Part shown: positions 1 through 47,384 of the stretch, in pieces
Numbering within the stretch: position 1 is the stretch's first letter
Layout of the letters: each line of letters opens with the position of its first letter
Notes under the pieces: generated by a model
The model's input: the letters and a program-made list of their open reading frames with translations, nothing else
Database searches by the model: none
Told to the model about the DNA's origin: nothing
Translations under genes and position numbers: made by a program
Source: Acidimicrobiales bacterium
GTDB taxonomy: Bacteria > Actinomycetota > Acidimicrobiia > Acidimicrobiales > GCA-2861595
NCBI GenBank assembly: GCA_030448025.1
Contig: JAUJNQ010000003.1
Coordinates: forward strand, 274,486 to 321,869
Length of the DNA stretch: 47,384 nucleotides
Direction of reading: 5' to 3'

Positions 1-259
1 CCCGCGCCTCCAGCCGCTCGAGGCGCTCGGAGAGGCCTTCCAGGGCGGCGACGACGATTTGGCTGGTGTCCGGGCCGACCGCCCGTTCCGGCTCGCTTCG
101 CGCCGCCAGCGTGCCTTCGAGGGAGGACAGACGGCCGTCAACGCGGTCGAGCACCTCTCCGAGCATGGACATCAGCGCCTGGAGAAACACAGTCGTGCCG
201 CTCGGCGTCTCTTCGCTGGCGGAAACCTCCCGCGGCTTGGGATGACCGTCATCGGGCAA
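1..259 (-). CDS. Partial coiled-coil-like hypothetical protein, cut by the left edge
   Basis: The minus strand is open from base 259 to the edge. I place the start at a TTG (257-259) because a strong AAGGAGG lies 9 bases upstream; the ATG at 262-264 near the same site opens only a five-codon frame. The 86 visible codons are hydrophilic and rich in Glu, Arg and Leu. They have leucines at heptad-like spacing (LEGLSERLERLEAR near the edge), suggesting an amphipathic or coiled-coil segment. No family is recognised. The rest of the protein lies outside the window. The alternative is that this is a non-coding open frame; the good ribosome binding site argues for a gene. Confidence 0.45.
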   Translation of the reverse strand, partial: MPDDGHPKPREVSASEETPSGTTVFLQALMSMLGEVLDRVDGRLSSLEGTLAARSEPERAVGPDTSQIVVAALEGLSERLERLEAR

Positions 260-346
260 GTGCCATGACCTCCTTCGAGCGCGGCTTGCTCATTCTCCGT
301 CACGGAGCGTTTGGCTGCGAGCCAACCTGCGGCCGCCATCGGGGTG

Positions 347-374
347 CCCTGTCGACTGCTCCCTGTCGACTGCT
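347..374. repeat. Perfect 14-bp tandem duplication
   Basis: The unit CCCTGTCGACTGCT occurs twice head to tail (347-360 and 361-374), with CCCT of a third copy following. It lies a few bases beyond the TGA stop of the carboxylate-amine ligase gene. It is probably a slippage product; no function is visible. Confidence 0.8.
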
Positions 375-377
375 CCC

Positions 378-1517
378 TCAGGCCCGCCAGACCTGCCCGG
401 TTCGAAGCTCGGCCACCAGGCAGTCGACCACGTCGGACAGGGAGCCTCCACCGGCAACAACTTGGCGCTGGCGAAGGTAACTGGGGCGCTCCGCGATGGT
501 GAGGATCCCCGCCAGCTCGCCCTCACAGCCGAGCTGACGGGCCACCGGACTGAGCTCGTCCGCGAGACGGCTGAGCGCCTCCGGCAACGGCACGACGTGG
601 CCCTCCCGGTCGACGATGATCTCCGCCTCCACCCCGTACCGGGCAGCCCGCCACTTGTTCTGGCGCACGATCCAGTCCGGTTGGACCTCCAGCCCTTCCC
701 CTCGCTCGTGACGCTGCTCCATCCATTCCACCAGGCACTGGATCAGGGCGGCGACGGTCGTCACCTCTCCCAGGGTCGGTATCCCGTCGCAGATGCGCAC
801 CTCGACGGTCCCGAACGTTGGATGCGGGCGGATGTCCCACCACACCTCCCGGATCGTGGTGATGGCGTCGGCCGACATCAGCGCCTTCATGAAGTGCTGG
901 AACTCCTCCCAGTTCTCGAACTGGTAGGGAAGTCCCGCCGTGGGCAGCCCCTCGAAGATCTTGGAGCGGGCTGACGCCAGGCCCGTGTCGTGACCGTGCC
1001 AGTACGGGCTCGACGCCGACAGACCCAGGAGGTGGGGGATGTAGACGTTGAGGGAATTGCAGATGGCGATTGCCTTGGCCGCGGAGCGGACACCGACGTG
1101 AACGTGGATGCCGAAGATCTGCAGGCGGCGCGCAGGCCATTGAACCTGTTCCACCAAGTGGTGGTAGCGGGCGTCGGGGCTGATCTGCTGCGCACTCCAG
1201 CTCGAGAAGGGGTGGGTGCCGGAGCAGAGCAACTCCAAGCCGGCTTCGTCGGTGAGGGAGCGGAGATCGTCCAGCGTCTCCTGGAGATCTGAACGGGCCT
1301 CGGCCGCGGTCTGGCACACACCGGTGATGACCTCGATGGTCGACTCGAGAAGCTCGTGCTTGGCCTTCGGGTGCGCTCCGTCCGGATAGCCGAGGCCCAT
1401 CTCGGTGAGCACCTTCGTCGCCGCGCTGCAGAGCTCACGGGACTCTCGGTCGACGATCTGCAGCTCCATCTCGACGCCCAGGCTCGAACGCTGCGAAGAG
1501 TGGAACTCGATCTCCAT
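378..1517 (-). CDS. Carboxylate-amine ligase, glutamate-cysteine ligase family 2 (YbdK/EgtA-like)
   Basis: An ATP-dependent carboxylate-amine ligase of the GCS2 family, whose members join glutamate to cysteine or a related amine. The 379-residue length fits YbdK-type proteins. Family signatures seen are the N-terminal SLGVEMELQIVD segment (ligand-binding Glu residues), GIHVHVGV near the middle and the late FGTVEVRICD segment. I start at the ATG at 1517, because upstream in-frame residues are Arg/Ala-rich and unlike the family. Actinobacterial relatives include EgtA of ergothioneine synthesis and enzymes of unknown substrate; no egtB or egtD gene is nearby, so the substrate is not assigned. 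It appears to be a single gene, with no close co-directional neighbour. Confidence 0.9.
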   Translation of the reverse strand: MEIEFHSSQRSSLGVEMELQIVDRESRELCSAATKVLTEMGLGYPDGAHPKAKHELLESTIEVITGVCQTAAEARSDLQETLDDLRSLTDEAGLELLCSGTHPFSSWSAQQISPDARYHHLVEQVQWPARRLQIFGIHVHVGVRSAAKAIAICNSLNVYIPHLLGLSASSPYWHGHDTGLASARSKIFEGLPTAGLPYQFENWEEFQHFMKALMSADAITTIREVWWDIRPHPTFGTVEVRICDGIPTLGEVTTVAALIQCLVEWMEQRHERGEGLEVQPDWIVRQNKWRAARYGVEAEIIVDREGHVVPLPEALSRLADELSPVARQLGCEGELAGILTIAERPSYLRQRQVVAGGGSLSDVVDCLVAELRTGQVWRA

Positions 1518-1621
1518 GGCACCTGATTCTGCCCGGCGGATGCGCCGGGCCGCCCCATCCCGGCTCGCCCTCCCCTGGCCGACGGCCGGGGCGGCCATGA
1601 CGTGACTGCCCCGCTACCGGA

Positions 1622-2365
1622 TTACCGCCGGACGCTCCCCCGACGGCGGTACGAGCGCCGCTGCTTCGTCGCCCTGCGCTTGGCTTTGGTGCAGCGCTGC
1701 GTACGCGTCAACCGCGTGACGCGCCGGCCGCCGACCCTGCGGGTGACACGGAGCGTCCGCGTGCTGCAACGCCGACCGGACCTGGCGGCCGCGGACCTGA
1801 CGCGGGCGGACCTGGCGGCCGGACCCGCTGTACTCGACATGACGTTCGGCGCAACACCGCCGGTGCGGGCGAACATCTGCGTCATCCAGATACGACCGTC
1901 GCCCCCGACCGCGACCCCGACGCCGGCGGTGTTGAAGTTGCCGAGGATTGCAGAACGGTGGGTGGGAGACGCCATGAACAAGCTCGTGATCGTGGCGACC
2001 GACGGACCCTGACCCACGTTCTCGGCTGCCCCCGTGTACGAGGGCAGCACCGAGTTCACCTCGCCGGCGAGGTTGCTGCTGTGGAAGAGGCTCCCACTGG
2101 CCGCCATCTGCGCCGACTGCTGTTGGGCCAGAGCCGTGAGGCCTCCGTCCTCGGACACCGGGGGCAGCCCTGCGGCTGTTCGGGGGCCGTTCACGGAGCT
2201 GACGTCGGCGGCGGCGACGGCCGGAGCCACGAAGACCGATACCGCCGTGGCGGCCGCAGCCATCGCTCTCCATCTCGACCGCCTCCGCGGGCTCGGCCCC
2301 GCGTCGTCAACCGAGTCTTCCTCAGCCGAAACGCGTACGTGCTTCGACAAGCCCTTGAATTCCAT
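1622..2365 (-). CDS. Secreted CAP/SCP-domain protein with Arg-rich C-terminal tail
   Basis: 248 residues from the ATG at 2365 (GAAGGG nine bases upstream). A basic N-terminus is followed by a hydrophobic segment ending in AVAAADV, a likely signal peptide after about residue 50. A CAP (cysteine-rich secretory protein/PR-1) domain follows, recognised by LFHSSNLAGEV, the AENVG turn, SPTHRSAILG and the closing IWMTQMFA. CAP proteins in bacteria are extracytoplasmic and of mostly unknown function, sometimes linked to the cell wall. The last 60 or so residues are unusual: dense in Arg and Lys with two Cys and no acidic residues, possibly binding wall polymers or membranes (inference). It is divergent from the MerR-like gene at 2791. 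Confidence 0.85.
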   Translation of the reverse strand: MEFKGLSKHVRVSAEEDSVDDAGPSPRRRSRWRAMAAAATAVSVFVAPAVAAADVSSVNGPRTAAGLPPVSEDGGLTALAQQQSAQMAASGSLFHSSNLAGEVNSVLPSYTGAAENVGQGPSVATITSLFMASPTHRSAILGNFNTAGVGVAVGGDGRIWMTQMFARTGGVAPNVMSSTAGPAARSARVRSAAARSGRRCSTRTLRVTRRVGGRRVTRLTRTQRCTKAKRRATKQRRSYRRRGSVRR

Positions 2366-2790
2366 TGGATCCGCCCTTCTCCATGGGGCTGCCGCCCGCA
2401 CCGCACAACCTGGTCCCCGGTGACCTGGTCCTTGGGTGGGTGAGGCCGCGCCGCCGCAACGTCTTTGAACCGGGGTGCCGAAACTGTATCGCCCCCACCA
2501 TCCAGGAGGCAACCACGGTCCGCTTTCGTCCGGCCTCGGTCCGCGTCCGACGAGGGCAACCAGGCCCTCTGGCCGCCGGCATCGTCCTCCAGAGCGGTGA
2601 TCGGTCAGGGACACCGACGACCACCGGGGTAAGGCATGTCCCAGACGCTTATGACTCCAGAAAGCCCCGCGTTTCGGCGCTTTGGGCCGGTACAGCGAGG
2701 GCACAGCCGAGCGAACTCATGACTGCAACCGTTGCACGCCCGCTTGGCCTTTCGTTTGGCGTTGCGGGCTCTTGGTCGTACGCTCGGGTA
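2366..2790. other. 425-bp divergent intergenic region with a direct repeat
   Basis: The region separates the CAP gene (minus) and the MerR-like gene (plus), and no convincing ORF is present. The nine-base word ACCTGGTCC occurs at 2408-2416 and 2423-2431, a period of 15 bases, close to the CAP start. It could be a regulator site, but this is only suggestive. I looked for a c-di-AMP (ydaO) riboswitch, common ahead of wall-hydrolase genes in Actinobacteria, and did not find its conserved blocks. Confidence 0.4.
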
Positions 2791-3666
2791 ATGAAGTCCG
2801 GCGCAAACGGAAAGAGGCGGCGGCGCCGACCGAGCCGTTACACCGTCGGCGACGTGGCCGAGCGAACCGCCCTAACTCCCCGAACGATCCGCTCCTACCA
2901 GACCCAGGGGCTCCTGCCCCCGCCCGAGCGTCATGGCCGCGTCGCCTACTACGACGACTCCCACCTCGAGCGCCTCGAAGAGATCGGCGAGCTGAAGGAA
3001 GACGGTCTGAGCCTCGCCACCATCCAGGACGTGCTTGCCCGACGAGAGACCGAGAACCGCGCCAAGGCCACCAGGGCGAAGGCCAGAGCGAAGGCCGACG
3101 CTCCTTCGAGGCCGCCGGCCTCGACGACTGCCGAGCGCGGTGTGGCGACGAGCGCGCCCAAGGCGGCCAGCGGTGCCGCCGAGTCAGTGGTCGACGTTGG
3201 CGCGGGCACGACCCGTGTGCCCGTGCTGGGCATCGATCCCGACGCCAAGAGGAGCGACGACGCCGAATCCCCGAGGAGACGCCTGGGCGTGGTCGCTGCA
3301 GTGGTCCTTGTACTGCTCCTCAGCGTCGCCGCAGTGAGCTCGGTGGTCGCCGTCATGAGCCTCAGCGCCGCCGACGACGACAGGAAGCGGCTCGGCCGCC
3401 AAGTGTCCGATCTCCAGAGTGACCTCTCCCGGCTCGACGGCAACCAAGGCCCGCCGCTGACCGTCGTGGTCCCAGGTCCGGTCCAGCAGCCGCCTGCCCC
3501 GGGCGCGCCACCCACCACCGCTCCTCCATCCACCAGGACGGTCGTCGTCACGACGCCACGTCAAGCGCCCGCTGCCCCGCCCCCCGCCCCGCCCGCCACC
3601 ACCCCTGCCTCTCCGCCGACGACGCGGCCCTGCACCCTCAACCTCCTCGGCGCCTGCGTCCCCTGA
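2791..3666 (+). CDS. MerR-type HTH protein with a transmembrane anchor and Pro/Thr-rich tail
   Basis: 291 residues from the ATG at 2791. Residues about 14-90 form a MerR winged helix: YTVGDVAERTALTPRTIRSY, then QGLLPPPERHGRVAYYDDS and the LEEIGELKEDGLSLATIQDVL arm. A charged Ala/Lys linker follows. At about 164-189 there is one clear membrane helix (GVVAAVVLVLLLSVAAVSS), preceded by Arg residues that predict a cytoplasmic N-terminus. Next comes a short coiled coil (about 195-216), then a Pro/Thr/Ala-rich tail ending with two Cys (TRPCTLNLLGACVP). Ordinary MerR proteins are soluble dimers, so this is an unusual one-component, membrane-tethered layout. The downstream gene is a class A PBP and the divergent gene a CAP protein, which suggests envelope-linked control (inference). 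The upstream ribosome site is weak. Confidence 0.85.
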   Translation: MKSGANGKRRRRRPSRYTVGDVAERTALTPRTIRSYQTQGLLPPPERHGRVAYYDDSHLERLEEIGELKEDGLSLATIQDVLARRETENRAKATRAKARAKADAPSRPPASTTAERGVATSAPKAASGAAESVVDVGAGTTRVPVLGIDPDAKRSDDAESPRRRLGVVAAVVLVLLLSVAAVSSVVAVMSLSAADDDRKRLGRQVSDLQSDLSRLDGNQGPPLTVVVPGPVQQPPAPGAPPTTAPPSTRTVVVTTPRQAPAAPPPAPPATTPASPPTTRPCTLNLLGACVP

Positions 3667-3777
3667 CCGGGCTCGAAGATGATGGGCGCCACCTCCGAGC
3701 GGTCGCCGCTCTGACGGTCGCCTCCAGTCGGACCGCTGACCGGCGTCGAGCCACCCGTGGCGCGAGACTTGGGATCC

Positions 3778-6000
3778 ATGGATCACCGTCCTCTGGCCCG
3801 TGCCTGCCGCATCGTGGTCCTCTTGGCAGCCCTCACTCCCCTCCTCGTGACCCTGACCGTGTGGATGGTGTGGCGCTACGGCGGGGGTTCCGGGGAGTTC
3901 CCCGAGCCCACCGCCCCGGAGGGTGGCGCGGTCAGTCGCGTGTTCGACGTGAACGGGCAGCAGATCGGGCAGTTCCAGCAGTTCGACCAGAACATCCCGT
4001 TCAAGGAGGGCGACATCCCGCTCCGCCTGAAGCAGGCGGTCGTCGCCGCCGAGGACAAGTCCTTCTACTCCCACGGAGGCGTGGACCCGCGAGGCCTGAC
4101 TCGAGCGGTTCGAGCCGACATCCTCTCTCAGGAGATCATCCAGGGCGGCTCCACCATCACCCAGCAATACGTTCGGAACGCGTACACGGGCAGGGAGCGG
4201 ACGTCGGGACGAAAGCTCCGCGAGGTCGTGCTGGCCGGGAGACTCGACCGGAGGATGGCCAAGGACGAGATCCTGTTCAAGTACCTCTCCACCCTCTACC
4301 TGGGCGAAGGCTCCTACGGCGTGGGCGCCGCCTCGGAGAATTACTTCCGCAAGCCCGTGAGCCAGCTCAACCTCTCGGAGGCAGCCCTGCTGGCCGGGCT
4401 GATACCGGCCCCGAGCCGCTACGAGCCCCGTGGCGACCCCGGCGCCGCAGAGGAGAAGCGACGGATCGTTCTGGACAAGATGCTCGAAGAGGGCTACATC
4501 ACGACCGACGAGCACGCCGAAGCCTCGGCGCAGAGCATCTGGACGGCGGCCAACGTGGTCCCCAGCCGACCGGCCACCGTGATCTTCCCCCCTCAGCAGG
4601 CGGTCCCCAAGTACCCCTACTTCTTCGACTACCTGCGTCGCTACCTCGTCGGCAAGTACGGTCCCGAGGCCCTCTTCAAGGGTGGCCTCGAGATCCATAC
4701 GACGCTCGACCCCAAGCGGCAGGCGGCAGCCGAGAAGTCGGTCTCCGACGCTCTGTCGGGCACCAGCCCTCCCCTTGAGATGGCCCTCACCGCCGTCGAG
4801 CCCGAAACCGGCTTCGTGCGGGCCATGGTGGGTGGGCGAGACTTCTTCGCGCCCGGCGGCCAGGCCAACCTGGCCCTCGGCGGCTGCTCCCGACCGCCCG
4901 AGAGGCTCGAGGACAAGGTCGACGTCTCAGCCACGTGCTGGGACCCAAAGGCCAATGCCGTGGTGGGAGGGGGCACCGGGCGCCAGGCGGGCTCCTCGTG
5001 GAAGCCGATTGTCCTGGCCGCCGCCCTCGCCAAGGGCATACCCGAGACCAAGGCGTACCCGGCCCCGAGCACGTACCGGTTCAAGGGGTGCAAGGGTGAT
5101 CAGGGCTGCACGATCCAGAACTACGAGGGCAGCGGCGGCGGCAGCGCCAACCTCAGGAGCGCCACGGCGCGGTCGATCAACACCGTCTACGCCCAGCTCA
5201 TCGGGGACGTGGGGGTCAAGGAGACCGCCGAGATGGCCAAGAAGCTGGGCATTACGTCGGCGTGGGTGGCCACCCCCGAGATCCACGGGCCCAGCTATTC
5301 CATCGGCACGCAGGAGGTGGCGCCCCTCGACATGGCCTCGGCCTTCGGCGTGTTCGCCAACCAGGGCAGACGCGCCCCGGCCACACCCGTGGAGTGGATC
5401 CGGGCGCCCGACGGCAGCTCGCGCGAGGACAACCGTCGCCGCAGCCCGGAGCGGGTCCTCGACCCCGGCGTGGCCAGCCAGGTCACCGACATCTTGAAGG
5501 GCGTCATCTCGGGCGGCACGGGCACGAACGCCGACATCGGACGCCCCGCCGCGGGCAAGACAGGCACGGCACAGGAGTGGCGAGACGCCTGGTTCGTGGG
5601 CTACACGCCGCAGCTGTCGACGGCGGTGTGGATCGGAAACCGAGACCGGCCGACCTCGCTCTTCGGGATCAAGGGTGTGCCCCGCGTCACGGGCGGCTCC
5701 ATTCCCGCCGAGACGTGGAAGGCCTTCATGACCGAGGCACTGAGGGAGGTGCCGCCCACCGATTTCACCGGAGCTCCGGCTCCTGCGGTGGCGCCTGTAC
5801 CCCTCGTTCCGGCTCCCACGGCCCCCCGCACTCCTCCTGACACGCCGCCCACCTCCTTACCCACCGGTGATCCTTCGCAGCCCTTCTCCCGGGACACACC
5901 CTTCGGGCCCTTCGGCCCATACGGGCCACCCGGCGGCAACGACCAAGGTGCAACGACCACGACCACCGTGCCCCGGCCTCCTCCGGACCTCGTCCCATGA
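3778..6000 (+). CDS. Class A penicillin-binding protein (transglycosylase-transpeptidase)
   Basis: A bifunctional peptidoglycan synthase that polymerises lipid II and cross-links stem peptides at the outer face of the membrane. A short basic N-terminus precedes one membrane helix (about 10-30). The GT51 transglycosylase domain shows EDKSFYSHGGVDPRG with catalytic Glu near 92, the GGSTITQQ motif and KDEILFKYLSTLYLGEG. The transpeptidase domain has SSWK (nucleophile Ser near 405), SIN (about 465) and KTGTAQEW (about 595). The C-terminal 80 residues are Pro/Thr-rich and probably extend into the wall. I chose the ATG at 3778; a GTG at 3757 would add seven residues, and neither has a strong ribosome site. 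It follows the membrane MerR gene by 111 bases. Confidence 0.95.
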   Translation: MDHRPLARACRIVVLLAALTPLLVTLTVWMVWRYGGGSGEFPEPTAPEGGAVSRVFDVNGQQIGQFQQFDQNIPFKEGDIPLRLKQAVVAAEDKSFYSHGGVDPRGLTRAVRADILSQEIIQGGSTITQQYVRNAYTGRERTSGRKLREVVLAGRLDRRMAKDEILFKYLSTLYLGEGSYGVGAASENYFRKPVSQLNLSEAALLAGLIPAPSRYEPRGDPGAAEEKRRIVLDKMLEEGYITTDEHAEASAQSIWTAANVVPSRPATVIFPPQQAVPKYPYFFDYLRRYLVGKYGPEALFKGGLEIHTTLDPKRQAAAEKSVSDALSGTSPPLEMALTAVEPETGFVRAMVGGRDFFAPGGQANLALGGCSRPPERLEDKVDVSATCWDPKANAVVGGGTGRQAGSSWKPIVLAAALAKGIPETKAYPAPSTYRFKGCKGDQGCTIQNYEGSGGGSANLRSATARSINTVYAQLIGDVGVKETAEMAKKLGITSAWVATPEIHGPSYSIGTQEVAPLDMASAFGVFANQGRRAPATPVEWIRAPDGSSREDNRRRSPERVLDPGVASQVTDILKGVISGGTGTNADIGRPAAGKTGTAQEWRDAWFVGYTPQLSTAVWIGNRDRPTSLFGIKGVPRVTGGSIPAETWKAFMTEALREVPPTDFTGAPAPAVAPVPLVPAPTAPRTPPDTPPTSLPTGDPSQPFSRDTPFGPFGPYGPPGGNDQGATTTTTVPRPPPDLVP

Positions 6001-6081
6001 TGTGTCCCGCCCGGACATCCTCACCGAGCCACCCGTAGTGCGAGCCCCCGGACGGTCCCGAGCTCGTGACTGCTTGGGGCA

Positions 6082-6369
6082 ATGATCGTCGTCGTCATCG
6101 TCCTCGTCTGCGTGCTCTTCGCGGTGGGCACCTGTTTCATCCTCTACCAGCTGGGCGTGGTGCCAAGCCGACCGGGTTCACCAGAGCGTCCGTCGTGGGC
6201 CGCGCCGTCGATCGGAGGCCGCACCCCCCTCCAGGACGCTCGGGCTGGCGGTCGGGAGTGGCCGCAGGGCTGTCTCATCGCGCTCTTGGTGGGCGGCGGG
6301 ATCTGGTTCTTGCTCTGGGGCCTCGTCCTTGTCCTTGCCCTTCGCATCCTGAGCAACCCGTTCGGCTGA
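6082..6369 (+). CDS. Small two-helix membrane protein of unknown function
   Basis: 95 residues from an ATG preceded by TTGGGGCA. A strongly hydrophobic N-terminal helix (MIVVVIVLVCVLFAVGTC) and a second one near residues 62-88 (LIALLVGGGIWFLLWGLVL) flank a Pro/Gly/Arg-rich loop. No family is recognised. It sits 81 bases after the PBP gene on the same strand and may be co-transcribed with it. The hydrophobic pattern is unlikely in a chance frame, so I consider it real with moderate confidence. Confidence 0.6.
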   Translation: MIVVVIVLVCVLFAVGTCFILYQLGVVPSRPGSPERPSWAAPSIGGRTPLQDARAGGREWPQGCLIALLVGGGIWFLLWGLVLVLALRILSNPFG

Positions 6370-6437
6370 CGTTCCGCCCTAATCAACCCGGCAGGCGCCG
6401 CGAGTCAGCCGTTGCAACCGTTGCAGCCCGGAGCTGC

Positions 6438-7391
6438 CTAGGCGAGCCGGTGAATAAGCTCCTCTTGCCAGAAGCGCAGGAATCCCTCCTGGTCGTCCCC
6501 GCACTGCACGACCGCCACGTGGTCGAAGCCGGCGTTCACGAACTCGCCGATGGCAGCAACGTGGAGGTCCGGATCGGGACCACAGGGGGCCAACTCGGCC
6601 ACATCGTCCTCCGTCACCCCCGCCGTTGCCGCCTCGAAGTTCGATGGGCCGGGAAGCTCCGACATCACCGGCCAACCAGGGACACCAAAGCGCCAGAGCT
6701 CTCGTGCCGTGGCTCGTGCCGACGCCTCGTCCTCGGCCCAGCACACCGGGATCTGTCCGTACCTGGGACCCGTGCCGCCGGCCGAGGTGTACTTGGAGAC
6801 GAGCTCAGCTTCGGGTTCGACTGCGATGATGCCATCGCCGTGCTCGGCTGCCAACGCGATCGAGCGTCCGCCGCTCACCGCCACACAGACCTGCGGGGGC
6901 GACTCGGGGAGGGTGTAGAGGCGGGCGTCGTCGACACGGAAGTGCCGGCCCCGGTAGCGCTGCGTGCCACCTCCCCAGAGAAGGCGAATGATCTCGATGG
7001 CCTCGCGCAGCATGTCCAATCGGATGTCGGGGGGCGGCCAGCCCCGACCGACCACATGCTCGTTGAGATTCTCACCGGAGCCGAGCCCCAGGCTGAACCG
7101 ACCGTCGGACATCACGGCCACCGTCGCGGCGGCCTGGGCCACCACAGCCGGGTGATAACGGACGGTGGGACAGGTCACCGCCGTCATGAGGCTGATGCGC
7201 TCCGTGCGGTCGGCCACCGCCCCGAGGACGCTCCACGCGAAGGGGCTGTTGCCCTGCGACTCGAGCCAGGGGTGGAAGTGATCGGACATGACGGCGAAGT
7301 CGAACCCCGCCTCCTCGGCCAGCTGCGCCTCGCGGACGAGATCGTGCGGGGTTCGCTGCTCGGTCATGAGCGTGTAACCGAACGCCGTCAT
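6438..7391 (-). CDS. LLM-class F420-dependent oxidoreductase, G6PDH-like family
   Basis: 317 residues forming a luciferase-like (bacterial luciferase/F420) TIM barrel that would transfer hydride with coenzyme F420. Recognisable features are MTAFGYTLMTEQ at the start, EAGFDFAVMSDHFHPW, RISLMTAVTCP, the phosphate/cofactor loop GRFSLGLGSGENLNEHV and VAVSGGRSIALAAEHGDG. It fits the subfamily annotated as 'F420-dependent oxidoreductase, G6PDH family'; the true substrate is unknown. The ATG at 7391 has GGAGG three bases upstream and matches the family N-terminus; the longer open frame upstream is not protein-like. The DUF6197 gene lies immediately upstream on the same strand (22 bases), so the two may form an operon. 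Confidence 0.92.
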   Translation of the reverse strand: MTAFGYTLMTEQRTPHDLVREAQLAEEAGFDFAVMSDHFHPWLESQGNSPFAWSVLGAVADRTERISLMTAVTCPTVRYHPAVVAQAAATVAVMSDGRFSLGLGSGENLNEHVVGRGWPPPDIRLDMLREAIEIIRLLWGGGTQRYRGRHFRVDDARLYTLPESPPQVCVAVSGGRSIALAAEHGDGIIAVEPEAELVSKYTSAGGTGPRYGQIPVCWAEDEASARATARELWRFGVPGWPVMSELPGPSNFEAATAGVTEDDVAELAPCGPDPDLHVAAIGEFVNAGFDHVAVVQCGDDQEGFLRFWQEELIHRLA

Positions 7392-7413
7392 GAGTGAGCC
7401 TCCGCGCCAGGGC

Positions 7414-7746
7414 TCAAACCCGCTCGTCCTTGCGCACGGCTGCCTTCTCCATGACGCGAACGACATCCTCCATGGTGGTGTCCGGATGGTCGTTGAAGCG
7501 CGAGACCCCCACGCCACCGGTGCGCTCCGGGAACTGGGCCTCGATGACCTCGTTGACGAGTCGGACATCGTCTGCCATCTCGCCGGTCAACGGCACCCCG
7601 ACCTGGCGCCCGTCAAAGGGCTGGAGGCCGTAGGCCTCGTACAGAGCGCCTTGGATGCAGTGCCGGCCGGACGGATCGGTGAAGGCGTCCTTGGTCCATC
7701 CGGCACGGCTCAGGACCCTGATCGCTTCCCGGATCGTGTTCGTCAT
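7414..7746 (-). CDS. DUF6197 family small protein
   Basis: 110 residues from the ATG at 7746 with AAGGGAGA just upstream. The sequence shows an N-terminal helix (IREAIRVLSRAGWTKDAF), a central RHCIQGALYEAYG segment and a C-terminal NDHPDTTMEDVVRVMEKA, the pattern of the DUF6197 family of small actinobacterial proteins. The function is unknown. The gene shares strand and near-contiguity with the downstream F420 oxidoreductase. A much longer open frame extends upstream of it, but that part is low-complexity Arg/Pro/Ser shadow sequence. Confidence 0.8.
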   Translation of the reverse strand: MTNTIREAIRVLSRAGWTKDAFTDPSGRHCIQGALYEAYGLQPFDGRQVGVPLTGEMADDVRLVNEVIEAQFPERTGGVGVSRFNDHPDTTMEDVVRVMEKAAVRKDERV

Positions 7747-7826
7747 CGTGTTCTCCCTTGCGAAGCTGATGACCACGGACGATAACCCACACCAGGACGA
7801 GCGGCCGTGACATAGCGTGGCCTTCC

Positions 7827-8579
7827 GTGGACGATAGTGAGAGCCCACCCCCGGTGGAGGACGGAGCCAAGCGGGTCCGGACCTATCTCGGCGGCCAACT
7901 GGTTGCCGATACCGTTCGGCCCAAGCTGGTGTGGGAAGGGCGGCCCTACCCTGCGTACTACTTCCCCGGCGGGGACGTGCGCATGGAGCTGCTCGCCCCC
8001 AGCGGCCGTGGAGACACCTCCGCCGAGCTGGGTGAGGCCACCTGCTTCGACGTCGCCGGCGGCGGACAGGTGGCCGAGGGCGCAGCCCGGAGCTACCCCG
8101 AGTCGCCCGTCGAAGAGCTGCGCGACATGATCCGGTTCGACTGGGGAGCCATGGACGCGTGGTTCGAGGAGGACGAGGAGGTCTACGTCCATCCCCGAAG
8201 CCCCTATGTCCGGGTCGACATCCTCGCCAGCTCCCGGCGCGTGGAAGTCGAGCTCGATGGTGTGAAGGTGGCCGACTCCAGCCGGCCCCGCTTGCTGTTC
8301 GAGACCGGGCTCCCCACCCGGTACTACGTCCCCCAGGTGGACCTGCGCATGGACCTCCTCCTTCCCTCGAGCACCAGCACCCGCTGTCCGTACAAGGGGA
8401 CGGCCCGGTACTGGTCGGTGGGCGCCGGAGGTTCGGTGTTCGAGGACGTGGTGTGGACCTACCCGACGCCGGCTCCGGAGAGCGTGAAGATCGCCGGGCT
8501 GGCCTGCTTCCTAAACGAGAAGGTTGACCTCTACGTCGACGGCGTCCTCCAAGAGCGCCCGCAGAGCCCCTTCTCCTGA
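7827..8579 (+). CDS. Tandem DUF427-domain protein
   Basis: 250 residues from a GTG. The protein contains two copies of the DUF427 fold: first half RVRTYLGGQLVADTVRPKLV, YPAYYFPGGDVRMELL, and second half RRVEVELDGVKVADSSRPRL, PTRYYVPQVDLRMDLL, with a Y-S-V-x-A-G-G/DVAGGG strand in each. DUF427 proteins are small cytoplasmic proteins of unknown enzymatic role, widespread in Actinobacteria; the duplicated arrangement is a known variant. It is transcribed divergently from the DUF6197 gene and convergently with the sigma factor gene, 11 bases from its end. Confidence 0.88.
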   Translation: MDDSESPPPVEDGAKRVRTYLGGQLVADTVRPKLVWEGRPYPAYYFPGGDVRMELLAPSGRGDTSAELGEATCFDVAGGGQVAEGAARSYPESPVEELRDMIRFDWGAMDAWFEEDEEVYVHPRSPYVRVDILASSRRVEVELDGVKVADSSRPRLLFETGLPTRYYVPQVDLRMDLLLPSSTSTRCPYKGTARYWSVGAGGSVFEDVVWTYPTPAPESVKIAGLACFLNEKVDLYVDGVLQERPQSPFS

Positions 8580-8590
8580 GGTCCTTGCCG

Positions 8591-9514
8591 TCAGCAGGGA
8601 CTGAAGGCGACGTCGGCGGAGGGATGTCGCAGCTTCGACATGGCCTTCGCCTCGATCTGGCGGATCCGCTCGCGGGTGAGGAGGAAGTGCTCGCCCACGT
8701 CCTCGAGCGTTCGCGGTTCGCCCCCGCCGAGCCCATAGCGGAGCCGAAGGATGGTGCGTTCGCGGTCATCGAGCGGGGCCAGAACGTGCTCGACCTCGTC
8801 GACCAGCGCCGATTCGAGCATTGCCTCCTCGGGAGAGACGGCCGACTGGTCACCGACGGTGTCGCCGAGCTCGGCGTCGGAGTCCTCACGCAGCGGAGCT
8901 GACAAGGACAGCGGTTCGGACAGGTGGAACAGCAGGGTGCGCACCTTGTCGAAGGGCTCCCCCATGGCTGCCGCGATCTCGCCCGTGGTGGGGCCGCGGC
9001 CCAACGTGTCCTCCAGCTCGGCCCGCGTGCGCTGAAGCTGCTTCACCGTGTCTCCGGCCTGGACGGGCAGGCGGATGCTGCGCCCGGTGTTGGCGATGCC
9101 GCGGGTGATGGACTGGCGGATCCACCACGTGGCGTACGTCGAGAACTTGAAGCCCTTGCGGTGGTCGAACTTCTCGACGGCGTGCATCAACCCGAGGTTG
9201 CCCTCCTGGACGAGGTCGAGCAGCGGCACTCCGGAACCCTGGTAGCGCTTGGCGATGGACACGACGAGGCGCAGGTTGGACTGGACGAAGCGAAGCTCAG
9301 CGGCCTCACCTTGCTGGGAGAGGCGCCGGAGCTGGCGCTTGCGGGAGGGTGAAGGGTTGGTGGTGTTGAGCTCCTCCCGAGCCTCGATGCCGACAAGGCG
9401 CTGCTCGGCCAGAGTGGCCTCATCCTCCTTCGACAACAAAGGGTGCTGTCCGATGTCGCTCAGGTACAGCCGGACCAGGTCTTCTTCGGGAGCCGCTAGG
9501 TCGCGCTTCGCCAC
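8591..9514 (-). CDS. RNA polymerase sigma factor, group 2 (SigB/HrdB-like)
   Basis: 307 residues from a GTG with GGAGG nine bases upstream. The regions appear in order. Region 1.2 is DLVRLYLSDIGQHPLLSKED. Region 2 holds LRLVVSIAKRYQGSGVPLLD, DLVQEGNLGLMHAVEKFD and the -10 recognition helix FSTYATWWIRQSITRGIAN. Region 3 follows. Region 4 holds DDRERTILRLRYGL and the -35 recognition helix TRERIRQIEAKAMSKLRHP. The large N-terminal region 1.1 of primary sigma factors is missing, so I call it an alternative group 2 factor. It replaces the housekeeping factor on RNA polymerase, usually in stationary phase or stress. No anti-sigma gene is adjacent. Confidence 0.95.
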   Translation of the reverse strand: MAKRDLAAPEEDLVRLYLSDIGQHPLLSKEDEATLAEQRLVGIEAREELNTTNPSPSRKRQLRRLSQQGEAAELRFVQSNLRLVVSIAKRYQGSGVPLLDLVQEGNLGLMHAVEKFDHRKGFKFSTYATWWIRQSITRGIANTGRSIRLPVQAGDTVKQLQRTRAELEDTLGRGPTTGEIAAAMGEPFDKVRTLLFHLSEPLSLSAPLREDSDAELGDTVGDQSAVSPEEAMLESALVDEVEHVLAPLDDRERTILRLRYGLGGGEPRTLEDVGEHFLLTRERIRQIEAKAMSKLRHPSADVAFSPC

Positions 9515-9627
9515 AGGTGAGATCCTCCAGGTGCCCGCCGGGCAGCGGGGAGGGCCATATTAGGCCACGTAGGACCGGCCCATGAACCAGGCCGCTACCA
9601 AGAGGGAGGCGCCGGCCTTCGGCGGGC

Positions 9628-9924
9628 TCAAGTTTCTTCGGGAGCAGCCAGCAGGCCGGCGGCGGCGGCGAGCGCCGTGGCCAGACCGGCGGCCCGCTCC
9701 ACGACAGCTGCCAAGTGGTGCTCGGCCACCTGCCCCTGCCCCTGCAGGGGCACGTCTCCCAGTGAGCGCAAGAGCGACCCGGGGTCGCCGACGGGCCTGA
9801 TGGGCTCGGGGTCGCCCAGCTGCGGCACGGGCCGCCAGAGGTCCACCGGCTTCGACCTGTGCCCTCCCCGGCGGCGACCCTGGGTCTGGTTCGGTCGGGC
9901 CTGATTTCGTCGGGGGGGGCTCAT
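9628..9924 (-). CDS. Small protein coupled to the SNF2 ATPase; possible SWIM-protein C-terminal remnant
   Basis: 98 residues. The ATG (9924) is two bases after the TGA of the SNF2 gene, so the pair is surely co-transcribed and probably translationally coupled. The N-terminus is Arg/Gln-rich (SPPRRNQARPNQTQGRRRGG). The rest has VDLWRPVPQLGDPEPI, then DPGSLLRSLGDVPLQ and an Ala/Leu-rich helix. In Actinobacteria the usual partner of this SNF2 type is a SWIM zinc-finger protein. From memory, the 'FW...LLRRLGPPP' C-terminal pattern of those proteins resembles residues 30-70 here. No CxC...CxH zinc finger is present, so this may be a SWIM-less remnant or a short homologue (inference). Confidence 0.7.
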   Translation of the reverse strand: MSPPRRNQARPNQTQGRRRGGHRSKPVDLWRPVPQLGDPEPIRPVGDPGSLLRSLGDVPLQGQGQVAEHHLAAVVERAAGLATALAAAAGLLAAPEET

Positions 9925-9926
9925 GG

Positions 9927-12900
9927 TCAGATCTCCTCGGTGAGGACCGTGTCGGGCCGAAGACCGAGGGCGAGCTGCAGCTGGTCCGTGTCGAGGTCGG
10001 CCAGCGAGCTCGACTTCGGCAGGACGACGTCGGCAATGTGCCGCTTTCCGGCCACCACCTCCTCGACGCGCTCGTCGACTGTCCCCGGACACACCAGACG
10101 GTGCGACACGACCGTTCGGTTCTGGCCGATCCGCCACGCCCGGTCGCGCGCCTGGTCCTCCACAGCGGGGTTCCACCAGCGGTCGTACAGCACCACGTGG
10201 CTGGCGGCCGTGAGGTTGAGTCCCGTGCCTCCCGCCTTCAGCGACAGCACCAAAGCGCCCGGTCCCTCGCCCTCCTGGAACTCGCTCACCAGGCGGTCAC
10301 GGGCGCCCCGGGCCAGTCCGCCGTGGTAGCACGCGATCGGGGCTCCGGTGACCTGCGTGAGGTGGTCCGCCAGGCGCTTGCCCCACTCGGCGAAGTGGGT
10401 GAACACGAGGATGCGCTCGCCGGCGGCGAAGACCGACTCGACGATCTGCTCCAGGCGCGCCAGTTTGCCCGAGCGTCCTGGCAGGGGCCGTCCGTCGTCC
10501 TGGTAGGCCGCGGGGTGGTTGCAGATCTGCTTGAGGGCAGTGATGGCGCTGAGGATGGCGCCCTGCTTGGGCTGGGTGCCCGGCTCGGCGGCACCGGCCA
10601 CGAGGCTGTCAAGCACCGCTTGGTAGAGGCCGATCTGCTCTGGCGTCATGGTGCAGCGGTCCAGCTCGTCGATGCGGTCGGGCAGCTCGGCGGCCACCAC
10701 CGGCTCGCTCTTGGTGCGGCGGAACACGAGGATCCCATTGAGCGCTCGCAGGGCCGCTTCCCCCTCGCCCGACAACTGGGCGACGAAGGTTGGTCGGGCA
10801 CCTACGAGGCCCGGGTTGGTGAAGTCGAGGATGGCCCAGAGGTCACCGAGGCCGTTCTCGATGGGGGTCCCGGTGAGGGCGAGCCGGGTCCTGGCGGGGA
10901 TCTGGCGGAGCTGTTGGGCGGTCTCGCTGGCCGGGTTCTTGATGGCCTGAGCCTCGTCGAGGACCAGCCGGTCCCACGTCTGCTCGGTGAGCGCCTCCAG
11001 GTCGCGCACCGCGGTTCCGTAGGTGGTGATGACCACGTCGGCATCGGCGATCTCGGCCTCGAGCTCGTGGGCCGCGGCCCGGGAGGCGCCGTGGTGGACG
11101 ACCACCCGGAGCCCGGGTGTGAACCGTTCCGCTTCGGCCGCCCAGTTTCCGACCACGGCGGGCGGAGCGATCACGAGCGCAGGGCCGTTGCCGGGCGTGT
11201 GGGCCAGATGGGCCAGCACGGTCGGCGTCTTGCCCAGCCCCATGTCGAGGGCCAGACAACCTCCGAGCTCGGCGGAATGCAGGAAGGCGAGCCAGGCCAG
11301 AGCATCGGCCTGGTAGCTGCGCAGCTCGCCGATGAACCCCTCGGGTCGGGTCTCCGGATCGGCGGGAACAGCTCTGGCCCGCTCCAGCAGGGCACTCGCC
11401 CATCCGCGACCCTCGACGCTGAGGCCGCCCCCGAGGGGCGAGCCCTCCAATCCGACGGCGTGGCGGAGGATCTCGGCGCCGGTGAGCCGGGTCGTCGACG
11501 CCCGCTCGGCCAGGGCCGCCGCCGCTTCCTTCAAGTCGACGCGGTCCAGCTCTACCCACTGCCCCCGCGACCTCACGAGCGGCCGGGCCTCGATGGCCAG
11601 GCGGGTGATGTCAGCCGCGGTGAGCTCCACGTCGTCGAACACCGCTGACCACCGCACGTCGCTCAGCTGGTGGGCACCGACCACGCTCTCCCCGGCCGGC
11701 TCGGTGAACAGCCTCAGGCCCGGGGCCAGCCGGCGCCGGGACATCGCCGGCACCCGCACGTCGAACCCAGCCGCCTCCAGCGACGCACCGGTGGTGGTCA
11801 TGAGCTCCCAAGCCTCGTCCTGGCTGAGGTACACCTGGCCCCGGCGCATGGCTCCGGGCCGGAGCAACACGGGCAGTACGCGCTCCAGACGAGCCAGCTC
11901 GTCAGCAACCGGCTTGGTGGACCTGCTGTCGGCGAGCGCCAGCTCCACCGGCAGCAGGCCGTCGGCGCCGGGTCCGAGCACCGAGAGGAACCAGGCGTCA
12001 CCCTTGTCGGGCGGGTCGAGCTGGACCACCAGCTTCGTTCGGGTTCGGTCGATCACGGGCCTGGCCCAGCGCTCCAGGCGCTTCGACACCTCGGTCCCGG
12101 CGGCTACCGGCGCCGCGAACGACGAGCCATCCAGCCGGGTGACGACGGCTTCGGCGACCCCAGCCGCCGTGCGGGTGGTCGGTGGGGGCGCCGGCAACTC
12201 GATCCGGCCGGCGGCGTCGGTGACGATGGCATCGACTACGGCTCCCAGCACGTCGTGAGTGACCCCTCGGGCTTCTACCGGGGCCAGCGCGATGACCGGT
12301 CCGGGCATGGCGCCCGCCAGCTGGGCGATCTCGGCCTCGTCAACCAGTGCCGGCAACCATTGCACCTTGAGGTCGAGGTTCTTGGCCTCGCGGCGCCTGT
12401 GGCTGCGCAGCGTGGGCACGATCCGACCTTGAGCCACGAGCCGCACGGCGGCCAGGGCGACGCGTCCGAGCCAGGTGATGCTCGCCCCCACGCCGTCGTG
12501 GCCGGGGCCGCCGCCCACGGCCGCCAGCCATCCGAGCGCCTCGGCCATGGGGATCGACAACGCCGCAGCCCGGGCTCCGTTCGGCAGGCGCACGCCCGGG
12601 TGCACGCTCCAGCCGAGGGCCGGCCCGCCCGTGGCCTCTAGCCGGTCGGACAGCTCGTCACTGCTCGCTGGCTCGCTGCCGGGCCCCGCCGCCCACACGA
12701 TGATCTCCCCACCCGACCACGAGGCGTGCAGCTGGATCTCGGCGGCGGGTGTGACCGTCGAGGCTGTAGGAGGCGACTCGCGTGATGGGGCCGACTCGGG
12801 CGCGCCGGTCAGCAGGTCGTAGGCGGCTTCAAGGACGGCCAGCTCCTCCTCGAAGTCGCTGATCACCTGGTGCCGCTCGGGTCCCTGGATCCCGCCAACC

Positions 12901-13055
12901 TCGTCGAGCCGCCGCTCGCTCTGGGCCAGCAGCCGCTCGAGGGTCCGCCGGTGGGCACCCGGATCGGCCTCGAGAAGCTTCATCTGGTCGGCGGTCGCGC
13001 TGCCCTCCGCCGCAGCCCAAGCCGCGGCTTCGACGGCTCGTGTGGTGTCATCCAT
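9927..13055 (-). CDS. SNF2-family DEAD/DEAH-box helicase-like ATPase (HelZ type)
   Basis: About 1042 residues. The N-terminal 500 or so match the SNF2-helicase-associated region seen in actinobacterial HelZ-like proteins. The ATPase core then begins with GELRSYQADALAWL and DMGLGKT (Walker A), followed by VITTYGTAV, DEAQAIKNP (DEAQ box) and LTGTPIENGLGDLW. The second RecA lobe has ILVFTHFAEW, LKAGGTGLNLTAA, YDRWWNP and the arginine-finger motif QARDRAWRIGQ. Such proteins translocate on duplex DNA and remodel bound proteins; the role here is unknown. I start at the ATG at 13055, although the best GGAGG lies 14 bases upstream; in-frame GTG and ATG codons further upstream are possible. The gene overlaps nothing and leads the two-gene unit with the 98-residue protein. 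Confidence 0.93.
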   Translation of the reverse strand: MDDTTRAVEAAAWAAAEGSATADQMKLLEADPGAHRRTLERLLAQSERRLDEVGGIQGPERHQVISDFEEELAVLEAAYDLLTGAPESAPSRESPPTASTVTPAAEIQLHASWSGGEIIVWAAGPGSEPASSDELSDRLEATGGPALGWSVHPGVRLPNGARAAALSIPMAEALGWLAAVGGGPGHDGVGASITWLGRVALAAVRLVAQGRIVPTLRSHRRREAKNLDLKVQWLPALVDEAEIAQLAGAMPGPVIALAPVEARGVTHDVLGAVVDAIVTDAAGRIELPAPPPTTRTAAGVAEAVVTRLDGSSFAAPVAAGTEVSKRLERWARPVIDRTRTKLVVQLDPPDKGDAWFLSVLGPGADGLLPVELALADSRSTKPVADELARLERVLPVLLRPGAMRRGQVYLSQDEAWELMTTTGASLEAAGFDVRVPAMSRRRLAPGLRLFTEPAGESVVGAHQLSDVRWSAVFDDVELTAADITRLAIEARPLVRSRGQWVELDRVDLKEAAAALAERASTTRLTGAEILRHAVGLEGSPLGGGLSVEGRGWASALLERARAVPADPETRPEGFIGELRSYQADALAWLAFLHSAELGGCLALDMGLGKTPTVLAHLAHTPGNGPALVIAPPAVVGNWAAEAERFTPGLRVVVHHGASRAAAHELEAEIADADVVITTYGTAVRDLEALTEQTWDRLVLDEAQAIKNPASETAQQLRQIPARTRLALTGTPIENGLGDLWAILDFTNPGLVGARPTFVAQLSGEGEAALRALNGILVFRRTKSEPVVAAELPDRIDELDRCTMTPEQIGLYQAVLDSLVAGAAEPGTQPKQGAILSAITALKQICNHPAAYQDDGRPLPGRSGKLARLEQIVESVFAAGERILVFTHFAEWGKRLADHLTQVTGAPIACYHGGLARGARDRLVSEFQEGEGPGALVLSLKAGGTGLNLTAASHVVLYDRWWNPAVEDQARDRAWRIGQNRTVVSHRLVCPGTVDERVEEVVAGKRHIADVVLPKSSSLADLDTDQLQLALGLRPDTVLTEEI

Positions 13056-13333
13056 GTGTAATCGGCGTTCCTCCACCGTCTGCCCGCCCTCACCGTGACG
13101 CGCCATACCGAGCACCGCAGGCCCTCCTGCCGTCGGGCCTCCCTGGCGATCGACGCACGAGCATGCGTCCTCTCTGATCGCCATGTCGGGGTAGGCCTGC
13201 ACCCGCGGTGAGAGTGTATCGGCCCGGTGGTGCCTGGCCGTCGATGCACGTGCTGAATGCCCGAGGCAGATGACTGATGCGAGCTTCACTTCGCCCCTCA
13301 AAGCTTCGCCCGGGCCTGACGAACGTCTAGGCC

Positions 13334-14058
13334 ATGAAGCGCTTTCTTCGGCCGGTAGCCGTTGTGGGCCTGGCCGCGACCCTGGCCTTCGAGCCGGGGA
13401 CCGCGGCCGCCCAGGCTGCGCCAGAACAAGTTCAGATTCAGTTCCCCGTGCAGGGCGCGACCCGTTACACGGACGATTTCGGCGCCCCCCGCAGCGGTGG
13501 GCGCTTCCATGAGGGCAACGACATCCTGTGGACCAAGCTGCAGCGCGTGGTCGCCACCACCTTCGGCCTGGTGACCTACACGAGGGCCGACTCCGGTGGG
13601 TTGTCCGGGAACATGCTGGTCATCACCGACGACGCCGGATGGGCGTACCGGTACATGCACCTCAACAACGACACGCCAGGCACCGACGACGGTCTCAACC
13701 CACCGAATTGGATCTTTGCTCCCGGCATCACCGTGGGTCTCCGGGTGGCTCCAGGCCAGCACGTCGGCTACTCGGCGACAGCGGCAATGCCGAGGGCACG
13801 ACACCCCATGTTCACTTCGAGATCCGTCGCCCCGACGGCAGTCCCATGAACCCGTGGACAAGCCTGCGACTGGCCCAAGGCTACGCCGCTGGACCGCCAC
13901 GACTGGCACCGCCACCACCACCACCGCCACGAGTCCTCCCAGCAGCCAGGCCGGCCGCCGCACGCCCGGCCCGACGAGTGAAAGCCCGCCGCCGTGGTGC
14001 GATCCGCCGGATACGTCGCCCCGCCGCCCGCCCACCAGCCCGGCCCCGGCGGCGCTGA
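13334..14058 (+). pseudogene. M23 (LytM-type) metallopeptidase gene with a one-base frameshift
   Basis: The frame from ATG 13334 encodes a signal peptide (MKRFLRPVAVVGLAATLAFE, cleavage near AAAQA) and the first half of an M23 peptidase, with zinc ligands in HEGND (His59, Asp63). After VAPGQHVGYS the frame leaves the family sequence and stops at 13849. Restoring one G near 13774 (TCGGC for TCGGGC) continues as GDSGNAEGTTPHVHFEIRRP, which supplies the missing HVH zinc motif. A Pro run and an Arg-rich tail follow, ending at 14058. So a lysostaphin-like wall hydrolase gene is broken by a single-base deletion in a G run, or the base is an assembly error. Confidence 0.85.
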
Positions 14059-14102
14059 GCTGGGCGCCTGACCCTTGCGGCCGCTCAGGCCCCGTAAAGG
14101 CG

Positions 14103-14240
14103 ACTCAGACATGGCCACCTCGGGATCGAGGACCTCAGGTTCGACGTCACCGGAGGGCACTGGCATCCCCACCGTGCCGCGGCCTAGAAGTAGCCAATGA
14201 TGGCGTCCAGGTCTCTTCGAGGGCCTGCTCACGGGACTGT
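14103..14240 (-). pseudogene. Decayed second copy of the HicB antitoxin gene
   Basis: This stretch aligns almost base for base with 19256-19396, the 3' half of the intact HicB-like gene. The minus-strand peptide VGMPVPSGDVEPEVLDPEVA mirrors VGMPVSSGDVEPEVVDLEVA of the intact copy. The shared block TCTCTTCGAGGGCCTGCTCA encodes EQALEE. The upstream half of the gene is not recognisable, and small indels break the frame. No HicA toxin is seen nearby. The rest of the 14059-14432 interval holds nothing else I can identify. Confidence 0.75.
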
Positions 14241-14432
14241 CAAGGCCGAGCGCGACGTCGGCGGCGTCCTCCTCAGCTGCGTTGGTCTGCTCGTTCCCTT
14301 GTTGTCCTCTCGACAGGCTCCGCTCACCCTTCTGGCCTCGGCTCTCCCGTCCAATCAGCTGCGTCGGAGGGGCGGTCGCCCTTGCCGACACGCATCCACG
14401 CATCGAGTTGGCGTGAACGCGCTGTCAGCGCC

Positions 14433-14936
14433 TCACGGCCAGGGCATGTCGAGCGCTCGGGCGACGGTACTCAGCTTGCGGATGAGCCGGCTCCGGTTGT
14501 TTGGGACGGCGACGAAATCGTGATGCTCGTAGAACCGAACTGCGGCGGCGTCGATAGCGTCGACCACCACGAACCTGCCGCCGACCCGTCTCGCCGCCTC
14601 GACGATGGTGCGCAGCGCCACTACCAGCAGCTCACTTCCGAGGCCGTGGCCCTGGAGCCTTCGTTCGAGGGCCAGCTTGGCCAGGAGCACGGCCGGGATT
14701 TGACGGGGCGCGCCGCGACCCTGCGACCTAGAGAGGTGCTCTCGGTCGATGGTGTGCGGCGCTACGGCGAAGTACCCGACGACCCCGCCGTCATCATCGA
14801 CGAGGACATAGGTCCGGGTGCCCTGGCCGGTGGCGGTCCGGGCGTGCAGCCCAAGCCAATCGTTCAGCCCGTCGTGGCCGCAGTCGAACGATGCCAGGTC
14901 GTGGTGCTCGCCGAGCGGCTCGGCGAGGTAGCTCAC
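14433..14936 (-). CDS. GNAT acetyltransferase toxin of a TacAT/AtaT-type TA module
   Basis: 167 residues from a GTG (14936) that overlaps the TGA of the antitoxin gene by four bases (GTGA). The GNAT fold is visible: the N-terminal HHDLASFDCGHDGLNDWL typical of these toxins, RTYVLVDDDGGVVGYFAVAP, the acetyl-CoA loop RRLQGHGLGSELL and the late AVRFYEHHDFVAVP with the conserved Tyr. Family members acetylate the amino group of charged tRNAs and stop translation until neutralised by the DUF1778 partner. Which tRNA is attacked cannot be read from the sequence. It appears intact, unlike several neighbours. Confidence 0.93.
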   Translation of the reverse strand: MSYLAEPLGEHHDLASFDCGHDGLNDWLGLHARTATGQGTRTYVLVDDDGGVVGYFAVAPHTIDREHLSRSQGRGAPRQIPAVLLAKLALERRLQGHGLGSELLVVALRTIVEAARRVGGRFVVVDAIDAAAVRFYEHHDFVAVPNNRSRLIRKLSTVARALDMPWP

Positions 14937-15214
14937 GTGGTGCGAATGCGAGATCGCCGACGAGCCTGCTTCGCGGCGGCGGCCAGGCGCGGCGATACCT
15001 CGGGCGCCTCATCCAGGGCGGCCAGGAGCTCGTCGAAGTAGTCGGACGGCACAACCGTCGAGGAGTGCTCGGCGATGATGTCCTCAGCCCGTTGCACCGC
15101 GGCCGACACGATGAAGGTTGACGTCGACTCGCCGGTGAAGGCCGCCGCCCGACCGATTCGATCCCTCTGCTCCGGCGACAACCGAGCCTCGACACGATCG
15201 GACTTCACCGACAC
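14933..15214 (-). CDS. DUF1778 ribbon-helix-helix antitoxin (TacA/AtaR-type)
   Basis: 93 residues from a GTG (15214) with GGAGG seven bases upstream. Residues about 5-45 are a ribbon-helix-helix DNA-binding domain (KSDRVEARLSPEQRDRIGRA, GESTSTFIVSAAVQRAEDII). The tail (SSTVVPSDYFDELLAALDEA) is the part that normally wraps around the acetyltransferase toxin. Antitoxin-first order with a four-base overlap is standard for this TA type. A promoter with a palindrome over its -10 lies directly upstream and is the likely autoregulatory site. Confidence 0.93.
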   Translation of the reverse strand: MSVKSDRVEARLSPEQRDRIGRAAAFTGESTSTFIVSAAVQRAEDIIAEHSSTVVPSDYFDELLAALDEAPEVSPRLAAAAKQARRRSRIRTT

Positions 15215-15241
15215 CTCGACACCTCCAAGTGTTTGACCCGG

Positions 15242-15272
15242 ACAATTGTACGGGACTCGCTTTGCGCCGCAA
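15242..15272 (-). promoter_or_regulatory. Promoter and probable operator of the GNAT/DUF1778 TA module
   Basis: Read on the minus strand there is TTGCGG (15267-15272) and TACAAT (15245-15250) separated by 16 bases, 30 bases ahead of the antitoxin GTG. The perfect palindrome ACAATTGT (15242-15249) overlaps the -10 box, where a ribbon-helix-helix repressor would block transcription. The promoter call rests on consensus match only. Confidence 0.55.
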
Positions 15273-15351
15273 GTCGACGTATCAGGAAAGAGCGAGCGTC
15301 CTTGTTTTGAGGATGTCGCTCGCTCGTGGTCATGTCCTCCGCCTTTGCATG

Positions 15352-15573
15352 GGCTTTGATCGCCGCACGCAGGTCGCCACGGCGGTACAGGTGCGAGAGG
15401 CGATTGAGGAGTTGGGTGGCCTCATCGGTCTGCTCCAGGTGAGCGAGCCCAAGCTGCGGTCCCGCTTCTACGAGGAGGCCGGCCTGACTGCGACCTACGA
15501 CCCAATCACCAGATCGGTCGAAGCAGCCGCAGATCTTGGTGTGCGCAAGTTGGGTGTCGGAGGGGGGACTTGA
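15352..15573 (+). pseudogene. C-terminal remnant of a serine recombinase, ending in the tRNA-derived att sequence
   Basis: An open frame ending GVGGGT-stop carries a stretch resembling the extreme C-terminus of large serine recombinases: EAIEELGGLIGLLQVSEPKL, RSRFYEEAGLTATYDPITRS, VEAAADLGVRKLG. Catalytic and zinc domains are missing, and upstream sequence is unrelated. The last codons (VGGGT-stop) are themselves the tRNA-Leu 3' end duplicated at 15554-15577, so the reading frame runs into an attachment site. I infer a relic of an element that lay to the left of this site. The family assignment is from memory of C-terminal patterns and is moderate. Confidence 0.5.
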
Positions 15574-15577
15574 ACCC
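15554..15577. repeat. Attachment-site copy 1: 24-bp duplicate of the tRNA-Leu 3' end
   Basis: Twenty-four bases are identical to 26038-26061, that is the acceptor stem and T-arm 3' part of the tRNA-Leu gene (GTCGGAG stem, then GGACTTGAACCC), in the same orientation and 10.48 kb apart. This is the expected result of an element integrating into the tRNA 3' end and restoring it with its own copy. It abuts the 167-bp direct repeat copy A. Confidence 0.85.
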
Positions 15578-15732
15578 GTGGTGTTGCGGTGTTCGCTGAT
15601 GTTGTGTAGTTCGCGTCAGTCCTGGTCAGAGCGCCTTTCTTGGCCGTCTACGTGATGGCTTGTAATTTCCCGTACCCCCGATTCGGTGTCGTTTGCGGAC
15701 AAATTGCTGACAAATTGCTGACAAGCGACACA
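15566..15732. repeat. 167-bp direct repeat, copy A (att core plus arm-like sites)
   Basis: Bases 15566-15732 match 16602-16767 with only about a dozen differences. The repeat starts in the tRNA-derived core GGACTTGAACCC and ends with GCGGACAAATTGC-TGACAAATTGC-TGACAAG, three near-copies of one word at an 11-base period (15695-15725). Periodic words beside a tRNA-derived core look like arm-type integrase binding sites. Confidence 0.85.
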
Positions 15733-15745
15733 TCGGGTTGCGGTG

Positions 15746-15777
15746 ATCGGTCGATAACTCTATTGTTATCGACCGAT
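15746..15777. promoter_or_regulatory. Perfect 13-bp inverted repeat operator ahead of the HigBA-like pair
   Basis: ATCGGTCGATAAC (15746-15758) and its exact reverse complement GTTATCGACCGAT (15765-15777) flank six bases (TCTATT), ending four bases before the toxin ATG at 15781. An AT-rich centre (TAACTCTATTGTTA) could hold a -10 element. The antitoxin of this pair is an Xre-type HTH protein, which would bind such a palindrome for autorepression. The site is perfect although both ORFs are frameshifted. Confidence 0.7.
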
Positions 15778-15780
15778 GGC

Positions 15781-16178
15781 ATGGCAGTCGAGTTCCATCC
15801 CGACTGCGAGGCCTGGGCCGATCACCTGCCCCAACCCGACAAGGAGGCGCTGCTTGCCGCCAAGCGAGTTCTCGAAAGCGAGGGGCCGACGCTCGGCCGC
15901 CCGTTGGTTGTCGAAGGCAGTCGTCACGCCAATATGAAAGAGTTGCGGCCCGGATCGACAGGACGGACGGAGATCCGAGTGCTCTTCGCCTTCGATCTGG
16001 AGCGCATGCCATCCTCCTCGTGGGCGGCGACAAGAGCGACGACTGGAGCGGTTGGTACGAGAAGAACATCCCCATCGCCGACGACCGCTTCGATGAGCAC
16101 CAGAACCGCCTCAAGGTCAAGAAGGCGGCCAGTAGCAGGGGGAAGAGCAGACAGAAGAAGGGCAAGGGACGACGATGA
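15781..16178 (+). pseudogene. HigB/RelE-type toxin gene with a one-base frameshift
   Basis: From ATG 15781 the frame reads MAVEFHPDCEAWADHLPQPD, ALLAAKRVLESEGPTLGRPL, HANMKELRPGS, TEIRVLFAFDLER: the start of a phage-derived Gp49/HigB-like ribosome-dependent RNase. It then departs into low-complexity sequence. Adding one C near 16003 (CGCATGCC for CGCCATGCC) restores HAILLVGGDKSDDWSGWYEK, NIPIADDRFDEHQ and a Lys-rich end, with TGA at 16176-16178. That stop overlaps the antitoxin ATG by four bases, as in intact toxin-first HigBA operons. The gene is therefore a recently broken HigB or contains an assembly error. Confidence 0.8.
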
Positions 16179-16452
16179 GCATGAAGGACTGGGAGAAGAA
16201 GGTTCTTGCCGAGCCGGTGCGGCCGAGCGCGCCGCCGAGATCGAGGACGAGCTTCGCCTCGCTGCAGGGCTCACGGCCTTGCGGGAGCAGGCTGGCCTCT
16301 CACAGCGAGACGTCGCGCGCCTGCTTGGCGTGTCCCAGCCGCGAATCGCCGCGATCGAGAAGTCCCGCAACGTCACCATCGACGTTCTGGAGCAGTACGT
16401 CGACGCCGTGGGTGAGGCCAGCTCGAGGTCACCGTTCGAAGGGGCAACCTAA
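16175..16452 (+). pseudogene. HigA/Xre-type HTH antitoxin gene with frameshifts
   Basis: ATG 16175 begins MSMKDWEKKVLAEP. One missing G near 16218 (CCGGTG for CCGGGTG) shifts the frame; restoring it gives GAAERAAEIEDELRLAAGLT, then the Xre helix-turn-helix LREQAGLSQRDVARLLGVSQ, PRIAAIEKSRNVTIDVLEQY. A second irregularity near 16424 disrupts the expected C-terminal strand, and a stop follows at 16450-16452. The HTH itself is well preserved. It overlaps the toxin gene by four bases and lies 150 bases before repeat copy B. Confidence 0.8.
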
Positions 16453-16601
16453 GTTCGCCCTCGTCTCGCGCCCAGCTCCGTCGTCGACCCCTCTGCTTCG
16501 TGAGGCGCTCCGCAACTCGGTCCGCTCGAGGCTGACGCGCTTGCGATCGGCCAACGCGTCAACTCCGGCGCTCCCGAACTGCCTTACACGATATGGCGCG
16601 A

Positions 16602-16767
16602 GGACTTGAACCCGTGGTGTTGCGGTGTTCGCTGATGTTGTGTAATTCGCGTCAGTCCTGGTCAGAGCGTCTTTCTTGGTGGTCTTCGTGATGGCTTGTA
16701 ATTTCCCGTACCCCGATTCGGGGTCGTTCGCGGACAAATTGCTGACAAATTGATGACAAGCGACACA
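16602..16767. repeat. Direct repeat, copy B, with attachment-site copy 2
   Basis: Second copy of the 15566-15732 repeat, offset by 1036 bases; it keeps the core GGACTTGAACCC, GGTGTTGCGGTGTTCGCTGA and the GCGGACAAATTGC-TGACAAATTG-ATGACAAG arm array (16730-16760). To its left the flank differs from the tRNA (CACGATATGGCGCGAG at 16587-16602) but resembles 25928-25943. The HigBA remnant is the only cargo between copies A and B. Confidence 0.85.
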
Positions 16768-16793
16768 CCTGCCGGCCTGCGTCGAGGGTCAGC

Positions 16794-17225
16794 TCAGGAG
16801 GCAGCGCCGTGGCCAGTGCCGGGCGGGATGATCCAGCGCGCGGAGAGTCCAGTTGCCTCGGCGATGAGGTCGAAGTCATGGTCGTAATGCAGAACTGTGG
16901 CGTCGTGCTCGAGCGCGGTCGCGGCGATGAGCAGGTCCGGGATCGGACGCCGGTGCTGCCCGAGACCGGCGAGTTGATGCTGGATGTCGAGCGCTCGCAC
17001 CGCCACGGCCTCGGTGAGCCGTAGCCATGGCAGCGCCCCGAGGTCGTCCCAACGGGTCTCGTAGTCGTCGGGGTTGCGGGCCGAGTAGAGCAGTTCGAGG
17101 GCGACGATCTCGGTCATGTAGAGCGCCCCGTCTGCGGTGAGGGCCCGGAGCAGCCCGGCGGCAGCCTCGCTGTGGCGCTGTTGCTCGAAGGCCGACTTGT
17201 CGGCGAGGTGCTTGCTTAGCGCCAT
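16794..17225 (-). CDS. vapC: PIN-domain ribonuclease toxin VapC
   Basis: 143 residues with the four-acid PIN pattern: Asp9 in HLADKSAF, Glu in MTEIVALELLYSA (about 39-44), Asp97 in RRPIPDLLIAATA and Asp115/117 in HYDHDFDLIAE. VapC toxins cut tRNA or rRNA with Mg2+ and are held inactive by VapB. The ATG at 17225 lies within the end of vapB (10-base overlap), the usual coupling. It is the first gene after attachment copy 2 and is intact. Confidence 0.93.
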   Translation of the reverse strand: MALSKHLADKSAFEQQRHSEAAAGLLRALTADGALYMTEIVALELLYSARNPDDYETRWDDLGALPWLRLTEAVAVRALDIQHQLAGLGQHRRPIPDLLIAATALEHDATVLHYDHDFDLIAEATGLSARWIIPPGTGHGAAS

Positions 17226-17419
17226 GCTCCGCGCATGACGTCCGCGCCGCCGAGGTCATCCTCAGCGGTGCGCAGCCGTTCGAGGGCGGTGAGGCGCCGG
17301 GGTCGGGCTGCGATCTCGGCAAGGGCGCGGTTCACGGTCTCGACTTTGGTCGTGGTGCCCAGTTCAGCTGCCGCCGCGGCCAGTGCTTCGTCGTCGATGT
17401 CCACCAGCGTTCGTGTCAT
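17216..17419 (-). CDS. vapB: VapB-type antitoxin
   Basis: 67 residues from the ATG at 17419, with GAGGAGG seven bases upstream. The short N-terminal strand TRTLVDIDDEAL followed by AAAAELGTTTKVETVNRALA is a ribbon-helix-helix of the VapB (type II, DUF2191-like) class. The C-terminal Arg/Leu-rich segment would occupy the VapC active site. It overlaps vapC by ten bases. A longer frame upstream (from 17464) lacks a ribosome site. Confidence 0.9.
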   Translation of the reverse strand: MTRTLVDIDDEALAAAAAELGTTTKVETVNRALAEIAARPRRLTALERLRTAEDDLGGADVMRGAWR

Positions 17420-17447
17420 CAGCGCCTCCTCATTCGTCGTTGCTTTT

Positions 17448-17477
17448 GATATCACAGTGATCATCTGACGATATCAC
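17448..17477 (-). promoter_or_regulatory. Candidate VapB operator: GATATCAC repeated at 22-bp spacing
   Basis: GATATCAC occurs at 17448-17455 and 17470-17477, two helical turns apart, with a short dyad ATCAC-A-GTGAT in the first half. It is AT-rich relative to its surroundings and lies 29-58 bases ahead of the vapB start, where TA autorepression sites usually sit. Suggestive only. Confidence 0.45.
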
Positions 17478-17568
17478 TCGTTCGAGGGCGCTGCTGCCAG
17501 CCGGCCGATGCGGAGCGAGCTGAGGAGGGTCAACCACGACGGCGGACGGCGGGTGCAGACTGCCCGGC

Positions 17569-18368
17569 GTGAGCGAGGCCGACGGCGACGACGGATGGAC
17601 GGCGGCCGACGATCTCGTTGCCCTGCACACCGCTGGCGATGTCGACGAGTTCAACCGCCGTCTCGTGCTGTATCCGACTGGCCCCACCAACCGCTCAGAC
17701 GCGTTCGAACCGTGGTGCCTGTTCCACCACTTCCATAAGGACAACCCGGACGGGGCGGCCACCACGGCCGTCCTCCTCGTGACGGACCGGCGATGGAGCA
17801 ACGCCACCGGGCGCTTCATCCGCCGGATCGACGAGTCCGGGCTCATCCCTCCCGAGGACCTCGACTTCCTGGCCCAGACGTTCGTCGCGGCCGGCCCGCA
17901 CGTCTACTGGGAAGTTCCGGGCGAGTGGCTCGGTGGACCTGCGATCACCATCGACTTCCAGTCAAAGACGATCGAGACGGAGCCCGACGAGGAGGAACCG
18001 GACGACAGCGCCGACGAGGGCCCGGTCGTCGTTGCTCGAGAAGTACGACCGCCACTGCGGCGGTGGGCCGCCGGGCGCATCGTTCGCGCCGACCCGGGCA
18101 TGTGGAGCAAGCTCGTGACGCGGCGCGCGAGAGAGCGACCCGAGAGTTGGTGCAGCGATCGTGCGCGGCGTCCTCGACGGCGTCGACGGACTGACGCCGA
18201 CGGCTCGCGCCGCGTCGTCAAACTGGCCACCACGTGGCCGCAGCACGACATCCGCGAGGCCGCTGCGGCGATCACCGCGAGACGGGAGCCCGAAACCAAG
18301 TCCTCCCCGGCCGAACCGACGGCCCCGCCATGTCGCAGCGCGACGCTGCACAGGCCTCGTTGTTCTGA
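17569..18368 (+). pseudogene. Conserved hypothetical protein gene with several frameshifts
   Basis: A GTG at 17569 starts a protein-like sequence (TAADDLVALHTAGDVDEFNR, FEPWCLFHHFHKDNPDGAAT, TAVLLVTDRRWSNATGRFIR, LIPPEDLDFLAQTFVAAGPH, VYWEVPGEWLGGPAITIDFQ) for about 160 codons. After KLVTRRARE the coding pattern jumps between all three frames (ATRELVQR; RGVLDGVDGLTPTARA; VVKLATTWPQHDIREAAAAI) and ends most naturally in a third frame as GPAMSQRDAAQASLF-stop at 18368. I recall similar actinobacterial proteins of unknown function but no named domain. The gene is broken by several one-base indels. Confidence 0.65.
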
Positions 18369-18396
18369 ACGACCTACCGGGGCGCCGGCGTGGGCA

Positions 18397-18690
18397 TCAT
18401 CGCCCCCGTGGCGTCTCGATCGCCCGGGTCAGAATTTCGAAGGCGTCGTCGAGGCGCCGTTGGCGCCGCCGGTCAGGCTCGTGGTTCGCTTCGGCGGCCA
18501 CGTAACCCATCAGCTCGTCGAGGTCGTCGTCGTCCCCGAGCAGGACAACGCATTCTGCCGAGGCTTCGGCGCTGAACACCGTCGGGCAGTCGAGGAAGTG
18601 GCGGAGGTCCGACGTACATCTCGTACGACCGTAGTTCGGGCCGAGACCGAGCGACCCGAGCGTAAGACTGGCAGTGTGTTCGTCATTCAC
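18397..18690 (-). CDS. Hypothetical protein, 97 residues
   Basis: An open minus-strand frame starting MNDEHTASLTLGSLGLGPNY and continuing RTRCTSDLRHFLDCPTVFSA, then an acidic segment (LLGDDDDLDELMGYVAAEAN) and a basic helical end (RRRQRRLDDAFEILTRAIE). The first 35 residues remind me of a family of small actinobacterial proteins beginning LGSLGLG...CTADLRHFLDLP, but the rest differs, so it may be a truncated or chimeric member. Its 5' end overlaps the start of the divergent DUF6933 remnant by 15 bases, so one of the two starts may be wrong. Confidence 0.45.
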   Translation of the reverse strand: MNDEHTASLTLGSLGLGPNYGRTRCTSDLRHFLDCPTVFSAEASAECVVLLGDDDDLDELMGYVAAEANHEPDRRRQRRLDDAFEILTRAIETPRGR

Positions 18691-19163
18691 GGCACGAAGA
18701 AGTTCCGGGACCGCGTGCCCCCGACGGACGCGCCGACGGCCGAGGTGCCGTCGACCACTGCCCTCGGCGACTGGTACGCGACCGTCTTGTTCTGGCGGCC
18801 GCAGGTCGCGCTATTCGTCAACGAGCGGACGTTGTTACCGATCCTGATTCTGTTCGCCCCGGCAGCATCGACCCTCGAACGGTTCCGTCTCGGCGCTGTC
18901 GAGACCCTCCGCGCCACGGCATCCGCACTTCCTTCGTCGAGCGGGATGGCGCGGAGATGACCCACTACCGGCTCAAGAAGACGCAGAACCGAAGCGTGCT
19001 CGGCGTCATGAACGAGTTCGCGTTCTCTGGCCGATGCCTACCGCCACGAGGCGGCCGATCTCGACCTTGTGCATCTCTCGCTGCGTCTCGCCAAGACGCC
19101 ATGCAGTCCGCTCTACAGCAGCCACGTCAGCCCGGACGCGCGCTGGCGGCGATCGCTGGGTAG
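18676..19163 (+). pseudogene. DUF6933-type protein gene with several frameshifts
   Basis: From a GTG at 18676: VFVIHGTKKFRDRV, ALGDWYATVLFWRPQVALFV, NERTLLPILILFAPAASTLE, matching the DUF6933 family as I know it. The frame is lost after TLR near 18912. Shifting by one base gives HGIRTSFVERDGAEMTHYRL, KKTQNRSVLGVMNEFAF, and a second shift near 19027 gives LADAYRHEAADLDLVHLSLR, LAKTPCSPLYSSHVSPDA, ending near IAG-stop at 19163. At least three single-base indels are required. The function of the family is unknown. A frameshifted neighbour lies just upstream, so the whole 17.5-19.2 kb stretch appears decayed. Confidence 0.7.
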
Positions 19164-19257
19164 TCGGCGATGCCTGAGCGACGGGACCAGGGAGACTGAG
19201 CGATGGACATCACCGACCTCAGCGTGCTGCACGACCTGTCGTCCGGCGGCAAGCGAC

Positions 19258-19497
19258 TCAGGGCGTGGCCACCTCGAGATCGACGACCTCAGGCTCGACA
19301 TCACCAGAGGACACGGGCATCCCTACCTTCGCGGCGGCCTCGAAGTAGCCCACGATGGCGTCATGGGTCTCTTCGAGGGCCTGCTCACGGCTGTCGCCGT
19401 AAGTCGAGAGCCAGTTCAAGCTTGGCACCGACGTCACCCAGACGCCCTGGGAGGTGTCGTGTTCGATCAAGACCTTGAAATGCCTCTGCACCGCCAA
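19258..19497 (-). CDS. HicB-like antitoxin, no HicA partner visible
   Basis: 79 residues (TTG 19497 or GTG 19491 start). The sequence FKVLIEHDTSQGVWVTSVPS, LNWLSTYGDSREQALEETHD, AIVGYFEAAAKVGM is the HicB partial RNase-H-like fold that binds HicA toxins. The typical C-terminal DNA-binding domain is short or absent. Neither side encodes a HicA double-stranded-RNA-binding-like toxin, so the antitoxin appears orphaned. A decayed copy lies at 14103-14240. The ribosome site is weak. Confidence 0.8.
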   Translation of the reverse strand: MAVQRHFKVLIEHDTSQGVWVTSVPSLNWLSTYGDSREQALEETHDAIVGYFEAAAKVGMPVSSGDVEPEVVDLEVATP

Positions 19498-19607
19498 TCC
19501 GATGTTACCGATGCTGGTCCGGGGCTACTGCAGTGTTTCGTCCAAGTCCCGGCCACGCGGTACGCAGAATCCCCCAGGTCTTGCGTAGCCGAGTTGAGAG
19601 CGGCAGG

Positions 19608-20900
19608 ATGCCCGCACGAAAGGATGTGTCACTTTCCTTTCGTAACGCGGTCGCAACGGAAAGGATCGTTTCCCTGCCCGAGCTGGTCGAATGCGTATGG
19701 GAAGGTGGCGGCTATGGCGCTCGCCGCGACCGCAAGCCCTTCCGCTTCCACGCCTTCGTCCCTGACCTCATTGGCGACTGGGACGAGCCTCTGGCGGGTC
19801 GCGCCGCGGAAGCAGTCGCTCAGGCGACAGCGGCGCTGGGAGAGCTCCAAGCCGCTGGTGCCGGCCACGATCTCGAGGCACTGGCCGGTCCCCTGCTGCG
19901 CGCCGAGGCGCTCGGCTCCTCGTTCATCGAGGGTCTGCGGGCCTCGAACAAGCGGGTAGCCCTCGCCGCGTACGAGCCGCTGGCCGCCGACGACACAGCG
20001 CGCGCCGTCCTTGGCAACGTACGGGCCATGGAGCGAGCCATCGCACTCGGCACCGAGAGTCGGCCATTGCGCCTCGACGATCTGCTCGACATCCACCGTG
20101 TGTTGCTTGAGGGCACGACCGAAGAGCGCTACGCGGGAGTGGTCCGAACCGACCAGAGCTGGATCGGCGGGCGAGGCGCGAGCCCAGCGGATGCAGTCTT
20201 TGTGCCTCCACCTCCAGACCGGGTCCCCACATTGCTCGACGATCTGATCCGGTTCGTGGATCTCAACGACCTCCCCGCAATCGCCCAAGCTGCGATCGCC
20301 CACGCGCAGTTCGAGACCATCCATCCCTTCGGGGACGGCAACGGGCGAGCAGGCAGGTGCCTCATCCATGTGATCCTCCGTCGGCGAGGCCTGGCGCCGC
20401 TGTTCGTGCCGCCGGTGAGCGTCGTCTTGGCCACCCGTGCCCGGCGCTACATCGCCGGCCTGGTCGACTTCCGCGAAGGCCGCGTCGACGACTGGATCGG
20501 CGTGTTCGCTGACGCCGTCACCGGCGCAGCCCAGGCAACGAAGCTGCTGTGGGGTCAGATCGCCGCTCTGTTCGCCGAGCTGGTAGAGCGGGCGGGCTCA
20601 CCGCGAACCGACTCAGTTGCCCGCAGGATCATCCTGGGGCTACCGGCTCAGCCGGTCGCGAGCGCCGACACCGCCGCCGCCCGGTACGGCGTGACCGCGA
20701 CGGCAGCGCGCGCCGCGCTGAACCGCCTCCAGGAGGCCGGCGTGCTCATTCCAACGCGGGTCGGACGCCGCCGCGATCGCGAGTGGATCAGCGACGAGTT
20801 GTTCCAGCTCCTCGACGCCTTCGAGCACGACCTCGGTCAACCCGCCCCAGGCGAAGCGGCCCGCCCCGCTCCGTCACCGACGCGGTCTCCGCTGCGCTGA
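19608..20900 (+). CDS. Fic-domain AMPylator (autoinhibited class II) with C-terminal winged helix
   Basis: 430 residues from ATG 19608. An N-terminal Fic_N-like part is followed by the inhibitory motif SSFIEG (S-x-x-x-E-G, about residue 103), whose Glu normally blocks ATP. The catalytic core is HPFGDGNGRAGR (about residue 238, His being the catalytic base). The C-terminal 120 residues contain a winged-helix segment (ADTAAARYGVTATAARAALN, RLQEAGVLIPTRVGRRRDRE). Fic proteins transfer AMP to hydroxyls on target proteins. The intramolecular inhibitory helix means no separate antitoxin is needed. The frame is intact. Upstream in-frame GTG/TTG starts exist but are less protein-like. Confidence 0.93.
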   Translation: MPARKDVSLSFRNAVATERIVSLPELVECVWEGGGYGARRDRKPFRFHAFVPDLIGDWDEPLAGRAAEAVAQATAALGELQAAGAGHDLEALAGPLLRAEALGSSFIEGLRASNKRVALAAYEPLAADDTARAVLGNVRAMERAIALGTESRPLRLDDLLDIHRVLLEGTTEERYAGVVRTDQSWIGGRGASPADAVFVPPPPDRVPTLLDDLIRFVDLNDLPAIAQAAIAHAQFETIHPFGDGNGRAGRCLIHVILRRRGLAPLFVPPVSVVLATRARRYIAGLVDFREGRVDDWIGVFADAVTGAAQATKLLWGQIAALFAELVERAGSPRTDSVARRIILGLPAQPVASADTAAARYGVTATAARAALNRLQEAGVLIPTRVGRRRDREWISDELFQLLDAFEHDLGQPAPGEAARPAPSPTRSPLR

Positions 20901-21415
20901 TCATCGACGCGGAGATCCGACCCGGAGCGCAAGCGCGGCCAGCAATCGCACGACGCCGGATGAAGACCGCTAAGCCTCCACCCGCTTGGTGTGCGCATCT
21001 TCTGCCACGCGGGCGTCGAAGCCCTCTTGGTCTGTGCCGAAGAGCGGACTGTCACCCGCTTCTCCTGCGCTGTCCTGCGGACTTCCCGCGGCCGGCAATT
21101 GCGTTCGTGGGAGCACGCTGGGGCGATGAGCTCGTTCACCGAGAACACGAGGTCAGCGTTCACGGATCTCGACACGCGGCCAGGCCACCCAGCGGGAAAA
21201 GGAGTATGACCCAGCCGGGGTGATCCGCCGAGGTAGACGCAGCCGTCGACCAGGCGCTCAGCGCCGATGGCAATGGGCTCAGTCCCCCGCTGCTGCGACT
21301 TTCAGCGACCACGACCCAGCTGGCGGTCATATCGATCGTCTGCGCGCCCATGAAGTTGTCGCCGACGTCTCAGCGACGGACAAGCGATCCCGACGAGTCG
21401 TAGAGTGGTGGCGTC
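20901..21415. other. 515-bp stretch without a recognisable gene
   Basis: Between the Fic gene and the IS-interrupted ORF. Short open frames exist on both strands, but none has a convincing ribosome site or family pattern. It may contain decayed coding sequence; I see no tRNA-like core, IS end or palindrome here. Confidence 0.5.
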
Positions 21416-21454
21416 GTGTCCGATCTGAACCGGCTTCCGGTGGACCTCGGAACG
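21416..21454 (+). pseudogene. 5' fragment of a small ORF interrupted by the IS element
   Basis: A GTG at 21416 opens 13 codons (SDLNRLPVDLGT after the start) that run directly into the left IS end at 21455. The 22989-23179 piece on the other side reads as the missing 3' part, although the exact join cannot be fixed without the target duplication. No family is recognised. Confidence 0.4.
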
Positions 21455-22988
21455 TGTCAAGCCCGGTGAGACAACTTCTCATGCGGATTTGATGAGTGCT
21501 TCGGGAGTGGGTTCGTTGATCCAGGCGATCGTGGGCAACTTCGGTGGCGTGGGCCGGCGATGGCGGAACCGGGACGGATTGGCGGCGTAAGCGGCATCGA
21601 GGGTGATGGTCCGCTGCTGGCGGATCTCCGTGGCGGTGCCGTAGTGGAGCGACGCAGGGGTGTGCAGGCCGACGCCGGCATGGCGGTGGATGTGGTTGTA
21701 GTGATCGAAGAAGTTGGCGCAGAAGGTGCGGGCGTCTTCGATCGAGCCGAACCGGCCGGGGAACGCCGGGCAGTACTTGAGGGTCTTGAAGTTCGCCTCC
21801 GAGTACGGGTTGTCGTTGCTCACGTGCGGGCGGCTGTGGCTGCGAGCCACGCCCAGGTCCACCAGTAGCTGGGCCACGGGCTTGGAGGTCATCGACGTTC
21901 CCCGATCGGCGTGCAGGGTGAGTTGATCGGCCTTGATCCCGTGGCGGTTCAAGGTGTCGGCGATGAACGCCTCGGCGAGCTCTCCGGTCTCGGCCGGGGT
22001 GACCATCCACCCCACGACGTAGCGGGAGTAGATGTCGATGATCACGAAGCACTCGTAGTACACGCCCCGGGTGGGGCCTGGAGTTTGGTGATATCCCACG
22101 ACCAAACCTGGTTCGGCCGCCGGGCGATCAGCTCGGGCTTCTTCTTGGCCGGATGGGTGCGCTGGCGGCGCCGCTCGCGGCTCTCGCCGGCGGCGGCCAA
22201 CAGCCGGTACATGGTCGAGATGGAGCACAGGTAGGTGCCGTCGTCGAGCAGGCGGGCCCATAACCTGGGCCGGGGCCAGGTCGCAGTACTCCTCCGAGCG
22301 CAGCACGGCCAGGATCTCCTGGCGCTCGGCCTCACTCAGCGCATTCGGTGGCGTGGGCCGAGGGGCAGGCGGGGCCGAGGTGGCTGTGCACCGGCGCCGG
22401 TAGTGGGTGGCGCGAGGCTTGCCCAACAGCTCGCACGCCCGCTTGGCCGACGTGGCCTCGACCAGCTCGGCGAAGGCAGGCTCGATCACGGCTTCGACTT
22501 CGGGTCGCAGTCCGCGCTCTCGGAGAGCAGCTCCAAGAGCGCGTGCTTTTCCCGTGATCTCCAGCGCAAGCTTGGTGCGGGCCAGCTCCGCCTCGAGCCG
22601 CTCGGCGCGGCGACGGACCTTGTCCAGCTCGACCTGCTCAGGCGAACGCTTGGCCTTGCGGCCCTTGGCGGTCAGGCCTTCGATGGCACCGGCGTCTCGG
22701 ACCTTGCGCCACTCGGCGATGTGGGAGGTGTAGAGACCCTCTCGGCGCAGCAGCGCTCCTCGTCCCTCCGAACCAGCCGGCAGGGCGTCGTACTCGTCGA
22801 GGATGCGGGCCTTGTATTCGGCTGTGAACGAGCGTCGGCGAGGCCGGGCGGCCGGGTCAGGCTCGTCCACCGCCCCATCATGGGCGCGCGCCATCAAAGA
22901 TGCAGTCGTCATGGTCATCGGTCTACGTGTTCCTGTCTCGCCCTGTAGGGATGGTCAGGTGCAGCAGGTGTCTCACGTCAGCCTGACA
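21455..22988 (-). mobile_element. IS3-like insertion sequence, about 1.53 kb, with imperfect terminal inverted repeats
   Basis: The left end TGTCAAGCCCGGTGAGACAA (from 21455) and the inverted right end TGTCAGGCTGACGTGAGACA (from 22988) match over about 22 bases with a few differences. They enclose one transposase frame on the minus strand. Size, the TG start and an orfA-like HTH plus DDE domain fit the IS3 family. No clean target duplication is visible (GAACG on the left, GACAG on the right), so the insertion may be old or one end slightly off. Confidence 0.75.
21479..22918 (-). pseudogene. IS3-like transposase, internally frameshifted twice
   Basis: The N-terminal part (RRRSFTAEYKARILDEYDAL, then RREGLYTSHIAEWRKVRDAG) is a transposase HTH, and a coiled segment (EQVELDKVRRRAERLEAELA) follows. 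The C-terminal half has the rve/DDE domain: ECFVIIDIYSRYVVGWMV, LHADRGTSMTSKPVAQLL and NPYSEANFKTLKY with the last Glu. Between about 22078 and 22261 the coding sequence is in another frame. There it reads WARLLDDGTYLCSISTMYRL and PNQVWSWDITKL, the latter holding the first catalytic Asp. One extra base near 22261 and one missing base near 22078 compensate, so the open frame never stops but its product lacks that Asp. Probably inactive. Confidence 0.8.
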
Positions 22989-23179
22989 GACAGGGGACTC
23001 GCGAGGCCATCGGCCGTGCTCGCGCTACTGGCAGGCTTCATTCGCCCAGGGTCGGCCCCTACACGTCCCCGCTCACCGCTGAGGAGCGAGATGCGGTCGC
23101 CGCGATGGTCCACGAGGGTGCCTACGCCACCGCGGTCGCCCACATCTCGGCCACGGACCCCGATCTCGCCTCTCAGTAG
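22989..23179 (+). pseudogene. 3' fragment of a small ORF beyond the IS element
   Basis: An open frame runs from the right IS end to TAG at 23177-23179 and encodes TREAIGRARATGRLHSPRVG, PYTSPLTAEERDAVAAMVHE and GAYATAVAHISATDPDLASQ. The composition is protein-like and has no start codon with a ribosome site of its own. I infer it is the distal part of the ORF beginning at 21416. No family recognised. Confidence 0.45.
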
Positions 23180-23261
23180 CTCCAGCCCGTCCGGGTCCGT
23201 GAGTTGATGTCTCGGCGCTGAGATACTCGCTTCCGGCGCGCAGGAAAGGAGTCCGCCCGGG

Positions 23262-24005
23262 ATGTCGCCCGAACTGCCTGAGTACCTCGATTTGGTCCAG
23301 ACCGCTGTCGGCTCGTACTGGAACGTTCGCCAGAGCCAAGCCGAGCGGTCTCGCGGGCAGGGCGTGCTCAACACGGGCACGCGCGCCGAAGTGACGGGTG
23401 GCCGACACCTCGATGATCTCCAGGCGCTGCTCGTCCGAGTCTTCGTCGACGCAGGGATCCCAGCGCATCTGATGGACGTGAAGAAGCGGCCGATCCCCGG
23501 CTACTTCCGGCGCGACAAGAGCTGGGATGTCGTGGTGATGGTCGCCGACCGCGTCGTTGGCATCATCGAACTGAAGTCGATGGTCGGTGAACAGCCGGGG
23601 CAGAACTACAACAACCGAACCGACGAGGCGTTAGGCCAAGCCATCGACGTGTGGACAGCAGTCGAGCGGAACATTATCGACACCCCGCTGCGCCCATGGC
23701 TCGGGTACTTCATGCTGCTCGAGGACAACGACGCTTCGAACAATCCCGTCGCGCCCCGACGACCGGTGTGGCCAGCCGATCCAGCCTTCGACGGATCGAG
23801 CTACGCCCGACGGTACGAGGTCTTCTTCGACCGAATGGTGAGAGAGCGGTTGCTCGACGCTGCCTGCCTCGTCCTTGCCCGCAAGTCCGACGGGCGGGCT
23901 CACTTCCCGAGCGACACCCTCTCGTTCCAGTCCTTCGCCGCTGCAATCCATGGAAGATGCCTCCAGTTCAAGGCCACCAATCCCGACCTTCCGTGGGACG
24001 ACTAG
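23262..24005 (+). CDS. PaeR7I/XhoI-type type II restriction endonuclease
   Basis: 247 residues from ATG 23262 (GGAG ten bases upstream). The family pattern is clear throughout: SYWNVRQSQAERSRGQGVLN, TGTRAEVTGGRHLDDLQALL, the catalytic stretch SWDVVVMVADRVVGIIELKS with Asp and E-x-K, NYNNRTDEALGQAIDVWTA, RPWLGYFMLLED and SYARRYEVFFDRMVRERLLD. Known members cut CTCGAG; the specificity here is inferred from the family. It is intact and convergent with the matching methyltransferase, nine bases apart, forming a tail-to-tail RM pair. Confidence 0.93.
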   Translation: MSPELPEYLDLVQTAVGSYWNVRQSQAERSRGQGVLNTGTRAEVTGGRHLDDLQALLVRVFVDAGIPAHLMDVKKRPIPGYFRRDKSWDVVVMVADRVVGIIELKSMVGEQPGQNYNNRTDEALGQAIDVWTAVERNIIDTPLRPWLGYFMLLEDNDASNNPVAPRRPVWPADPAFDGSSYARRYEVFFDRMVRERLLDAACLVLARKSDGRAHFPSDTLSFQSFAAAIHGRCLQFKATNPDLPWDD

Positions 24006-24014
24006 CGCAGGGCG

Positions 24015-25715
24015 CTACGCCCGCGCCGGACTGACCACGGCTGCGATGTCCAGCCCATAGACAGTGGCCGCAACTGCAGACGCAGCATCGCGGTCGCGCT
24101 CACGGAACGCTCGCGCTAGGCGTTGGGCGGCCGAGTGGGGCACGGAGTCGATGTCCGGCACGCGAATCCTCCGAACGTACTGTGCCTGGAACCTGTAGCA
24201 GCCCCCGCGCATCTTTACGCAGTAGGCGCCCACGAAGAGATTGGCAATGTCGGACAGCAGCAGACCCCCTAGCACCTCGAGATCCCAGGCCTTGCTCACC
24301 ACGAAGTAGAGGTTGTGGTGCGGGTAGTAGCTGCCGTCATCGAGGACAGGATGTGCCGCAGCCTTGAGATCGGGCAGCACGAGCTTCGGACGACGGAGCA
24401 GATGCGGATCGACACGGTCGATCGTCCGGTACCACTGTGTCGGCCGGCGGCGGGCCACGTGCCGACCTCGGAGGCGGCCCGCGTTCGCCTCGAGGTAGCG
24501 CGCCATACGGGGGTAGTGCTTCAGATCGACGAGGCCGTGTTCGTCCCATGGGTTTACGAGGTAAGCCCCTGACCAATCCGGGGCGCCCGTCGTCGTGTCG
24601 CCGGCCTGCAGGAGAGGCAGGAGCCGCTCCTTTTCCACGAGGCCCGCCTCTGTTGTGATGTAGACCTCGTCGCAACCCGTTGCGACGCCAATCCCCACGC
24701 GAGTTCCGGTCCGCGGATCTTCGAGCGGCGGAAAGCGAGCCTCGAGGTCGGCGACGAGTGCCAGCTGGGCCGGGCTGCCAGTGGGCCAGAGGTCCCTTCC
24801 GTCGAACCACCCATCGAGCCTCGTGGCATCGACGGTCGGCGATGCCATCGCGGAACGGCGCGAGCGTCGAACCCAGGAGGAGAGCTTGGCAGCATCGTGG
24901 TGGCCGAACGCCCTCTTCGTGTCGGCCACCACGGCTCCCTGTTGCGGTCCGCGGCGAATCACAATTATCGCCGGGTAGGCCGAGACGTCGTTCTCGAACG
25001 CATCGACGTCGTGCATCGTGATCGCGGCGTCCACCGCGTAGGACTCGCTGATGAGCTCGCGCAGGTCCGCCCCATATTGGTTCCTCATCCATCGGTCAGC
25101 ACAGATGAAGCCGAGGGTCCCGTTCTGCTTGAGCAGGTCAAGGCCCCGCTCGATGAAACCCACGTAGATGTCGCTGCGGCCCCGCATCGTGGGGCACAGC
25201 CGCCGGTACGCATCCATGATCGGACGCGGCACGCTCTCAAGCCGGATGTACGGCGGGTTGCCAACGACGTAGTCAGCGCCGCCAGGAAGATGACCGTGGA
25301 GCAGAAAGTCCCCGGTTGAGACCCACCTCCGGGCCAACTCCTCAGCCGCCTCCGAGTCGAGCCCGGCTGCGTGAAGGCGTAGGCCGACGGCCTTGCGCGC
25401 TCGCTCGGCATTCTCGGCGAGCAGGTCGAATGCCAAGATCGCGCCGCCAACCGACCGCAGGTCATGTCCATGGCGCCCGCTGGACTCGATGAGTCGATCG
25501 ACGATCGGGACGAGGAAAGCGCCGGTACCACACGAGGGCTCCACAAGGACCTGTTCCGCGAGGTCGCGGTCGGCTGTGTAGCCGACGAGGTCGAGGATCA
25601 GCTCGACGACCCAACGGCGAGTGAACACCTCGCCGTAGTCGACAGTGGGGTCGGGCGTAATTTCAGCGAGAGCCATCGGCTCCTCGAGGAGCGAGAGCTG
25701 CCCCGGTACAACCAT
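24015..25715 (-). CDS. N6-adenine DNA methyltransferase of a PaeR7I/XhoI-type RM system
   Basis: About 566 residues. SAM-binding motif I is EPSCGTGAFL (near residue 43), and catalytic motif IV is NPPY in DYVVGNPPYIRLESV. LKQNGTLGFICADRWMRNQY is typical of gamma-type enzymes, and the C-terminal target-recognition half ends with CYRFQAQYVRRIRVPDIDSV. It would methylate adenine in the site cut by the adjacent endonuclease. I use the ATG at 25715; a GTG at 25724 is possible. A CTCGAG site lies inside its own early codons (25683-25688). It is the last gene before the tRNA-Leu. Confidence 0.92.
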   Translation of the reverse strand: MVVPGQLSLLEEPMALAEITPDPTVDYGEVFTRRWVVELILDLVGYTADRDLAEQVLVEPSCGTGAFLVPIVDRLIESSGRHGHDLRSVGGAILAFDLLAENAERARKAVGLRLHAAGLDSEAAEELARRWVSTGDFLLHGHLPGGADYVVGNPPYIRLESVPRPIMDAYRRLCPTMRGRSDIYVGFIERGLDLLKQNGTLGFICADRWMRNQYGADLRELISESYAVDAAITMHDVDAFENDVSAYPAIIVIRRGPQQGAVVADTKRAFGHHDAAKLSSWVRRSRRSAMASPTVDATRLDGWFDGRDLWPTGSPAQLALVADLEARFPPLEDPRTGTRVGIGVATGCDEVYITTEAGLVEKERLLPLLQAGDTTTGAPDWSGAYLVNPWDEHGLVDLKHYPRMARYLEANAGRLRGRHVARRRPTQWYRTIDRVDPHLLRRPKLVLPDLKAAAHPVLDDGSYYPHHNLYFVVSKAWDLEVLGGLLLSDIANLFVGAYCVKMRGGCYRFQAQYVRRIRVPDIDSVPHSAAQRLARAFRERDRDAASAVAATVYGLDIAAVVSPARA

Positions 25716-25927
25716 GAGAACCACCAGTCTCGAACGTGAGTTCGATAATAGCGGGATCTCCCTGAGTAGCGCACAGACCCATTTGCACCGACTAAGACGC
25801 TAACGGCGGCACGGGCTGCCAGCGGTGATGCTGGGCCCAGCGCTTCACAGGAAGATGCCCAAGGATTGGTGGGGAGGCTCGATCTCCGGCTGCCGTCCGA
25901 GAGCCCGGTCCAGACGGAGCGGGTTCG

Positions 25928-25970
25928 CACGAGATGGCGCGAGAACTTGCTGACAAATCGCGGACAAATG
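25928..25970. repeat. Right-end att-like flank and arm-like repeats beside tRNA-Leu
   Basis: CACGAGATGGCGCGAGAACTTG (25928-25949) matches the left flank of attachment copy 2 (16587-16608) at 20 of 22 bases. It is followed at once by CTGACAAATCGCGGACAAAT (25950-25969), the same two words as in the arm arrays of repeats A and B. It lies about 70 bases inside the tRNA end. The rest of 25716-26038 holds no gene that I can see. Confidence 0.7.
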
Positions 25971-26038
25971 GCCTTCTGGAGCCTCTCGACGGTGTCCGCT
26001 CACTCTTTCTGACCTGGGCGTTTACACCTGATCAGCCG

Positions 26039-26122
26039 TGTCGGAGGGGGGACTTGAACCCCCACGCCCTTTCGGGCACTAGCCCCTCAAGCTAGCGCGT
26101 CTACCTATTCCGCCACTCCGAC
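26039..26122 (-). tRNA. tRNA-Leu (anticodon GAG)
   Basis: On the minus strand the acceptor stem GTCGGAG pairs with CTCCGAC, followed by discriminator A; CCA is not encoded. The anticodon arm is CTAGC-TTGAGGG-GCTAG with GAG at positions 34-36, reading CUC/CUU. There is a long class II variable arm (TGCCCGAAAGGGCGT) and a T-arm GGGGG-TTCAAGT-CCCCC. Its 3' end is duplicated at 15554-15577 and partly at 16602, showing use as an integration site. Confidence 0.97.
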
Positions 26123-26190
26123 GAATGCACCGGACGACCCCGGCGTGGAGGCGTCACCTTACCGCGCCGCCGCCGGGCGCCAAGGCGTGC

Positions 26191-27771
26191 TCAGCCCACC
26201 CGGACCGCGGTGGCGTCGAAGCTGCCGTAGCTGTTGAGCTTCACCCCTTTGGCTCGCTTGGCGATCACCGAGTGGACGTTGAACTGGGCGATGGGCACCA
26301 CCGGCACCTGCTCCATGATCGTGCGCTCGATGTTCTGGAGCAGCTCGACTCGCCGTCCTAGATCGCTCTCCGCCCGAGCGGCCTTGAGCATGGCGTCCAC
26401 GGCAGGGTTGGTGTAGCCGGTGAGGTTGTCCGGTGAATCCGTCCCGAAGAGGGGGGGGAGGATGGCATCGGCCGACGGGTAGTTGGCGATCCAGCCCAGG
26501 CGGAACAGCTCCGGCTCGTTGGAGAGCGCGAACCCGTCGTAGTCCCGCGGCGACTTGGGCCGCAGGTTCACGGTGATGCCCACCTCCCTCAGGCTGGCCT
26601 GGATGGCCTTGGCGATGGCGTCCTGGGTGGCGTCGTCGTCATAGTCGAGGGCGATCGCCGGAGGAGGCGCTCCCCGGAACGTCTCCTGCAACAGGGCTCT
26701 GGACCGGGCCGGGTCGTGGGCGCAGCGCTCGCACACGAAGCCCTGGGCACCAACGACGCCGTCGAGCACAATGCTGTCCATGGGTCGCACCGTGCCCTGG
26801 TAGATGGCGGTCACGATGGCTCGCCGGTCGATGCCCCGCACGATCGCCTCTCGAAACCGTGGGTCGGCGAACTTGGGGTTCTTCAGGTTGAAGCCGTAGA
26901 ACAGCTCGGCCAGGTAGGGGCGGAAACCCTGGCGCCCGTAGCGACGGCCGGCCTCGGTGATGTCGTCCGCCGGCACGCGGACGAAGTCCAGATCACCGTC
27001 CTTGAACGCTTGATACGCCAGGGCGATCTCGTCGAAGCGCACCACGTCGATGCCCGCCAGCGTGGTGTTCGTGGCCGGTGCGGGCACCAGGACGAGGGTC
27101 TGCCCTCGCTGGCGCGCCACCTGGAAGGGCCCGCTGGACACGGGCTCGTCGGTGATCGTTGGCCCTGGACCCGGGGCCTCGGCCGACTCCCTGGCGACCA
27201 CCCCGAAGAGAGGGCTGCTCAACGCTGTGGGCAGGAGGGCCCAGGGCTGATCCAAGCTGATGCGGACCACGTTGGGCGCCGGGGCGGTGACACCTGCCAG
27301 GCCCGGAGCGGCGTTCTTGCGAAGGGGGTCGTAGCCGCTGACCAACTGGAGGAGGTCGGCGACCGGTGAGCCCGAGCCTGGACGAGCCACGCGCTCGAGC
27401 GAGTACCTGACGTCCTCGGCCGTGATGGCCCGGCCATTGGAGAACACCGCTCCGGCCCGCACCACGAAGTCCCATTGCTTCTGGTCCGGGGAGGCCGTCC
27501 ACCGCTCCGCCAGCGAGGGCCGCGGCTGCAGGGTGTCCGGGTCAACCGTGGTGAGGGAGTCGAACAACTGGTCGGCGACGAGCACCTGGTCCACCGAGCG
27601 AGCCTGGGCGGGGTCCAGGGTGGGAAGGCGGGTGACGCCGACCCGCAGGACCTTGCCGGGGTCGACCTGCTCCCCGCGCTGGGACTCCGCAGCCTCGCGC
27701 TCACCCCCGAGCGGCAACGGCGGCACGAGGAGCACGCCCAACGCCAGGACGCCCCACAGCGCGCGTCTCAC
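26191..27771 (-). CDS. Peptide/oligopeptide-type ABC transporter substrate-binding protein (SBP family 5)
   Basis: 526 residues with a hydrophobic N-terminal signal segment (LWGVLALGVLLVPPLPLG). The family 5 features are VLRVGVTRLPTLDPAQARS, DQLFDSLTTVDPDTLQPRPS, LAERWTASPDQKQWDFVVRA, the FSNGRAITAEDVRYSLERV block and FAALGWIANYP-like FRLGWIANYPSADAILPPL. No lipobox Cys is seen in the signal region, unlike most actinobacterial members, so it may be released or anchored by an uncleaved helix. No permease or ATPase genes follow, so it is an orphan binding protein here. The start GTG lies in a 14-bp tandem repeat, and the true start is uncertain by a few codons. Confidence 0.9.
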   Translation of the reverse strand: MRRALWGVLALGVLLVPPLPLGGEREAAESQRGEQVDPGKVLRVGVTRLPTLDPAQARSVDQVLVADQLFDSLTTVDPDTLQPRPSLAERWTASPDQKQWDFVVRAGAVFSNGRAITAEDVRYSLERVARPGSGSPVADLLQLVSGYDPLRKNAAPGLAGVTAPAPNVVRISLDQPWALLPTALSSPLFGVVARESAEAPGPGPTITDEPVSSGPFQVARQRGQTLVLVPAPATNTTLAGIDVVRFDEIALAYQAFKDGDLDFVRVPADDITEAGRRYGRQGFRPYLAELFYGFNLKNPKFADPRFREAIVRGIDRRAIVTAIYQGTVRPMDSIVLDGVVGAQGFVCERCAHDPARSRALLQETFRGAPPPAIALDYDDDATQDAIAKAIQASLREVGITVNLRPKSPRDYDGFALSNEPELFRLGWIANYPSADAILPPLFGTDSPDNLTGYTNPAVDAMLKAARAESDLGRRVELLQNIERTIMEQVPVVPIAQFNVHSVIAKRAKGVKLNSYGSFDATAVRVG

Positions 27772-27798
27772 AGCGCGCGTCTCACAGCGCCCGTCTCA
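27757..27798. repeat. 14-bp tandem repeat, three copies, spanning the SBP start codon
   Basis: CAGCGCGCGTCTCA occurs at 27757-27770 and 27771-27784, with a third copy (one mismatch) at 27785-27798. On the gene strand each unit supplies a GTG-AGA-CGC sequence; the second unit would run into TGA after five codons, so only the innermost copy can start the protein. Copy-number change here would alter spacing between any ribosome site and the start. Confidence 0.85.
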
Positions 27799-27820
27799 CA
27801 GGCCCCGCCCCAACGGCACC

Positions 27821-27840
27821 TCGCGCCATATCCGGCGCGA
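27821..27840 (-). terminator. Hairpin directly after secG
   Basis: TCGCGCC and GGCGCGA form a perfect seven-base-pair stem with a six-base loop, starting at the base after the secG stop. No U-run follows, so termination efficiency is unclear; it would close the gap-pgk-tpiA-secG unit. Confidence 0.45.
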
Positions 27841-28071
27841 TCACTGCAGGCGAATGGCCAGGATCACCGTGGTGAAGGCGAACACCACTGCAGCGGCGAC
27901 CGTGATGCGGTCGAGGTTGCGCTCCACGACGGTGGAGCCCGCGGCCGCGCTGCCCATGCCTCCCCCGAACATGTCCGACAGCCCGCCCCCCCGGCCGCTG
28001 TGGAGCAGTATCAGGAGGATCAGTGTCAGGGACACCACAACGTGGACGATCACAACGAGCACGGTCAACAC
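27841..28071 (-). CDS. secG: Protein-export membrane protein SecG
   Basis: 76 residues from a GTG. Two membrane helices (LTVLVVIVHVVVSLTLILLI and ITVAAAVVFAFTTVILAIRL) flank the family-specific loop HSGRGGGLSDMFGGGMGSAA. SecG is the third, non-essential subunit of the SecYEG translocon and aids SecA-driven export. Its position after tpiA is the standard order in Actinobacteria and many other bacteria. The start is inferred from family length; there is no clear ribosome site. Confidence 0.95.
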   Translation of the reverse strand: MLTVLVVIVHVVVSLTLILLILLHSGRGGGLSDMFGGGMGSAAAGSTVVERNLDRITVAAAVVFAFTTVILAIRLQ

Positions 28072-28114
28072 GTCGGGTCGAGGGTAGCAGCCTGGGTTGG
28101 GAGAGGATCGGTCG

Positions 28115-28909
28115 TCAGTCCGAAGACGCTTGGAATTGCACGATCTTGGCGAAGTCGTCCGGGTCGAGGCTCCCGCCCCCCACCAGCGCCCCGTCAATGT
28201 CGGGCTGGTCCATGAGCTCCGCGGTGTTGTCGGGCTTGACCGACCCTCCGTACTGGATGCGCAGCGCCTCGGCGGCGTCGTCGCTGCTGGTGTCGGCCAC
28301 AAGCACCCGGATGGCCTCGCACATCTCCTGGGCATCGTCGGCGGTGGCCGTCTCCCCTGTGCCAATGGCCCAGATCGGCTCGTAGGCGATCACCATGCCG
28401 CCCACCTGCTCGTCGGACACGCCCTCGAGGCCGGCACGAACCTGGCCTTGCACCTTGTCCTGAGCGTCTCCCTCCTGTCGCTCCTCCATGCTCTCACCCA
28501 CGCACATGATGGGCGTCATGCCGGCGGCCAGCACCGCCTTGACCTTCTTGTTCACCATCTCGTCGGTCTCGCCCAAGTGCTGTCGCCGCTCGGAATGGCC
28601 GACCACCACGTAGACCACGTTGAGCTTGGCCAGCATCTGGGGACTGACCTCACCGGTGTAGGCGCCGGATTCCTCCCAGTGGCAGTTCTGGGCTCCGAGG
28701 GCGATGGGCAGCTTGTCGGCCTCGATGAGGGTCTGGAGCGAGCGTAGGCCGGTGAAGGGCGGGTGCACCGACACGTCCACCACGTCGTAGGTCTTGTCGT
28801 TCAACCGAGTGGCCAACTTCTGCACTACCTGGATGGCCTGGAGGTGGTTGTGGTTCATCTTCCAGTTGCCGCTCATGAGCGGCTTGCGAGCTCCGCCGTT
28901 GTCGGCCAT
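28115..28909 (-). CDS. tpiA: Triosephosphate isomerase
   Basis: 264 residues. It interconverts dihydroxyacetone phosphate and glyceraldehyde 3-phosphate. Seen are PLMSGNWKMNHN (substrate Asn and Lys), VVGHSERRQHLGETDE (catalytic His), AYEPIWAIGTGETATADDAQ (catalytic Glu and mobile loop) and IQYGGSVKPDN plus DGALVGGGSLDPDDFA (phosphate binding). The ATG shares its A with the pgk TGA (TGATG), so translation is coupled to pgk. Length is normal. Confidence 0.98.
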   Translation of the reverse strand: MADNGGARKPLMSGNWKMNHNHLQAIQVVQKLATRLNDKTYDVVDVSVHPPFTGLRSLQTLIEADKLPIALGAQNCHWEESGAYTGEVSPQMLAKLNVVYVVVGHSERRQHLGETDEMVNKKVKAVLAAGMTPIMCVGESMEERQEGDAQDKVQGQVRAGLEGVSDEQVGGMVIAYEPIWAIGTGETATADDAQEMCEAIRVLVADTSSDDAAEALRIQYGGSVKPDNTAELMDQPDIDGALVGGGSLDPDDFAKIVQFQASSD

Positions 28910-30003
28910 CAAGCGTTTGCCGCCTCACGAAGGGTCTTCAGACCGGGAAGGTCGCCCTGCTCCAGGTACTCGAGCGAAGCCCCGCCGCCCGTCGACAGGT
29001 GATCGACCTGGTCGTCCAGGCCGAACTGCGCCAGGGCGCTGGCGCTGTCACCCCCACCCACGACGGTGAAGCCCTCGGCCTCGGCCACGGCCTCGGCCAC
29101 GGCGCGCGTGCCGGCCTCGAAGCGCTCGTCCTCGAACACGCCCATGGGCCCGTTCCAGAACACCGTCTTGGCCTTCTTGATCTCCTCGGCGAACTTCTCG
29201 CAGGTGTCGGGACCGACGTCCATGCCCTTGGAGCCCTGGGGGATGTCCTGGCCGACGGTCTCCACCTCGTCGTCCTGGTTCAGAGCCACGTTGTCGACCG
29301 GGATCACGATCTTCTCGGTCTCCAACAGCTCCTTGCACGCGTCCACCTGGTCGTCCTCCACCAGGGAGTCACCGATGTCGTGGCCCGACGCCTTCAAGAA
29401 GGTGAAGGCCATGGCCCCGCCAATGAGGAGGCGATCGACCTTCTCCAGAAGGGCCTTGATGATCCCGATCTTGTCGCTCACCTTGGCCCCCCCCAGGATG
29501 GCCACGAAGGGCCGGCCCGGATCCTCCAAGAGCCCACCGAGCCTGTCCACCTCCTTGGTGAGGAGGCGGCCGGCTGCGCTCGGAAGGTGCTTGGGCGGCC
29601 CCACGATGGAGGCGTGGGAGCGGTGCGAGGCACCGAAGGCGTCGTTCACGTAGAGGTCCTGGCCCTCGATGAGGCGTTCGACGAAGTCGTCGTCGTTGTC
29701 CTCCTCACCCGGGTCGAAGCGCAGGTTCTCCATGAGCTCCACGTCGGGAGCCAGCTCCTTCAGACGCTCCCGCACCGGATCCAGCGAGTACTCGGCGTTG
29801 GGCTCGCCCTTGGGCCGGCCCAGGTGGGTGCACGCTGTCACCTCGGCGCCGTGGTCCACCAGCCACTCGATGGTGGGCAGGGCGGCCTTGATGCGCATGT
29901 CGTCGCCCACCTTGCCGTCGGAGATGGGGACGTTGAAGTCCGCTCTGAGGAGGACCTTCTTGCCCGACGGGTCGGGGAGATCCTCCAGCTGGGGGATCTC
30001 CAT
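28909..30003 (-). CDS. pgk: Phosphoglycerate kinase
   Basis: 364 residues, shorter than the usual 390-400. It transfers phosphate from 1,3-bisphosphoglycerate to ADP. Seen are VLLRADFNVPISDGKV, THLGRPKGEPNAEYSL, MENLRFDPGEE, NDAFGASHRSHASIVG, ILGGAKVSDKIGI, KTVFWNGPMGVFEDERFEAG and the closing VVGGGDSASALAQFG, STGGGASLEYLE. All catalytic segments are present, so the shortness reflects small loop losses. The ATG is two bases after the gap stop codon, and the 3' end overlaps tpiA by one base. Confidence 0.98.
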   Translation of the reverse strand: MEIPQLEDLPDPSGKKVLLRADFNVPISDGKVGDDMRIKAALPTIEWLVDHGAEVTACTHLGRPKGEPNAEYSLDPVRERLKELAPDVELMENLRFDPGEEDNDDDFVERLIEGQDLYVNDAFGASHRSHASIVGPPKHLPSAAGRLLTKEVDRLGGLLEDPGRPFVAILGGAKVSDKIGIIKALLEKVDRLLIGGAMAFTFLKASGHDIGDSLVEDDQVDACKELLETEKIVIPVDNVALNQDDEVETVGQDIPQGSKGMDVGPDTCEKFAEEIKKAKTVFWNGPMGVFEDERFEAGTRAVAEAVAEAEGFTVVGGGDSASALAQFGLDDQVDHLSTGGGASLEYLEQGDLPGLKTLREAANA

Positions 30004-30005
30004 GA

Positions 30006-31016
30006 CTACTTCTGGTTCGCTGCGCCGATGATCAGGCCCATGTCGACGAGCCGGCAGGAGTAACCCCACTCGTTGTCGTACCAGCCGAGGACCTTCACCA
30101 GATTGCCCATGGCGAACGTGAGGTCCGAGTCGAAGGTGCAGCTCGCCGAGCTCCCCACCACGTCGGAGGACACGATGGGGTCCTCGCTGTACTCCAGGAC
30201 CTCGGAAAGAGGACCCTCGCCGGCGGCAGACTTGAAGGCCTCGTTGATCTCCTCCACCGACACGTCCTTGTCGAGCACGGCGGTGAAGTCGGTGATGGAG
30301 CCCACGGGCACCGGCACCCGCAGGGCGGTGCCGTCGAGCTTGCCCTCCATGGCCGTCAGCACCTGGCCGGTGGCCCGGGCCGCGCCGGTGGAGGCGGGGA
30401 TGATGTTGTTGGGCGCAGAGCGAGCCCGGCGCAGGTCCTTGTGGGCGAAGTCCTGGAGGCTCTGGTCATTGGTGTAGGCGTGGGCAGTGGTCATGAGGCC
30501 CTTCTCGATGCCGAAGGCGTCGTCGAGGACCTTGACCATGGGAACGAAGCAGTTGGTGGTGCAGGAGGCGTTGGACGTGACCTTGTCTTCGTCCGGGTCG
30601 AAGTCCTCGTGGTTCACCCCGTAGACGAAGGTCTTGCTCACCTCCTTGGCCGGAGCGGAGATCAGCACGTAGGGAGCGCCGGCGTCGATGTGAGCCGAGG
30701 CCGAGGGCCCATCGGTGAAGATGCCGGTGGACTCGACGACGAGGTCCACCTCCAGATCCGACCACGGGATGGCCTTGGGATCCTTCTCGGCGAAGACCTT
30801 GATCTGGCGTCCGTCCACCGAGATGCCGTCGTCGGTCACCTCGACGGACTCGCTCAGCTTGCCGTAGGTGGTGTCGTACTTGAGGAGATGAGCGTTGGTG
30901 TCGGGTGGCACGAGGTCATTGATGCCCACGACCTCCATCTGGCCCGAGTTCTGCGCAGCCCGGAAGAAGTTCCGGCCGATGCGCCCGAAGCCATTGACGC
31001 CGACTCTGATCGTCAT
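30006..31016 (-). CDS. gap: Glyceraldehyde-3-phosphate dehydrogenase, type I
   Basis: 336 residues from an ATG with AGGAGGT eight bases upstream. NAD-binding GVNGFGRIGRNFFRAA, the catalytic SNASCTTNCFVPMVKVLDD (Cys) and the general-base His in TTAHAYTNDQSLQDF are present, and WYDNEWGYSCRLVDM closes the protein. Acidic residues after the first strand (NDL) suggest NAD rather than NADP use. It is the first gene of the gap-pgk-tpiA-secG unit. Confidence 0.98.
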   Translation of the reverse strand: MTIRVGVNGFGRIGRNFFRAAQNSGQMEVVGINDLVPPDTNAHLLKYDTTYGKLSESVEVTDDGISVDGRQIKVFAEKDPKAIPWSDLEVDLVVESTGIFTDGPSASAHIDAGAPYVLISAPAKEVSKTFVYGVNHEDFDPDEDKVTSNASCTTNCFVPMVKVLDDAFGIEKGLMTTAHAYTNDQSLQDFAHKDLRRARSAPNNIIPASTGAARATGQVLTAMEGKLDGTALRVPVPVGSITDFTAVLDKDVSVEEINEAFKSAAGEGPLSEVLEYSEDPIVSSDVVGSSASCTFDSDLTFAMGNLVKVLGWYDNEWGYSCRLVDMGLIIGAANQK

Positions 31017-31065
31017 GCTCTGTGACCTCCTGGTTGCGCTTCCTTGTTCGTCTTGCTCCTCGACC

Positions 31066-31944
31066 CTATCGGACCAGAGCCGAGAGGGCCCGGGCCAGCT
31101 TGACCGGGTCGTGGGCCACCCCGTCCGATCCGGCCACGTCCGCTTCGACGCACGTCACAGCGACGTCACCTATGGGGATGCCACGCGGGTCGCACAGGAC
31201 GGTGTCCACCCCCAGGCCATGAGCGCTCAGGGCCTCGACGTGGGCAGCGACGTCGTAGCCCTCGGTCTCGGGGACCTGGTGGCGCAGGTTGCACACGTAC
31301 ACCTTCCTTGCTTGGCTGCCGGCAAGAGCGTCGCGAAGGGCGGGCACCGCCACCACGGCCAGCACGCTCGTGTACAGCGATCCGGGACCGAGCACCACCT
31401 GGTCGGCCCGACTCAGCGCTTCGAGGCACTGTGCCGGAGGCTCGGCGTCGGGCGGCACGATCGACACCTTGGAGATGTGGCGGGTGCCGGCCACCGCGAC
31501 CTGGCCCTCCACCGGGCTTCCACCGGCCGACGCCTTCAGCACCACCGGTGTGGAGGTTGCCGGGAGCACCCTCCCGGCCGCGCCCACCAGGCGTCCGGCC
31601 TCCTGGAGGGCGGCGATGAAGTCGCCCGTGCTGGTGGCAAGTCCGGCGATGATCAGGTTGCCCACCGGATGGCCCTCCAGCTCCCCGGCGTCGAAACGGT
31701 GCTCGAAGACCCGTCCCCAGAGCGAGCCCGGCTCGCCGAGGGCCACCAGGCAGCGCCGCAGATCGCCGGGGGGAGGAATGCCGAAGGCGTCTCGGAGCCG
31801 GCCACTCGAGCCGCCGTCATCGGCGACGCTCACGATGGCTGTGACGTCGCCCGCATAGTGACGTGTGGCCTCGAGCGTGGCGGCCAGCCCGTGCCCTCCA
31901 CCGAGGGCGACCACCCGAGGACGCGAGCGGCCGGAACCGGTCAT
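31066..31944 (-). CDS. yvcK: Gluconeogenesis factor YvcK (CofD-like fold)
   Basis: 292 residues from ATG 31944. RPRVVALGGGHGLAATLEAT is the nucleotide-sugar-binding loop. IVSVADDGGSSGRLRDAFGI and PPPGDLRRCLVALG follow, and GHPVGNLIIAGL and VLGPGSLYTSVLAVV complete the signature. YvcK/CuvA binds UDP-GlcNAc and links carbon metabolism to cell-wall synthesis and cell shape; no cofactor F420 transferase role is implied. It is preceded by rapZ (16 bases) and followed by gap after about 50 bases, whereas a whiA gene usually sits between. Confidence 0.95.
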   Translation of the reverse strand: MTGSGRSRPRVVALGGGHGLAATLEATRHYAGDVTAIVSVADDGGSSGRLRDAFGIPPPGDLRRCLVALGEPGSLWGRVFEHRFDAGELEGHPVGNLIIAGLATSTGDFIAALQEAGRLVGAAGRVLPATSTPVVLKASAGGSPVEGQVAVAGTRHISKVSIVPPDAEPPAQCLEALSRADQVVLGPGSLYTSVLAVVAVPALRDALAGSQARKVYVCNLRHQVPETEGYDVAAHVEALSAHGLGVDTVLCDPRGIPIGDVAVTCVEADVAGSDGVAHDPVKLARALSALVR

Positions 31945-31960
31945 GCCGGCTCCGGTGCGC

Positions 31961-32827
31961 TCACCGATACAGGTCCCGGTGATGCACGGCCGGCTCGAAG
32001 CCGTGGGCCTGGACACAACGGGCGATCTCCTGGGCCATCACGACGGAGCGGTGGTGCCCACCGGTGCATCCCACCGCGATCGTGAGGTATGACTTTCCCT
32101 CCCTGGCATAGCCCGGGAGCACGAGCTCCAAGAGGTCGTCCAGGCGATGCAGGAAGTCCTTGGTCTCCGTCTGGGCCATCACGTACTCCTGGACCGGTTG
32201 GTCAAGACCCGTCTTGGGACGCAGCTCGTCCACCCAGTGGGGGTTGGGAAGGAACCGGCAGTCGAAGACGAGGTCGGCCTCCAGAGGAACACCGTGCTTG
32301 TAGCCGAAGGACACCACCGAGGTCTGCATCCCCCCGGCCGAGTCGGACCTCTCGAACAGCTCGACCACCCGGTCGCGTAGCTGGTGCACGTTCAGCTCGC
32401 TCGTGTCCACCACCACGTCGGCCTGTCGCTTGATCGCCTCCAGGACGTCCCGCTCCCGGGCGATGCCCTCGCTGACGCTGCCCACGGCCACTGGATGGCG
32501 TCGGCGGGTGCCCTTGAAGCGTCTCAACAGGACGTCGTCGGTGGCCTCGAGGAACAACACGCCCACCTGGTTGCCGGCTTGCTTCAGCTGCTCGATGGCG
32601 GCGGTCAGCTCTCCCACGTACTCGGCCCCGCCCCGTCCACTGACGAGGACCACCTTCTCCTTCTTGCTGCCAGGACGGGCCACCAGCTCGCTCACCTTGG
32701 GAATCAGCGTGGGCGGAAGGTTGTCGATCACCAGCCACCCGTGGTCCTCAAGGGTGTCCGCCGCAGTGCTCCGCCCCGCTCCGGACAGGCCCGTGATGAT
32801 CAGGTACTCCGCCATCGTCCGGGCCAT
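31961..32827 (-). CDS. rapZ: RNase adapter protein RapZ (YvcJ family)
   Basis: 288 residues. Walker A GLSGAGRS and DNLPPTLIPKVSEL at the N-terminus, RRRHPVAVGSVSEGIARERD in the middle, and C-terminal FGYKHGVPLEADLVFDCRFL, PNPHWVDELRPKTGLD, TIAVGCTGGHHRSVVMAQEI are diagnostic. In proteobacteria RapZ delivers a sRNA to RNase E; in Actinobacteria the role is a nucleotide-binding function linked to yvcK. I choose ATG 32827 because AGGGG lies eight bases upstream; ATG 32815 is an alternative. The 5' flank contains an inverted repeat shared with the divergent DUF559 gene. Confidence 0.95.
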   Translation of the reverse strand: MARTMAEYLIITGLSGAGRSTAADTLEDHGWLVIDNLPPTLIPKVSELVARPGSKKEKVVLVSGRGGAEYVGELTAAIEQLKQAGNQVGVLFLEATDDVLLRRFKGTRRRHPVAVGSVSEGIARERDVLEAIKRQADVVVDTSELNVHQLRDRVVELFERSDSAGGMQTSVVSFGYKHGVPLEADLVFDCRFLPNPHWVDELRPKTGLDQPVQEYVMAQTETKDFLHRLDDLLELVLPGYAREGKSYLTIAVGCTGGHHRSVVMAQEIARCVQAHGFEPAVHHRDLYR

Positions 32828-32844
32828 TCTCACACCCCTGCGCC

Positions 32845-32893
32845 ATTCTGTGCGCACTCGAGCACCCAGGAAGGAGTCAAGTGCGCACAGAAT
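32845..32893. promoter_or_regulatory. 14-bp perfect inverted repeat enclosing the DUF559 ribosome site and start codon
   Basis: ATTCTGTGCGCACT (32845-32858) and AGTGCGCACAGAAT (32880-32893) are exact inverted copies separated by 21 bases. The GTG start of the plus-strand DUF559 gene (32881) lies inside the second arm, and its AAGGAG lies in the spacer. The mRNA hairpin, if transcribed from upstream, would hide the start codon. As DNA it could be an operator between divergent genes. Confidence 0.7.
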
Positions 32894-33783
32894 CGCTCGA
32901 AGGCCTGGCCGCCAGCCAGCACGCACTGTTCACCCGCGCGCAGGCTCTGGCAGCAGGGCTCACGCCCCGGACGATCGGTGGCGGGCTGACGAGAGGTCGT
33001 TGGCTGACCGTGTTCCGGGGCGTCTACCGCATGGCAGGCGCACCGGTGACCCCGGACCAGCGGCTCCTGGCTGCCGTCCTGGCCGCCGGCGCCGGCGCCG
33101 TCGCCTCACACCGGTCGGCGGCCTGGCTCTGGGGACTGAGCGACGAGCTGTCCCTCGATGTCTCGGTACCGAAGAACCGCAGCCCACGGCTCGCGGGCGT
33201 TGTGGTCCACCGCCAGCACATGCCCTCCTGTTCCACCAGCCGGCGCCGAGGCGTGCCCGTCACCAACCCGCTCCGCACGATGCTCGACGTGGCTGCCCTT
33301 CCCGACCCGGAGCTTGTCGACCAGGCCCTTGATCGGGGCATCGCCGCTCGTCTGTTCACCCCGGCCGCGGTCGAAGCTGAGCTCGGTCGCCAGAGCCGCA
33401 GTGGCCGGCGTGGCACGGCGTCGCTCCGTGAGCGGCTCGAGCACCGGGACACCTCGTCGTCACGTCCGCCGAGCGTGCTCGAGAGCCGTTTGGTCCGACT
33501 GCTGCGGACGGCTCGCCTGCCAATGCCCCACCGGGAGTACCCCGTGATGGGCGGCGCCTACCGACTCGACTTCGCCTGGCCCGAGGTGAAGCTGGCCGTC
33601 GAGCTGGACGGCTACGCGGCGCATGCCTCCCTGATGGCGTTCCGCGACGACCGCAGCCGCCAGAACGACCTCGTCCTCGCAGGATGGACGGTGTTGCGCT
33701 TCACCTGGAAGGACGTCCGCGACCGGCCGGCGGACGTGACCCGCCTAATCAGGGCAGTGATGCGAGCTTCTCGGCCCGCATGA
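32881..33783 (+). CDS. DUF559-domain protein with AbiEi-type N-terminal wing
   Basis: 300 residues from a GTG with AAGGAG a few bases upstream. The N-terminal half (HALFTRAQALAAGLTPRTIG, TRGRWLTVFRGVYRMAGAPV, AVASHRSAAWLWGL) is the AbiEi/antitoxin-like winged domain often found in such actinobacterial proteins. The C-terminal DUF559 domain, a Vsr/PD-(D/E)XK-like nuclease fold, shows SVLESRLVRLLRTARLPMPH, YRLDFAWPEVKLAVELDGYA and QNDLVLAGWTVLRFTWKDV. The family is common and its function unknown. It is on the plus strand inside an otherwise minus-strand block, and its last 35 bases overlap the methyltransferase gene tail to tail, which suggests later insertion. Confidence 0.88.
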   Translation: MRTESLEGLAASQHALFTRAQALAAGLTPRTIGGGLTRGRWLTVFRGVYRMAGAPVTPDQRLLAAVLAAGAGAVASHRSAAWLWGLSDELSLDVSVPKNRSPRLAGVVVHRQHMPSCSTSRRRGVPVTNPLRTMLDVAALPDPELVDQALDRGIAARLFTPAAVEAELGRQSRSGRRGTASLRERLEHRDTSSSRPPSVLESRLVRLLRTARLPMPHREYPVMGGAYRLDFAWPEVKLAVELDGYAAHASLMAFRDDRSRQNDLVLAGWTVLRFTWKDVRDRPADVTRLIRAVMRASRPA

Positions 33784-34480
33784 AGAGGAGCCGGGGGATG
33801 GTGTCGGCGTCCCGGTACTCCTCGGCGCGGGCCAGGAAGCCAGGGGGTGGCGCCGGTTCCTCCATCCGGGTGACGAGGAGCCCGTTCTGGGCCATGGCGT
33901 TGACGTAGCGCGACAAGGGACGGTGCACGAAGGGGAGGAAAACGTCCTTTTCGACCTCCTCCAGGGAGGTGTCCTCCCTGAGGTAGGGCCCAACGCGCCA
34001 GTACTGCTCGTCGATGATGTGGTCGTCGATCCACCCGCTGCCGGGTACCTGGAGGAGGGGATGGTTCAAGAAGAACAGGAACCGCCCGCCCGCGATCAGC
34101 ACCCGGGCGACCTCGGCGATGGCCGTTTCGACGGCGTCGATGTGCTCGAACACCAGGCAGGCCACCACCGCGTCGAAGGTTGCCGACGCCAAGGGCAGGT
34201 GAGCCGACTCGGCACGGCAGTAGGAAGGCCCGCCGCCGCGCCGGCGGGCGACATCGAGCTGAGCCCACGCCGGGTCCACGCCGACGACCGTGCAGCCCGG
34301 CCGTGCCGCCGTCCGGGACAGCTGGCCCTCCCCGGTGCCCACGTCGAGCACCCGGCAAGCGCCGGCCAGGTGCCGGGCGGCCAGGGGGATGATCTGCTCG
34401 ACGTACTCGGGGTCGGCCCCCTCGGTGAAGGCGTCCTGCCACCAACGAGCGTGCTTCTCCCAGAGGTCGTCGAGGCTCAT
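33749..34480 (-). CDS. Class I SAM-dependent methyltransferase
   Basis: 243 residues. Motif I is RVLDVGTGEGQLSRTA, motif II VVGVDPAWAQLDVA, and motif IV/V SATFDAVVACLVFEHIDAVE, as in UbiE/Methyltransf_11 enzymes. The substrate is unknown. The ATG at 34480 overlaps the uvrC stop by four bases (ATGA), so the gene is translationally coupled to uvrC, and a role near DNA repair or a simple co-expression is possible. Its 3' end overlaps the convergent DUF559 gene by 35 bases. Confidence 0.9.
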   Translation of the reverse strand: MSLDDLWEKHARWWQDAFTEGADPEYVEQIIPLAARHLAGACRVLDVGTGEGQLSRTAARPGCTVVGVDPAWAQLDVARRRGGGPSYCRAESAHLPLASATFDAVVACLVFEHIDAVETAIAEVARVLIAGGRFLFFLNHPLLQVPGSGWIDDHIIDEQYWRVGPYLREDTSLEEVEKDVFLPFVHRPLSRYVNAMAQNGLLVTRMEEPAPPPGFLARAEEYRDADTIPRLLFMRAEKLASLP

Positions 34481-36444
34481 GCCCTCGCACCGGGACGCGG
34501 ACTGGGACCGTGGACCTTCTCGTGCACCGCCCGGGCCACGGCCTCGGGCAACCACGGCAGCGCCAGCAGTGATCCGAGCGGGGCGGCCTTGACCGCCTTC
34601 ACGCCGCCCAGCTCGGCCAGTAGTCGCTTCCGCCGCGCCGGACCCAGGCCGGGCACGTCGTCGAGGGCGCTCTGGGTCATCCGCCTGCCCCTCAGCTGGC
34701 GGTGATAGGTGACGGCGAAGCGGTGGGCCTCGTCGCGCACGCGCTGCAGGAGGTACAGGGCCTCTGAGTGGCGGGGGATGCGCACGGGGTCGGCTCGTCC
34801 CGGCAGGTACACCTCCTCGAAGCGCTTGGCCAGGGCCGCCACCGGTATCTCCTCCTCCAGGCCCAGGTCCTCCACCACCCGGAGGGCCACGGCCAGCTGG
34901 CCCTTGCCCCCGTCGACCAGGAGCAGCTGGGGCGGATAGGAGAAGCGCCGCCGGCGTTCCTCCGGCGGCTGCCGGCGCTCCACGAGCAGTGCCGAGAGCC
35001 GCCGGGTGAGCACCTCCTCCATGGCCGCATAGTCATCGTTCCCCCCAACGTCCTTCACCTTGAACCGCCGGTAGTCGGCCTTCTTGGCCAACCCGTCCTC
35101 CATCACCACCATCGAGCCCACGTAGTCCGACCCCTGGATGTGGCTCATGTCGAAGCACTCGATGCGCAATGGCGATTGGGGAAGCTCCAGCACGTCCTGG
35201 AGTGCGTTCAGCGCACGGGCCCTGCTGTTGTGGTCCGACGAACGGCGGAGGCGATGGCGGAGGAACTCCTCCTGGGCGTTGCGGGTGACCGTCTCGTGCA
35301 AGGAACGCTTGCTCCCCCGCTGCGGCACCCGCACCTCGACCCTGGACTCTCGCTGGCCGCTCAGCCATTGCTCGATGACGTCGCAGTCGTCCGGCAGCTC
35401 GGGGACGAGGATCTCCCGGGGCAGGACCAGGGTGGCCTCGGCGTAGAGCTGCTGCAGCACGTTGGCCACGAGTTGAGGGGGTGACAAATCCTCCACCTTG
35501 TCAAGGATGAAGCCCTTCCTACCCACGACCCTGCCTCCCCGGACGTAGAACACCTGAACCGCCGCCTCCAGCTCGTCCTCGGCGATGCCGATCACGTCGA
35601 TGTCCTCTGATCGCTCGGTCACCATCTGCTGCTTCTCGATGGCCTTGCGCACCGCCCCCAGGCGGTCGCGCAGCCTCGCTGCCCGCTCGTAGGCGAGAGT
35701 GTCCGAAGCCCGGCGCATCTCCTGCTCGAGTCGGCGGACGATGGTCTGGGTGTCACCCTCCAGGAAACCGACGAACTCGCTCACCAGGCCGTCATAGTCC
35801 TCCCGATCGATCTCCTTGACGCACGGTCCGGAGCACTTCTCGATGTGAAACAGCAGGCATGGTCGGCCCTCCCGCTGATGGCGGGCGAACTTGTTGTCCG
35901 AGCACGTTCGGATGGGGAAGGTGCGCAGCAGGAGGTCGAGGGTCTCCCGGATGGCGTACGCATGCCCGTAGGGCCCGAAGTAACGCACGCCCTTGCGCTT
36001 GTGGCCGCGCATGACCATGGCCCGCGGCCACTCATCCCCGAGGGTGATCGCGAGGAAGGGATAGCTCTTGTCGTCTCGCAGACGGATGTTGAACCGGGGC
36101 CGGTGCTGCTTGATCAGGTTGTACTCCAGCATCAGCGCTTCTACGTCGTTGCTGACCTGGATCCACTCCACGCTGGCCGCCGACTGCACGATCTGGGCCG
36201 TGCGAGGCGGGAGGGCGCTCACGCTCCCGAAGTAGCTGTTCAGTCGCTGCCGCAGCGACTTGGCCTTGCCCACGTAGATGACCCGGCCGTCGCCGTCCTT
36301 GAACTGGTACGACCCCGGAGCGTCCGGAATGGTGCCGGCGGGTGGCCGTTCGAGCACGCCGGCCAACTCTAGAGCGGTAGAGCGGGGCGTCGAAGCCGTT
36401 GGACTCAGCCCCTGTCGCTGCCCGAGGCTGCCGACACTGCGCAC
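34477..36444 (-). CDS. uvrC: Excinuclease ABC subunit C
   Basis: 655 residues from a GTG (36444); a GTG at 36357 would remove 29 variable residues. The GIY-YIG nuclease for 3' incision starts at PDAPGSYQFKDGDGRVIYVG, KAKSLRQRLNSYF. The UVR motif is DTLAYERAARLRDRL, and the RNase H-like 5' nuclease has IECFDMSHIQGSDYVGSMVV and LLVDGGKGQLAVA. C-terminal helix-hairpin-helix motifs are VPGLGPARRKRLLAELGGVK. It cuts both sides of lesions marked by UvrAB. Genes uvrA and uvrB lie upstream, separated by two small genes. Confidence 0.97.
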   Translation of the reverse strand: MRSVGSLGQRQGLSPTASTPRSTALELAGVLERPPAGTIPDAPGSYQFKDGDGRVIYVGKAKSLRQRLNSYFGSVSALPPRTAQIVQSAASVEWIQVSNDVEALMLEYNLIKQHRPRFNIRLRDDKSYPFLAITLGDEWPRAMVMRGHKRKGVRYFGPYGHAYAIRETLDLLLRTFPIRTCSDNKFARHQREGRPCLLFHIEKCSGPCVKEIDREDYDGLVSEFVGFLEGDTQTIVRRLEQEMRRASDTLAYERAARLRDRLGAVRKAIEKQQMVTERSEDIDVIGIAEDELEAAVQVFYVRGGRVVGRKGFILDKVEDLSPPQLVANVLQQLYAEATLVLPREILVPELPDDCDVIEQWLSGQRESRVEVRVPQRGSKRSLHETVTRNAQEEFLRHRLRRSSDHNSRARALNALQDVLELPQSPLRIECFDMSHIQGSDYVGSMVVMEDGLAKKADYRRFKVKDVGGNDDYAAMEEVLTRRLSALLVERRQPPEERRRRFSYPPQLLLVDGGKGQLAVALRVVEDLGLEEEIPVAALAKRFEEVYLPGRADPVRIPRHSEALYLLQRVRDEAHRFAVTYHRQLRGRRMTQSALDDVPGLGPARRKRLLAELGGVKAVKAAPLGSLLALPWLPEAVARAVHEKVHGPSPRPGARA

Positions 36445-36508
36445 CGGCCAGTGTTACGGGCCGTTCTCTGTTTGAACCAGCTGTCTTGGCGTCCGGATGC
36501 CCGCTCGG

Positions 36509-36801
36509 TCAGCCGGCCAGAGCGCTCTGGGCTGCCACACTGTCGAGCAGCGCCTGACAAAGCTCGCTGATCGGGCGAACCAGGTCTCCGGAGAAGTCCT
36601 CGACCGATCCACCGCCGAGCTGTACGACGGCTTCCTCGTCTGTCCAGAAACCGAACAGGCCATCCGCGTTGCGCTGGGCTTGGATGAAGGTCACACCCTG
36701 CCCAATTTGAACGGATCGAACAAAGCGGCGTGGCTGTCCACCCATTGGTCGATTCGTTCTCGAAGACTGCTCCCTCTGCTCCCCAGGTCCGGCGCGGTCA
36801 T
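36509..36801 (-). pseudogene. Small hypothetical gene, probably with a two-base frameshift
   Basis: From ATG 36801 a frame encodes TAPDLGSRGSSLRERIDQWV, DSHAALFDPFKLGRV and stops at 36691. In an overlapping frame the sequence continues TFIQAQRNADGLFGFWTDEE, AVVQLGGGSVEDFSGDLVRP, ISELCQALLDSVAAQ to 36509. Removing two bases of GTGTG near 36694 joins them as KLGRV-TFIQAQ. Third-position GC is higher in the first frame upstream of the join, supporting this reading. The alternative is an intact 78-residue protein from ATG 36745. No family recognised. Confidence 0.5.
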
Positions 36802-36832
36802 TGCGTGCGGACGGGCGGTTCAGCAGAGAAGG

Positions 36833-37192
36833 TCAGTCAGCGGACACCGGTCCGGTGATGTCCTCTTGGCCGACGATGAAGGTGAACTTGTCCTCGGTGT
36901 AGATGTAGCCCGCCACCTCGTCCATGTCACTGTCAACGGCGAGGTTCACGATCTCCATCATGCGATTGTCCAGGTTGAGGAGCTCGGCGCTGGCCTTGGC
37001 ACTGATCGCGGAGTTGCGCTTGCTGACTTCGCTGATGTCGCCCAGCGTCCCCACGTGATAGACGTACTTCTCCCAGGCGAAGGTGTACTCGGCCACGAGA
37101 TCCATTGGGTCCGTAACCCCGGACTGCTTGCTGAGCCGCTCCACGAGGCCCTGGAGGCTCTGGTCCAGATCGAGTTGCTCACGTGCCCTCAT
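36833..37192 (-). CDS. Hypothetical protein, 119 residues
   Basis: Starts at ATG 37192 (ATAGGGG directly before). Mostly helical sequence: REQLDLDQSLQGLVERLSKQ, LVAEYTFAWEKYVYHVGTLG, ASAELLNLDNRMMEIVNLAV, ending in an acidic tail. The composition is protein-like and unlike a shadow frame. No family is recognised. It sits between uvrA and uvrC and just upstream of the frameshifted small gene, with which it may form a unit. Confidence 0.65.
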   Translation of the reverse strand: MRAREQLDLDQSLQGLVERLSKQSGVTDPMDLVAEYTFAWEKYVYHVGTLGDISEVSKRNSAISAKASAELLNLDNRMMEIVNLAVDSDMDEVAGYIYTEDKFTFIVGQEDITGPVSAD

Positions 37193-37265
37193 CCCCTATT
37201 CGCTTTCTCACTTGGTGACTGGGACCCACTTGGCGTGGCTTGACCTGGCCCGGATTCGAGATCCG

Positions 37266-40124
<2,859 letters not shown>

Positions 40125-40160
40125 TGATCCGAGAATAGTGGGGCCCCGAGGAGGCGGCGC

Positions 40161-42170
40161 TCACACCACCTCCTTGAGCTCCCGCTTCAGGTCGTTGATC
40201 TCGTCGCGGAGGCGAGCGGCGTACTCGAAGCGTAGGTCGGTGGCCGCCTCGTGCATCTCCTCCTCCAGGGTGCGGATGAGGCGCCCGAGCTCGTCGGTGG
40301 GCAGCTCGGCGAAGTCGCTCCTGTCACGCCTCCGGGAGCGGCGGCCCGATCCCGGTACCGGCGCGCCTTCCTTCGGACGCAGGTGCTCGAGGATGTCGGT
40401 GACGGCCTTGCGGATGGTCTGGGGGTCGATCCCGTGCTCGGCGTTGTAGGCCTGCTGGAGCTGCCGTCGCCGCTGGGTCTCGGAGATGGCTCTCCGCATG
40501 GAGTCGGTCACGTGGTCGGCGTACATCACGACCTCGCCCTCCACGTTGCGAGCGGCCCGCCCCATGGTCTGGATCAGCGACGTCTCGCTGCGGAGGAAGC
40601 CCTCCTTGTCGGCGTCGAGGATGGCCACGAAGGTGACCTCGGGCAGGTCGAGGCCCTCCCTCAGCAGGTTGATCCCCACCAGCACGTCGAACTCGCCCAG
40701 CCGCAGGTCGCGCAGGATCTCGATGCGCTGGATGGTGTCCACGTTGGAGTGCAGGTACCGGACCCGCAGGCCCATCTCCAGCAGGTAGTCGGTGAGGTCC
40801 TCGGCCATCTTCTTGGTGAGGGTGGTGACCAGGGCCCTGCCACCGCGCTCGACCTTCTCGTTGACGGCCGCGATGAGGTCGTCGATCTGGCCCTTGGTGG
40901 GCTTCACCACGATCTCGGGGTCCACCAGGCCGGTGGGACGCACGATCTGCTCCACCACCTGGGTGGACTGGTCCACCTCGTAGGCGGAGGGGGTGGCCGA
41001 CAGGAAGATGCACTGGTTGACCCGCTCGTAGAACTCGTCGAAGCGCAGCGGTCGGTTGTCCGCTGCCGAGGGAAGGCGGAACCCGTGGTCGATCAGCGTC
41101 TCCTTGCGGGAGCGGTCCCCCTCGTACTGGCCGTGGAGCTGGGGGACCGTGACGTGCGACTCGTCGAGGACCAGGAGGAAGTCGTCCGGGAAGAAGTCCA
41201 TCAGCGTGTGGGGCGGCTCACCTGGCGCACGCCCGTCGATGGGGCGGCTGTAGTTCTCGATCCCGCTGCACACGCCCACCTCGGCCAACATCTCCAGGTC
41301 GTACTGGGTACGCATGCGCAGCCGCTGAGCCTCGAGCAGCTTGCCCTCTCGCTCGAACAGGGCCAGCCGCTCCTGCAGCTCGATCTCGATGCGCTCGATG
41401 GCCTTGGCCATGCGCTCCTGGCCGGCCACGTAGTGGCTGGCAGGGAAGATGGCCAGCTCCTCCACCTCACCCAGGTGCTCACCGGTCAGGGTGTCGATGC
41501 GGCTGATGCGCTCCACGTCGTCGCCGAACAGCTCGATGCGCACCGCCGTCTCCTCGTAGGCGGGATGGACCTCGATGGTGTCGCCCCGGACCCGGAACTT
41601 GCCGCGCACGAGGTTGTGGTCGTTGCGGTCGTAGTGCATGTCGACGAGCTGGGCGAGGATGGAGCGCTGGTCCCTCACTTCGCCGGGGCGCAGCATCAAC
41701 ATCTGCTTGGCGTACTCCTCGGGCGAGCCGATGCCGTAGATGCACGACACCGACGCCACCACGATCACGTCCCTCCGGCTGAGGAGGCCGGACGTGGCCG
41801 AGTGGCGCAGCCGGTCCACCTCGTCGTTGATGGAGGAGTCCTTCTCGATGTAGGTGTCGCTCGAGGGCAGGTAGGCCTCGGGTTGGTAGTAGTCGTAGTA
41901 GCTCACGAAGTACTCCACCCTGTTGTCGGGGAAGAATTCGCGGAACTCGTTGGCCAGCTGGGCGGCGAGCGACTTGTTGGGGGCTATGACAAGGGTGGGC
42001 TTCTGCACCTTCTCGATGGTCCACGCGATGGTGGCCGACTTGCCCGAGCCGGTGATGCCAAGGAGCGTCTGGAACCGGTCCCCGCGCTTCACCCCGGCGG
42101 CCAGTGCCTCGATGGCGCCGGGCTGGTCGCCGGCGGGGGCGAAGGTGGAGACGACCCGGAACGGCGGCAC
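40161..42170 (-). CDS. uvrB: Excinuclease ABC subunit B
   Basis: 669 residues from a GTG (42170) that shares its G with the TAG stop of coaE. The N-terminus [19 protein letters not shown] is canonical. Walker A is [13 protein letters not shown]; the beta-hairpin region has [20 protein letters not shown] and the DEAD-like motif [17 protein letters not shown]-type helicase motifs include [19 protein letters not shown] and [14 protein letters not shown]-terminal UVR motif ([20 protein letters not shown]) contacts UvrC. It verifies damage and loads UvrC. Confidence 0.98.
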
Positions 42171-42802
42171 TATGCGATCGTACCCAGCGGCCCCCCACCG
42201 TTGGCTACAGCACCCTCGATCCACCGCCAGGCCCGGTCGACCTCGGTGGCCAGGTGGTCCCGAGTCGCCGAGTTGTCGATCACGATGTCGGCGGCCGCCA
42301 GTCGCTGCTCGCGCGTGGCCTGGGCCGTCACCCGCGCCCGGACCGCTTCCTCCTCCATCCCCCGCTGCTCGATCACCCGGGCGACGGCCACGTCGACGGG
42401 ACAGTCGACCACGATCACGCCCGCCATCCCCGGCCGACCGCCATCCGACTCCACCAGGAGCGGTATCTCCAACACCACGACGTGGTTGGTGGAGGCCTCG
42501 GCCCGCGCCCGCTCGGTCATCACCTCTCTGACGGCGGGATGCACGATGGCGTTGAGGTCGGCCAGGGCGTCGGGGTCGGCGAACACGACCGCAGCCAGCC
42601 GGGACCGGTCGATGCCACCGCCCGGTGTCACGACCTCGGGGCCGAAGCGGTCCACCACCGCCCGGTAGGCGCCGGCCCCGGGCTCCATGACCTGGTGGGC
42701 CACGGCGTCGGCATCGATCACCACCGCGCCCCGCTCCCGCAGCATCGCCGCCACGGTGGACTTGCCGGACCCGATGCCTCCTGTGAGCCCGACGAGGACC
42801 AC
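42170..42802 (-). CDS. coaE: Dephospho-CoA kinase
   Basis: 210 residues from a GTG. Walker [49 protein letters not shown] and LEIPLLVE are the family landmarks; it phosphorylates the 3'-hydroxyl of dephospho-CoA, the last step of CoA synthesis. It lies 16 bases after rpsA and overlaps uvrB by one base, the common actinobacterial rpsA-coaE-uvrB arrangement. Confidence 0.97.
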
Positions 42803-42818
42803 GAGCGTGCCCTGCCGG

Positions 42819-44285
42819 TCAGGGCGAGGGAGCTACTCCCTCTTCGTCTGCCACGGGTTCGGCTGGCACGGGCTCCGCTGGCACGGGCTCCGCCGAAGCG
42901 GGCTCGGCGGCCAGGGCCTGATCGAGCGCTTCGGACGAAGCGGTCGGCTCTTCGGCGGCCTGGTTCTCGCCCAGCTCGGCGGCGAAGTCCGCCCACGCCG
43001 CCTGGGACTCGGTCTCCGGCTCGAAGTTGATGGGCCCGATGTAGTTGCCGGCCTCGTCGTAGGCGTGCTCGCCGAAGTGCTCGCGGTACTCCTCGGCCAC
43101 CTCGCCGCCCTCGGCCGCCTGCTTGATGGAGAGGCTGATGCGCCGGCGCTGGAGGTCGATCTCGATGATCTTCACCCACATCTCCTCGCCGGCACTCACT
43201 ACCTGCTCGGGCAGCTCGACGTGGTGGGTGGCCATCTCCGAGATGTGGACCAGGCCCTCGATCCCCGCGCCCACCTGGGCGAAGGCCCCGAAGGGGACCA
43301 GCTTGGTGACCCGGGCGTAGACCAGCTCGCCGACGCGGTGGGCGTTGGCGAACTCCTGCCACGGGTCCTGCTGGGTGGCCTTGAGCGACAGGCTGATGCG
43401 CTCCTTGTCGAGGTCGACGTCGATGATCTGGACCTCGACCTCGTCGCCCACCTGCACCACCGAGGAGGGGTGGTCGACGTGCTTCCAGGACAGCTCCGAC
43501 ACGTGCACCAGTCCGTCCATGCCGCCGATGTCGACGAAGGCACCGAAGTTGACGACCGAGGACACCACGCCCTTGCGCCTCTCGCCCATCTGCAGCTTCT
43601 CGAGGAACTCCTCCCGCTGCTCCTTCTGGGTCTCCTCCAGCCACGCCCGGCGGGACAGCACCACGTTGTTGCGGTTCTTGTCGAGCTCGATGATCTTGGC
43701 CTCGAGCTTGCGGCCCACGTAGGGCAGGAGATCCCGCACCCGGCGCAGCTCCACCAGTGAGGCGGGGAGGAAGCCACGGAGGCCGATGTCGACGATGAGC
43801 CCGCCCTTGACCACCTCGATCACGGGACCCGAGACCACGCCGTTGGTCTCCTTCACCTGTTCGATGTTGCCCCAGGCCCGCTCGTACTGGGCCCGCTTCT
43901 TGGAGAGGATCAGCCGGCCCTCCTTGTCCTCCTTCTGGAGGACGAGCGCCTCGGTCTCCTCACCGACGGAGACGATCTCGCTCGGGTCCACGCCTTGGCG
44001 AATGGAGAGCTCACGGACGGGGATCACGCCTTCGGACTTGAAGCCGATGTCGAGGAGGACCTCGTCCTTGTCGACTCTGACGATCTTGCCCTTGACGATG
44101 TCACCATCTTCGAACTCGACGATGGTGCCGGTGACGGCGTCCTCGAAGGAGACATCTCCGAGGTCGTCTGACGTAATCTGCTTCGGCTCATAGGCGCCCT
44201 CGGCATTGAAGGTGCCCATCTCTGTGCCGTCGGGGTTTGGGTTGTCGGGCGCGGTCTTAGTGCCCGTGGTCGGCTCGTCGGTCAT
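42819..44285 (-). CDS. rpsA: 30S ribosomal protein S1
   Basis: 488 residues with four S1 RNA-binding domains: GKIVRVDKDEVLLDIGFKSE; GPVIEVVKGGLIVDIGLRGF; GVVSSVVNFGAFVDIGGMDG; YARVTKLVPFGAFAQVGAGI. This is the typical four-domain actinobacterial form. S1 helps the small subunit engage mRNAs with weak ribosome sites. The C-terminal tail is an Ala/Glu/Pro repeat (AEPVPAEPVPAEPVA), a low-complexity extension. ATG 44285 leads a Thr/Asn-rich N-terminal tail; an internal ATG would start at MGTFNAEGAY. Confidence 0.98.
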   Translation of the reverse strand: MTDEPTTGTKTAPDNPNPDGTEMGTFNAEGAYEPKQITSDDLGDVSFEDAVTGTIVEFEDGDIVKGKIVRVDKDEVLLDIGFKSEGVIPVRELSIRQGVDPSEIVSVGEETEALVLQKEDKEGRLILSKKRAQYERAWGNIEQVKETNGVVSGPVIEVVKGGLIVDIGLRGFLPASLVELRRVRDLLPYVGRKLEAKIIELDKNRNNVVLSRRAWLEETQKEQREEFLEKLQMGERRKGVVSSVVNFGAFVDIGGMDGLVHVSELSWKHVDHPSSVVQVGDEVEVQIIDVDLDKERISLSLKATQQDPWQEFANAHRVGELVYARVTKLVPFGAFAQVGAGIEGLVHISEMATHHVELPEQVVSAGEEMWVKIIEIDLQRRRISLSIKQAAEGGEVAEEYREHFGEHAYDEAGNYIGPINFEPETESQAAWADFAAELGENQAAEEPTASSEALDQALAAEPASAEPVPAEPVPAEPVADEEGVAPSP

Positions 44286-44329
44286 GTGGCGCTACAGGCT
44301 ACTACGGGCGCCGTCCAGCATGACTGGGG

Positions 44330-47023
44330 TCAGCTCTTGGCCTCGGCCCAATTGGCGCCCCACGCCAGGTTCACCTCGAGGGGGACGCACAACCGGCAGG
44401 CGTTGTGCATGGCCTCGAGGGTGATCTCAGCCGCGGCATCGGCCTCGTCCGGTGGCACTTCGAGGATCACCTCGTCGTGGACCTGCAGCACCAGCCGACT
44501 TTGCATCCGGTCGCGCTCGAGCAGCGCGTCCAGCTTGACCAGAGCGGCCTTGAAGATGTCGGCGGCCAGGCCCTGGATGCCGGCGTTCATGGCTTGGCGC
44601 TCGCCGGCCTGGCGCACCCGGTAGTTGGATGATGAGAGCTCGGGGATCAGCCGGCGCCGACCGAACAGCGTCTCTGTGTAGCCCCGCTGGCGGGCCTCCT
44701 CCACCGTGGTGTCCATGTAGGACTTCACCTTGGGGAAGGCCTCGAAGTACGCAGCCAGGATCACCGCCGCCTCGTCCACCGACACGCCGAGGCGCTGCGA
44801 CAGGCCGTAGGCCTCCATGCCGTAAGCCAGGCCGTAGGAGATCATCTTGGCCTTGGACCGCTGTCCCAGCGTCACCGCGCCGGCTTCGACGCCGAACACA
44901 CGCGCCGCCGTCGCCGTATGGATGTCGAGGTCGGACTCGAAGGCGTCGATCAGGCCCGGGTCCTCGGCCAGGTGGGCGATGACCCGCAGCTCGATCTGGT
45001 TGTAGTCGGCCACCAGGAAGGACCACCCCTCGCGGGGAACGAAGGCCCGGCGGAAGCGACGGCCCTCCTCGGTGCGGATGGGGATGTTGTGCAGGTTGGG
45101 CCGATCGGAGGACAGACGCCCGGTTCGGGCAACGGTCTGCTGGAACGTGGCGTGGATCCGTCCGTCGGCACCCACCTCGGCCAGCAGGCTCTCGCCGTAG
45201 GTGGAGCGGAGCTTCTCCACCTCCCGGTAGCGCAGCAGCTTGTCCACGATCAGGTGCTGGCCCTGCAGCTTGGCCAGCGAGGCGGCGTCGGTGGAGAAGC
45301 CGGTCTTGGTCTTCTTCTGGGGCTGGAGCCCGAGCTCGTCGAACAACACGGTGCGCAGCTGCTTGGTGGAGTTGACGAGGAAGGGGTGACCGGCCAGCTC
45401 CTGGATCTCGGCATCGAGGGCGTGCACCTCTTCGGTGAGCCCCTCGACGAGGCTCCGCAGGTACGTCTCGTCGACCCGCACGCCCACCTTCTCCATGCGG
45501 GCCAGGACGGGGACCAGAGGCCGCTCGATGTCGTCGTAGAGCGGCCGTAGGCCCCGCGCCTCCAAGGCTTGGCCCAGGGGCGGGACCAACAGCGCCACGG
45601 CCGCAGCACGGCGAGCGGTCTCCATGGCCACGTCGGGAGCAGACCCGTCGAGGTCGAGCTGGCCCGCCGGCGGGGCGTCGGGAGAGCGCAGCTCGATGCC
45701 GGCGTAGCGGGCACAGAGCTGTTCCAGGTCATAGCTGCCCTCACCCGGGTCGACGAGATAGGCGGCGACGGCAGTGTCGAGGTCGAGGCTGCGCACCTCG
45801 ACGCCGTGGCGGGTGAGGCCACGCATGAGGTCCTTGGCCCGATGGGCGTTCAGCGGTGGGCCGCCGGGGCCGACCAGGCGTCCGAGCGCCAGGGAGACGG
45901 CGGGGTCGTCGAGCAGGCCGGCGTCCAGCCACGTGGCCGAGGAGCCGCCGGTAGCCAGGGCCAGGCCGATGACATCGGTCCGACCCTCGAGGCCGGCCCA
46001 GGCCAGGGCGGCGCCCAGGGGCCCTACCTTCGACGGTCCAGCCTCCGACGCCAGCCCTTCGAGGAAGGAGACGGCGGCGTCGGCCGAGCGGACCCTCGTG
46101 ACGTCGACCTCGAAGGCTTGCCCCGGCGCTTCGGAGCCGTCGACCTCCACGATGCCCACGGCGTCCACCAGGCGGTCCCACAGGGTGCGGAACTCGAGGA
46201 AGTTGAACAGGTTCCTCACCTCGTCCAGCTCCCAGCCGCCCATGCGCAGCTCGGCGACGTCGCAGTCGAGTTGGACGTCTCGGATGAGCGGGGTGGCGGT
46301 GGCGTTCTTGCGCACCTGCTCCTCGTGCTCACCCAGGTTCTGGCGCAGCTTGGGAGTGCAACCGTCGAGGTTGGCGAACACGCCGTCCAGATCGACGTAT
46401 TGGTTCAACAGCTTGGCCGCCGTCTTGGCGCCGACGCCGGGCACGCCGGGCAGGTTGTCCGAGGGATCACCTCGAAGGGCTGCGTATTGCGGGTACTTCT
46501 CCGGGGTCACGCCGGTGCGATCCACCACGCCGGCCTCGTCCAGCAGGATGTAATCGCTGACGCCCCTCCGGTTGTAGAGGACCCTGACGTGGGGGTCTTC
46601 CACGAGCTGGAAGGCGTCCCGGTCTCCGGTGACGATGATGACGTCGTCGCCCCGGTCGCGTGCCTGCGTGGCGAGGGTGGCGACGATGTCGTCGGCTTCG
46701 TAACCAGGCACCTCCAACAGAGGAATCCTCAGCGACTCGACCACCTGGCGAACCAAGCCCATCTGCTGGCGGAGGATGTCCGGCGCCTCGGCCCTGCCCG
46801 CCTTGTAGTCGGCCACCATCTCGTGGCGGAAGGTGGGCTCGGGCCGGTCGAAGGCGGCAGCCAGGCCGTCGGGGCGGTGGTCCTTCAACAGGTTGACCAG
46901 CATCGAGGTGAAGCCGAAGACGGCGTTGGTGACCTGGCCCGATGCCGTTGCCATGTCGGTAGGTAGAGCAAAGAACGCTCTGTAGGCCAGGCTGTTGGCG
47001 TCGAGGAGCATGATCTTCGCCAT
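44330..47023 (-). CDS. polA: DNA polymerase I
   Basis: 897 residues from ATG 47023. The 5'-3' nuclease domain has LLDANSLAYRAFFALP, AAFDRPEPTFRHEM and VPGYEADDIVATLATQ, IIVTGDRDAFQL. A 3'-5' exonuclease-like domain in the middle appears degenerate, as in other actinobacterial enzymes. The polymerase domain shows motif A SFLVADYNQIELRVIAHLAE, the O helix RSKAKMISYGLAYGMEAYGL and motif C LQVHDEVILE. Motif A has Asn where Ser is common (DYNQIELR). It fills gaps and removes RNA primers. It leads the polA-rpsA-coaE-uvrB block. Confidence 0.97.
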   Translation of the reverse strand: MAKIMLLDANSLAYRAFFALPTDMATASGQVTNAVFGFTSMLVNLLKDHRPDGLAAAFDRPEPTFRHEMVADYKAGRAEAPDILRQQMGLVRQVVESLRIPLLEVPGYEADDIVATLATQARDRGDDVIIVTGDRDAFQLVEDPHVRVLYNRRGVSDYILLDEAGVVDRTGVTPEKYPQYAALRGDPSDNLPGVPGVGAKTAAKLLNQYVDLDGVFANLDGCTPKLRQNLGEHEEQVRKNATATPLIRDVQLDCDVAELRMGGWELDEVRNLFNFLEFRTLWDRLVDAVGIVEVDGSEAPGQAFEVDVTRVRSADAAVSFLEGLASEAGPSKVGPLGAALAWAGLEGRTDVIGLALATGGSSATWLDAGLLDDPAVSLALGRLVGPGGPPLNAHRAKDLMRGLTRHGVEVRSLDLDTAVAAYLVDPGEGSYDLEQLCARYAGIELRSPDAPPAGQLDLDGSAPDVAMETARRAAAVALLVPPLGQALEARGLRPLYDDIERPLVPVLARMEKVGVRVDETYLRSLVEGLTEEVHALDAEIQELAGHPFLVNSTKQLRTVLFDELGLQPQKKTKTGFSTDAASLAKLQGQHLIVDKLLRYREVEKLRSTYGESLLAEVGADGRIHATFQQTVARTGRLSSDRPNLHNIPIRTEEGRRFRRAFVPREGWSFLVADYNQIELRVIAHLAEDPGLIDAFESDLDIHTATAARVFGVEAGAVTLGQRSKAKMISYGLAYGMEAYGLSQRLGVSVDEAAVILAAYFEAFPKVKSYMDTTVEEARQRGYTETLFGRRRLIPELSSSNYRVRQAGERQAMNAGIQGLAADIFKAALVKLDALLERDRMQSRLVLQVHDEVILEVPPDEADAAAEITLEAMHNACRLCVPLEVNLAWGANWAEAKS

Positions 47024-47036
47024 CTCGGCGTCGATG

Positions 47037-47384
47037 CTACGGGCTGGCTGAGGCGTGCACGGCGGACGGACCGTGGGCCCTCTGGCGGCTGAATGCCAGC
47101 GCTGCGGTGATGGCAACGGCCCAGGCCAGGGACAACACCACTTGGTGGAAGGAGAAGGTACGGCCGCCGTGCGGGGGAGGCGACGATCAGGGGGCGGCCG
47201 GGGAACCACCAGCCCGTCATGGTGATCCACACGAACGTGGCCAGCAGCACGGCCGCGCCAAGGACGGCCCCGTGCAAGGGGATGAGGCCCCCGAAGGTGT
47301 CCAGGTGCCACCAGAGGTAGTGATCCCCGGCCGCGGCTAGGGGGAGGGCGGCGATGACGAGAGCCCGGCGGTCGCGGCCGAAGC
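47037..47384 (-). pseudogene. Membrane protein gene, partial at the right edge and frameshifted
   Basis: The minus-strand frame at the edge reads DHYLWWHLDTFGGLIPLHGA, VLGAAVLLATFVWITMTGWW, FPGRPLIVAS: a Trp-rich membrane segment. At the G run 47173-47177 the protein-like sequence moves to another frame, HGGRTFSFHQVVLSLAWAVA, ITAALAFSRQRAHG, ending TAG at 47037-47039, 13 bases before polA. Four instead of five bases in that run would restore one frame (IVASP-HGGRTF). So this is a homopolymer indel, natural or from assembly. The family is not recognised; the N-terminus lies outside the window. Confidence 0.65.

Follow-up and report, generated by a model that had tools for sequence, protein, structure and literature searches.

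A MerR-type DNA-binding head joined to a predicted membrane helix and a Pro/Thr-rich tail in an Acidimicrobiales bacterium

MerR regulators are cytoplasmic proteins that distort promoter DNA as tight dimers. GlnR and TnrA, which have a MerR head, are soluble and under the control of glutamine synthetase. RodZ consists of a cytoplasmic helix-turn-helix (HTH), one helix and an external part. In CadC and ToxR, a cytoplasmic winged helix of the OmpR type is joined through one helix to an external part. The breadth of such arrangements has been surveyed: 50,302 transmembrane transcription regulators (TTRs), defined as proteins for which both a DNA-binding domain and a transmembrane region are predicted, have been counted, about 56% of them single-pass and about 57% without any other recognisable domain (PMC10269533). 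HigX of Caulobacter is a membrane regulator that binds promoters of envelope genes and cannot act without its membrane part (PMC13384398), while RocS of Streptococcus pneumoniae and RacA pair a MerR-type winged helix and a coiled coil with a membrane or polar anchor (PMC11500499). Proteins of the RocS/RacA type apart, text searches of the open-access literature gave no description of a membrane-anchored MerR regulator.

The protein considered here is encoded near one end of a stretch of 47,384 nucleotides (the window, to which all positions refer). Like the TTRs it holds a DNA-binding domain (PF13411, 74.9 bits) and a transmembrane region (residues 161-195, maximum 2.83 on the Kyte-Doolittle scale) in one frame, is predicted to be single-pass, and has no sensor domain that Pfam recognises anywhere in its 291 residues; as judged from its sequence, it falls under the definition of this class. 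It resembles CadC and ToxR in the predicted order of a cytoplasmic winged helix, one helix and an external part, but its head is of the MerR type, the OmpR-type winged helix (Trans_reg_C) being absent from the Pfam matches with E of 1 or less, and no folded external sensor is recognised. With GlnR and TnrA, which are its best matches by sequence in the PDB, it shares the MerR head. The heads of the closest cytosolic actinobacterial MerR regulators (for example L010 and L171) are 57-58% identical to its own, whereas in those proteins a C-terminal region of about 160-235 residues without a membrane helix takes the place of linker, helix and tail.

Parts of the protein and its reading frame

The reading frame runs through 2791-3666 without interruption (Table 1). 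Four neighbouring genes served to train a codon model, with which the six frames were compared in 90-base windows; this frame scored highest from 2840 to about 3460, that is, over the head, the linker, the membrane helix and the coiled coil, with a tie at 3290 with one antisense frame; the Pro/Thr-rich tail scored close to neutral, as low-complexity sequence often does. Since the best codon score extends across both the head and the membrane helix, we read one gene and not two, and a start or stop error separating the HTH from the membrane part, an arrangement that we considered, is ruled out by this single coding frame. The protein was seen in one assembled genome.

Table 1. Features of the locus (window positions)
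Feature	Position	Strand	Basis
Secreted CAP-domain protein, divergent neighbour	1622..2365	-	PF00188, E 1.3e-11
Intergenic region from CAP to MerR gene, 425 bases	2366..2790		no frame clearly coding (codon model)
Possible -10 element TACGCT	2779..2784	+	read from sequence
Membrane-anchored MerR-type protein (predicted), 291 aa (P0001)	2791..3666	+	translation, Pfam, hydropathy, codon score, AF2 model
Basic N-terminal arm, residues 1-16, 8 K/R	2791..2838	+	composition
MerR_1 winged helix-turn-helix, residues 17-83	2839..3039	+	PF13411, AF2 model, Foldseek
Linker (residues 84-163), charged, largely disordered and predicted cytoplasmic, its helix reaching to about residue 102	3040..3279	+	AF2 model
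Single predicted transmembrane helix, residues about 164-192	3280..3366	+	hydropathy, AF2 helix
Probable extracytoplasmic coiled coil, residues 193-217	3367..3441	+	heptad pattern
Pro/Thr-rich tail, residues 218-291, ending RPCTLNLLGACVP	3442..3663	+	composition, motif comparison
Class A PBP, downstream neighbour	3778..6000	+	PF00912, PF00905 (Transgly + Transpeptidase)

The head matches PF13411 (MerR_1) with an E value of 5.6e-21, its 74.9 bits lying above the cut-off of 21.6, and is modelled at a pLDDT of about 91 in an AF2 single-sequence model, for which Foldseek retrieves the MerR-family structures GlnR, CadR and PbrR; the PDB sequence search added TnrA, TipA and CueR to GlnR and CadR. 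Within residues 17-83 the head retains 22 of the 25 columns that are conserved among related heads, including R34, Y36, R50, Y54, H58 and R61. PF09278 (MerR-DNA-bind), taken as a proxy for the C-terminal dimerisation helix region, reaches 13.4 bits against a cut-off of 25.4, a weak proxy given that some cytosolic MerR relatives also fall below this cut-off. No MerR equivalog of NCBIfam reaches its cut-off for the 291-residue protein, the HspR equivalog scoring 40.7 bits against 105. The PADLOC profile mad1 (MADS) matches residues 15-62 (2833-2976; E 1.7e-11), and because this match covers the HTH portion alone we claim no defence role.

Behind the head, most of residues 113-160 in the linker have a pLDDT below 50. 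The hydrophobic segment at 161-195 is the only one in the protein and lies in a single modelled helix, 161-216, with PRRR before the membrane segment and ADDDRKR after it; the basic PRRR in front and the ADDD behind favour a head inside and a tail outside, and we infer a cytoplasmic head and an external tail. In the segment that follows the membrane, L201, V205, L208, L212 and L215 form a regular heptad with 4-3-4-3 spacing, a pattern that shuffles of the segment reach with p of about 1.5e-4 (20,000 shuffles). Proline and threonine make up 35 of the last 74 residues (47%). The original prediction had described these same parts, a MerR-type head, a single membrane helix at about 164-189, a short coiled coil and an external Pro/Thr-rich tail, as a one-component membrane receptor in principle. 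Head, helix and a coiled-coil pattern were all borne out by the analyses above, the external tail is probable from the charges flanking the helix, and the receptor layout is supported in principle. At the level of sequence, a head, a helix, a coiled-coil pattern and a tail are thus encoded by one gene.

What might such a protein do? We give a probability of about 0.5 to its being a single-pass, membrane-tethered one-component transcription regulator, dimeric, whose tail senses the envelope. The MerR-type head would bind DNA in the cytoplasm, the linker of about 80 residues would let it reach the chromosome, and the membrane helix and short external coiled coil would hold two copies together, in place of the dimerisation and effector region found at the C-terminus of an ordinary MerR protein. 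The Pro/Thr-rich tail with its Cys pair would reach into the wall, where it might report the state of the envelope or bind another envelope protein. By analogy with described membrane regulators, DNA is most likely bound from the membrane by a dimer that the helix and coiled coil hold. This reading draws on the PF13411 match with its retained head columns, on one strong helix preceded by basic residues, on the regular heptad, and on a tail ending that recurs in the family. A membrane-held MerR protein of this kind would put the promoter-distortion mechanism to the test from the membrane.

Relatives, neighbours and competing explanations

The proposed search for MerR heads followed by a membrane helix and a Pro-rich tail was carried out and gave no relative with the membrane part: there is no full-length match in the five other genomes of the family, nor in 148 genomes of the order, 198 of the class and 246 of the phylum (overlapping sets). 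Every match outside the own genome starts in the head and stops before the membrane helix, the longest ending at residue 147; GTDB contigs, in which an orthologue was also sought, gave head-only matches or none, plasmids head-only matches, and phages no matches. In the own genome, the match ranking next belongs to a cytosolic MerR protein and shows 39% identity across residues 15-128; the closest heads are 52-58% identical. When the membrane and tail part was the sole query, the matches scored low (best E 3.5e-4), which is usual when a query is so rich in Pro and Thr, and the locus of the best one (L049) has no open frame of at least 100 residues at the match. Among 122 distinct MerR frames that were read out (nearly all MerR_1 matches in eight genomes, five being the others of the family and three additional, plus loci from other searches), only the protein at 2791-3666 shows a convincing membrane helix behind the head, in a sampling that, outside the eight fully censused genomes, would miss a divergent MerR-helix protein whose head falls below the best matches. 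A second candidate (L047), a frame of 138 residues with a borderline hydropathy segment (1.79), was rejected as a membrane-type MerR protein. Homologues lacking the helix had been named beforehand as evidence against the proposed architecture, and every HTH relative found does lack it, but these are head-only relatives and not orthologues. The protein looks like a lineage-specific fusion in which a common actinobacterial MerR head had its C-terminal half replaced by a new anchor, and it could be a sensor of recent, home-made origin; with no orthologue at hand, conservation offers no evidence that head and helix were selected together. If so, it would show a new membrane receptor arising in one lineage when a common regulator exchanges its C-terminal half.

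The MerR-type heads of RocS and RacA serve to tether chromosomes, which makes such a tether, positioning DNA without regulating promoters, the main rival explanation. The richness in basic residues of the N-terminal arm and linker would suit it, as does the shared combination of a MerR-type head, a coiled coil and attachment to the membrane or pole. RocS, however, ends in an amphipathic membrane helix and has no external part, whereas here a strongly hydrophobic transmembrane helix is internal and is followed by 99 residues of tail; the head is nearer to the standard actinobacterial MerR regulators, and the protein is not conserved in its family, unlike a housekeeping segregation factor. On these grounds we regard a tether as unlikely.

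As had been described, the gene lies between those of a secreted CAP protein and a class A PBP, and from this setting the original prediction went on to suggest direct control of wall genes, a suggestion that found no support in a comparison with a genome of the same genus (G005). Its PBP orthologue is 88% identical and shares the start ATG at 3778, but DNA homology begins only at 3734, after the MerR gene, and no CAP orthologue was found in this genome, which is 85% complete (best 38% identity). On our reading of the sequence, the place of the MerR gene directly upstream of the PBP is there taken by a gene for a PIG-L-type deacetylase (locus L059). The PBP of the same genus, having another gene upstream, is therefore independent of an adjacent MerR gene copy, and the adjacency, as far as these genomes tell, is lineage-specific; in the present genome the PBP may still be regulated by the MerR protein. 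After the PBP, 6082-6369 encodes a small protein of 95 residues with hydrophobic stretches whose start is conserved in the same-genus genome (93% over 59 bases), and an IS3-type transposase-like frame with an integrase-like region was read at 21479-22918 on the reverse strand.

The intergenic region upstream gave no match to a sigma-70-type promoter consensus or to a terminator consensus. The possible -10 element TACGCT stands so shortly before the ATG at 2791 that it would suit a leaderless transcript, as in actinobacterial genes. No compact MerR-type dyad or operator was seen in 2366-2790; an imperfect inverted repeat of 10 nt interrupted by 23 nt, and a pair of 7 nt separated by 47 nt, were considered as an operator and rejected, both being unlike a compact MerR dyad. 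This result counts against the regulator reading, as do the lack of a recognised sensor domain and an adjacency to possible targets that is not conserved.

A further rival, next to a PBP gene, is an envelope scaffold similar to RodZ, in which the HTH would serve protein contacts and link cytoplasmic factors to wall synthases, for example the adjacent PBP. The parts follow one another as in RodZ (an HTH in the cytoplasm, then one helix, then an extracytoplasmic part), the setting is wall-related, and the tail has an ending in common with PBP orthologues of other genera. Pfam matches with E of 1 or less include neither the RodZ HTH nor its C-terminal domain, though, the MerR head retains its DNA-binding positions, and the same-genus PBP persists without the MerR gene beside it, so that we hold a scaffold to be rather improbable.

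The same lack of an orthologue in the five family genomes and in the wider searches, together with a neighbourhood unlike that of the same-genus genome, would also be expected if an ordinary MerR head had recently been rearranged onto unrelated membrane and tail coding sequence and had no settled role. Against this speak the maintained head columns and codon pattern, the regular heptad and the recurrence of the Cys ending as a motif, and we find such a role-less fusion hard to favour. Least probable of all is a dormant regulator whose head reaches DNA only after proteolysis in the membrane region, which the single helix and long flexible linker would suit but for which neither a cleavage site nor a protease partner came to light.

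The Cys-containing ending

The tail had been predicted to end in Cys, which is nearly right: a Cys pair is present, the terminus being PCTLNLLGACVP (pattern C-x6-C-VP), but two more residues follow the last Cys. From this tail we defined, post hoc, a motif (R or K, an optional R or P, C, 1-3 residues, LL, 1-3 residues, C, at most 2 residues, end) and searched with it through 13,992 distinct frames that end in a stop codon and are 80 residues or longer. In its strict form it occurs in four of them, the MerR protein and the PBP orthologues of three other genomes of the family (G001, G003 and G004), each time in these PBPs after a Pro/Thr- or Thr-rich stretch; since the motif was defined after the fact and the frames scanned are enriched for MerR, PBP and CAP loci, we treat this as a lead and not as a statistic. 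The PBPs of the present genome and of its same-genus relative lack the motif. In partial surveys, only the MerR protein among 731 genes called in the present genome, and only the PBP among 327 called in G003, combined a C-terminus rich in Pro and Thr with two Cys at its end.

That the ending also occurs within the family on proteins of the membrane or for export favours an exported tail, and the shared Cys-ended tail offers a separate lead on the sorting of envelope proteins. A bolder proposal, which we consider a long shot, is that the Cys-ended Pro/Thr tail might be a family-wide extracytoplasmic C-terminal module, carried by PBPs, exported caspase-like proteins and the MerR regulator, that would gather proteins at one envelope site whose state the regulator would read directly.

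The terminus at 3625-3663 recurs at the ends of the PBPs at loci L060, L061 and L062. Caspase-domain proteins of G001, G003 and G004 (loci L105, L118 and L128, L118 matching PF00656) have similar ends after Pro-rich stretches, KICLLPGLCI, RLCILQGICL and KICLLPDICI. In two of them the N-terminus could be read, and both start with a signal-peptide-like segment.
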